Source: Candidatus Gastranaerophilales bacterium (GTDB lineage Bacteria; Cyanobacteriota; Vampirovibrionia; Gastranaerophilales; Gastranaerophilaceae). From it: DNA of 40,215 bases. Below are positions 1 through 40,215 of this stretch, piece after piece; position 1 is the stretch's first letter, and each line of letters opens with the position of its first letter. The stretch covers positions 1-40,215 of the forward strand of contig CALVBV010000005.1 of the NCBI GenBank assembly GCA_944325815.1. Direction: 5' to 3'. The notes beneath the pieces are model-generated. The model had not been told where the DNA came from. It ran no database searches and worked only from the letters and a program-made list of their open reading frames with translations. The position numbers were made by a program, and so were the translations under genes.

Positions 1-93
1 AAAATGAACAAGGTGAAACTGTAGGAAAACCTGGATTTTCAAATTCTTTTTCGGCAAGACAACTCCGCCGGGTTGGATAGCTGTAATTCTCAT
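1..93 (-). CDS. 5' end of an unidentified protein, truncated by the window edge
   Basis: Thirty-one open codons run from an ATG at 93-91 off the left edge. An AGAGGG ribosome binding site lies about 7 bases upstream. A perfect TTGACA -35 and an extended -10 lie further up, so a real gene start is likely. The first residues read MRITAIQP, a start I associate with many Gastranaerophilales proteins of unknown function. Too little is visible to name a family. The codons after residue 15 look unremarkable and a frameshift cannot be excluded. Confidence 0.5.
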   Translation of the reverse strand, partial: MRITAIQPGGVVLPKKNLKIQVFLQFHLVHF

Positions 94-125
94 AAATAAA
101 CCCTCTTGGTTAAACACACTCAAGC

Positions 126-154
126 ACATTACCACAAAATTTTAAAATTGTCAA
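126..154 (-). promoter_or_regulatory. Sigma-70-type promoter of the truncated left-edge gene
   Basis: On the minus strand, TTGACA (154-149) is followed after exactly 17 bases by TAATGT (131-126), preceded by TGG as an extended -10. The start codon at 93 lies about 30 bases downstream with a ribosome binding site between. Confidence 0.55.
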
Positions 155-220
155 GTTATTAATAACAAAACTTTACATTTGAAAGATGTGATAGAAAATC
201 AGAAAAATGATAATTTTAGC

Positions 221-296
221 AGGAATCGGGCCCGGCATTCCTGCATTTGCCGGACAACAGCGGTATTTACAGGCAGGGCTTTTTAATTCTGCCTGT
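221..296 (+). other. Potential structured leader upstream of the Hcp-like gene
   Basis: Three inverted repeats lie close together. AGGAAT (221-226) pairs with ATTCCT (237-242). CCGGCA (232-237) pairs with TGCCGG (248-253). ACAGGCAG (269-276) pairs with CTGCCTGT (289-296). The first two share bases and cannot form together, as in switching leaders. The segment is more GC-rich than its surroundings and sits about 90 bases before the start at 384. No known riboswitch family was recognised. Confidence 0.35.
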
Positions 297-383
297 CAGG
301 AGAAAATGTAAATTCTTTTATCAGCAGACATTGCCCGACAGCGCAATTTATTTTCCCGTAATTGCACGTATCATATAGTTACT

Positions 384-1958
384 ATGAATTACAATGAAGA
401 TTATCAATATGACAGCTGTGTCTCAAGAGGCATCTGCTCGGTTAATCCGAGAACTTCTGCGCTGCAGGAAATTCTAATTATTTATCTTAAAACTACTGCT
501 TATTATGCTTTAAAACTCCATGAGGCCGGTATTATCAACGCAGATTCCGGAAGCATCATACTGAATACTATTTCTATAATGGTTTCAAATCCGGAATTTT
601 CAGAATCCGACTTTGAAAGACTTACTAAAAAGTTTAATGAGATTCTGCCGGATATTATTGAACAATATGAAAATCTCTGCCGGGAAAGAAATATTGAGCC
701 GGAGTTTATTGAAACACCGTTTAAAGATTATAAAAAAATAGATATTGTTCAGTCCATAAGGCTCGGAGAAAAAGAGTTTCTTAATGAAACAAAGTCTGCA
801 CCGCAGGAGATTCGTGATTTGTACAAGATACTTTTTGTTATTGCAAAAAGTATTTGTATTAATCTTTTGGATTTGGAAACTTACGGGAAAAACGAAAAAG
901 AAGGGTATCTGGCAATTCTGAAAATTCTTGATTCTCTTAATTCAAAAGAACGCGATTCAGACAGAATTAAAACTCTCGTCCTTGATGTTTCCAAGAAGGA
1001 CAATGAATTAATGACGCTTTTAAGACGGACTCAGGAAGAGCGATACGGCAGACAAAGAGTTAATGAGGTATCATATTCCACAACTCCGGGGAAAGCCGTA
1101 CTTGTTGCGGGTTCTAATATAAAAGAGCTTGAAGATATACTGGAGGCCTTCAACGATATTGATATCGATGTTTATACTCATGATGAAATGATGCTGGCGA
1201 ATACATTTCCGAAATTTGCAGAGTACAAAAATCTAAAAGGACAATTCGGACAGGGAATGGAAGAGTGTCTTTTAGATTTTGCGACATTTCCGGGGCCGAT
1301 TATTCTTACCAAGCACTCGCTTTTTAATGTTGAGCATCTCTACAGAGGAAGACTCTATACAACGGATTCTGCCTGCTCAAAAGGAGTTATACCTATAAAG
1401 AATAAAGATTTTGCTGAAGTTAAAGAAGCGGCTTTGCAGTCAAAAGGCTTTAAAACCGGAAAACAATGTGAAAGCGTGAATATTGGATATAATTTTGAGG
1501 ATTTTATATCGGAATTAAAACAAAAACTTGCGGAAAAAGAGTATTCCAATATATTTATTATAGGGCAGGCAGGCTACACGCTTGACCAGCAGGCATACTT
1601 TCACAAGCTTTTAAAACAGACGCCCGATGATGTTTTAATAATTTCGCTCGCGTATAATTTGACAAAAGATAACATAATTAATATAAACGGCTGTTATGAC
1701 AGTTTTGCGGTTATACGGACAGCAGAAGTGGTAAAAGAAATTACCGGGCTTCCTGTAACAATATTTTTTCCGCAATGCGACCGTTACACAATCTCTCAAA
1801 TGACGTATTTGAGCCGGTTTGAAAACTTTAATATTTTTGTCGGAAAATGCACGCCTTTGATGCTTAACCCTAACCTTATAAACACTTTAAACAAAGTTTT
1901 TGGGATAAACGGTCTGAGTTCGGTTAAAAAAGATTTAGACAAAATTTTGGGTGAATAA
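384..1958 (+). CDS. Hybrid-cluster protein (Hcp) homologue with most metal ligands lost
   Basis: The 524 residues align by eye with Hcp (hydroxylamine/NO reductase, the prismane protein). The N-terminal GICSVNP...ALQEILI stretch matches the Hcp GVCGKTP...ALQDLLI region. PGKAVLVAG (235-243), VYTHDEM (263-269), a RGRLYTTDSACSKGV stretch and the C-terminal NPNLINTLNKVFGI also match. Hcp normally binds a [4Fe-4S] and a 4Fe-2S-2O cluster. Here only the CX5C half of the N-terminal motif remains (C12, C18). H266 and C437 are kept. The usual TTNC is TKHS (309-312), GGCDG is GQAGY (394-398), LACGK is LAYNL (422-426), and the distal E-x-K is D-R-Y (466-468). A conventional hybrid cluster is therefore unlikely; the role may be structural, redox-altered or unrelated. 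No clear ribosome binding site precedes the ATG. A terminator-like hairpin follows. Confidence 0.75.
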   Translation: MNYNEDYQYDSCVSRGICSVNPRTSALQEILIIYLKTTAYYALKLHEAGIINADSGSIILNTISIMVSNPEFSESDFERLTKKFNEILPDIIEQYENLCRERNIEPEFIETPFKDYKKIDIVQSIRLGEKEFLNETKSAPQEIRDLYKILFVIAKSICINLLDLETYGKNEKEGYLAILKILDSLNSKERDSDRIKTLVLDVSKKDNELMTLLRRTQEERYGRQRVNEVSYSTTPGKAVLVAGSNIKELEDILEAFNDIDIDVYTHDEMMLANTFPKFAEYKNLKGQFGQGMEECLLDFATFPGPIILTKHSLFNVEHLYRGRLYTTDSACSKGVIPIKNKDFAEVKEAALQSKGFKTGKQCESVNIGYNFEDFISELKQKLAEKEYSNIFIIGQAGYTLDQQAYFHKLLKQTPDDVLIISLAYNLTKDNIININGCYDSFAVIRTAEVVKEITGLPVTIFFPQCDRYTISQMTYLSRFENFNIFVGKCTPLMLNPNLINTLNKVFGINGLSSVKKDLDKILGE

Positions 1959-1968
1959 TAATCAGGAT

Positions 1969-2011
1969 GCGGAAAAATAAAATTAATAAGAAAAATGTTA
2001 ATTTTTTCCGC
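1969..2011 (+). terminator. AT-rich hairpin after the Hcp-like gene
   Basis: GCGGAAAAAT... (from 1969) pairs with ...ATTTTTTCCGC (to 2011), with a few unpaired bases. The stem ends in GCGG/CCGC and is filled with A:T pairs. Near-identical stems occur at 6747-6768 and 37100-37140, so this is either the local terminator style or a small dispersed repeat. Confidence 0.5.
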
Positions 2012-2020
2012 AAACTCGGA

Positions 2021-2049
2021 TTGTCCTGTACTCTGATTTGATGTATATT
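2021..2049 (+). promoter_or_regulatory. Promoter of the CpaE/TadZ-like gene
   Basis: TTGTCC (2021-2026) and TATATT (2044-2049) are separated by 17 bases. The start codon at 2093 follows about 43 bases later with a GAGAGG ribosome binding site. Confidence 0.45.
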
Positions 2050-2092
2050 AAGAAGAGCAGAAAAATTTTTCTGTCTGTTTGAGAGGTTTTAT

Positions 2093-3235
2093 ATGCAGAA
2101 TTGTCCGTCAATCATAGTATTAGATAAAAATTCAAATTCAAGAGAGGTTATTAAAGGTTATCTTGAGGGGATGAATGTTATACTCTTTGATGATTTTAAA
2201 GCCGGATTTGAAGAAATAAAAAAACTGGAAGGCAATGCTATTGTAATATTGGATATTTCAGAAAAAGATAAAGAAAGCCAGCATATTGCCGAGAATTTAA
2301 AACTTTATACTTCAAAAATTATAATAACGTCTGTAAATTGTTCCACCAATACAATAATCAAGGCGCTTCGCCTGGGTGCCAAAGAGTTTCTTCCTAAGCC
2401 ATTGCTAAAAGATGACTTGGTACGTACAGTAATTCGTCTGGCGAGTCAGTCTGCAGAGAGTGCCGGGTCGGAATCCAAGATTATAACAGTGTATTCCAAT
2501 AAAGGCGGTATCGGAAAAACGACGATTGCGGTAAATCTGGCTTCCGAGCTGGCAAAAGTTACAAAGGATAAGGTTGCATTAATTGACTTAAATCTTCAGC
2601 TTGGCGATGTTTCGACTTTTCTTAATCTAAACCCGCCTTTTGATGTTAACTATGTTATTCAAAGGCTTCTGGACAAAGACGAAGCAACATTGCTTAAAGC
2701 ATTTGAAAAATATAAAAATACGTCAATGTACGTTCTGGCAGATCCGAGTTATATAGAACAGTCAGAGAGTATAACAACCCAGCAGATAACAAAACTTTTC
2801 AGAAGCCTGAAAAAGGTGTTTCCATATATTGTAGTTGATATGTCTTCAAATATAGATGCAAATTCATTAAAAATATTAGACAGTTCGGATTGGATACTAT
2901 TTACAACAATTGTGAACATTCCGGCAATAAGAAACTGCCAGAGGTGTCTTAATCTGTTTAATTCCAGAAGATATCCAAAAGATAAAGTGAGGGTTGTTGT
3001 CAATCGTTATATGGAAAATGATGAAATTAAGATAGAAGATATTGAAAATACTCTTGGTGAAAAGGTTTATTGGAAAATTCCGAATAACTATTTTACAATA
3101 ATGGAGGCAATAAATAAGGGCGTCTGTATTTCAGAAATAAATGCGGATTCCAATATTGGCAATAATTTCAGAGATTTTGCCTCCAAAGTTTCCGATGACA
3201 TTATTGAACAATCAGTAATACAGTACAGGGCTTAG
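2093..3235 (+). CDS. CpaE/TadZ-like protein: receiver domain plus MinD/ParA-type ATPase
   Basis: Residues 1-118 form a response-regulator receiver fold with an acidic residue at D11, the candidate phospho-acceptor D54 (VILDIS) and K102 in the PKP signature. Residues 128-380 are a SIMIBI ATPase with the deviant Walker A KGGIGKTT (137-144), a VALIDLNLQLGDVSTF switch region and a VVDMSS Walker B. This receiver-ATPase pairing is typical of CpaE/TadZ proteins, which place pilus secretion machines at the cell pole. No Tad operon surrounds it, so here it may localise the type IV pilus encoded at 15355-21214 or another envelope complex. An 11-base gap leads to the membrane protein at 3247, implying a shared transcript. 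Confidence 0.8.
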   Translation: MQNCPSIIVLDKNSNSREVIKGYLEGMNVILFDDFKAGFEEIKKLEGNAIVILDISEKDKESQHIAENLKLYTSKIIITSVNCSTNTIIKALRLGAKEFLPKPLLKDDLVRTVIRLASQSAESAGSESKIITVYSNKGGIGKTTIAVNLASELAKVTKDKVALIDLNLQLGDVSTFLNLNPPFDVNYVIQRLLDKDEATLLKAFEKYKNTSMYVLADPSYIEQSESITTQQITKLFRSLKKVFPYIVVDMSSNIDANSLKILDSSDWILFTTIVNIPAIRNCQRCLNLFNSRRYPKDKVRVVVNRYMENDEIKIEDIENTLGEKVYWKIPNNYFTIMEAINKGVCISEINADSNIGNNFRDFASKVSDDIIEQSVIQYRA

Positions 3236-3246
3236 GGACAAATATT

Positions 3247-4071
3247 ATGATAAAATGTATAAAAAATAGCTTTAATCTTACCAATAAATATATAATACTG
3301 GCAACTCCGCTTATTTTGTTTTCGCTTATTTCAAGTCTTTATATACTGTTTTCGGTAAACGGAAATATAATCAGTCTGGTGTTTGCGGCAGTGTTGTTTA
3401 TCCTGATGCTTACGGCTTTTTTATCGGGATGGTTTTATATGATAAAGATGTGTGTTTCATCGCCGGAGAATAATGAAGATCCGAATTTTTTAATCAAAGA
3501 ATTTCCTTCCGGCGTTGGTGAGTATATATTGCCGGTGCTGGGTCTTGTTTTAAACACATTTATTGTTTCGTTGTTTTTGCTGGTAATTGCATATTATACG
3601 GGGATGAAGTTTATCGGAGATATCGGAATTTCTCCGGAGGCGTTTTCCAAAGCAATAGAAACAACGGAGTCTCTAAAAAACTTTTTGTCATCGCTCACGG
3701 AAACCCAGCTATTCAGGCTTAATGCTTGGAACATTCTGTTATTTCTTACAATGTCATTGACATATTTTCTTATAATGTTGTATTCACCGGTTCTGTTTTT
3801 TAAAGAGAAGAATCCGTTTAAAGCATATTTTATATCCTTGAAAGATTTGTTCTGCAGAAAGTTCTTTAAAACACTCGGGCTTTATCTGATTCTGTTTATT
3901 TCATATTTTATACTCTCTGTTCTTACAACGATTTTTGGTATGAATATAGTAATGCACTTTGTGTTCACACTGATAAATTTTTATTATCTTGTATTTGCAG
4001 GAGTGCTTGTGTTTAATTATTATTACAAGAACTTTATCCAAATCGGCGGAAATCTGGACGAGCGGGCGTAA
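3247..4071 (+). CDS. Polytopic inner-membrane protein of unknown function
   Basis: The 274-residue protein has about six hydrophobic segments, at roughly residues 14-35, 40-65, 96-118, 160-180, 210-230 and 235-262. A soluble loop of about 40 residues (119-158) lies between two of them. The helices are rich in Phe, Ile and Leu and carry no charged catalytic signature. The general shape resembles uncharacterised DUF4013/DUF975-type membrane proteins, but I do not claim the family. It follows the CpaE-like gene by 11 bases, so it could be a membrane partner of that ATPase. Confidence 0.7.
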   Translation: MIKCIKNSFNLTNKYIILATPLILFSLISSLYILFSVNGNIISLVFAAVLFILMLTAFLSGWFYMIKMCVSSPENNEDPNFLIKEFPSGVGEYILPVLGLVLNTFIVSLFLLVIAYYTGMKFIGDIGISPEAFSKAIETTESLKNFLSSLTETQLFRLNAWNILLFLTMSLTYFLIMLYSPVLFFKEKNPFKAYFISLKDLFCRKFFKTLGLYLILFISYFILSVLTTIFGMNIVMHFVFTLINFYYLVFAGVLVFNYYYKNFIQIGGNLDERA

Positions 4072-4215
4072 TTCTCTGTTTTAAAGTTTAATCATTTTGC
4101 TGTGCTGTGTATGGTTTCCAAGGCCGTTGCAAGTGTTACACGGTTTTTTAGACAGTCTTGTTTTTTCTGTCCACTCCAGCTTCTCTTTTGAGTTCCATAA
4201 TTGTTTTATTATTTG

Positions 4216-4224
4216 TGCTATAAT
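4216..4224 (+). promoter_or_regulatory. Extended -10 promoter of yhaM-uvrC
   Basis: TGC-TATAAT (4216-4224) is a consensus -10 with an upstream TGn extension. No good -35 is visible, as is common for extended -10 promoters. The start codon at 4247 lies 22 bases downstream with a strong AGGAGA site. Confidence 0.6.
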
Positions 4225-4246
4225 TTAAACAATTAGGAGAAATTAG

Positions 4247-5074
4247 ATGTTTAGCACAGATATTATCTATGATGTTGTAACGTTTTCGGTCGGAGATACC
4301 AAAGCCGGTACTAAAATGGGGAAATTACAGCTTAAGGATTCTAAAACCGGAGAAGTTTTAAACTGTATTCTTTGGGAAGAAGCTCTCAATAGGATGGATG
4401 ATAAACTCTTTAGATGCGGAAACCAGCTCAGGATTGTATCCGGCTCGTTCAACGAAAAGTACAATAATTGTCTGGTTACTGCGCTCGAACTCATTAAGGA
4501 AGCTAAAACCGGATTGGATGAAAATGAACGTACACAAGCATATGAAGAAATTATTGGATATATAAACCGAATTAAGGATACTAAACTCAGAGAGTTTGTA
4601 CTCAATATTTATAATGAAAACAAAGAAAAAATGCTTATATGTCCTGCCGCAAAAATGATGCACCACAATTACATAGGCGGACTGATGGTTCATATTCTGG
4701 AATGCTTAAAATATGCTGAGGCTAATATGCAGGCGTTTTTCCAGCGCGTTAATCAGGATGAAGTTTTTTCTGCCTGCCTTTTGCATGATATTGGCAAGCT
4801 GTTTGAATATACCGTAAATGTTGAATCCGGACTAATTGATTATGACGAAAATTTTAGAAAAGAATGGATAAGCCACTCGCAGTACGGATTCTCAATTTGT
4901 ATGACTGCAGGATTCAAACGCATTGCCAAAATGATTGCAGCGCACCACGGAAGAGCTGAATGGGGGGCAATTGTCGACTTGAACGAAAAAGATTTGGAAC
5001 CTTATGTGTATTTGATTCATCACATTGATGACCTGTCGGCAAAATTCGGCAAAACAAATGTTCTGATGTTATAA
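4247..5074 (+). CDS. yhaM: YhaM-type 3'-5' exoribonuclease (OB fold plus HD domain)
   Basis: The N-terminal 85 residues look like the OB-fold nucleic-acid binding domain of YhaM. The C-terminal part is an HD phosphohydrolase-type nuclease domain. Its metal-binding residues are visible: H149 in GGLMVHI, H180-D181 in LLHDIGK, H233-H234 in AAHHGRAEWG and D261 in HHIDDL. YhaM trims single-stranded RNA ends in Firmicutes and also acts on DNA in vitro. At 275 residues this one is shorter than the roughly 310-residue Bacillus protein. The start is set by the AGGAGA site. It is co-transcribed with uvrC, which begins 8 bases after its stop, so a link to nucleic-acid processing or repair is plausible. 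Confidence 0.8.
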   Translation: MFSTDIIYDVVTFSVGDTKAGTKMGKLQLKDSKTGEVLNCILWEEALNRMDDKLFRCGNQLRIVSGSFNEKYNNCLVTALELIKEAKTGLDENERTQAYEEIIGYINRIKDTKLREFVLNIYNENKEKMLICPAAKMMHHNYIGGLMVHILECLKYAEANMQAFFQRVNQDEVFSACLLHDIGKLFEYTVNVESGLIDYDENFRKEWISHSQYGFSICMTAGFKRIAKMIAAHHGRAEWGAIVDLNEKDLEPYVYLIHHIDDLSAKFGKTNVLML

Positions 5075-5082
5075 TATCTTTG

Positions 5083-6741
5083 ATGAATGAGTTATTAAAA
5101 GAGACTATCAAACTTGTGCCGGAACAGCCCGGCTGCTATCTTTATTACGACAAAGACGGCGAAATTATCTATGTCGGAAAAGCTAAGAATTTAAAAAGAC
5201 GGGTTTACAGTTATTTTCACAAACAGCACGACAGCGTTAAAACAAATGTTCTTGTATCTCAAATAGAAAAACTTGAATATATTATAACTGATTCGGAAGT
5301 TGAGGCTTTAATACTTGAATCACACTTAATCAAGAAGCATAAACCCCGCTATAATATTCTGCTTAAGGATGACAAAAAGTATCCGTATTTTCTGATAACT
5401 GACGAGGATTTCCCGAGGATTCAGGTTGTAAGAAAAAAGAATATGAATCCGGACAAAGGAAGATATTACGGCCCTTATACAGACGTCGGTGCAATGTATG
5501 CAACTCTTGATTTTCTAAAACGTCTTTTCCCTTTAAAACAATGTAAAACTCCGAAGTTTTCTAACCGCCCATGCCTTTATTATCATATAGGTAAATGTCT
5601 GGCGCCCTGTCAGGGGAAAGTAACACCGGAGGAGTATCAGAAACTGATTCACCAGGTTGAATTATTCTTGAGCGGCAAACAGACCGAGCTTTTGAAGCAG
5701 ATACAAATCCAGATGCAAAAGTATGCAGAATCAGAGCAGTTTGAAAAAGCAGCAAAAATGCGTGACAGTTTTCTGGATTTGCAAAAGACTTTGGAAAGAC
5801 AAAAAGTCGTCTATGAAAACACTAAACTTAATGAAGATATTATTGCGGTACTTTATGAGGATGGCATTTTAGCAATCGTTATAATGATGATAAGAGAAGG
5901 CCGGTTGATTGATAAAAAAGATTTTACATACTTTGTTGACAACGCCGATAAGACAGAATACTTTGAGACCTTTTTCCGGGATTATTACACGAACTTGAAA
6001 CTCGAGTTTCCGGATAAAATTATATCAAAAGACCTTGAAGAAGTAGGCGAAAAAGAACTTTATCAGGACTGGTTACAGGTAATTTCCGGCAAAAAAATTT
6101 CAATTAACTACGCAAAGGGCCGCAGCAAATATAAGGAATTATACGAACTTGCACTCAAAAACGCATCAAATCTTCTTGAAAATGCAAAGCTGAAAAAGAT
6201 GGCACAGATAAGTGATGATTTTAATGAAGTCGGCTCATATCTTGCAGAAAAACTAAGGCTGAAGAATTTTCCAAACCGCATTGAATGCTATGATATATCC
6301 CACATTCAGGGAACAAACACTGTAGCCTCAATGGTTGTTTTTCAAAACGGCCTCCCTAAAAAGACTGCTTACCGTAAATTCAAAATTAGGACGACAGAAG
6401 GTAAGCCCGATGACTTTTTATCAATGAAAGAGGTTTTATCCAGAAGGCTTGCCCGATTAGGAGAAAAGAAATGGGAAAAGCCGGATTTAATAATCATAGA
6501 CGGCGGCAAAGGCCAGTTATCAAGCGTTATGCAGATTGTATCAGATATGGGAATAGAAGGAATTGATTTTGTCTCGCTTGCTAAAAGAGAAGAAGAGGTC
6601 TTTTTGCCGAATCAATCGGAATCAATCCTTCTCCCGAGAGATTCTAATGCTCTTTATCTAATCCAGAGAATCCGCGATGAGGCACACAGATTTGCCATAA
6701 CTTTCCATCGGGATTTGAGAAGCAAAGCTTTGAAAAAGTGA
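5083..6741 (+). CDS. uvrC: UvrC excinuclease subunit lacking the C-terminal HhH domain
   Basis: UvrC makes the two incisions of nucleotide excision repair after UvrAB has loaded on a lesion. A GIY-YIG nuclease domain covers residues 10-95 (GCYLYYDKDGEIIYVGKAKNLKRR region). A cysteine cluster follows at about 165-180 (CLYYHIGKCLAPC), then a UVR motif (FEKAAKMRD, about 220), then the RNase H-like 5' nuclease with ECYDISHIQG, IIIDGGKGQL and RDEAHRFAI. Family members continue for another 50-60 residues with a tandem helix-hairpin-helix DNA-binding domain. This protein stops right after FHRDLRSKALKK and a terminator follows at once, so the domain is really absent. ATG 5083 is preferred over the TTG at 5080. 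Confidence 0.93.
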   Translation: MNELLKETIKLVPEQPGCYLYYDKDGEIIYVGKAKNLKRRVYSYFHKQHDSVKTNVLVSQIEKLEYIITDSEVEALILESHLIKKHKPRYNILLKDDKKYPYFLITDEDFPRIQVVRKKNMNPDKGRYYGPYTDVGAMYATLDFLKRLFPLKQCKTPKFSNRPCLYYHIGKCLAPCQGKVTPEEYQKLIHQVELFLSGKQTELLKQIQIQMQKYAESEQFEKAAKMRDSFLDLQKTLERQKVVYENTKLNEDIIAVLYEDGILAIVIMMIREGRLIDKKDFTYFVDNADKTEYFETFFRDYYTNLKLEFPDKIISKDLEEVGEKELYQDWLQVISGKKISINYAKGRSKYKELYELALKNASNLLENAKLKKMAQISDDFNEVGSYLAEKLRLKNFPNRIECYDISHIQGTNTVASMVVFQNGLPKKTAYRKFKIRTTEGKPDDFLSMKEVLSRRLARLGEKKWEKPDLIIIDGGKGQLSSVMQIVSDMGIEGIDFVSLAKREEEVFLPNQSESILLPRDSNALYLIQRIRDEAHRFAITFHRDLRSKALKK

Positions 6742-6746
6742 GTTTA

Positions 6747-6768
6747 CGGAAAAATTAAAATTTTTCCG
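6747..6768 (+). terminator. Terminator hairpin after uvrC
   Basis: A perfect 10-bp stem, CGGAAAAATT (6747-6756) with AATTTTTCCG (6759-6768) around two bases, begins 5 bases after the uvrC stop. Its sequence recalls the hairpins at 1969 and 37100. Confidence 0.6.
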
Positions 6769-6800
6769 CCTCCTCAAGTCGTAAAATTATGTAACATTTT

Positions 6801-6832
6801 GGCAATTTTTTAATATAACCTGTTTTATAATA
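6801..6832 (+). promoter_or_regulatory. Shared-type promoter (GGCAATT...TG) of the metallopeptidase gene
   Basis: GGCAATTTTTT starts at 6801, a TG lies exactly 20 bases on (6821-6822), and TTTTATAAT follows (6823-6831). The same arrangement precedes the genes at 25331, 30082, 31315 and 38402. The 12-mer TGTAACATTTTG (6790-6801) overlaps its upstream edge. Confidence 0.5.
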
Positions 6833-6863
6833 TATACAGTGTAATCAGGTGAAGTGTGCAATA

Positions 6864-7640
6864 ATGGTCAATTCATTTTATTATGACGGAAATCAATACA
6901 TACCCAAAACCGAAGGTGACAGCACAAAAGGGTTTATCCTCGCAAGTATTGCCTCATCTGCAATAATGGGGACACTGCCGATTTGCGGAAAACCATTTGA
7001 AAGGCAGTTGAGCAGAGAGGTTCCAAATAACCATTTATATAAAGACGCTTTTTTAAAATCAGTAGAAACCGCAGGTCTTGACTCTAGAGGTGTCAGTATA
7101 GTGCCTGCTCAAAGACTTGCAGGCGGAGTCAGTGCGGATTTCATAGAAGGAAAAAATGCCTGTTATGTTCCGACAACAAAGCAGGTCATACTTAATACCG
7201 ATAAAATATCAATTGCCGGATTTCACGAAGTCGGACACGCACTAAATCACCAGACCGGTAAAATCGGTAAATTTTTACAAAAAATGCGCAAGCCGGGGTA
7301 TATAATAGCAGGCTTAATGGGAACGATAGCCCTCTTTTCACGTCCGAAACCCAAAGATGCGCCAAAATCAGGCGGTGATTTTATTAGGGATAACTGCGGA
7401 AAAATTGCTTTCTTAGGCTGGATGCCGACAGTGATAGAAGAAGCTATGGCAAGTTATAAGGGGATTAAGGTTGCAAGAAAATCAGGAATTGCCGAGCCTC
7501 TTATTAAGAATATGAAAAAACTTTATGCAAAAGCTTTTCTTACTTATGCCGGAAGAGCGACGGCAACAGGACTTGCGGTCGGTGCGGCAGGCATGATTAT
7601 GGATAAATTCACAAGACCGAAAAAAGGTCGAATACGATGA
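6864..7640 (+). CDS. Membrane-associated zinc metallopeptidase candidate (HEVGH)
   Basis: The 258-residue protein carries HEVGH at residues 121-125 and a downstream EEAMAS (192-197) that could supply a third zinc ligand. That spacing recalls gluzincin-type membrane proteases such as the YugP family. Hydrophobic segments lie at about 24-41, 145-160 and 231-247 (the last glycine- and alanine-rich). The first 20 residues are polar with Tyr and Asn (FYYDGNQYIP). The AGGTGA ribosome binding site at 6847-6852 points to ATG 6864; an upstream in-frame GTG at 6849 lies inside that site. The gene stands alone behind its own promoter. The substrate is unknown and the protease call rests on motifs alone. 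Confidence 0.6.
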   Translation: MVNSFYYDGNQYIPKTEGDSTKGFILASIASSAIMGTLPICGKPFERQLSREVPNNHLYKDAFLKSVETAGLDSRGVSIVPAQRLAGGVSADFIEGKNACYVPTTKQVILNTDKISIAGFHEVGHALNHQTGKIGKFLQKMRKPGYIIAGLMGTIALFSRPKPKDAPKSGGDFIRDNCGKIAFLGWMPTVIEEAMASYKGIKVARKSGIAEPLIKNMKKLYAKAFLTYAGRATATGLAVGAAGMIMDKFTRPKKGRIR

Positions 7641-7650
7641 CGGATTCTAT

Positions 7651-8616
7651 CTATTTGGTTAATATTTTTTCAATCTCTCTATTGTTGTTGTCAAAAACCG
7701 TTATATCTTTTAGTTCACCTTCGGTGTAGCCTGCTTTATATATATTTTTAATCCTAAAGTCCGGACTATAAACGGTTTCGGTTGTTTTTTGCCCGTTTGA
7801 GTATTCACTAATAACTGTAGAGCTTTCTTCCGGCTTCTCCGCGTTAAAATATGTCATCCTTTTTAAATCATTGCCTTCGTATACGGCAGAGAGATTCATT
7901 TTTGTATTTCCTTCGCTGTCATAAAAAATATTTTCAATCCTCAGCCCCATATCGCCTTCCGGAGTTTCTTTTTTGATAGAAAGTATATTGCCGTTTTTAT
8001 CTTTCATTTCATATTTTACCGGATTTTCAGCGGAATAATGCCAAAATTCTGTATACTCGTTTTCTCCTTCCTGCGAGTATTTTATGTGCATTATAGGAAG
8101 ATGGGATGTATTATCGTATTCCCAAATATCGTGTTCTGTTTCTTCATTATCGGAATTATAACCTGCCGGGATATTTTTCTCTTCAGCGTTAGGGATATTA
8201 ATTTCTTTAATAGCAATTTCGTGTCTTGGATAGGCTTCTGTGTTTTCAACAATAATAATTATTTTATCTCCGGTTCTGTTTAGTAAAAATAAATTCTGAG
8301 AGTTGTTTATAATTGTGTTAACTTTTTCCCGTATATTGACAGGAACGCTTGCAAGAGCGGATATTCCGGAAAAAGAAAGATCCGGATTATCAGGTATAAA
8401 TTTTTTTTCTGGAATCTTATTTGTTGGTTCAACAGGAGGTTTGACCGGTGCAGGTTTTGCTTCTTCTTTAGGTCTTTCAACTTTCTGAACCGGTGCAGGT
8501 TCCGGTGCCTGTTCTGATACAGGTTTTTCACTTTTTTCTGTTAAGAAAAATGATACACCGACAATTGATATAATTACAAAGATGGTTCCCCAAACAATAT
8601 ATTTTTTGTGGCTCAT
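7651..8616 (-). CDS. Exported or membrane-anchored protein with Pro-rich linker
   Basis: The 321-residue protein starts with a signal-anchor (about residues 5-25, YIVWGTIFVIISIVGVSFFL). A Pro/Lys/Glu-rich linker (about 30-75) follows, then a beta-rich domain of repeated short strands (WEYDN..., IENIFYDSEGN, MTYFNAE, ISEYSNGQ) reminiscent of MORN/YD-like antiparallel repeats. A good AGGTGA site precedes ATG 8616. The function is unknown; the linker suggests it spans the periplasm or peptidoglycan. It ends 10 bases from the convergent metallopeptidase gene. Confidence 0.7.
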   Translation of the reverse strand: MSHKKYIVWGTIFVIISIVGVSFFLTEKSEKPVSEQAPEPAPVQKVERPKEEAKPAPVKPPVEPTNKIPEKKFIPDNPDLSFSGISALASVPVNIREKVNTIINNSQNLFLLNRTGDKIIIIVENTEAYPRHEIAIKEINIPNAEEKNIPAGYNSDNEETEHDIWEYDNTSHLPIMHIKYSQEGENEYTEFWHYSAENPVKYEMKDKNGNILSIKKETPEGDMGLRIENIFYDSEGNTKMNLSAVYEGNDLKRMTYFNAEKPEESSTVISEYSNGQKTTETVYSPDFRIKNIYKAGYTEGELKDITVFDNNNREIEKILTK

Positions 8617-8714
8617 AATCTCACCTGCAATTTCTACTTTATATTATAGATTTGAATTTATATTTTATCAATACTCTTGATGGAGATTTGGTACGGGTTT
8701 TTTGTTGAGTTTAC

Positions 8715-9200
8715 AGGCGAAGGGTGAAGGGTGTGTTTTTGAAGTGACTAAGTGATCAAGAAACCCCCTTCCCTAAATGAGGGAAGGGCCGGGGATGGGT
8801 GATAGTGGCGTGAAGAGTGAGGCGTGAGGGGTGAAGGGTGAAGCGTGCGTTAATGAAGTGATTAAGTGACTAGGTGACTGAGTGATTAAGAAATTATAAC
8901 TACTTTTCAACTATTCAACCTTTCCACTTTTAAACATTTATAACTTCTCCTCAACTCCTAAACTTATCAACTTCTAAACCAAAGCCGGCACCCACCTAAC
9001 CTCCCTCATTAGGGAGGAACTGTTACAAACTCCTAAACTATTCAACTAATCAACCCTATCAGACCCCTCTCCCTGGCCCTTTCCCACAAGGGGAGAGGGG
9101 ATTTTATTGGTGCAGTAGTAACTGCACCCTACTTTTACTACTCTTCAACTATTCAACATAATATCTTCTCCTCAACCCCCTTTACCCCTTTACCCCTTTG
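8715..9200. repeat. Island of 7-mer and 8-mer tandem repeats with four perfect hairpins
   Basis: No gene lies between 8617 and 9225. Heptamers of the RGGTGAA type occur at 8715-8735 and, six in a row, at 8808-8849. Each block is followed by octamers of the AAGTGAYT type (8742-8757, then five units at 8856-8895). Pyrimidine-rich octamers ending in CAAC or AAAC fill 8904-8979 and recur at 9030-9050 and 9140-9156. CCCCTTTA is repeated three times at 9177-9200. Perfect stems interrupt the arrays: CCCTTCCCT (8766-8774 with 8780-8788), CCTCCCT (9000-9006 with 9011-9017), CCCCTCTCCC (9064-9073 with 9091-9100) and GGTGCAGT (9109-9116 with 9121-9128). This resembles the heptamer STRR repeats of filamentous cyanobacteria. 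Confidence 0.7.
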
Positions 9201-9218
9201 GCCCTTTTGTGATAAAAT
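9189..9218 (+). promoter_or_regulatory. Possible promoter of nanE, giving a nearly leaderless mRNA
   Basis: A -10-like TAAAAT (9213-9218) lies only 7 bases before the nanE ATG at 9226. TTTACC (9189-9194), inside the CCCCTTTA repeat, is at 18 bases spacing as a weak -35. No ribosome binding site is visible, consistent with leaderless translation. Confidence 0.35.
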
Positions 9219-9225
9219 TAGCAAT

Positions 9226-9906
9226 ATGGATATTATTGAAAATTTGAAGGGAAAAATAGTTGTATCCTCGCAGGCCATGCCCGATGAGCCTTTGTACAAA
9301 GAAGAGTGCATGCTAGCGATGATGGAATCTGTTATCAATGGCGGTGCTCAAGCTTTGAGGGTGGCAGGTGCGCGCGATGTCAGGAATGCAAAAAAATTCA
9401 ATGTTCCGATAATCGGGCTTACAAAACCGGACAAACTTCCCGAAAATTGGCGGGAGGTTGTGTATATTACGCCCGGTTTAAAAGAAGTAAAAGAGCTTAT
9501 TGAAGCAGGATCCGATATTATAGCGTTTGACGGAACCTCAAGAGAGCATGACAACTGTACTCTTCAAGATATAATATCTGAGATTCACCATGCCGGACGT
9601 CTTGCCATGGCAGATATATCTACTCTTGATGAGGGAATAAACTGCGCAAATCTGGGGGCTGATATAATTTCAACAACCCTTGCCGGATATACACTAGAAT
9701 CCGGAGAGCCGACAGAAGGCCCTGATTATAGACTATTAGAAAAATTGGTTAAGACAATTGACAAACCTGTCATTCTGGAAGGAAGAATCTGGGAGCCTGA
9801 GGAGGTAAAAAAGGCCTTTGAACTCGGTGCACACTGCGTTGTAATAGGTTCTGCAATCACAAGGCCGCAATTGATTACAAAAAGATTTATTGAGGGAACA
9901 AAGTAA
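9226..9906 (+). CDS. nanE: N-acetylmannosamine-6-phosphate 2-epimerase
   Basis: This is a TIM-barrel enzyme of 226 residues, the usual NanE length. It converts ManNAc-6-P to GlcNAc-6-P in sialic acid and ManNAc use. Candidate catalytic residues are K67 in GLTKPD and E185 in VILEGR. The family phosphate-binding strands GADIISTTLAGYT (144-156) and GAHCVVIGSAITRP near the end are present. It abuts the ROK kinase gene without a gap, matching a NanE-NanK pair. No sialidase, lyase or transporter is seen here. The ATG has no Shine-Dalgarno sequence and sits just after a -10-like element. Confidence 0.9.
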   Translation: MDIIENLKGKIVVSSQAMPDEPLYKEECMLAMMESVINGGAQALRVAGARDVRNAKKFNVPIIGLTKPDKLPENWREVVYITPGLKEVKELIEAGSDIIAFDGTSREHDNCTLQDIISEIHHAGRLAMADISTLDEGINCANLGADIISTTLAGYTLESGEPTEGPDYRLLEKLVKTIDKPVILEGRIWEPEEVKKAFELGAHCVVIGSAITRPQLITKRFIEGTK

Positions 9907-10782
9907 ATGAAAAAAGCACTCGCATTTGACATAGGCGGAACAAAAATATACAGTACAATAATTGATGAGGAAGGAAAGATTATTGCAGATATTGACAAGT
10001 TTTCCACCCCCAAAACAATTGAGGGTATAAAAGAAACATTAAAAATACAAATTGAAAGATATGAGCAGGATGTTGATATAATTGCAATTTCTACAGCCGG
10101 AGATGTTAATAACGAGAATACCGCTGTAATCGGCTCAACGGGGAATCTGGTTAAAGGCTATCGTACAATTGATTTTCATCAGCTTAGTTCTAAGCATGTT
10201 TTTCTTGAAAATGATGCGAATGCTGCAGCCTGGGCAGAATATAAACTGGGTGCTTCCAGAGGAACAAATGTTTCCATAATGATTACCCTCGGTACAGGCG
10301 TAGGGGGCGGTATCATTATTAACGGCAAGCTTTTTAAAGGAAAATCCGGTGCAGCAGGTGAAGTGCACTTCAAAATGTATCCGGATAAACGCAGAAAATG
10401 TACCTGCGGAAGCTGGGACTGCTTTGAGGCTTATGCTTCCGGGCCGGCTCTAAAGCGTGATGCGGAAGAAATGCTTAATAATCCGGATGTAACAACTTAT
10501 GATGTAATAGACGGAGTTAAAAACGGCAATGAAAAAATGATTGAAATTTTCGAGCGGTGGCAAAGAGACATAACTATCGGACTAATTGGTCTGGCTAATT
10601 TATTTGATCCGGACTGTGTGGTACTATCAGGTTCAATGGCACAATTTGTTGATGTTAAAAAAATTGAAGAGGCTGTTAATCAGGAAATCATAACAGCCCC
10701 GACTTCAATAAGGCTTGCTGCAGCGGGTAATTATTCGGGCATGATTGGCGCGGCACTGCTCGGACTGGAAAAAACAGCATAA
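9907..10782 (+). CDS. ROK-family sugar kinase, probably N-acetylmannosamine kinase
   Basis: Residues 8-13 (DIGGTK) form the phosphate-binding loop. D103 in ENDANAAAWAE is the catalytic base. LGTGVGGG (128-135) binds ATP phosphates. H154 with C165, C167 and C172 form the ROK zinc site (CTCGSWDCFE, a variant of CxCGxxGCxE). ROK kinases act on glucose, GlcNAc or ManNAc, and sequence alone does not settle the substrate. Its position directly after nanE (the stop TAA touches this ATG) favours ManNAc kinase, NanK. Confidence 0.88.
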   Translation: MKKALAFDIGGTKIYSTIIDEEGKIIADIDKFSTPKTIEGIKETLKIQIERYEQDVDIIAISTAGDVNNENTAVIGSTGNLVKGYRTIDFHQLSSKHVFLENDANAAAWAEYKLGASRGTNVSIMITLGTGVGGGIIINGKLFKGKSGAAGEVHFKMYPDKRRKCTCGSWDCFEAYASGPALKRDAEEMLNNPDVTTYDVIDGVKNGNEKMIEIFERWQRDITIGLIGLANLFDPDCVVLSGSMAQFVDVKKIEEAVNQEIITAPTSIRLAAAGNYSGMIGAALLGLEKTA

Positions 10783-10792
10783 AGGTTAAGAA

Positions 10793-11008
10793 ATGGGAAA
10801 AGCTAAACGAAGAAGCCTTAAGCAGGGCATTAATGATAAATTTAAATATATGACGCGGGAATCTGCGCTTAATTCCGTTATTCAAAACATTGAGCATAAA
10901 GACGAAGTTATTGATACAATAACCCTTTTCGGCTTTACTGCAGAAGAGATGCTGGAAGCCGGTGCAGCTTATGAAGATGTTATGGCATTCGGCGGGCTTG
11001 TAAGTTAA
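10793..11008 (+). CDS. Small basic-to-acidic protein of unknown function
   Basis: A 71-residue protein with a Lys/Arg-rich N-terminus (MGKAKRRSLKQG) and an acidic helical C-terminal half containing EEMLEAGAAYEDVMAFGG. It lies 10 bases after the ROK kinase and 10 bases before the UbiA-like gene, within one operon. I recognise no family. A short AAGG lies upstream as a weak ribosome binding site. Confidence 0.65.
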   Translation: MGKAKRRSLKQGINDKFKYMTRESALNSVIQNIEHKDEVIDTITLFGFTAEEMLEAGAAYEDVMAFGGLVS

Positions 11009-11018
11009 AGGAGACGGT

Positions 11019-11987
11019 ATGCTTGGTAAAATCTCCGCAATTTTAGAATGCTCAAGAGTTTTTTCTCTTCCGATGACAATAATGTCCTGGCTTGTAGTTT
11101 TTACTTATTCGGCTTTATTTTCCGGAAATATTTTAAACGGAATCCTTGCACTTATCGGAATTTGTTTTGCCCATCTTGTTACTAATATTCTGGATGATTA
11201 TTTTGACTATAAACATCTTATCAAGCAAGCCGGGTTTAACAAACGCGAATATCTAAAAAATACACAGAAAACAAAATGCAGATACTTAATAATGAAAAGA
11301 ATCAGCGTGAGGGAACTTCTTACTATAGCCGGGGTTTATGCGCTTATTGCAGTTTTAACCGGGGCTTATCTTTTCATTAAATGCGGTATCGGAGTTTTAT
11401 ATTTCGCATCAATCGGTGCAATAATTGCTATTTCATATTCTTTTCTGTCAAAAATTAAACTTTCGGAATTGGCTGTTGCCTTGGCTTACGGCCCGGCTCT
11501 GTTCGGCGGCGTGTACTATGTCATGACAAAAGCTTATTCAAAGGAAGTGTTCTTATTATCAATCCCCTCTATGCTCATAACGGTTATTCTTCTTTATATT
11601 CATACGGTTATGGATTATGAATTTGACAGGCATGAGGGTAAAAAAACAGTTGCAAATTCTTTTGAAAAACCGAGCGATTCTCTTATAATTCTAAAATGGC
11701 TGATGATTGCGGCATATATTTTTCTTCCCTTTTTATGCGTGTTTGACATTTTAGACTGGCAGGTGTTTTTGGTGTATTTAACAATTCCGCTGGCTGTAGA
11801 TTTATATAAATCAATGGACGAATTTACCGTGTCTGCAGATTCAATTCCGGTTCATAAATGGTATCATTTCCCGATGGAAAACCTTATGGGCGCGCCCGGC
11901 TTTATGATAAGAATATACCAGGCCAGAAATCTTATGATATATTTTTCAATTTTTTTAGCACTGGCAATTATTTTAGGAACACTGTAG
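11019..11987 (+). CDS. UbiA-superfamily prenyltransferase
   Basis: The 322-residue membrane protein has about eight or nine hydrophobic helices. It carries both Asp-rich motifs of the family: NILDDYFDYKH (about residues 56-66) and MDYEFDRHEGKKT (about 200-212). These bind the Mg-prenyl diphosphate. UbiA enzymes attach isoprenoid chains to aromatic or other acceptors, such as MenA for menaquinone; the second motif with GKKT is MenA-like. The acceptor cannot be read from the sequence. The start has a strong AGGAGA site. It sits between the small protein and a phosphopantetheinyl transferase gene 1 base after its stop. Confidence 0.85.
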   Translation: MLGKISAILECSRVFSLPMTIMSWLVVFTYSALFSGNILNGILALIGICFAHLVTNILDDYFDYKHLIKQAGFNKREYLKNTQKTKCRYLIMKRISVRELLTIAGVYALIAVLTGAYLFIKCGIGVLYFASIGAIIAISYSFLSKIKLSELAVALAYGPALFGGVYYVMTKAYSKEVFLLSIPSMLITVILLYIHTVMDYEFDRHEGKKTVANSFEKPSDSLIILKWLMIAAYIFLPFLCVFDILDWQVFLVYLTIPLAVDLYKSMDEFTVSADSIPVHKWYHFPMENLMGAPGFMIRIYQARNLMIYFSIFLALAIILGTL

Positions 11988-11988
11988 T

Positions 11989-12522
11989 ATGGATATTTTT
12001 GTTATTGAACTTATAGATGCGGATAATGTACACAAGGAACTTTTAAAGGAGTTTCAAAAAAAAGAGATAAGCGACCCTAAAAAATGGAATCAGCACTGTT
12101 TGTCTTATCTTATGGTTGACAGAGTGCTAAGAGAATTTTATAAAATAGAAAACAGAGAAATTGTTTTTAACGGTAAAAAACCTTTTCTAAAGACCCGTGA
12201 AAAATATTTCAGCATAAGCCACAGCGGAGATTTTATAGCCTTGGCATTTTCTGACTATGACTGTGGAATTGATATTGAAAAGATTAAGCTGAGGAATTTT
12301 GAAGAGATTTCCGCCAGAATGGGATTTAAGTGTAATACGCTTGAGGAGTTTTATAATGAATGGACAAGGTACGAGGCGGAATATAAGCTCGGCAAGCCGG
12401 CCCAAAAATTTAAAAAGATTCGTTTTGAAGATTATATAATCACCTCGGCGAGTGTAAACATTCGGGAAGAGTTTGAAGTTTATATTCAAAGCGGAAATGT
12501 TTTTCCTAACGTAAAGGAGTGA
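11989..12522 (+). CDS. Sfp-type 4'-phosphopantetheinyl transferase
   Basis: The 177-residue protein has the Sfp/AcpT signatures: KPFLK (64-68), FSISHS (74-79), CGIDIEKI (92-99, with metal ligands D95 and E97) and WTRYEAEYK (125-133, with E129 and K133), the last a variant of W-x-x-KEA-x-x-K. Such enzymes move phosphopantetheine from CoA to the serine of acyl or peptidyl carrier proteins. At 177 residues it is shorter than Sfp (about 224). No carrier protein or synthase is encoded in the window, so it probably serves a housekeeping acyl carrier. It shares the operon with the prenyltransferase. Confidence 0.85.
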   Translation: MDIFVIELIDADNVHKELLKEFQKKEISDPKKWNQHCLSYLMVDRVLREFYKIENREIVFNGKKPFLKTREKYFSISHSGDFIALAFSDYDCGIDIEKIKLRNFEEISARMGFKCNTLEEFYNEWTRYEAEYKLGKPAQKFKKIRFEDYIITSASVNIREEFEVYIQSGNVFPNVKE

Positions 12523-12581
12523 TTCTTCTAAAGTTTTTATAATATTTGCCGTTAACTTTTATAAAGCGAGGTATAAACTTT

Positions 12582-12749
12582 ATGGCAAGAATTATAGAAT
12601 CAGGCGGACGAAGAATAATAAAAATGTCAGTTGATGACATCCTTTCAATAGTACAGGATTATCAGCGTATAGTTCCAAGATTTTCCAATACAGAAGACGC
12701 CCGCACTTATTTAAGCGATACCGTTATATTTATTCCGGAAGATGTTTAG
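12582..12749 (+). CDS. Small conserved-looking protein, 55 residues
   Basis: MARIIESGGRRIIKMSVDD begins the protein, with a helix (SVDDILSIVQDYQRIV) and a C-terminal beta-like IFIPEDV. A GAGG site lies before ATG 12582, and a TATAAT at 12538-12543 could be its own -10. An earlier in-frame TTG at 12546 is less likely. Its stop TAG overlaps the stop of the opposing TPR gene. Family unknown. Confidence 0.6.
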   Translation: MARIIESGGRRIIKMSVDDILSIVQDYQRIVPRFSNTEDARTYLSDTVIFIPEDV

Positions 12750-14404
12750 TAATAGTCAGAAGATGCCATATCTGCAAGAGCATTCTTGGCTTCTTCAAAG
12801 GAAGGATCTTGTTCAAGCACTTCTATATAAAGTTCTTTCGCTTTATCCCTGTTATTATTTTCATATAAAAGTGCAAGATTATATTTTGCCTGCAGGAGGT
12901 TTGAATCGTACATAATTGCTTTTTTGAAAGATTCTTCCGCGTTTTTAAAATCGTGCTGTGCTGCGTACATCAACCCTACTCTATATAGACCGTAAGGATT
13001 TTTCTCATCAATTTTTAACAGGTCTGTGAGAGCCTTTTTTTCTTCAAAGAAATGCCCGAGCTGGTGATGTGCTTCCGATAAAAGGAGAAGATATTTTGTG
13101 AAATACTCACGTTGTTTATCATATTCAATTGCTTTGTTCAGGGATTCAATCGTACTTGTGTAGTTTTTTTGTGCAAAATTGTTTTTTGCAATGTTATAAT
13201 AAATTTCCGAATTAAGTGCATTGTATTGTGTAGCATTCCTCAGCATTTCATAAGATTCTTCAAATTTTTCCTGGCTCGCATAGTCGATACCCCATTTAAT
13301 ATATAGTTCACAAATGAGCAAGTTTACTGTTTTTGCTTCTCTTTGAGTCGCTTTATCTAATAAAATGGTATATCTTTCCAGGGCTTTATCGTACTCTTTG
13401 CGCAGAATATAGGCATCTGCAAGTTCCAGTGTAACATCAAACCCGTTTTGCGAGAGCATGGCTAAATCTTCTAATATAGCAACTCCTTCTTCTGTTCTGT
13501 TAAGTTTTATATTAAAGTTTGCAATATCATTTCTTACTTTAAATTTATCAGATCCTTGAATATCAAGCAGTTTTTCGGAAAATTCAATTGCTCTGTCATA
13601 ATCTTCTGTCTCAACGTATAAAGAAACAAGCGTTTCATATACCCATAAAAGGACTTTCGGCTCAGTGGCGAAAGTAAGCATATACTGCAGAGTCTCTATG
13701 GCTACAGGATAATTTTTAATTTTTATATACAGTTCTATAAGTTTTCTGTTGGTTTTAATATCATTCGGATAAATTCCGAGCCTGATTTTATAGGCTTCAA
13801 ATGCAGCAGGATAGTCATGCGCTTCTTCATTAAGTTCTGCAAGAATTGACTGAACATCCGCAATATCTGCATCAAGCTCGAGTAAGTCGGCCAAAACTTC
13901 ATAAGCGCTGATTGCGGAATACAGCTGATCTGTTTTTCTGTATAGCTCGGCAAGGGTTCTTATAACATCTTTATCGGTTTTTCTGTGATCAAAAACAAAT
14001 TCGTATTCTTTTATTGCCTTATTAAGAATTTGTTTTTTTATATAACACTTTCCTAAAACTTCGTGTGTATCGACATTATTAGACTTTTTCTTCAGAATTA
14101 TTGAACATTGTCTTATTGCCTGATTGTATTTTCTGTCCTCATAATAAGCTTTTGCAAGATACACTCTGACATCAATATGTGACGGCACTCTGTCAAGGTA
14201 TTTTGTTGCAAGAAGCTGTACAAGAGCGTATTCTTTTTTGTCAAAAAGCACCTGCACCTGATCAAGGATATTTTTAGTAGACAGCTGCAATTCTTCTCCT
14301 CTTCCGGAAGAGCCTTGATACAAGATTATTGAGTATAATATGTATATTGCAACAATTGCAACTAAAAATGCTATAATAATTATTATAAGGTTAGTTTCTG
14401 GCAT
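12746..14404 (-). CDS. Membrane-anchored TPR-repeat protein
   Basis: The 552-residue protein begins with one transmembrane helix (about residues 5-28). The rest is almost entirely tetratricopeptide repeats, with about a dozen helix pairs carrying the Y/A/L pattern (for example KYNQAIRQC, DYDRAIEFSEKLL, DFKNAEESFKKAIMYDS, NRDKAKELYIEVLEQDP). TPRs scaffold protein complexes, and the N-terminal anchor places it at the inner membrane, facing cytoplasm or periplasm. No catalytic domain is visible. It is divergent from the secreted protein at 14503. Confidence 0.85.
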   Translation of the reverse strand: MPETNLIIIIIAFLVAIVAIYILYSIILYQGSSGRGEELQLSTKNILDQVQVLFDKKEYALVQLLATKYLDRVPSHIDVRVYLAKAYYEDRKYNQAIRQCSIILKKKSNNVDTHEVLGKCYIKKQILNKAIKEYEFVFDHRKTDKDVIRTLAELYRKTDQLYSAISAYEVLADLLELDADIADVQSILAELNEEAHDYPAAFEAYKIRLGIYPNDIKTNRKLIELYIKIKNYPVAIETLQYMLTFATEPKVLLWVYETLVSLYVETEDYDRAIEFSEKLLDIQGSDKFKVRNDIANFNIKLNRTEEGVAILEDLAMLSQNGFDVTLELADAYILRKEYDKALERYTILLDKATQREAKTVNLLICELYIKWGIDYASQEKFEESYEMLRNATQYNALNSEIYYNIAKNNFAQKNYTSTIESLNKAIEYDKQREYFTKYLLLLSEAHHQLGHFFEEKKALTDLLKIDEKNPYGLYRVGLMYAAQHDFKNAEESFKKAIMYDSNLLQAKYNLALLYENNNRDKAKELYIEVLEQDPSFEEAKNALADMASSDYY

Positions 14405-14502
14405 TATACTCTCTTCTTGCTAACTTAATATATCAATATTATACATTATATCATTTAAAAATAAAAGTTTTACTTTTTTGGAATTTTGATTAACATAATA
14501 AT

Positions 14503-15075
14503 ATGAGACGAGTTTTATTATTAATAGTCAGTATTATATTTATTATTCAGCCGGCAATGGCGGAAGCCGGCCTTGAGGATTATTCAAACATAGACCGCGC
14601 TTGGGACGGTCAGGAGGCGGTAACAAACGAGCAGTTTGAAGAAGCAATAGACACGCTTGAGGCGAATAAGAAAAAGAAAGAAGCAAAACAGCGGAAAAAA
14701 TTGATAAAGAAAATCGGCGGCGGCGGGACAAGCCTTCACCCCGGCCTTGACCCTTCGGGAGAGATTAAACCCATGGGCGAAATAGGTGAAGAAGAGGCAA
14801 GGATTCTAAATGTTCCGGTGCATCTTATAATAGACGGGAAAAGGCTGGACAAAGGGTTTTACAGAATTTTGGCGGAACGTAAAGATAATAAAATATATCT
14901 GTTATTTTATCAATCCCGGTTTCTTAAAGGAAAAGTCGAGGCTTATGAGACAGATGATGATTTTGACAAAGAAACGATAGACTTTACTGAACTTTTGCCT
15001 CATGACGAAAAATATGTAAAAGTAATATACGGGTCTTTGGATGTAAATGCATATACGTATATAATGTATGAGTAA
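14503..15075 (+). CDS. Secreted protein of unknown function
   Basis: A clear signal peptide (residues 1-21, RRVLLLIVSIIFIIQPAMAEA) has a likely cleavage site after AMA. A charged stretch, KKKKEAKQRKKLIKK, and a Gly-rich turn follow. The C-terminal half (about 95-190) looks like a compact beta domain (VHLIIDGKRLDKGFYRIL, NKIYLLFYQ). The family was not recognised. It is 190 residues long and monocistronic. Confidence 0.65.
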   Translation: MRRVLLLIVSIIFIIQPAMAEAGLEDYSNIDRAWDGQEAVTNEQFEEAIDTLEANKKKKEAKQRKKLIKKIGGGGTSLHPGLDPSGEIKPMGEIGEEEARILNVPVHLIIDGKRLDKGFYRILAERKDNKIYLLFYQSRFLKGKVEAYETDDDFDKETIDFTELLPHDEKYVKVIYGSLDVNAYTYIMYE

Positions 15076-15187
15076 AATACGACTCCAGGGCATTTGCGAA
15101 GGCAAGCAAGATTTCTGTAAAATTGCCATTTTTAGAGTGTTTTTTTGCATCCTTAAAGTGTAACATTTTGTAACGAGAAAAATATAG

Positions 15188-15216
15188 TTGTATATATTCT
15201 TGAATTATGGTAGAAT
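15188..15216 (+). promoter_or_regulatory. Promoter of the type IV pilus operon
   Basis: TTGTAT (15188-15193) and TAGAAT (15211-15216) lie 17 bases apart, with TGG before the -10 as an extension. The 12-mer TGTAACATTTTG (15159-15170) lies just upstream. The first gene starts at 15355, leaving an untranslated leader of about 130 bases with no recognised element. Confidence 0.5.
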
Positions 15217-15354
15217 TAAAGAAGGTTTATATATAAATTTTCAAATTTTCGGGAAAAGAGTAATAAAATAGTATAAACAATTGATTTCAAATCAAATACT
15301 GCATAGTATAGTTTAGAGTAGGTGAGAGTTACAAGTCGTTAGAAGTATTAATAT

Positions 15355-16029
15355 ATGAAGATGCGCAATTATATGAAGAAAAAAGAAGAGTTTGGAAACG
15401 CATTTGAGCTGTCAGCAGATGAGTTGATAGAGCGTACATCCGGAAAACGCAGGGTAGTACTGAAAAAAAGAGCAAAGTTTCTTTTGGCACTATGCTGCAT
15501 AGTCCCTGTTTTATGTGTTTCTTTGTCCTTGCATAAAGAAGGACTAAACAGTATAGATGACTCTGCAGGAGTTTCAATAGGCTTGGCCTCTGCCCCGATA
15601 GCAGCGGCATCCGCCAAAAAGGATTTGATATCAATCCCGTCAGGGACTGTAAAGGCAAATCCGTTTTTGCCGTATAGAGATATAGGAAGCAAAAGTCTCA
15701 GTGATGTGCCGGCTTTTGAAATTGTGGAACCTCCGGAAGTTATTAATGAAAATTCTGATGCCGCACGGGTTATGGATACAATTGTAAGCGGTATTTTATA
15801 TGATAAATACAGCCCTTCCGCTATATTGAATATTGAAGGGAATGATTATCTTGTTAAAAAAGGCGATACTGTAAATAATTACAAAATTCTGAATATAATG
15901 CAGGATTGTGTAACCGTAAAGCTTGGCGCAAATGTGTATAAAGCCGGTATAGGCGAAATTTTAACCGAAGGGTCAGTAACACATAATGACGTTTCAAATT
16001 TGAGTAATAAATTCGGAGGGAATAAGTAA
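15355..16029 (+). CDS. PilP-like periplasmic pilotin/lipoprotein-type pilus protein
   Basis: A 40-residue cytoplasmic tail precedes one transmembrane segment (about 42-60, KFLLALCCIVPVLCVSLSL). A disordered linker follows, then NPFLPYRD. The C-terminal beta domain (about 140-215: VSGILYDKYSPSAILNIEG, DYLVKKGDTV, YKILNIMQDCVTVKLGANVYKAGIGE) has the pattern of PilP/GspC homology-region domains, which dock on the secretin. It is immediately upstream of pilQ, and its stop overlaps the pilQ start. PilP proper is a lipoprotein; this version has a transmembrane anchor like GspC. Several in-frame ATGs (15355, 15361, 15373) compete and no ribosome binding site decides. Confidence 0.7.
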   Translation: MKMRNYMKKKEEFGNAFELSADELIERTSGKRRVVLKKRAKFLLALCCIVPVLCVSLSLHKEGLNSIDDSAGVSIGLASAPIAAASAKKDLISIPSGTVKANPFLPYRDIGSKSLSDVPAFEIVEPPEVINENSDAARVMDTIVSGILYDKYSPSAILNIEGNDYLVKKGDTVNNYKILNIMQDCVTVKLGANVYKAGIGEILTEGSVTHNDVSNLSNKFGGNK

Positions 16030-17927
16030 TGAAGTATAATCATATACAGAGATTTTTATCAGCTGCGTTATTATTAGCATTTGCTGCACCTTCAGGTCTT
16101 GCAGTATCAACTTATGATGCCGCAGCAATAGAACCCGCAGCATCTTCATATAAAGATGCAATGATTTTGTCAGCTGATGTCAGGCTGACAGATAAAAATG
16201 ATAAGATTAATCTGAGCCTCAGAGAATCTGATGTAAAACAGGTTTTAAGAATGTTTGCAGACAAAGTCGGTATGAATATTGTGTTCCATTCTTCTGTAGA
16301 AGGTAATGTAACATTAGACTTGGTTAATATGCCTGTTAATGATGCTTTTAATCTTGTTCTTCAAATAGCTGGGTTAAATTATTATAAGCAGGATAATACT
16401 ATAATCATAGTTGCCAAAGATGCTGCGGACAATGCAACATTTTCAAAGCAGGAAATGATGGTGTTCCCTGTAAAGTATGTGAGTGCTTCAAAAATAGCGG
16501 AATTTTTAAATAAAAATGTATTTGGAATGAAAAAGGCCGGTATGTCCAGCGTAGATGCTGCAACTGTTAATGCTGCAACAAACGAAATTATTGTATTCGG
16601 TATGGAATCAGATGCGGCAATTGTTAAAAAAGTTATAGAACAGCTTGACAGAGAACCTTTGACAAAAACATTTACTGTAAATCATACAACACCAGCAGAG
16701 ATGGCAGATATGATATGTAATATGCTGCTTCCCTCCCGCGGTTCAACAAGCGGCGGTTCTTCAAGCGGTGCGCCGATAGTTGCGCCTAGAACTCCAGGTG
16801 TCAGCACCGGCGGTGCAGCTGGTATAATGACAGGCGGTGCAGCAAGTTCAGCAGGAGGCGGTGAATTAAAGTTGGGAGAAGGCGTAGTGGCTTGCACAAT
16901 TTCTCCGTCTACGTCAACAACAACCGCATCACCTTTTGATGTTCAGAATCTTTCAATATCATATTTCCCGCAAAGAGGGACTATTACCATGATGGGCGGT
17001 TCAGAAGCTCAAATGCAGATGGTTGAAAACTTTATTAAAACAAACGATATAAAACAACCGCAAGCTTATTTGGAAGTATCAATCGTCGAACTTAATGAAC
17101 AGGGAAGCCGGGAATTTTCAAATAACTGGTCTGTTCAAAGTAACGCTTGGGGTGTAAGATTCGCAGGCGGCAGCGTGAGCGGCGGTCGTGAAGCTTCACC
17201 GGAACCGAGATGGTTTGATTATACTTATAAACAATTTGTAGACGGTAAGTGGAATGATGACGGAACTTATACTCCGCCGCAATTCATTACTGTAGACGGA
17301 CAAAAACAAAATGTATACGGCAGCGGTTCTTATATTTCCTGGACAATGAACTACTTGATAGAAAATCAAAAAGGACGCGTACTTGCTAATCCTAAATTGA
17401 TAATAACAAACGGTCAGGAATCTGTTATTGACTTGACTCAAGACTATATTGAAAAAGTTACTTCTGAGTTCTTGTCATCATCAAGTGCAGGATACGGTGC
17501 AACCGGTACTGTTCAGAAAACATATACAATCGGTGAAGACCAGGGTATCAAAATATCTTTGACTCCGTTCATATCGCCGGACGGTTATGTAACATTGAAT
17601 ATAGTTCCGGAATACGCAACAATAGCCGGACAGGCAACAACAGTGGGTGAAACCGGCGAAAGAGAAATTGCCGCTACACTTTTGAGCAGAAGAAATCTTG
17701 ATTTAAAGAATGTAAGAATAAAAGACGGTGAAACATTAATTATTGCCGGCTTAATTCAGGAAAATGAAAATAAAACAGTACAAAAAATCCCATTCCTGGG
17801 TGATTTACCGGTAATCGGAACAATCTTTAGATCAACAACAACTTCTAAAACAAAGAACGAACTTGTTATAATGCTTACTCCGAGAATTATTAACGACGAC
17901 GAAGGTACAGTAGCGGATAATTTGTAA
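16029..17927 (+). CDS. pilQ: Type IV pilus secretin PilQ
   Basis: An outer-membrane channel for the pilus, 632 residues. A signal peptide covers about residues 1-25. An STN/secretin N0-like domain is at about 62-125 (INLSLRESDVKQVLRMFADKVGMN region). N1-type repeats follow to about 215. A Gly/Ser/Ala-rich linker (about 235-285) precedes a second short N domain. The secretin core runs from about 345 to the end, with QAYLEVSIVELNEQGSREF, RVLANPKLIITNGQ and the closing IPFLGDLPVIGTIFRS...NELVIMLTPRI signature. A GGAGG site precedes the ATG. No AMIN domain is seen, unlike many proteobacterial PilQ. Confidence 0.93.
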   Translation: MKYNHIQRFLSAALLLAFAAPSGLAVSTYDAAAIEPAASSYKDAMILSADVRLTDKNDKINLSLRESDVKQVLRMFADKVGMNIVFHSSVEGNVTLDLVNMPVNDAFNLVLQIAGLNYYKQDNTIIIVAKDAADNATFSKQEMMVFPVKYVSASKIAEFLNKNVFGMKKAGMSSVDAATVNAATNEIIVFGMESDAAIVKKVIEQLDREPLTKTFTVNHTTPAEMADMICNMLLPSRGSTSGGSSSGAPIVAPRTPGVSTGGAAGIMTGGAASSAGGGELKLGEGVVACTISPSTSTTTASPFDVQNLSISYFPQRGTITMMGGSEAQMQMVENFIKTNDIKQPQAYLEVSIVELNEQGSREFSNNWSVQSNAWGVRFAGGSVSGGREASPEPRWFDYTYKQFVDGKWNDDGTYTPPQFITVDGQKQNVYGSGSYISWTMNYLIENQKGRVLANPKLIITNGQESVIDLTQDYIEKVTSEFLSSSSAGYGATGTVQKTYTIGEDQGIKISLTPFISPDGYVTLNIVPEYATIAGQATTVGETGEREIAATLLSRRNLDLKNVRIKDGETLIIAGLIQENENKTVQKIPFLGDLPVIGTIFRSTTTSKTKNELVIMLTPRIINDDEGTVADNL

Positions 17928-17931
17928 ACTT

Positions 17932-19998
17932 ATGTCTAATCAACTGGAAAAACTAAAAAATAGTATAAGACTAGAGTATTTAAAAAACTTTGAATTAAAC
18001 CTGATGAAGTCATCAGGTTTTATTCCAGTTGACAAAAGAAAAGATGAGTTTTTTGTTATTCTTAACAAAGATAACGCTTCCAACCGTGCAAAAGTTGAAG
18101 AATTGATAAAGGAAAAATTTAATGGTTTAAGTCCGAAATTCATTCAAATACCTTCAGGAGATTTTAACGAGGTTTTTGATTCTGTAACCCAAAATGTTCC
18201 TTCGGCTGCGAAAGATTCAGAATCCGGGGCTCAGGAAGAGGCTGCGGAAACAGAGAAACCAGCCGAGCCGTCAGCGGAGGAGATGCTTGTAAGTATTGGC
18301 TGGATTACCCAGGAACAGCTTGATGAATGTACACAGCTTGCGCAAAGCAGGAATGTGCCCTTGGATGCAATATTCTATGAAAAAGAATATTTAACCTATG
18401 ACAGAATAGTTTCTTATCTAAAGAAAAAATATAATTGTAATGTCGTATCAAAATCAAATATTATAGTTGATAAAAGCATTTTAAAATTATTGCCGGACGA
18501 TTTTGTTGAAAAAAAACGCACGGTAATAATGTCAATGGAGGACAACAAACTTGCTGTTGCAATGGTTGATCCGACCGACAGATATACAATAAGAGAAATC
18601 TGTTTGTCCACGGGGCGTTCGCTGAATGTATATTGTATACCATATTTTGAATACGAAATGTATTTAAAAGAGTATTTTATACAGAAAAAGTCCGAACAGG
18701 CTGCAAAAGAAACTGAACGTATCATTCAAAGTATAGAAGAAGAAGCTGCTCAATTTAATAATGAAGAATCATTATGGGCTCAGGTGGAAAAAGAGCTTCA
18801 GGATGCAAGCGGTAATGTTGCAAAATTTGTATACAAAATTATTACAGATGCAATTGATGCAAAAGCTTCCGATATTCACATAGAGCCGAGACTCGGCTAT
18901 TATGTAGTCCGTCTTCGTTCAGACGGTATTTTGAAAAAAGTTTTGGAGATACCCGGCAGTATTGAACAAGCCGTCATTACGCGTTTTAAGGTTCTTGCAA
19001 GAATGAATATCGCAGAACACAGACGTCCTCAGGATGGAACTTTTTCTATCAAGTATAACGACAGGATGTACGATTTCCGTATAAACACGCTTCCGGTATC
19101 CGGAAAAGAAAAAGTTGTAATTCGTATTTTGGCACCGGCTGTCAGCTTAAAAGCCTCCGGCGATAAGATGGTTATTGCAGGTGCATCAGACGACGATATT
19201 CAAAAAATTCACGATATGGTGCAGTGTCCAAATGGTATTATTCTGACATCAGGTCCTACCGGTTCCGGTAAAACAACGACATTATATACAATATTAAAGG
19301 CTTTGAATAAAGAAGACGTAAATATAACAACCATTGAGGACCCTATAGAAATCAAGTTGGAAGGTATTAACCAATCACAGGTAAACCCAAAGGCGGATAT
19401 TACATTCGCTTCCTGTATGAGGGCGATATTAAGACAAGACCCTGATATCATACTTATCGGTGAAATTCGTGACTTTGAGACATTGGAAGTAGCAATTTCG
19501 GCTGCTCTGACCGGTCACCTTGTGTTAAGCACCGTTCACACAAACTCGGCAGCCGCAACAGTTACCCGTTTAATCGAAATGGGTGCAAAAGATTATCTTG
19601 TGTCTTCAACCTTAACCGGTGTAATTGCCCAGCGTCTTGTAAGAAGATTGTGTGATAATTGCAAAGAAGGTTATTTCCCTACAGAAGAAGAGGTTAAACA
19701 CATAACAACGAGTCCGGAGATGCAGCAGCAGCTTTTAAAGACAAAATTATACAGGAAAAAAGGCTGTAAAGACTGCGGCTACTTAGGTTATACCGGACGT
19801 CTCGGTATATATGAAGTTATGCCGATAACAAGAGAGATTAAAAAGTTAATAGCCCAAGGGGCGCATGATATAGAAATAGAAGAGGCTGCAGTTGCTGCAG
19901 GGATGAAAACCCTTAAGTATTCGTGCCTTAACCACATTATAGAAGGCGTGACTACAACAAGTGAATTTATAAGAGTATTGGGTTACGCAAACGAGTAA
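17932..19998 (+). CDS. pilB: Type IV pilus extension ATPase PilB
   Basis: This hexameric AAA-like motor powers pilus assembly. It has an unusual N-terminal segment (1-90) not typical of PilB, followed by a GspE_N-like domain (about 115-230). The ATPase core has Walker A GPTGSGKTTT (about 441-450), an Asp box, Walker B ILIGEIRD (about 503-510) and a His box (GHLVLSTVHTNSA). The zinc-binding cysteines of the GspE/PilB class (CDNC at about 574 and CKDCGYLGYTGR at about 611) distinguish it from PilT. The gene begins 4 bases after pilQ. Confidence 0.95.
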   Translation: MSNQLEKLKNSIRLEYLKNFELNLMKSSGFIPVDKRKDEFFVILNKDNASNRAKVEELIKEKFNGLSPKFIQIPSGDFNEVFDSVTQNVPSAAKDSESGAQEEAAETEKPAEPSAEEMLVSIGWITQEQLDECTQLAQSRNVPLDAIFYEKEYLTYDRIVSYLKKKYNCNVVSKSNIIVDKSILKLLPDDFVEKKRTVIMSMEDNKLAVAMVDPTDRYTIREICLSTGRSLNVYCIPYFEYEMYLKEYFIQKKSEQAAKETERIIQSIEEEAAQFNNEESLWAQVEKELQDASGNVAKFVYKIITDAIDAKASDIHIEPRLGYYVVRLRSDGILKKVLEIPGSIEQAVITRFKVLARMNIAEHRRPQDGTFSIKYNDRMYDFRINTLPVSGKEKVVIRILAPAVSLKASGDKMVIAGASDDDIQKIHDMVQCPNGIILTSGPTGSGKTTTLYTILKALNKEDVNITTIEDPIEIKLEGINQSQVNPKADITFASCMRAILRQDPDIILIGEIRDFETLEVAISAALTGHLVLSTVHTNSAAATVTRLIEMGAKDYLVSSTLTGVIAQRLVRRLCDNCKEGYFPTEEEVKHITTSPEMQQQLLKTKLYRKKGCKDCGYLGYTGRLGIYEVMPITREIKKLIAQGAHDIEIEEAAVAAGMKTLKYSCLNHIIEGVTTTSEFIRVLGYANE

Positions 19999-20014
19999 AT
20001 AAGAAGAGGTTTAT

Positions 20015-21214
20015 ATGCCAATATATAGTTATACCGCATTAAAACAAGGCAAGGAAGTTGTGAGAGGCGAAATCACTGCTTCCGATCTTAAGGATGCAAG
20101 AGATGTAATCCGTAAGATGGGGCTTGTTCCGACAAAGATAAGTGAATATAATGATACAAAACAAAAAAAAGCAGGGCGTATTGCTTCATTATCCCTCGGC
20201 GAAAAAATAGATTTTCTATCAACCCTGCAAATATTGCTTTCTTCCGGTATTCCGGCTGTTGAATCTTTAATGTTTATGGAACAGGAAGCCGCTAAGGCAA
20301 AAATCAGAAACATGTCAAAGATTTTAAAAAACCAGATTATGGCAGGTTCTACTTTCGCTGATACTCTGGCAAGATATCCCCAGGTTTTCGGATATATTTT
20401 TATCGGTTTGATAAAGGCCGGTGAAGAATCCGGTGAATTGGAAAAAACATTGGGCCGTATGAAAGACCTGCTGCAAAAACAGGCAAATATTAAAGGCAAG
20501 GTTATCGGAACTTTGATGTATCCGGCATTTGTTGTAGTTTTGGCTTTTTGTATTACGCTTGTAATGTTATTATTTGTATTTCCGACATTCAAAGAGATGT
20601 TTGAGTCTCAGGATAAGGCACTGCCTGCAATTACATCTTTTATGATTAATGCGGGAGATTATTTGAAAACATATTGGTTTACAATACCGATATTTATCGT
20701 TGTTGTTATTGCATTTTGTTTTATGATGGTAAACTGGCGGCCTGCAAGGAATTTATTAGACAGGTTCGTGTTGAAAATACCGCTTTTCAATAATTTAATA
20801 TTGTACGCAAATTATTCAAACTTTTTGTCAGTACTGAGTGTTTCATACGATGCCGGTATTCCTATTGTAGACTGTCTGCATCTCGGGGTCGTAACTTTAA
20901 CAAACTCGGTATTAAGAGACAAAATGAGCGGTGCAATCGTTAAGGTTCAGCAGGGTATGCAGGTATCGCAGGCTCTGAGATCAACAAAGGTTGTTCCCAG
21001 AATGCTTTTATTTATGATAGCAACAGGTGAACAGTCAGGTCGTTTGGGCGATATGCTCGAAAAAGGCGTAAACTTTCTTGATAAGACGCTTGACAGTATC
21101 ATTGATACAATGACAAAAATGATTGAACCTATCATGCTTCTTGTAATCGGTAGTATTGTATTGGTAATGGCATTAGCTCTCTATCTGCCTCTGTTCCAGT
21201 CTTACATGAGCTAG
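20015..21214 (+). CDS. pilC: Type IV pilus inner-membrane platform protein PilC
   Basis: The 399-residue protein has two GspF cytoplasmic domains (about 60-180 and 260-380) and three transmembrane helices (about 170-195, 220-240 and 370-392). Signature stretches include LLSSGIPAVESL, SGELEKTLGRM and ATGEQSGRLGDML. It anchors PilB and the pilin-loading complex. An AGAGG site precedes the start, 16 bases after pilB. No pilT, pilM, pilN or pilO lies nearby. Confidence 0.94.
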   Translation: MPIYSYTALKQGKEVVRGEITASDLKDARDVIRKMGLVPTKISEYNDTKQKKAGRIASLSLGEKIDFLSTLQILLSSGIPAVESLMFMEQEAAKAKIRNMSKILKNQIMAGSTFADTLARYPQVFGYIFIGLIKAGEESGELEKTLGRMKDLLQKQANIKGKVIGTLMYPAFVVVLAFCITLVMLLFVFPTFKEMFESQDKALPAITSFMINAGDYLKTYWFTIPIFIVVVIAFCFMMVNWRPARNLLDRFVLKIPLFNNLILYANYSNFLSVLSVSYDAGIPIVDCLHLGVVTLTNSVLRDKMSGAIVKVQQGMQVSQALRSTKVVPRMLLFMIATGEQSGRLGDMLEKGVNFLDKTLDSIIDTMTKMIEPIMLLVIGSIVLVMALALYLPLFQSYMS

Positions 21215-21301
21215 ACGGTGATGAAAGAGTAAATATAAGGGGAAATATATCCGGCAAAAATCCCCTCGGTAAACGATAATCAAAAGAGTGAGAAGATTCA
21301 G

Positions 21302-21583
21302 ATGGAAAACAATGAAATATTAGAATTAACAACATCCGCCTGGCGGGAAAAGGTTTATATAGAGACAGCGGAGTATATAATAAAGGGCTATGTTTTTATG
21401 CCTAAGATAGGTAAAAAAAGCCGATTGTTGTCTGAAATATTAAATACAAATAAACAATTTATAGCGGTCAAAAACTGTACTATAGAGTCCAAACTTAATC
21501 CTCAGCGGGAAGTGGAAGAGCATGATTTTATGCAGGTAAATATATCTACAATTCTTTTGATGAGACCATTATATGAAGACTAA
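21302..21583 (+). CDS. Small protein of unknown function after pilC
   Basis: A 93-residue protein with no signal or membrane segment. It has a basic middle (MPKIGKKSRLLSEILN) and beta-like ends (KVYIETAEYIIKGYVFMP, MQVNISTILLMRPLY). The pattern resembles small cytoplasmic proteins sometimes found beside pilus genes, but I do not recognise a family. A 6-bp stem, AGGGGA (21238-21243) with TCCCCT (21261-21266), lies upstream in the 87-base gap. Its last 11 bases overlap the SDR start, so the two are translationally linked. Confidence 0.65.
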   Translation: MENNEILELTTSAWREKVYIETAEYIIKGYVFMPKIGKKSRLLSEILNTNKQFIAVKNCTIESKLNPQREVEEHDFMQVNISTILLMRPLYED

Positions 21584-22394
21584 AACTTATGTAATCACGG
21601 GTGCTTCTTCCGGAATCGGACGTACGCTGGTAGACAGATTGGCGGCTGACAATGTAATTTTTGCGGGGTATAGGAATGAAGGGCATTTGGAGATGTTAAA
21701 AAAAATCTCACCTAACATTTATCCCTTTTATATAGACTATTCAAAGCCGGAGACAATACTTCCCGCATGCGGGTATTTGTTGTCAAAATGTACAAAGATA
21801 GATACTCTGGTTAATATAGCCGGCTGTGTTGTTGCAGGGCCTGTTGAGAAAATTGATATGAATGAAATCCGCAGGCAGTTTGACGTGAATGTTTTTGGGC
21901 ATTTGGAACTTACCCAGCGTCTCTGTGAGATTTTAAACGGAGGAAGAGTTATTAATATAAGTTCAATGGCAAGCTTTGGAATATTTCCGTTTATTTCTCC
22001 GTATTGCGCATCAAAAAGATGTCTTGATATGTTTTTTAATTCATTTTTAATCGAGAATAAGCGTAATATCAAAGTAATATCCATAAAACCCGGTGTAATA
22101 TCAACTCCTTTATGGGGTAAATCTGTTGATGAAAATTCCAAAAATCTTGACAAATGTGTAGGTTATGAAGCAGAGATGAGATTTCTGATTACAAATGCAC
22201 AGAAAAACGGCAAGCAAGGGCTTAGTGCGGATAAAGTTGTTGATGTGATATTAAAAGCTGACAGTGCAAAGAATCCGAAGCTTTCTTATACGGTTGGCAA
22301 TGACGCTTTTTTTGCCGGGCTAATATCCAAATTACCCCAAAAACTTGTTAACACTTTGGTGCAATTAGGTTTGAAAACTCGTATGAAAGGATAA
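21573..22394 (+). CDS. Short-chain dehydrogenase/reductase
   Basis: A classical SDR of 273 residues. The dinucleotide-binding TGASSGIG is at residues 9-16, the structural NIAG at about 86-89, a catalytic Ser in ISSMAS at about 131, and the YCASK motif (Y and K) at about 144-148. The family uses NAD(P)H to oxidise or reduce alcohols and ketones; the substrate is not evident. The C-terminal SKLPQKLVNTLVQLGLKTRMKG resembles SDRs acting on lipids or retinol-like compounds. It overlaps the preceding gene by 11 bases. Its TAA lies in an A8 tract that forms the tail of a minus-strand terminator. Confidence 0.85.
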   Translation: MKTKTYVITGASSGIGRTLVDRLAADNVIFAGYRNEGHLEMLKKISPNIYPFYIDYSKPETILPACGYLLSKCTKIDTLVNIAGCVVAGPVEKIDMNEIRRQFDVNVFGHLELTQRLCEILNGGRVINISSMASFGIFPFISPYCASKRCLDMFFNSFLIENKRNIKVISIKPGVISTPLWGKSVDENSKNLDKCVGYEAEMRFLITNAQKNGKQGLSADKVVDVILKADSAKNPKLSYTVGNDAFFAGLISKLPQKLVNTLVQLGLKTRMKG

Positions 22395-22426
22395 AAAAAA
22401 GACCTTGTGTATTTATTACCAAGGCC
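22393..22426 (-). terminator. Minus-strand intrinsic terminator with no matching gene
   Basis: GACCTTG (22401-22407) faces CAAGGCC (22420-22426), next to A8 at 22393-22400. Read on the minus strand, this is a hairpin followed by U8. The single non-Watson-Crick position is A402/C425: it would be a mismatch in plus-strand RNA but a G-U wobble in minus-strand RNA. No minus-strand coding gene lies upstream, so it may end a small or antisense RNA. Confidence 0.5.
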
Positions 22427-22548
22427 TGTCCGTTTAAATAAGAAGAGAGAGCTTTATATCTATATAAAAAATGGTGAAAAATTTTTTTTGCTAGGTTGAT
22501 GTAAAAAATTTTACAAAACTTAATAATAAAAAGGGCAAAAAACAAAAA

Positions 22549-22578
22549 TGAACATTTTGGGGCGGATTTCGTTATAAT
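22549..22578 (+). promoter_or_regulatory. Promoter of the ECF sigma operon, possibly self-activated
   Basis: GAAC (22550-22553) and CGTTA (22570-22574) lie 16 bases apart, close to the common ECF pattern GAAC-N16/17-CGT. The same bases also read as a sigma-70 promoter (TGAACA, 18 bases, TATAAT 22573-22578). Either factor could use it. An AGGTGA site and the anti-sigma start at 22601 follow. Confidence 0.5.
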
Positions 22579-22600
22579 ATTGTAAAGGCAAGGTGAAAAA

Positions 22601-22948
22601 ATGGATAATAAATGTTCAAAATACGAAGGATTATTTGTTTTCTCCGATGACGAAAGTTTTCGCAAACATCTTGAAGAATGTTCTGATTGCCAGTCAGAAC
22701 AGCAAAAGATGGACAAAGTTTCCGCATTGATTGATGAGGTAAAATTTCATTATTATCAGAAGCGGAATGTGGTTCCAAAGCTAAGAGCAGTTTGCGCAGC
22801 AGCTCTGCTTCTGTTTTCTACATTAACTTTTGGAGTAGCTGTAAACGATGAAGATTTGATGGATACTTTAAGATACGGAGAAACATTGTCCGCGGAGGAT
22901 TTAGGCTTTCCTGTCGATTCTTACGGACTTTTGATGGTGGGTGAATGA
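22601..22948 (+). CDS. Zinc-finger-type anti-sigma factor
   Basis: A 115-residue protein with the ZAS/zf-HC2 signature HxxxCxxC (H23, C27, C30) in the cytoplasmic N-terminus. One transmembrane helix follows (about 62-82) and then a short periplasmic tail with an acidic GETLSAEDLGFPVDSYG segment. Such proteins hold an ECF sigma at the membrane until an envelope signal releases it. The gene precedes and overlaps the sigma gene by 4 bases (ATGA), the reverse of the usual order. Confidence 0.75.
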   Translation: MDNKCSKYEGLFVFSDDESFRKHLEECSDCQSEQQKMDKVSALIDEVKFHYYQKRNVVPKLRAVCAAALLLFSTLTFGVAVNDEDLMDTLRYGETLSAEDLGFPVDSYGLLMVGE

Positions 22949-23448
22949 ACTTTAACGAAATAATCAAAGCAAACAGACAAAATGTTAAAAATATCATCCG
23001 GTTAATAACAAAACAGGATAACGAGGACTTGGAACAGGAAGTCTATATTAAACTGTGGAAAAACCGGAATAAATATCAAGAAAGAGGTTCTTTTAAAAGT
23101 TGGGTTAATACGATTGCAAAAAATACTTCGAAAGATTATTTAAAATCATCAGTGGTCAAAAATGAACAAAATTCAACATCAGATGAGTACGTATTAACAA
23201 GCATAAAAGATCGTAAAATATCTCCGGAAGCCAAAGTAATGGCCTCGGAAAGACAGAAACGAATTATAAAGGCAATTGATTCTTTAAAGCCAAAGTTTCG
23301 TGAAGTGATAATGCTTTGTGAAATATGGGGTTTTACTTATGAGGACGCGTCAAAAAAATTAAACTGCCCTGTAGGCACGGTAAAATCAAGAATTTATAAT
23401 GCAAAAAAAGAGTTAGCAGAAGTTTTAAGTGACTTAGTAAACGAATAG
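22945..23448 (+). CDS. ECF-type RNA polymerase sigma factor
   Basis: The 167-residue protein has a sigma region 2 (about 20-75: DNEDLEQEVYIKLWKNRNKY, RGSFKSWVNTIAKNTSKDYL). A variable linker follows, then region 4 (about 110-162: LKPKFREVIMLCEIWGFTYEDASKKLNCPVGTVKSRIYNAKKEL) with its helix-turn-helix. It directs polymerase to envelope-stress promoters. The upstream anti-sigma and downstream periplasmic protein make a three-gene signalling unit. Confidence 0.9.
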   Translation: MNFNEIIKANRQNVKNIIRLITKQDNEDLEQEVYIKLWKNRNKYQERGSFKSWVNTIAKNTSKDYLKSSVVKNEQNSTSDEYVLTSIKDRKISPEAKVMASERQKRIIKAIDSLKPKFREVIMLCEIWGFTYEDASKKLNCPVGTVKSRIYNAKKELAEVLSDLVNE

Positions 23449-23459
23449 AGAGGTACAGA

Positions 23460-24026
23460 ATGAAAAAATTAGCTGTTTTAATGTGTGCAATGTTTGTAGC
23501 ACTGACCGCTGCAAACGCAGAAGGTGTTCAAACGCCGGCAGTTCAAAAGCCTGCCGAAAACAATGCGGTAAAGCCTGACGAAGGAATTAAAAAGCCCGGT
23601 GTAAGGGAAGAAATGATTAAAATGAAAAAAGCCAGAGAAGCAGCTTTTGAACAGAAGCTTGGTTTAACGGAAGAACAAAAAGTTAAGGCAAGAGAAATAA
23701 GGCTGGACGGACATAAGAAAATGAAGCCTGTTGTAGAGCAGATTTTTGCAAAGAAACAGGAAGCAAAAATGGTGAAGTTATCACGAATATCCGTAGAAAT
23801 GCAGGAAGAAAAGCTTGCTGTAATTGATAAAGAGATTTCCGAGCTGGAAAAACAAGCCAATGAAATAAGAAAACAAAATATGAAGCAGTTTGAATCTATT
23901 TTGACCCGTGACCAGCGGAAGATATTGAAACAAATGAAGAAAGAAGGGCGTCAGCGATTTGAACAGCAGCGAAAAAATCATTCCTGCCCGGCAAAACCGC
24001 AATTTCCGGCTCAAGATAAAAAATAG
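23460..24026 (+). CDS. Periplasmic Spy/CpxP/CnrX-like helical stress protein
   Basis: A signal peptide (about 1-20, ending ANAEG) is followed by a Pro/Lys-rich linker. A long helical region then carries LGLTEEQKVKAREIR (about 64-78) and ILTRDQRKILKQM (about 147-159), both of the LTxxQ type. The family includes the chaperones Spy and CpxP and the metal sensors CnrX and ZraP. Coming right after an anti-sigma/sigma pair, it is likely the regulon's sensor or effector. The C-terminus is basic and contains one Cys. A strong terminator follows. Confidence 0.75.
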   Translation: MKKLAVLMCAMFVALTAANAEGVQTPAVQKPAENNAVKPDEGIKKPGVREEMIKMKKAREAAFEQKLGLTEEQKVKAREIRLDGHKKMKPVVEQIFAKKQEAKMVKLSRISVEMQEEKLAVIDKEISELEKQANEIRKQNMKQFESILTRDQRKILKQMKKEGRQRFEQQRKNHSCPAKPQFPAQDKK

Positions 24027-24031
24027 TAAAT

Positions 24032-24062
24032 AAAAATACCGGCTTATCTGGCCGGTATTTTT
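24032..24062. terminator. Bidirectional intrinsic terminator
   Basis: AAAAATACCGGC (24032-24043) pairs perfectly with GCCGGTATTTTT (24051-24062) around a 7-base loop, with T-rich flanks on both sides. It serves the sigma operon and the convergent HEAT-like gene. Confidence 0.85.
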
Positions 24063-24077
24063 TATTTATATATTTAT

Positions 24078-25331
24078 TTAATTATTTATTCTTTCAAGTG
24101 CTCTTTGTGCCGAGTATGCGACTTCCGGGTTATTATCAGCCTGAGCCAATGTAAACAGGGTTGTCATTTCTTCTTTGTATTCCGGTCTTTGAATATGTCT
24201 TAATGCGTCAATTGCAGCAATTTTTACTCCGGCATTCGGACTGTATCTGAGAGCATCAACCATTGTGGATGTGCCCGGAATATCTGTCATTGGAACGATG
24301 TTTCCTGTTTGCTTTTCAACTTCATCTGTGTAAACTTTTGCTAAGATTGCAATGGTATACAGTGCGTATTCTTTGTTTCTTTCTGCCTGTTCCATCGGAG
24401 TAATTTCATTTGCAAGCGCTACTTCCTGTTCTGTCAAGCGGAAAGGCAGTTGTATTTGAGTCTGTGATCTGGCATTGCTGTTTTCCAGCGCTACATAATT
24501 TGCCATTAATTTTCTTCTTGCATTAACTTGTTCATTAGTTGGTGCTGCAAGCTGAGTTGTGTCTTTTTTTGTTATGTCAATCAGAGTTGAAAAGACATCT
24601 CTCACTATATACGGAACAGCATTTTCTGGATTGTCTAATGAAATTCTTGCGATTTCTTCCATTTGTTGTGCCTGAATGTCAAAATCCGGATTTGTCAGGT
24701 TTGCAATAACAAGCGGAATATCAACTTCCGGCTTAATATCTTCGCCCGGAATAATTTCCGGTCTTTTAAGTTCTATTTCTTTTGTTTCTTCTTCCATGAT
24801 TTTTACATCATCAGGAATCGCATCTTCTTCCTCTTTAATAGGAATTTCTTCCGCTTTAACGTCAGGAGTTTTTTCCGCTTCTACAGTTGTGTATGAAGGT
24901 GCCGGCGGTTCCGGTTTTTGGATTTCTGCGGATGTTTCAGGGGCGGATTCGTTTTCAACAGTTTCCGTAATTTCTGCGTCATCTTCGTCGTCGTTTTCAA
25001 CTTCCAGCTCAATCTCTGCTTCTAATGTATTTTTAGGCAGAATTACATTCGTTGTCTGGTAAGCAATTGACGGGAAACCGGCAGGAAGAGGTATCGGGCG
25101 GATATTTGTCATATCATAAATTACCGGCCCCTGTGCCTGAGGATATGAATAAATCGGTTTGGTATTTACTTCCGGAGAATCAATGTTTAAATCAACTGCA
25201 TTAAATTGACCTTCACTTATTTTATTTTCGCTGTCAGACGGGGCATTGACCGTTGGACGGGTTATATTAATCTTTACTGCGCTGTATACCGGCTGATTTA
25301 TTTTGTTATTGAAATCCGGAGATTGTACCAT
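24078..25331 (-). CDS. Pro/Glu-rich protein with C-terminal HEAT-like repeats
   Basis: ATG 25331 is chosen because AGGAAG lies just upstream; a GTG at 25352 is upstream of that site. The 417-residue protein has an Asn-rich N-terminus (SPDFNNKINQPVYSAVKIN) and a long acidic, Pro/Glu-rich linker (about 100-215). A helical C-terminal half ends in HEAT/armadillo-like helix pairs (MVDALRYSPNAGVKIAAIDALR, NNPEVAYSAQRALERI). No classical signal peptide is visible. It may be a scaffold. Its promoter carries the same block as the AAA+ ATPase genes. Confidence 0.65.
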   Translation of the reverse strand: MVQSPDFNNKINQPVYSAVKINITRPTVNAPSDSENKISEGQFNAVDLNIDSPEVNTKPIYSYPQAQGPVIYDMTNIRPIPLPAGFPSIAYQTTNVILPKNTLEAEIELEVENDDEDDAEITETVENESAPETSAEIQKPEPPAPSYTTVEAEKTPDVKAEEIPIKEEEDAIPDDVKIMEEETKEIELKRPEIIPGEDIKPEVDIPLVIANLTNPDFDIQAQQMEEIARISLDNPENAVPYIVRDVFSTLIDITKKDTTQLAAPTNEQVNARRKLMANYVALENSNARSQTQIQLPFRLTEQEVALANEITPMEQAERNKEYALYTIAILAKVYTDEVEKQTGNIVPMTDIPGTSTMVDALRYSPNAGVKIAAIDALRHIQRPEYKEEMTTLFTLAQADNNPEVAYSAQRALERINN

Positions 25332-25365
25332 AGTTATACTTCCTTTCCACACATAAGTTTACGTT

Positions 25366-25397
25366 TGTTTTAACACATATCAAGAAAAAAAATTGCT
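25366..25397 (-). promoter_or_regulatory. Shared-type promoter candidate of the HEAT-like gene
   Basis: On the minus strand AGCAATTTTTT begins at 25397. A TG lies exactly 20 bases on (25377-25376), followed by TGTTAAAAC. The spacing matches the blocks at 6801, 30022, 31265 and 38339, although the -10 is weaker. Confidence 0.4.
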
Positions 25398-25510
25398 TTT
25401 ACTGCATAAATTATTTACAATTTTTTACATACTAGCACAGGTGCATTCAAGAAGCAATCATAAAATTTTTCTGCAGGCGCAATATTAATTTATTGTTTTG
25501 CGGTGCATGC

Positions 25511-26794
25511 TCATCGGGAATTTTTAATAAAGTATTCGACCCATTGAATAAGCTCTGAAATCTCATAAGGTTTGGGCAGATACAAATCTGCGCCGGCATT
25601 CAATACTGCTGTTTTATCATGTGTTGTTGTTGTTACGATAATTTTCGTATTTACAAAGTTTGTTTTTGACCTCAGCTCACTGCATAACAAAAGTCCGGAC
25701 AGGTCTTCATTTGTGTCCAGAATTATTATTCCGGGCTGTTCGGCATTTTGAATATCAAGATTTTCTACAACATCATACCCCTGAAGTTCAAGAGTTGTAC
25801 GCAGCAGAAGTGAAAGGGCCTCGTCTGATTCCTGAATACAAATTGAGTTATTTACGGCAGTTTCTACAATAGAATTTTCACCGGCTATTTTAACCCGGTC
25901 TATTGCATAATTTGAACCGCTCGGGATTTTAGCAATTTTTTTTATTGATAATAACCTTGCCAAAAGTCCGTCCACAGTGGTTATGGATTCATAATTATCA
26001 ATAATTCCGCCGATTAAAACGGAAACAAAATTTGCTCTCATTCCGGCAAGCCGGTCGCTTTTTAAGAGCATGTATCCGCGTTTCATATCCTGGGGGGAAT
26101 AAAATTTCGGCGCGACAGTATCAAAAGCAAATACCAGAAATGCTGAGATTTTCTCTGCGCTGTAGGGATTAGTCACCAGTATAAAATTTGTATCATCCAG
26201 TTGCCCGAGAAAATCCGCAGAATCCAGGCTCGAACGCATTATCGCCACCAGTGTCTGAATTAATTTATCTCCGGCAATATCTGAATAGACACTTTTATAA
26301 TTCTCTAAATTCTCAAGTCCAACCACTAAGACAGCATATTTATCGTGAAAATTAAGTACACGTCTTAGAGCTTTTTTTACATATTTTTTATTAGGTAAAA
26401 GCGTTTTATTATCAAGGTTATTTTCTATATCACGCCTCAGGTGTGCTTTTATGCGCACTTTAAACTCATCAATATTTACAGGTTCGCTCAAAAAATCATC
26501 AGCACCGCATTCCAAAACTTTTATCCTGTCAGAGGCATCCGCAGATTTAGAAAGAGCAACAATCACCGGTCTGGTGTTATAAGTTAATGTTCTTATTTCA
26601 TTACAAAATTTTGCAAGATTTTCCTGAATGCTGTCAGAAATAATAATCATATCGGGTTCTGCTGACTGAATTTCATGTATGCCGTCTTTGATTGTACGCG
26701 CAATTGTTACACAGGTCTCATTATCCTCAAGGCATTTTTTATATTTTGCAGGCATTTCTTTGCGTTTGTCTATAATCAGGACGCTTGAGAGCAT
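25511..26794 (-). CDS. Response regulator: degenerate receiver, degenerate GGDEF, intact receiver
   Basis: A 427-residue protein of three parts. The first receiver (1-118) keeps D54 (IISDSI), but the conserved Lys is Glu (LSEPVN). A GGDEF-like domain (about 125-300) begins with the usual LLPNKKY, but the active-site GGDEF is GQLDDTN, so cyclic-di-GMP synthesis is not expected. The C-terminal receiver (about 312-427) looks functional, with IIILDTNED and YLPKPYE. There is no DNA-binding output domain. It overlaps the histidine kinase gene by 19 bases and is probably its partner. Output may be by protein contact. Confidence 0.8.
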   Translation of the reverse strand: MLSSVLIIDKRKEMPAKYKKCLEDNETCVTIARTIKDGIHEIQSAEPDMIIISDSIQENLAKFCNEIRTLTYNTRPVIVALSKSADASDRIKVLECGADDFLSEPVNIDEFKVRIKAHLRRDIENNLDNKTLLPNKKYVKKALRRVLNFHDKYAVLVVGLENLENYKSVYSDIAGDKLIQTLVAIMRSSLDSADFLGQLDDTNFILVTNPYSAEKISAFLVFAFDTVAPKFYSPQDMKRGYMLLKSDRLAGMRANFVSVLIGGIIDNYESITTVDGLLARLLSIKKIAKIPSGSNYAIDRVKIAGENSIVETAVNNSICIQESDEALSLLLRTTLELQGYDVVENLDIQNAEQPGIIILDTNEDLSGLLLCSELRSKTNFVNTKIIVTTTTHDKTAVLNAGADLYLPKPYEISELIQWVEYFIKNSR

Positions 26795-27501
26795 TTCAGA
26801 ACCTCCTCATCGTTGTAAAACGGAAATTTTACTCTAAAAGTAGTTCCTTTTCCTTCGCTGCTTTCAAAAGAAATTTCTCCGCCCATGCTTTTTACGAGTT
26901 TTTCTGTAATATACAGCCCCAGACCGTTCCCTTGTGTTGTGCTGGTTAGATGGTTTTCGAGCCGGCTGAATTTCTTAAACAATTTATTGTAGTCTTCTTT
27001 TTTTATTCCGGTTCCTTCGTCTTTTACCTCTATGAGAATCATATTTTCAGAGATATTTGTCGAAACAGTGACCGTTTTGCCGGGTTCTGAATACTTCGCG
27101 CCGTTATCAATAAGGTTGGTCATAATCTGCTGGAATTTATCTTCATCAAGTCTCGCCGGAGGTAAATTCGGTGCTAAGGCCAGTTGAAAATTTCTTGTTT
27201 TATACTGTTCCGTAAATAACGGAATAATCTTTTTTATTACATTGTTTACATCAATTTTTCTTAAAACAGATGATTCTGCGCCCATTTTGGATACCGTAAG
27301 AACATTTTCTACAAGATGAATAAGCCGGTTTGACTGATCTTCTATGATTTTAATAAATTTCTTTTTATTTTCATCATCAATTTTATCCCAGGAGTTCAGC
27401 AGCGTTTGTGAGAACCCTCTTATGCTGGTCAGAGGAGTTCTCAATTCGTGTGATACTGTTGATATAAATTCATCTTGCATTGTGTTCATATTTATTATCA
27501 C
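26776..27501 (-). CDS. Sensorless soluble histidine kinase
   Basis: The 241 residues hold only the kinase core: H-box SHELRTPL with H18, N-box LIDNGAKYS, G1 DEGTGI, G2 GNGLGL and a closing GTTFRVKFPF. There is no transmembrane, PAS or GAF domain, so signal input must come from another protein. GTG 27501, ATG 27489 and ATG 27480 are all possible starts. An in-frame stop lies 18 bases upstream of the GTG, ruling out a longer reading here. The region just upstream is a GC-rich palindromic element that may have displaced an original N-terminus. Confidence 0.85.
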   Translation of the reverse strand: MIINMNTMQDEFISTVSHELRTPLTSIRGFSQTLLNSWDKIDDENKKKFIKIIEDQSNRLIHLVENVLTVSKMGAESSVLRKIDVNNVIKKIIPLFTEQYKTRNFQLALAPNLPPARLDEDKFQQIMTNLIDNGAKYSEPGKTVTVSTNISENMILIEVKDEGTGIKKEDYNKLFKKFSRLENHLTSTTQGNGLGLYITEKLVKSMGGEISFESSEGKGTTFRVKFPFYNDEEVLKCSQAS

Positions 27502-27546
27502 AAGTTTTGTCGGGTTTCACCTTATTTTGTCATGTTGAATTAGAAT

Positions 27547-27684
27547 GTAGGCCGGGCTGAAATCTCGGCAATAATTTATGCGGCGCCGTGCTTGTTTCCC
27601 GGCAAGTTTAACGGCGGTGTCGTTGAGTTTCGTCCTCAGTTTGCCGCCTCACCGGCGCCAAATTCGGACTCCACTCCGGGCTAC
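27547..27684. repeat. GC-rich nested palindrome, candidate mobile or RNA element
   Basis: About 56% GC in an AT-rich region. Ends are imperfect inverted repeats beginning GTAG (27547-27566 and 27665-27684, 13 of 20 matching). Inside, GGCGCCG (27582-27588) pairs with CGGCGCC (27653-27659), GGCGG (27613-27617) with CCGCC (27644-27648), and TGAG (27624-27627) with CTCA (27635-27638). The right end supplies the stop codon of the PC4-like gene. Confidence 0.55.
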
Positions 27685-27914
27685 GCCTCTTGCATAAACT
27701 CTTTTTTGGCTTCTTCTATAGCATCAGACAATATATCAAGCTGATCCGGTGCAAAAGTCACGCCTTTTTTCGTCGGAAGCCAGGTTGCACCGTCATCTGT
27801 TGTATAAAATATTCTTAAATTGAAATAACTTTTTCCTCTGTATTCAGAGATGGAAATCTGTAATTGTTCCGTATCTGTTCTTTGAATACTAGCTAAAAGT
27901 TTTGAATCTGCCAT
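27681..27914 (-). CDS. PC4/YdbC-like single-stranded DNA-binding protein
   Basis: An AGGAGG site sets ATG 27914, giving 77 residues. The core ISISEYRGKSYFNLRIFY...DGATWLPTKKGVTFAPDQLDIL matches the transcriptional coactivator p15/PC4 fold. In bacteria these are small dimeric ssDNA/RNA-binding proteins thought to act in transcription or replication. The TAG stop lies within the GTAG end of the palindromic element, so the last residues (about MQEA) may be altered by its arrival. It lies 16 bases after the prepilin gene in the same direction. Confidence 0.8.
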   Translation of the reverse strand: MADSKLLASIQRTDTEQLQISISEYRGKSYFNLRIFYTTDDGATWLPTKKGVTFAPDQLDILSDAIEEAKKEFMQEA

Positions 27915-27930
27915 TTTATTCCTCCTGTGA

Positions 27931-28671
27931 TTAATAATTAACTTTCCATCCGTCAGCCATAACTCTTGCAGAGCAAGCATAGCCTCCATTTATTACATTG
28001 CCTTTTACACAATCAGTTTCATAAGAGTCTTTACCGTAAGGTTCAAGCGTGCCGTCATTATGGAGGTCAAATATAAATAAATCTCTTCCGAAAGCATTTT
28101 TCCCCTTGCCGTGTCCGTCAACATCAATAAACACATGCGCAATCACAAAGTCTGCATCTGACAAATCTTCATTTGATGCGGAATCACAGAGACTTGCAAT
28201 ATAGACATTTGCGGGGATTTTTGCAAATTTATATTTTTTGCTTGATGCCAACTCTTCTGTATATTCACTATCTGCACTTCCGTCATACACTTTTGCGGAA
28301 GAAATAGCACTTTCTTCTGTATCAGTCAAATTAAGTTCAGATACAGCCCAATATGAGGACGCAACATCTTGTATTGCTTCTGCAAATGAATCTGTATCCG
28401 AAGCATCTGTTTCTGAGTGCGGAATATCTTTCAGACTTATCCCGCCTAGAGTATCAGTCGGTGAGTCTCCGTTTTGTGTATATTCCATATTGGCTGTTTC
28501 TATAATTTTTCTGTTTCCCAGCTCAATTTGTTCTACTGTTCTTGCAAGCGTATTACCAATATGCGATTTAGAAAAATTAGAAGCCAGACCCGGTACTGTA
28601 AGTGCTGCTACTGCGCCGATTATACCCATAGTAAGCAGTAGTTCTATAAGTGTAAATCCTCTTTTTTTCAT
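27931..28671 (-). CDS. Type IV prepilin-like protein
   Basis: A short basic leader, MKKRG, ends at the prepilin peptidase site G/F. FTLIELLLTMGIIGAVAALTVP follows with the conserved Glu at +5, and then a globular domain of about 210 residues. Four Cys residues in the distal half (ASLCDSAS, TDCVKGN, YACSAR) could form disulfides. DVDGHGKGKNAFGRDLFIFDL is a D-x-D-G-x-G segment often seen in pseudopilins that bind calcium. A GGAGAG site precedes ATG 28671. It may be a major or minor pilin for the machine at 15355-21214. Confidence 0.88.
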   Translation of the reverse strand: MKKRGFTLIELLLTMGIIGAVAALTVPGLASNFSKSHIGNTLARTVEQIELGNRKIIETANMEYTQNGDSPTDTLGGISLKDIPHSETDASDTDSFAEAIQDVASSYWAVSELNLTDTEESAISSAKVYDGSADSEYTEELASSKKYKFAKIPANVYIASLCDSASNEDLSDADFVIAHVFIDVDGHGKGKNAFGRDLFIFDLHNDGTLEPYGKDSYETDCVKGNVINGGYACSARVMADGWKVNY

Positions 28672-28698
28672 ATAATCTCTCCTGATTGTTTATAATAA

Positions 28699-28728
28699 AT
28701 TATATCATGAGTTTGAAAAAAAGGTAAA
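28699..28728 (-). promoter_or_regulatory. Promoter of the prepilin gene
   Basis: On the minus strand TTTACC (28728-28723), an 18-base spacer and TATAAT (28704-28699) with a TGA extension precede ATG 28671. Confidence 0.55.
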
Positions 28729-28838
28729 GAAAATAGTCCGGGAATTTGACTTTGAGGCCGGCTTAGAAGTTCAATTTCCGCCGGTAATAATATAAATGCC
28801 GGCCGAAATTATTTATCCCCTCCGGGTGTACTTTGAGT

Positions 28839-28924
28839 CTGTAGGGCTGACCTACCAACCAGATTCATTTACCCTCTGCGCGCCAAGCCTGTAGGACTGA
28901 CCTGCAGACCAGATTCATTTACCC
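28839..28924. repeat. Two direct copies of a 36-base hairpin repeat, 50-base period
   Basis: Copies at 28839-28874 and 28889-28924 match at 32 of 36 positions. Both begin CTGTAGG and end CCAGATTCATTTACCC. The GTAGG/CCTAC (first) and CTGTAGG/CCTGCAG (second) arms form hairpins, with co-varying changes between the copies. A related inverted copy lies at 37154-37187. Confidence 0.65.
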
Positions 28925-28928
28925 CCCC

Positions 28929-29921
28929 CTATGAAGAGCCCCAATCAAATACAGAGCTTATTGCATCGTCTACAAATGATTGTATTGACTGAATCTCTGT
29001 ATTAATAGCTTCCAGCTCTGTGGAAAGGTCACTCATTTCAAGGTCAAGATAACTTTCTTTTTCGCTTATCCGTTCTTTTTCAGCATTATACCAGGCGGTT
29101 ATTTCTTCTCTTACATCTGAATCCGTACGAGACTGGACAAAGCCGTTTGTCGTAAAGTATGTTAAAGAAGTATTAGGGTCATAGCTTCCGTCGCCGTCTA
29201 CCTGTTCGAGCTGGAAAGTGCCGTTTACTATGGCATCGCTTATGTAATCATCATTTGCGGCCATTTCCTGATTGTACTCGGTAGTCCATCCGTTTGCGGC
29301 TGCTGAAGCAAATATCGGATAATAAAAATCTACAAGTGTTTGAATCTTATTTGTTACGGTTTGTGAGTTATCAATAGTTGTAGAGTTTCCTGTAGATTCT
29401 CCGGTCATGGTATTTACGTTTTCAGCTTCATAGCTTGAAGAGACATTTTCGCCGTCAATGACTGTCTGAAACTCTTCTTCGGTAAATCCCGGTAAAAATG
29501 ATGCGAGTATTGCAGGAATATTATCAGTAGAGAAAGTTCCTCCTCTTCCGTGGCTGTCCATAGCAGATGACCCCAGAACTGAAGTAATTGCATTGGCGTA
29601 AGTATCACTCAATATTACCTGACCTTTGTAGTCTGCTAACACAACGTTATTATCACTCTTTAACGGCTTAGTTTCTCCGGTTATCGCGAGATAGTTCGCG
29701 CCATATCCCATTAAGTAGCCGTAACTTATTTTATTATACTGGCCGTTAGCATAATAAGAAATCTGTTTAGACTGCAGTTTGCTGTAATATTCTTGAGACA
29801 GCTGGGTTTGCTCTCTTGTGAGCGCCATCTTGTTCATAGACGCTATAGAGATGCCGTATTCGCAGTCGGCTTTGCGCTGCGTTAATGTTAGTAATCTAAT
29901 CTGTGAACAGGCTAATCCCAT
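28929..29921 (-). CDS. MGLACSQ-type protein, probably surface or secreted
   Basis: The 330-residue protein begins MGLACSQIRLLTLTQRKADC, a start I associate with a recurrent Gastranaerophilales protein family of unknown role. A Tyr-rich region (YYSKLQSKQISYYANGQYN) follows, then a Ser/Thr-rich middle. A C-terminal helical stretch (about 270-315: AEKERISEKESYLDLEMSDLSTELEAINTEI region) is probably coiled-coil. There is no conventional signal peptide, so non-classical export or cytoplasmic structural use is possible. It is preceded by AAAGGAAAG. Confidence 0.7.
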   Translation of the reverse strand: MGLACSQIRLLTLTQRKADCEYGISIASMNKMALTREQTQLSQEYYSKLQSKQISYYANGQYNKISYGYLMGYGANYLAITGETKPLKSDNNVVLADYKGQVILSDTYANAITSVLGSSAMDSHGRGGTFSTDNIPAILASFLPGFTEEEFQTVIDGENVSSSYEAENVNTMTGESTGNSTTIDNSQTVTNKIQTLVDFYYPIFASAAANGWTTEYNQEMAANDDYISDAIVNGTFQLEQVDGDGSYDPNTSLTYFTTNGFVQSRTDSDVREEITAWYNAEKERISEKESYLDLEMSDLSTELEAINTEIQSIQSFVDDAISSVFDWGSS

Positions 29922-30021
29922 TTTCTGTCTTTCCTTTATTTAGTCCCTTTGCCATGATTATCGGCATTTTTAGCCAAAACTTTAGGGTTTTGGGAGAAAT
30001 TTTTACAATTCTTTACATTCA

Positions 30022-30053
30022 GGCAATTAATTGTAACATTTTGTTTTATATAT
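30022..30053 (+). promoter_or_regulatory. Shared-type promoter of the first AAA+ gene
   Basis: GGCAATT starts at 30022, TG is 20 bases on (30042-30043), then TTTTATATAT (30044-30053). The 12-mer TGTAACATTTTG (30032-30043) sits inside the block. Confidence 0.5.
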
Positions 30054-30081
30054 GTTAAAAGTAGAAGTGTCAGGAGTTCGT

Positions 30082-31248
30082 ATGAGCGAAATCAGAAGTG
30101 TAGTAAATTATCCTGTGGTTACAACCCCCAAAGTCAATTTTAAGGCGGTTTCTGCAATGCCGAATCATCAGCAGGAAGTTGACATGTTTATAAAGCAGCA
30201 GGAAAAAGAGCAAAAAGCAGCAAAGCGTAAACAAAATGCAATGTACGCTCTGCAGGCCGGTGCAATGCTTGCGATTATAGCAAGTATTTACTTTATGGCA
30301 AAACAGAGTCAGGGCATGGGCAAGAAAAAAAGCGAACTCAAAGAAATCTGGTCGGATTTAACAAAATCTGCAAAGGTAGAGGAGTTAGCTTTACCAAGAG
30401 AATTAAACGACTTCTTATCAAAATTTAAAAACAGCGTGGATAATCCGACGGCTTTAAAAGAAAGAGGCGGAAAACCTATTAAATCCGTATTATTATACGG
30501 CCCTCCCGGAACAGGTAAGACAACTTTTGCAAAAGCTATGGCAAAAGAGTTTCCGGACTCCAAATTTGCCTCTCTTGATGTAACAAGCTTAGGTTCTGAA
30601 TATCAAAGCGTCAGCGAAAGAAACCTTAACAAGGCTGTTGATATGATTTGTAAAGAAGCTGATAAGAATCCTGATAAACGATTCTTTGTTTTCATTGATG
30701 AGATTGATTCTGTAATGATGGTTGATAACAGCTTGAGCGCTAAGCATTCAAATGATATGCTGAACGAGTTTAAGAAGTGTTTTACGGAAAAACTCGGAAA
30801 GCGTGACAACATTATAACAATCGGCGCCACAAATTTGCCGATAAATATTGAAAAAGGAACTGTTATAGGCGGCAAGGCCCTTGATAAACCTATGCTAGAC
30901 AGATTCAGCGAAAAAGTTCTGGTTGGGCTGCCGACAAAAGAACAGATTGTTAATTCTGTAAAACACCATTACAAAGACAGTTCTCTTGTGAGCGACAAGC
31001 TTAAGACAGATAGTAATGAATTAAAGACTATTGCAGAGTTTCTGGCAAGAGAAGAACACAATACTTCGTTTAGAACGCTTGATTCAATTTATGATGCAGC
31101 AGCCTCAAGCATAAAGGATGAAGGTGTTCAGGTTGATGTAAAAGATATTGTGAGAACAATTAAGAACAAACAGCATGAGTTGAATTTCAGCGATAAAGAT
31201 TTCTCCAAACTCCTTGCGGATTTAAACATAAGCCCTGCGCAAATCTAA
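30082..31248 (+). CDS. Membrane-anchored AAA+ ATPase, first of a paralogous pair
   Basis: ATG 30082 follows an AGGAG site; an earlier ATG at 30052 lies within the -10. Of 388 residues, 1-45 include a VNFKA motif (18-22) and a basic coiled stretch. A transmembrane helix lies at about 54-74. The ATPase has Walker A GPPGTGKT (140-147), Walker B FFVFIDEID (201-209), sensor 1 GATN (248-251) and DRF before the lid. The core is closest to the FtsH/katanin class, but there is no protease domain; the C-terminus is only a helical lid. It could unfold or remodel membrane proteins. The second copy starts 66 bases downstream with its own promoter. Confidence 0.8.
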   Translation: MSEIRSVVNYPVVTTPKVNFKAVSAMPNHQQEVDMFIKQQEKEQKAAKRKQNAMYALQAGAMLAIIASIYFMAKQSQGMGKKKSELKEIWSDLTKSAKVEELALPRELNDFLSKFKNSVDNPTALKERGGKPIKSVLLYGPPGTGKTTFAKAMAKEFPDSKFASLDVTSLGSEYQSVSERNLNKAVDMICKEADKNPDKRFFVFIDEIDSVMMVDNSLSAKHSNDMLNEFKKCFTEKLGKRDNIITIGATNLPINIEKGTVIGGKALDKPMLDRFSEKVLVGLPTKEQIVNSVKHHYKDSSLVSDKLKTDSNELKTIAEFLAREEHNTSFRTLDSIYDAAASSIKDEGVQVDVKDIVRTIKNKQHELNFSDKDFSKLLADLNISPAQI

Positions 31249-31264
31249 CAAATTGTTACAAAAA

Positions 31265-31296
31265 AGCAATTTTTATGCAAGACTTGTTTTATATAT
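31265..31296 (+). promoter_or_regulatory. Shared-type promoter of the second AAA+ gene
   Basis: AGCAATTTTT begins at 31265, TG is 20 bases on (31285-31286), then TTTTATATAT (31287-31296). The ten-base -10 region is identical to that of the first AAA+ gene. Confidence 0.5.
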
Positions 31297-31314
31297 AATA
31301 GAAGGACAAAGTGT

Positions 31315-32586
31315 ATGGTAACTCAGGTTAATAATATTCCGAATTTTAAAGCAGAAGCTTATCCGATAAGCTATAACAATCGATATACCCCTCCGATGCC
31401 GGCTGATACAATGGACGACATTTTTCTTGCACAGGTTCAGGAACAGAGCAAAGCTGCAAAAAAAGAAAAATCAAAAGAGCGCTGGTATAAAACAGGTATT
31501 GTAGCTCAGGTAGGCTTAGCCGTTGCTTTTGGGATTATGGCTTTAGGAACTATTATTAATCTAAAACGCGGCGGAGGCGGCGCCGGAAAGAATAACAAAC
31601 TCGCCTGGAAAGATATAGCTAAGGAAGTCAATTTCCCGAGCCTGACAGATGACTGTGTTAATCCTAAAGTCAGGGATTTTATAAAATCAATGAAAGAACA
31701 AATCGGGCTTTCGGATAAAGCACTAAAAGCTTCCGGAATTAAAAAACAGGAACAGTGCCTTCTTATGTACGGTCCATCAGGCACCGGTAAAACTTTTAGC
31801 GCCAAGATGCTTGCAAAAGAGCTGGGTGCAGAGTACACGGAAGTTCAATTTGCAGATGTATCCTCGCCTTATATCGGACAGACATCTGTAGAAATTCAAA
31901 ATGTATTTAAGCAATTGAAAAATACCGCTTCCAAGAATCCGGATAAAAAATATCTGGTAGCATTTAACGAAATCGATGCTCTTCTTGTTCCGAGAGAAAA
32001 ATGCGGTGCAAATAACCTGCATCTTGCAGAAAACAGAACGGCATTTTTGAACGGTCTGGATGATATTGCAAACTTAAAAAATATAAAAATTGTCGGTACA
32101 ACCAACGTTGACCCGAAATCCGGCAATCTTGACAAAGCATCTTTGAGCAGATTCAAAAATATGATTGAAATTGAACTTCCGAATAAAACAGAGCTCAAGG
32201 CAGCATTAAAATTCCACCTCAAAGGTGCTGAAAATGTTCAAAAACACCAATTCTTTGAGAACAACGAAAAAGAAGTTAATAAACTGATTGATAAACTTTA
32301 TGACAATAAATACTCCCAAAGAGATGTGGAAGATTTGGCGGAAAAAGCCTGCAGAGAATTTGGTTCTGCTATCGAAAAGAGTACAAATGTAGAAGCGGAA
32401 AAATTTGATATCAAATATCTGGAAAAAGCATTTGATATGAAAGGTATGACAACAGGCGCAATAGAATCGGAAGCTGTACCTGCGTGGGCAAAAATTCCCG
32501 CGCCGACAGAAAAACTTCCTCTATATGATGCTCTGCGCAATCTCTCATTTATGGACAGGCTGAAAGCTCTATTTGGAATCGGATAG
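31315..32586 (+). CDS. Membrane-anchored AAA+ ATPase with altered Walker B
   Basis: A 423-residue paralogue of the preceding ATPase: N-terminal PNFKA (9-13), a basic coiled stretch (40-57), a transmembrane helix (about 60-80) and a Gly-rich turn. The AAA+ core has Walker A GPSGTGKT (153-160) and GTTN sensor 1 (261-264). Walker B reads YLVAFNEID (213-221), so the usual metal-coordinating Asp is Asn218. Mg-ATP handling may be weakened, with this copy acting as a regulatory subunit in a mixed ring. SRF precedes the lid. A C-terminal extension ending FMDRLKALFGIG is absent from the partner. Confidence 0.8.
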   Translation: MVTQVNNIPNFKAEAYPISYNNRYTPPMPADTMDDIFLAQVQEQSKAAKKEKSKERWYKTGIVAQVGLAVAFGIMALGTIINLKRGGGGAGKNNKLAWKDIAKEVNFPSLTDDCVNPKVRDFIKSMKEQIGLSDKALKASGIKKQEQCLLMYGPSGTGKTFSAKMLAKELGAEYTEVQFADVSSPYIGQTSVEIQNVFKQLKNTASKNPDKKYLVAFNEIDALLVPREKCGANNLHLAENRTAFLNGLDDIANLKNIKIVGTTNVDPKSGNLDKASLSRFKNMIEIELPNKTELKAALKFHLKGAENVQKHQFFENNEKEVNKLIDKLYDNKYSQRDVEDLAEKACREFGSAIEKSTNVEAEKFDIKYLEKAFDMKGMTTGAIESEAVPAWAKIPAPTEKLPLYDALRNLSFMDRLKALFGIG

Positions 32587-32605
32587 AAAAAATAAACTTA
32601 AAACA

Positions 32606-34309
32606 CTATTTACTCTTAATTTTATCCGCGATTTTTTTACATCTGATTTTTTCGACTTCTTCCATAACCTGAGCTACGGGAACATCCCAGTCTCCGGCGG
32701 TCGGGGCCTGGAAGGGCTTAATGCTCTTATACCAGCCGATATCGTTTCCGTCTACCTTGAACCAGCGCCATTCAACAATCCTGTTAAACAGCCCGAAAGT
32801 TTTAACGCCCAAGGCGCCTGCAAGGTTCATAACACCGTTATCTGTTGTAACCATCAAGTCCATGTTTTTCATTGCACAAGCTGTGTCTTCCCAGTTTTTA
32901 AATGTTCTTCCAAGCCGTATAAGCTGTGCGTCTTCTGGAACTCTATCCATCTGACGGCTCAAATCATCAACCTGAAAACTGTAAACCTCAACATCCGGAA
33001 GACGCATAAGCGGATACAAGTATTCCAGCGGAATATCTCTGTCGGTTTCCTTGCTCGCAAGTGTACCTTCAAATGCTATGCCGATTTTTAATTTTTCATT
33101 GTTATTAATGTATCTTTTACCGTAAGCTGTAACTTTAGCTTTCGGAACTTTTAAATATCCCTGAGCCTTAGGAATCGTATCAGGTTTTGTCTCGCATACA
33201 ATCGGCAAATCCATCATCGGGAGATAATAATCATAGTTTATCTGAGGAATCTGATCCTCGGAATAAATATCAACCCCGAGTTTTGAATCCTCAAAGAGTG
33301 ATATCAAAGGCTTCTGAACAACAAGAGAAACCTTTGCACAGAGCTTCTTTAACTCATCAAGAAATCTTACAAACATTATTGAATCACCAAAGCCCTGTTC
33401 AAAATGAACAAGTATATGTTTATTTTTAATATCTACCTTAATATTCCATCTTTTCTTTTTATTTGTGAATATTGCAGGGAATGAAACATTCTTCAAATCT
33501 TCTTTCTGGAACCTGTGCTGGAGGAATTTGAAACCTTCGGCAAATCGTTTATGTCTTACAAGGTAAGCACCGTAAGCGTGCAGGTCGGAATGTGTCGGAT
33601 TAAGATACATAAGTTTCTGATAAAATTCATCAGCCTTTTGTATCTCATCAAACTTTCCGTAAACATAAGCCAGATTCTTAACAACAATTCTGTTGTTAGG
33701 CGCAAGTTCAAATGCTTTTGTAAGATATTCAATTTGTTTGTCTTTAAACTTATCCTGATAACAGGTAGAATACAAATGTCCGAGCATGTTATAAATAGAG
33801 AAATTATTTTTATTCTTCTCCAGCGCTTTTTCATAGTACTCAATTGCCTTTTTGTTATCCTTAATATCAGTGTAAGTCAAATCAGCAAGATATACATAAA
33901 CATCTTCCTTATCAGGAGAAATCTCCTCAAACCTTTTAAGAAATTTGATTGCTAGATCCGCATTTCCGATAGCTTTCATACAAAGACCGATGTTTTTGTA
34001 TATATTAATCGGGAAGCCGGAAAACTTCATAATATCGCGGTAGATTTCAATAGATTCAATATATTTTTTATCAAGAGTCATCTTTTTTGCGTACATAATC
34101 GCGTAATTCATGTATTGATTAGTGACCGCAATTTTTTCTGACGGTTCATAAATGTTAGGTATAACCTCGCGGTATATTTCCAGCCCTCTTTCGTAATCAT
34201 TGTTTTTGCAATAATATTCCGCAAGAGCAATGTCCATGGAATTAATTAAATCCTTTGAATTATCAATCGGAATTTCTTTTTTTACGACCAGCCGTTTAGA
34301 TATTTGCAT
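32606..34309 (-). CDS. TPR protein fused to a GT9/OGT-like glycosyltransferase
   Basis: The 567-residue protein has TPR repeats over about 1-265 (for example KAIEYYEKALEKNKNN, ADEFYQKLMYLNPTHSD). A GT-B glycosyltransferase half (about 285-560) contains KHILVHFEQGFGDSIMFVRFL, LKIGIAFEGT and TTDNGVMNLAGALGVKTFGLF. The last is the GT9/heptosyltransferase-like loop, in which the usual His before LAGALG is Asn. TPR-GT fusions often modify proteins such as pilins, flagellins or adhesins, though cell-surface sugar transfer is also possible. A GGAGAG site precedes ATG 34309. It converges on the AAA+ gene with 19 bases between. Confidence 0.75.
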   Translation of the reverse strand: MQISKRLVVKKEIPIDNSKDLINSMDIALAEYYCKNNDYERGLEIYREVIPNIYEPSEKIAVTNQYMNYAIMYAKKMTLDKKYIESIEIYRDIMKFSGFPINIYKNIGLCMKAIGNADLAIKFLKRFEEISPDKEDVYVYLADLTYTDIKDNKKAIEYYEKALEKNKNNFSIYNMLGHLYSTCYQDKFKDKQIEYLTKAFELAPNNRIVVKNLAYVYGKFDEIQKADEFYQKLMYLNPTHSDLHAYGAYLVRHKRFAEGFKFLQHRFQKEDLKNVSFPAIFTNKKKRWNIKVDIKNKHILVHFEQGFGDSIMFVRFLDELKKLCAKVSLVVQKPLISLFEDSKLGVDIYSEDQIPQINYDYYLPMMDLPIVCETKPDTIPKAQGYLKVPKAKVTAYGKRYINNNEKLKIGIAFEGTLASKETDRDIPLEYLYPLMRLPDVEVYSFQVDDLSRQMDRVPEDAQLIRLGRTFKNWEDTACAMKNMDLMVTTDNGVMNLAGALGVKTFGLFNRIVEWRWFKVDGNDIGWYKSIKPFQAPTAGDWDVPVAQVMEEVEKIRCKKIADKIKSK

Positions 34310-34481
34310 ACATTCTCTCCATTAATTTACTAAAAATCATACCATATACCCGGTTAATTTTGAACATAACACCCCAAAAAATGGGTTAAATAGATTATTA
34401 TTTGACTTGCCCCTTTTTTTATAATTAAATATTATTACTGAGGTATTCCCTCTAGTTCTTTAGAAAGCGAATTACAAATTT

Positions 34482-35348
34482 TTGAGTAATCCAAATATTA
34501 AACTAGCCAAATTTGCAGGTTTCTGTTACGGAGTAAAAAGAGCCGTAGAAACTGCTATCAAACTAAAAAAAGAAAATCCCGATAAAAATATCTGTATTCT
34601 GGGTGAACTTATTCACAATACAGATGTAATTAACGAACTTGAGAATCTCGGGATAAAAACTATTTATGAGATTCCCTCAAAAGGCGACGGTATTTGTATT
34701 ATAAGAAGCCACGGCGCAACACCGGAAGTGTTTGAACAGGTTAAAAATGCCGGTTTTGAAGTTGTTGACCTTACCTGTCCGGACGTTAAAAAAGTTCAGC
34801 AAAGAGCGATTGAGCTTGCCAAAAATGACTATTTTGTCGTAATTGTGGGCAAACCAAACCACCCGGAAGTTATGGCAATAAAAGCGAACGCCGAACTTTA
34901 TTCAAATAAAGTCGTTGTTGCAACCACAATCGAAGAACTCGCACCTTATGAGGCTGAAATTAAATCTCACAGAAAAGTAGGCGTTGTAGTACAGACAACA
35001 CAAATGGTCTCTACACTTAACCTTGTTGTGAATTATCTGAATAACATTGCAAAAGAAGTGCTAATCTATAATACAATCTGCCAGTCAACTTCCATGCGCC
35101 AGAAAGAAGCCAAAGAGCTTGCCAAGGAAAGCGACTTGATGATTGTTGTGGGCTCAAGAAAAAGCGCCAATACAACACATCTGGCAGAAATTCTTAAAGA
35201 TTATACAAAAACTATTCATATAGAAAATGATTCTGAATTAAAAAAAGAAATGTTACAAAATGCCGATTCAATCGGCATAACAGCAGGGGCATCCACCCCG
35301 GAATCAATTATAAATAACGTCATAGAAAAAATAAAAGGAGGAATATAA
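34482..35348 (+). CDS. ispH: 4-hydroxy-3-methylbut-2-enyl diphosphate reductase
   Basis: The last enzyme of the MEP isoprenoid pathway, making IPP and DMAPP with a [4Fe-4S] cluster. The three Cys ligands are C15 (GFCYGVKRA), C99 (LTCPD) and C200 (TICQST). Substrate residues H45, H77, H127 and E129 are present (HN, RSHGAT, PNHPEV). The 288-residue length is normal. The start is a TTG with a weak ribosome binding site; an upstream in-frame TAG rules out a longer form. It lies 3 bases before the S1 gene, an ispH-S1 linkage also known from Clostridia. Confidence 0.95.
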   Translation: MSNPNIKLAKFAGFCYGVKRAVETAIKLKKENPDKNICILGELIHNTDVINELENLGIKTIYEIPSKGDGICIIRSHGATPEVFEQVKNAGFEVVDLTCPDVKKVQQRAIELAKNDYFVVIVGKPNHPEVMAIKANAELYSNKVVVATTIEELAPYEAEIKSHRKVGVVVQTTQMVSTLNLVVNYLNNIAKEVLIYNTICQSTSMRQKEAKELAKESDLMIVVGSRKSANTTHLAEILKDYTKTIHIENDSELKKEMLQNADSIGITAGASTPESIINNVIEKIKGGI

Positions 35349-35351
35349 ATT

Positions 35352-36407
35352 ATGACAACAACAGAAGTTCGCGATGAATTTGAAATGCTGTTAGAAGAAA
35401 GCTTTGCTAAATCTAACACAGTAGCAGATATCGTAGAAGGTACAGTAATTAAAAAAGAAGCAGACGGATACCTTGTCAGCGTAAAAGGTGCAAAAATGGA
35501 AGCATATCTTCCAAACAAAGAACTTTCAAGCGATACCCCTGAATTAGAAGTCGGTGATATCAGAGAGTTCTATGTATTAAAGGAAGAAAACAACGATGAT
35601 CCAATGCAGTTATCATTAAAGAGAATCGCTTACGCTCAGGCATGGGCTCAGCTTAATGATGCAAAAATTCAAGGTGATACAATCCTTGCAAAGGTTGTTT
35701 CAACAGTTAAAGGCGGTGTGCTGGTTGATGTTGCCGACCTCAAAGGCTTTATCCCGTCTTCCCAGCTAAGAACAGGAACTCCGTTTGACGGACTTATCGA
35801 ACAGAAAATCGAAGTTAAAGTTCTTGAAGCAGATCCTAAGAAAAATAAACTTATCCTTTCTCAGCGTCAGGCAGTTGCAGAACAAAGAGATCAGGTTGTT
35901 GATAATGTTCTTTCTTCTCTTGAAGAAGACCAGATTGTTTCAGGTAACGTAGTAAGAATCACAGACTTCGGCGCATTCGTTGATATCAACGGAATTGACG
36001 GACTTCTTCCGATTTCTGAAATCTCATGGCAGAGAATTAAACACCCGTCTGATGTTTTAACTCTCGGCGATACAATCGAAGTTAAGATTATTAAAATCGA
36101 CCACGAACTCAAGAGAATTTCTTTATCTTTAAAAAGAATGGGAGAAAACCCATGGCAGCAAATTGAAGGACAGTTCGAAGAAGGCCAAATCGTAAAAGGA
36201 ACTGTTAACAAAGTTACTACATTCGGTGCTTTTATTAACATATTCCCGGGCGTAGAAGCTCTTCTTCCGGTCTCCGAGATGTCTGAAGAAAACGTTAATC
36301 CGTTCAACATGTTCAAAGTAGGCGCAGAAGTTGATGTATTAATCAAGAAATTCACACCGAAAGAACACAGAATCGCTTTATCAGTAAAAGATATTAAGAA
36401 GGATTAA
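35352..36407 (+). CDS. rpsA: Ribosomal protein S1-like RNA-binding protein, four S1 domains
   Basis: Four S1 OB-fold repeats lie at about residues 24-90, 105-170, 190-260 and 275-348; the last two carry the classic FGAFVDI and FGAFINI cores. In the 30S ribosome S1 brings mRNA to the decoding site. Four domains resemble the shorter S1 of Gram-positives and cyanobacteria rather than the six of E. coli. A strong AAAGGAGG site sets the start. It is co-transcribed with ispH and closed by a strong terminator. Confidence 0.9.
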   Translation: MTTTEVRDEFEMLLEESFAKSNTVADIVEGTVIKKEADGYLVSVKGAKMEAYLPNKELSSDTPELEVGDIREFYVLKEENNDDPMQLSLKRIAYAQAWAQLNDAKIQGDTILAKVVSTVKGGVLVDVADLKGFIPSSQLRTGTPFDGLIEQKIEVKVLEADPKKNKLILSQRQAVAEQRDQVVDNVLSSLEEDQIVSGNVVRITDFGAFVDINGIDGLLPISEISWQRIKHPSDVLTLGDTIEVKIIKIDHELKRISLSLKRMGENPWQQIEGQFEEGQIVKGTVNKVTTFGAFINIFPGVEALLPVSEMSEENVNPFNMFKVGAEVDVLIKKFTPKEHRIALSVKDIKKD

Positions 36408-36427
36408 TTTGATTGATATTTATCGGA

Positions 36428-36465
36428 GGGGGCGCAAGCAAAGCTTGCGCCCCCTTGATTTTTTT
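36428..36465 (+). terminator. Strong intrinsic terminator after ispH-S1
   Basis: GGGGGCGCAAGC (36428-36439) pairs perfectly with GCTTGCGCCCCC (36443-36454) around AAA, followed by a T-rich tract to about 36465. Confidence 0.92.
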
Positions 36466-36468
36466 ATC

Positions 36469-36753
36469 CTATAGCGCAATAGGCTCAATTTTAGACAAAT
36501 CAACCTTCTTAGAGGCCTGCCACAGGTCATAAGCTATTTGAAGATTCAGCCATAATCTTGGTGAAGTGCCGAGAGCTTTAGATAATTTTAACGCCATTTC
36601 AGGACTGATTCCGCTTTTACAATTTACTATGTCTGATAAATTCTTACGGCTTGTCCCGATTTTTAATGCGAACTCTGAAATGGAAAAATCCATTGCTTTA
36701 ATCCAGTCTTCTAAAAGTATTTTTCCCGGGTGGGGCGGATTGAACATTTCCAT
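36469..36753 (-). CDS. higA: HigA-type antitoxin (XRE helix-turn-helix)
   Basis: The 94 residues begin MFNPPHPGKIL, the family hallmark. A helix-turn-helix follows (about 25-65: SISEFALKIGTSRKNLSDIVN, SPEMALKLSKALGTSPRLW). It neutralises HigB and represses the operon. AAGGAG precedes its ATG, 14 bases after higB. Confidence 0.9.
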   Translation of the reverse strand: MEMFNPPHPGKILLEDWIKAMDFSISEFALKIGTSRKNLSDIVNCKSGISPEMALKLSKALGTSPRLWLNLQIAYDLWQASKKVDLSKIEPIAL

Positions 36754-36767
36754 AATATTACTCCTTA

Positions 36768-37052
36768 TTAATGGTAATCTTGATAGTTGACAACATATAC
36801 ATCATTGGTTTCTTCTTCAAACCTAAAGGTAATTCTCCAGTTTGCCTGCACCGTTACTGACCATAACTCCGACATACTTCCCTTTAACTTATGCAGTCTA
36901 TATGCAGGAGATGATAAATCATTAAGCCCTGTCAAATTGTTCAAAACAAACAAAATTCTGGCTATCTTATCTTTGTGTATTGCTTGAATACCTTTGGTTG
37001 ATCCGGTAAGAAAAAATTCTTCCAAACCTTTATGATTGAAAGATTTAATCAT
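36768..37052 (-). CDS. higB: HigB-type toxin (RelE superfamily mRNA interferase)
   Basis: A 94-residue protein with HigB features: MIKSFNHKGLEEFF...GSTKGI at the start, RLHKLKGSMSELWSVTVQANWRITFRF in the core and a closing VVNYQDYH. HigB cleaves mRNA on the ribosome. The toxin-first order is typical of higBA. The ATG lies only 6 bases after the -10, so the transcript is leaderless or nearly so, with no ribosome binding site. Confidence 0.9.
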   Translation of the reverse strand: MIKSFNHKGLEEFFLTGSTKGIQAIHKDKIARILFVLNNLTGLNDLSSPAYRLHKLKGSMSELWSVTVQANWRITFRFEEETNDVYVVNYQDYH

Positions 37053-37058
37053 ACTATT

Positions 37059-37087
37059 ATTGTAACCTGTAACCTTACACTTGTCAA
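37059..37087 (-). promoter_or_regulatory. higBA promoter with an internal operator-like palindrome
   Basis: On the minus strand TTGACA (37087-37082), 17 bases and TACAAT (37064-37059). The spacer contains TGTAA-CC-TTACA (37068-37079), a 5-2-5 palindrome, and a direct repeat of TGTAACC (37061-37074). These are plausible HigA sites. Confidence 0.65.
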
Positions 37088-37099
37088 TACTTGATATTT

Positions 37100-37140
37100 A
37101 TGAGTTTGCGGAAAAATTTTAATTTTTCTCGCAAACTCAT
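37100..37140. terminator. Long hairpin between higB and thrB
   Basis: ATGAGTTTGCG (37100-37110) pairs with CGCAAACTCAT (37130-37140). The interior is GAAAAATT/AATTTTTC with one bulged base. It shares the GCGGAAAAATT core of the hairpins at 1969 and 6747 but has a longer base. Confidence 0.5.
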
Positions 37141-37153
37141 TGGAACGGTTTCA

Positions 37154-37187
37154 GGGGTAAATAAATTGGCCTGTAGTATAAACTACA
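37154..37187 (-). repeat. Inverted third copy of the 28839-type hairpin repeat
   Basis: GGGGTAAATAAATTGGCCTGTAG (37154-37176) followed by a CTACA arm resembles the reverse complement of the repeats at 28839 and 28889 (GGGTAAAT, AAT, TGG, CTG, AG shared). TGTAG (37172-37176) and CTACA (37183-37187) form its hairpin. Confidence 0.5.
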
Positions 37188-37202
37188 AACAAGGAAGCAG
37201 AG

Positions 37203-37299
37203 TATAAAAGGTTGTGTGCTATCACACACACGGCCTGAGGTTCACACACCTTAGGTCGGATTTAAAAAACCTCAAAAATTTGTCAATTTTTGGGTTTTT
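37203..37299 (+). ncRNA. Candidate small structured RNA upstream of the thrB end
   Basis: TATAAA (37203-37208) is followed by hairpin TGTGTG/CACACA (37213-37228). A 10-bp stem follows, GGCCTGAGGT (37232-37241) with ACCTTAGGTC (37248-37257). Two pairs of that stem are G-U only if transcribed on the plus strand. A terminator hairpin (37265-37299) with T5 ends it. No -35 is evident and no known family fits. Confidence 0.3.
37265..37299. terminator. Bidirectional terminator at the end of thrB
   Basis: AAAAACC (37265-37271) and CAAAAATT (37273-37280), with T37272 bulged, pair with AATTTTTG and GGTTTTT (37285-37299) around TGTC. Both strands show a T tract, and the thrB stop lies 10 bases away. 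Confidence 0.7.
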
Positions 37300-37309
37300 C
37301 AAATCCTCT

Positions 37310-38248
37310 TTATTCTAATATCACAGCACCCTGTTCTTCGACTTTAAGTGTTCTTATATCAACTTTAATACTTTGAGCTTCCCAGATTTCTTTAACCGTT
37401 GATTTAATTTTATCAAGGTCGTATTTATGCGAAATTACAAGCATAGTCGGGCCTGCACCGGAAAGCACACAACCGAGGACTCCGTCTTCGTGCTTAAAAG
37501 CTTCCATAATCTCTTTCATGCCGGGAACAAGTTTTTCTCTGTAAGGCTGATGTAATCTGTCATGAAGCGCAAATTTCATAAGCTTTTCATCTTTTGTGTG
37601 TACAGCCTGTACAAGCATGGCAAGGTGTTTTGCATTAAATATAGCATCCTGCATCGGAACATTTTCCGGAAGCACTGAGCGGGCAATATTGGTAGATAAT
37701 TCAAAATCCGGAATACAAACCGTAATATCCCACTCCTGAGGCCAGGGAAGTTTTCTGTAAACAATTGTTCCGTCAACATCTTGCGAAGCCAGAACAAATC
37801 CGCCTAAAATTGCAGGGGCTACGTTATCCGGATGTCCTTCCACTTCTGTTGCAATAGATAAAAGGGCCGTCTCGTCGGCAGGAGAACCCAAAAGTTTGTT
37901 TGCAGCAAGCAGACCGCCTACAATCACTGCAGAAGAGCTTCCCAGTCCTCGTGTAATTGGGATTTGAGACTGAATATTAATTCTCAATTCAGAAGGTTCC
38001 TGACCTATTGAGTTATAAAGCATTTCTACAGCTTTGTATACAATATTATTTTCGTCTCTCGGAATATTATCAAAAACCATTTCGTCAATAGCTTCTTCTT
38101 CCGACATAAGATTAATTTCAATACCGGTGCCCGGCAGTACTGTTTCTTCTATTGTAATAGTATTATATATAGGCAGTGCTAAACCTAGACAATCAAACCC
38201 CGGCCCGAGATTGGCTGTAGTTGCCGGCACTTTTACGCTTACTTTCAT
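37310..38248 (-). CDS. thrB: Homoserine kinase
   Basis: The GHMP kinase that phosphorylates homoserine for threonine synthesis. The 312 residues start VPATTANLGPGFDCLGLAL, the family substrate-site signature. The ATP loop PITRGLGSSSAVIVGG lies at about 91-106, and LSGAGPTMLVI near 265 is the third GHMP motif. An AGGAGA site precedes the ATG. No thrA or thrC is adjacent. Confidence 0.95.
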   Translation of the reverse strand: MKVSVKVPATTANLGPGFDCLGLALPIYNTITIEETVLPGTGIEINLMSEEEAIDEMVFDNIPRDENNIVYKAVEMLYNSIGQEPSELRINIQSQIPITRGLGSSSAVIVGGLLAANKLLGSPADETALLSIATEVEGHPDNVAPAILGGFVLASQDVDGTIVYRKLPWPQEWDITVCIPDFELSTNIARSVLPENVPMQDAIFNAKHLAMLVQAVHTKDEKLMKFALHDRLHQPYREKLVPGMKEIMEAFKHEDGVLGCVLSGAGPTMLVISHKYDLDKIKSTVKEIWEAQSIKVDIRTLKVEEQGAVILE

Positions 38249-38338
38249 TTATCAGTTCTCCTCAACATAAGGTGATTATACAATAAAGAAAAATAAAAAG
38301 AAAAGGGGGGCTTAATATTACGAATTGTTAAGCAAAAG

Positions 38339-38370
38339 GGCAATTTTAGCCGTAAGTTTGACTTTATATA
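38339..38370 (+). promoter_or_regulatory. Shared-type promoter of the 38402 gene
   Basis: GGCAATTTT begins at 38339, TG is 20 bases on (38359-38360), then ACTTTATATA (38361-38370). TTGACT (38358-38363) could instead serve as a conventional -35 with GATAAA 18 bases on (38382-38387). Confidence 0.45.
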
Positions 38371-38401
38371 AATATAGTGTAGATAAATTTTGGAGTGTTG
38401 T

Positions 38402-39079
38402 ATGTCAAACGCGTATAATATGAGTGCATATCCTAATTATCAGAATAATGCATTTCCGCAGCAGCAAAAACAATCTAACGCCCCTTCAACCTTTGGCATG
38501 ATGACTTTAGGTGCTCTTGGCGGCGGAACTGTAGGATATTTAAAAAACAGATATCCGGTTTCTTCTGACGGGGTTGTATCAGATACTTTTGCTAAAAATG
38601 TTTTTGAGGCTAATATAAAGAAAAATGCGCCGGAAGAAAGCAAGAAATTTTTTAAAGAATTAAATAATATACTTGATAAAATAGATAAAGTTAAAACAAC
38701 GGAAGATTACAAAAAGCTTTTAAAAGATAATAAAAGTGTAATCGAGGAACAGTGCAAGGGAATTTCATTGGAGACAACATTAGATACATTGAATCCTGAT
38801 AACCTTAAAAACAGTAAGAAATCTTTGAAAGAAATTTTGCAAAAAATTAAGGATTTTGAGCTGACAAAAACTAAAAATGCAATAAAGCTGGGCTGGGACA
38901 GTGAAAAGAAAAAGTTTGTTAAAACAGAGGCATTTAAGGATGACAAACTTTTTGAAATAATCAAAAAGACAAAATCTAATCACCAGTGGAAAAAGGCTTT
39001 AAAATACGGCGGAATCACAGCAGGTGTTATGGGTGCTTTGACGCTCGGGTATAAAATGCTAATGTCCGGCAGAACTTAA
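38402..39079 (+). CDS. Tail-anchored helical protein with Asn/Gln-rich N-terminus
   Basis: A GGAG site sets ATG 38402, giving 225 residues. The N-terminus is Asn/Tyr/Gln-rich (MSNAYNMSAYPNYQNNAFPQQQ). A glycine-rich hydrophobic stretch follows (about 33-48), then a Lys-rich all-helical middle (60-195). A hydrophobic segment near the C-terminus (about 200-218, YGGITAGVMGALTLGYKML) probably inserts in the membrane. No enzyme signature is seen. The stop overlaps the stop of the opposing gene. Confidence 0.65.
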   Translation: MSNAYNMSAYPNYQNNAFPQQQKQSNAPSTFGMMTLGALGGGTVGYLKNRYPVSSDGVVSDTFAKNVFEANIKKNAPEESKKFFKELNNILDKIDKVKTTEDYKKLLKDNKSVIEEQCKGISLETTLDTLNPDNLKNSKKSLKEILQKIKDFELTKTKNAIKLGWDSEKKKFVKTEAFKDDKLFEIIKKTKSNHQWKKALKYGGITAGVMGALTLGYKMLMSGRT

Positions 39080-39855
39080 TTTTCAATAATTATATTCATA
39101 AACTCAATATCGTCGTAGTCAATATATGCAGTCTGCATAAGATTTCTGCCCGTTTTTATAGTAATTTCATTGACCTGATTTTTCTTTATAAGCCCCGGTG
39201 GCAGTTTAATTCTTTGTCCGTCGCCGTTTAGCTGTAATTCAGAGATTTTATTACCGTTAAAGTATACTTCCGGCGGGGAAGCGAAAGCATTTGGAATTTT
39301 ATTTTGCCCCATAGAGCGTGCCATAGCAGTATCTATTCCTATTATAGAGCCGATAACAAGATATATGGGTTTAGCGAAATTTAGGTTTTTAAGAGTAAAT
39401 TTTTTGGTGTAGAAAGGGCCTATCGCTTGCATGCTGAACTCGCCGGCGTTTGCAGAGAGTTCAGAGAAGCTGTCATCCCCGAGATGATACATATTGGTAT
39501 CGACGGCCATGCCTGATGCGTTGGATTTTTCAATTCCGACAACAATAGGTGCATTTAGGGATTTTTCGTCAATAGTCATGGTAAACGGTTTATAGTTAGG
39601 TTTTTTTACAGACATTATGCTGGGGCCGTTAATTGTAGTATCCAGTTCAAAAAAACCTTCTCTATCTGTTTTTGTTGAGTAATTTTGTTTAGGGAGATTA
39701 ATATCAGCACCTCCTATTCCTTCACCTGTATGTTTATCTATAATTCTGCTGGAATTACTTTGCCCGCGTTCGGAGACTCCTCCCTGAAAAGTTGCGCCAA
39801 AACCGGAAGCAGCTGTTAAAAATATTACAAATACGATGCTCAAAACTTTTTTCAT
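39076..39855 (-). CDS. Secreted protein with carboxypeptidase-regulatory-like beta domain
   Basis: ATG 39855 is chosen because the signal peptide MKKVLSIVFVIFLTAASGFGA starts there; longer readings add only a basic, unlikely leader. The mature part begins with a CarboxypepD_reg-like Ig fold (about 35-110: IIDKHTGEGIGGADINL, STKTDREGFFEL). A second beta-sandwich (about 125-259) follows, with PPEVYFNGNKISELQLNGDG and a closing YIDYDDIEFMNIIIEN, resembling carbohydrate- or protein-binding modules. It is likely periplasmic or on the cell surface. Confidence 0.75.
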   Translation of the reverse strand: MKKVLSIVFVIFLTAASGFGATFQGGVSERGQSNSSRIIDKHTGEGIGGADINLPKQNYSTKTDREGFFELDTTINGPSIMSVKKPNYKPFTMTIDEKSLNAPIVVGIEKSNASGMAVDTNMYHLGDDSFSELSANAGEFSMQAIGPFYTKKFTLKNLNFAKPIYLVIGSIIGIDTAMARSMGQNKIPNAFASPPEVYFNGNKISELQLNGDGQRIKLPPGLIKKNQVNEITIKTGRNLMQTAYIDYDDIEFMNIIIEN

Positions 39856-39970
39856 ACGACTATTATTTCTCCCTGCGTAATTCATGAAAATTAGTCTTGT
39901 GTATATTATTAAAGGATTATTTTGTATTTTAAGCTTGAAATTTATTTTTATTTTTGTTTCAATTAAATAT

Positions 39971-39998
39971 ATTGAAAATTGAATATGCCGATGTGATG
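39971..39998 (+). repeat. Copy of the tRNA-Leu 5' flank and first 12 bases
   Basis: These 28 bases are identical to 40129-40156, which spans the upstream flank and first 12 bases of tRNA-Leu. After the match the sequence departs (GCCCGAGCGGGTG), with no complete cloverleaf visible. A 15-base inverted copy of tRNA positions lies at 40098-40112. No gene lies between 39856 and 40144. Confidence 0.75.
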
Positions 39999-40144
39999 CC
40001 CGAGCGGGTGTAAAAAAAATAACAACGCGTGTGGTAGATTTCGGCAAGAGCAAGAAAGTGGTGAAGTTGGTAAAAACTCCAGCGTAAATAAATACAGACC
40101 AATTCCATCACAGACAAAATTTTAGAAAATTGAAAATTGAATAT

Positions 40145-40215
40145 GCCGATGTGATGGAATTGGTAGACGTGCCAGACTCAAAATCTGGTGTAGGCAACTA
40201 CGTGCCGGTTCGACC
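40145..40215 (+). tRNA. tRNA-Leu (anticodon CAA), cut by the window edge
   Basis: The acceptor strand GCCGATG starts at 40145. A class II D-arm follows (TGGAATTGGTAGACGTG). The anticodon stem CCAGA/TCTGG encloses the loop CTCAAAA, so the anticodon is CAA (codon TTG). A variable arm (TGTAGGCAACTACGT) and the start of the T-arm (GCCGGTTCGACC) end at the edge; the 3' acceptor strand is outside. Confidence 0.95.

Follow-up and report, generated by a model that had tools for sequence, protein, structure and literature searches.

Interest in hybrid-cluster protein (Hcp) centres on its unusual Fe-S-O cluster, and there is still no agreement on its physiological role. It has been credited with NO reduction and with protein S-nitrosylation, the latter being a matter of debate (review PMC10210160). 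Classes I, II and III have seven conserved ligands in common, and class III is a homodimer in which the outer helices are absent and all seven ligands are present (PMC10502027). The same superfamily includes CODH-V (CooS-V of Carboxydothermus), which has neither the usual C-cluster nor CODH activity (PMC10502027). No description of a ligand-less Hcp family, and no account of Hcp in Gastranaerophilales or Melainabacteria, was found in the open-access literature; a glutaredoxin-Hcp operon pair was not apparent there either, as far as titles and abstracts tell.

The window, that is, the whole stretch of DNA analysed here, comprises 40,215 nucleotides of contig CALVBV010000005.1 from Candidatus Gastranaerophilales bacterium (Gastranaerophilaceae). 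The gene under study lies near its beginning:

384-1958, + strand: divergent Hcp-family gene with a full-length Hcp fold; open reading frame of 524 aa with an ATG start

Family identity and predicted fold

The Prismane profile PF03063 covers residues 14-518 of the 524-aa protein (107.4 bits against a gathering score of 27, E 1e-30), and profile positions 17-512 of 513 are aligned, which places the protein in the superfamily. TIGR01703 and PRK05290, the hydroxylamine-reductase/Hcp equivalogs, match it over the full length at 234.1 and 223.5 bits, below their equivalog cut-offs of 360.8 and 367, respectively. Among solved structures, E. coli Hcp 7de4 is the closest in sequence (phmmer, 5.8e-42). 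An AlphaFold model made with 20 sequences of the family as input (pLDDT 84.6, pTM 0.87) is poor only at residues 1-19 and 491-494. Foldseek matched this predicted fold to D. vulgaris Hcp 1e1d (TM 0.81, E 4.9e-27), while VIA-align gave a Z of about 29 over 498 residues against Hcp structures and of 35.5 over 382 residues against class III Hcp 7e0l; in the rankings of both programs Hcp came first and the CODHs next. The original prediction had claimed an end-to-end match to Hcp and had proposed as checks a PF03063 alignment and an overlay on a Desulfovibrio Hcp, and both bear the claim out.

With class I and II proteins (D. vulgaris 1e1d, E. coli 7de4 and M. thermolithotrophicus 8cnr) the window copy shares the fold, the three-domain order and most of the framework Gly, Tyr and Thr residues, but five hybrid-cluster ligands out of seven are missing from it, and its N-terminal Cys are down from four to two. 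The divergent copies as a group further differ from these classes in having new Cys at positions 465 and 489, and often at 295, and in many genera a glutaredoxin gene directly upstream. Domains 2 and 3 are held in common with class III Hcp (M. marburgensis 7e0l), from which the window protein is set apart by a full helical domain like that of classes I and II. Like CODH-V, it is a superfamily member that probably lacks its usual cluster; however, a hybrid-type cluster is still present in CODH-V, whereas the ligands for one are missing here.

Loss of the cluster ligands

The ligand numbers are those of D. vulgaris Hcp, as in the known Hcp structures; in our alignment, the expected residue stands at each of these sites in all 34 canonical copies. 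The corresponding features of the window are as follows:

417-437, + strand: C12 and C18 (CX5C), the kept Cys of the N-terminal cluster (D. vulgaris C15 and C21), each in 110 of 117 copies
1113-1115, + strand: S244, replacing hybrid-cluster ligand H244 (alignment)
1185-1187, + strand: E268, a ligand position that is still Glu, and E, D, N or S in the wider family (alignment)
1266-1268, + strand: C295, Cys in 77 of 117 divergent copies and Gln in all canonical copies
1317-1319, + strand: S312, replacing ligand C312 (alignment)
1569-1571, + strand: A396, replacing the persulphide ligand C406 (alignment)
1653-1655, + strand: Y424, replacing ligand C434 (alignment)
1692-1694, + strand: C437, aligned with ligand C459; the window's genus is nearly the only one with Cys here (alignment, tree)
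1776-1787, + strand: C465-D466-R467-Y468, a new Cys followed by Asp in place of ligand E494 and Tyr in place of K496 (alignment)
1848-1850, + strand: C489, the other new Cys, where the following predicted strand ends (alignment, AlphaFold)

In D. vulgaris numbering, the five ligand replacements are H244S, C312S, C406A, C434Y and E494D, and K496 has become Tyr. The motifs TKHS (309-312), GQAGY (394-398), LAYNL (422-426) and DRY (466-468), which the original prediction had read as replacements of cluster ligands, all align at ligand sites, and the two Cys it had counted in the remnant of the N-terminal cluster are C12 and C18, C3 and C6 being the missing ones. It had not mentioned the change of H244 to Ser, or that two ligands survive in place, E268 (same number in the window copy) and C459 (C437 in the window copy). 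The complete set of Cys in the window protein is 12, 18, 99, 158, 295, 331, 362, 437, 465 and 489. Ligands at shifted positions are excluded, as no Cys takes the place of those lost at 312, 396 or 424. An upstream start would not restore C3 and C6, as the frame 5' of the ATG contains a single Cys and lacks any CxxC. C437 is largely a trait of the window's genus and may have been regained there, because most other divergent lineages on the tree are without Cys at this position. Judged by these residues, both the hybrid cluster and the N-terminal [4Fe-4S] cluster appear to be lost, the ligands being too few.

Distribution, ancestry and selection

Of the 58 genomes available for the genus, 57 contain PF03063; all 57 have a low-scoring divergent copy in an intact frame, and three of them have an additional canonical copy near 520-550 bits. 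For the family as a whole, a profile built on divergent copies finds matches in 182 of 191 genomes and 39 of 41 genera; canonical copies are within its reach too, at weaker scores (to about 1e-50), and the safe count is about 170 of the 191 genomes. Matches at class and phylum level outside the Gastranaerophilaceae are canonical in score. A short-peptide scan of 84,980 species genomes, which took its peptides from the window protein and detects close relatives only, returned just 20 relatives, mostly labelled Gastranaerophilales or Melainabacteria. The genus-wide and family-wide presence rules out contamination or a one-off. In a maximum-likelihood tree built with the ligand and Cys columns removed, all divergent copies fall on one side of a branch with an SH-aLRT of 100, and canonical Hcp with every ligand intact coexists in many of the same genomes.

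Of the seven ligands, none is left in 54 of the 117 distinct divergent copies, one in 32, two in 26 and three in five, while the canonical copies keep seven of seven (34/34). Almost any residue is seen at the persulphide position Cys406 in the 117 divergent copies, and S312 is found in all 35 distinct divergent copies from the genus. The median dN/dS is 0.08 over 22 close pairs (Nei-Gojobori). The gene hence stayed under purifying selection after the loss of the cluster ligands, and the replacements are conserved across orthologues, which was a question that the original prediction had put to related genomes. That this copy has decayed beside intact orthologues fails as an explanation, since the copies are ligand-poor throughout the family and their frames are intact. 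We conclude that the gene belongs to a family-wide Hcp paralogue that has lost the cluster ligands and kept the fold. The original interpretation is thereby upheld in part: its pseudo-enzyme half has good support, from the lineage-wide replacements, the purifying selection, the single clade and the canonical Hcp alongside in many genomes.

In two other genera divergent Hcp-like genes stand in tandem, three of them in L120 (6020-10882) and two in L121 (429-3685), and the surviving residues differ from copy to copy. A 57% identical copy is also found in a record named 'uncultured Acinetobacter sp.' (L045), which is probably mislabelled because the neighbours are of Gastranaerophilales type.

New cysteines beside the vacated cluster site

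We counted a column as new Cys when most divergent copies, but none of the canonical ones, have Cys there. C465 occurs in 110 of 117 divergent copies, adjoins the position of ligand E494 and is Tyr or Phe in canonical proteins; C489 occurs in 106 of 117, where canonical proteins have Thr, Asn or Ser. Both are present together in 106 copies, C465 alone in four, C489 alone in none and neither in seven, and the pair is absent from all 34 canonical copies. C12 and C18 are likewise mostly lost or kept together, and C295 never occurs without both of them (77/77 have both). These co-occurrence counts carry shared ancestry; in a phylogenetically controlled test the co-loss of C465 and C489 was not significant, with only about three loss events on the tree. 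In one subclade of the window's genus (L007, L011, L015, L018, L023, L028, L029 and L030) C489 has changed to Trp or Lys, and C465 is also lost in half of it.

The beta-strands predicted by AlphaFold at 458-465 and 482-489 end at C465 and C489, and these strand ends would place the two Cys close together, beside the vacated cluster site. Domain 3, the source of four of the seven ligands, is relaxed in the divergent copies (conservation 0.43 versus 0.77 in canonical Hcp), yet its nine most conserved positions include C465 and C489.

Linkage to glutaredoxin genes

In 38 genomes, belonging to 15 genera, the Hcp-like gene is immediately preceded on its own strand by a glutaredoxin-like open reading frame of 74-118 aa (one of these genomes appears under two loci). 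The gap to the Hcp-like gene is 0-27 bp, apart from one overlap of 11 bp and one gap of 59 bp. Pfam and NCBIfam confirmed the glutaredoxin identity (PF00462) in the four examples scanned, and the active-site motif is CPYC, or in some CPYS. This is a separate protein, proposed as a redox partner, and no part of the Hcp-like protein itself. None of 33 canonical loci has a glutaredoxin beside Hcp. Because the gene is directly upstream in 15 sampled genera, the two are probably co-transcribed where they are adjacent.

The linked glutaredoxins are mostly of one short type, and five are Grx3-like and adjoin deep-branching copies. Since the two types are only 22% identical, the linkage probably arose at least twice. 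C465 and C489 are retained in 37 of the 38 linked copies, the exception being L128, which lacks both. Four linked copies have lost C12 and C18 and kept C465 and C489, which points to the latter pair as the partner site.

No glutaredoxin gene is linked to the Hcp-like gene within the window's own genus; the one glutaredoxin detectable by Pfam in the window genome is of the short type and lies on another contig. In genome G316 (L205 3297-4053), wecB, the glutaredoxin gene and rpsL-rpsG are in place and the Hcp-like gene is cleanly missing between rpsG and the glutaredoxin gene. The glutaredoxin persists there without the Hcp-like gene and therefore has other clients, and the Hcp-like gene is occasionally dispensable.

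Upstream region and neighbouring genes

330-377, + strand: putative promoter, with the dyad ATTGC-N8-GCAAT at 330-347 and TATCATATA at 369-377 just 5' of the ATG; spacing conserved in the genus

In many copies of the genus the ATG is preceded, at 54 bases, by a dyad ATTRC-N8-GYAAT and, at about 15 bases, by a TATNATATA box, a layout as if the mRNA were almost leaderless. A score of at least 8 is reached in 24 of 37 upstream regions, against a mean of 7 and a maximum of 14 in plain base shuffles, and the exact pattern occurs at four other places in the genome. Terminator and sigma-70 promoter scans of the surrounding sequence yielded numbers that differ from those of shuffles by no more than about one standard deviation.

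The two next genes (2093-4068) are conserved neighbours in most loci of the genus. The first (2093-3235) has a receiver domain and a MinD-like ATPase of the CpaE type, and the second is a membrane-protein-like reading frame of 274 aa with no Pfam match. An operon with the CpaE-like gene was set aside as functional evidence, given a gap of about 135 bp and conservation of the neighbour in the genus only. A YhaM-like HD-domain protein (4247-5074) is encoded downstream here, whereas in many relatives its gene lies on the upstream side of the Hcp-like gene in divergent orientation; its placement is a local rearrangement.

Proposed function and alternatives

The new Cys pair and the glutaredoxin operon of related genera are the two strongest clues to the new job. 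We infer thiol-redox chemistry at C465/C489 with glutaredoxin as the reductant, and our leading, still tentative reading (probability roughly 0.45) is a cluster-free Hcp paralogue that works by such chemistry coupled to glutaredoxin. The Hcp fold would be retained without its hybrid and N-terminal [4Fe-4S] clusters; C465 and C489, beside the emptied site, would cycle between dithiol and disulphide or bear a modified thiol; and glutaredoxin would reduce them. Given the activities ascribed to Hcp, its substrate might be a nitrosative or sulphur species. Several observations speak against this reading: the window's genus has no linked glutaredoxin, one of its subclades is without C489, the losses of C465 and C489 are too few for a significant test, their closeness is deduced from predicted strand ends, and glutaredoxin occurs without the Hcp-like gene.

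A different metal, which the original prediction had also offered, or a smaller Fe-S cluster might instead be bound through combinations of C12, C18, C295, C465, C489, C437 and D466, with the glutaredoxin delivering or sharing a [2Fe-2S] cluster. Glutaredoxins can carry such clusters, which speaks for this reading along with the CPYS active site of some linked ones, the strong conservation and near-constant pairing of C12 and C18 and the strict dependence of C295 on both. We nevertheless consider it less likely than the thiol reading, as no set of four soft ligands is family-wide (C295 in 77/117 and C437 in 31/117), C12 and C18 are absent from the four linked copies mentioned above, and the N-terminal 19 residues are modelled without confidence. 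Rather improbable is a catalytically dead scaffold or regulator, with structural Cys and an old fold that serves to bind a partner or ligand. Domain 2 is indeed the best conserved (mean majority frequency 0.62 versus 0.42 and 0.43), and D298, R321 and G322 are among its new near-invariant residues in the divergent copies; a scaffold leaves both the two independent glutaredoxin linkages and the conserved Cys pair unexplained.

A working hybrid cluster with altered ligands, serving as NO or hydroxylamine reductase, could draw on E268, C437 and D466, which in the window copy still have, or nearly have, the character of ligands, but would seem very unlikely from the residues when 54 of 117 relatives keep no ligand, the Cys406 position tolerates almost any residue and canonical Hcp is already in many genomes. 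A decaying pseudogene, as the absence of the gene from a few genomes and the clean empty site in G316 might hint, is refuted by the intact frames, the dN/dS and the conservation across the family, and has a negligible chance of being right.

Returning to the glutaredoxin-coupled thiol paralogue, a broader scenario, which we hold with less assurance, is a lineage-wide conversion of a metal-cluster enzyme to thiol-redox work without a cluster: the Hcp cavity would have been emptied and fitted with a redox Cys pair, and the protein, coupled on two independent occasions to different glutaredoxins, would have been retained by almost all Gastranaerophilaceae, either next to true Hcp or instead of it.

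Significance

A ligand-less relative of Hcp that is under strong selection across a family shows the scaffold to be usable for another purpose and provides a natural control for what the cluster does. The PF03063 score is well above the cut-off, and domain-based annotation may hence credit NO or hydroxylamine detoxification to a copy without the needed residues. The glutaredoxin linkage opens a direct and cheap biochemical test. The gene is nearly universal in a common gut lineage with few or no known isolates.
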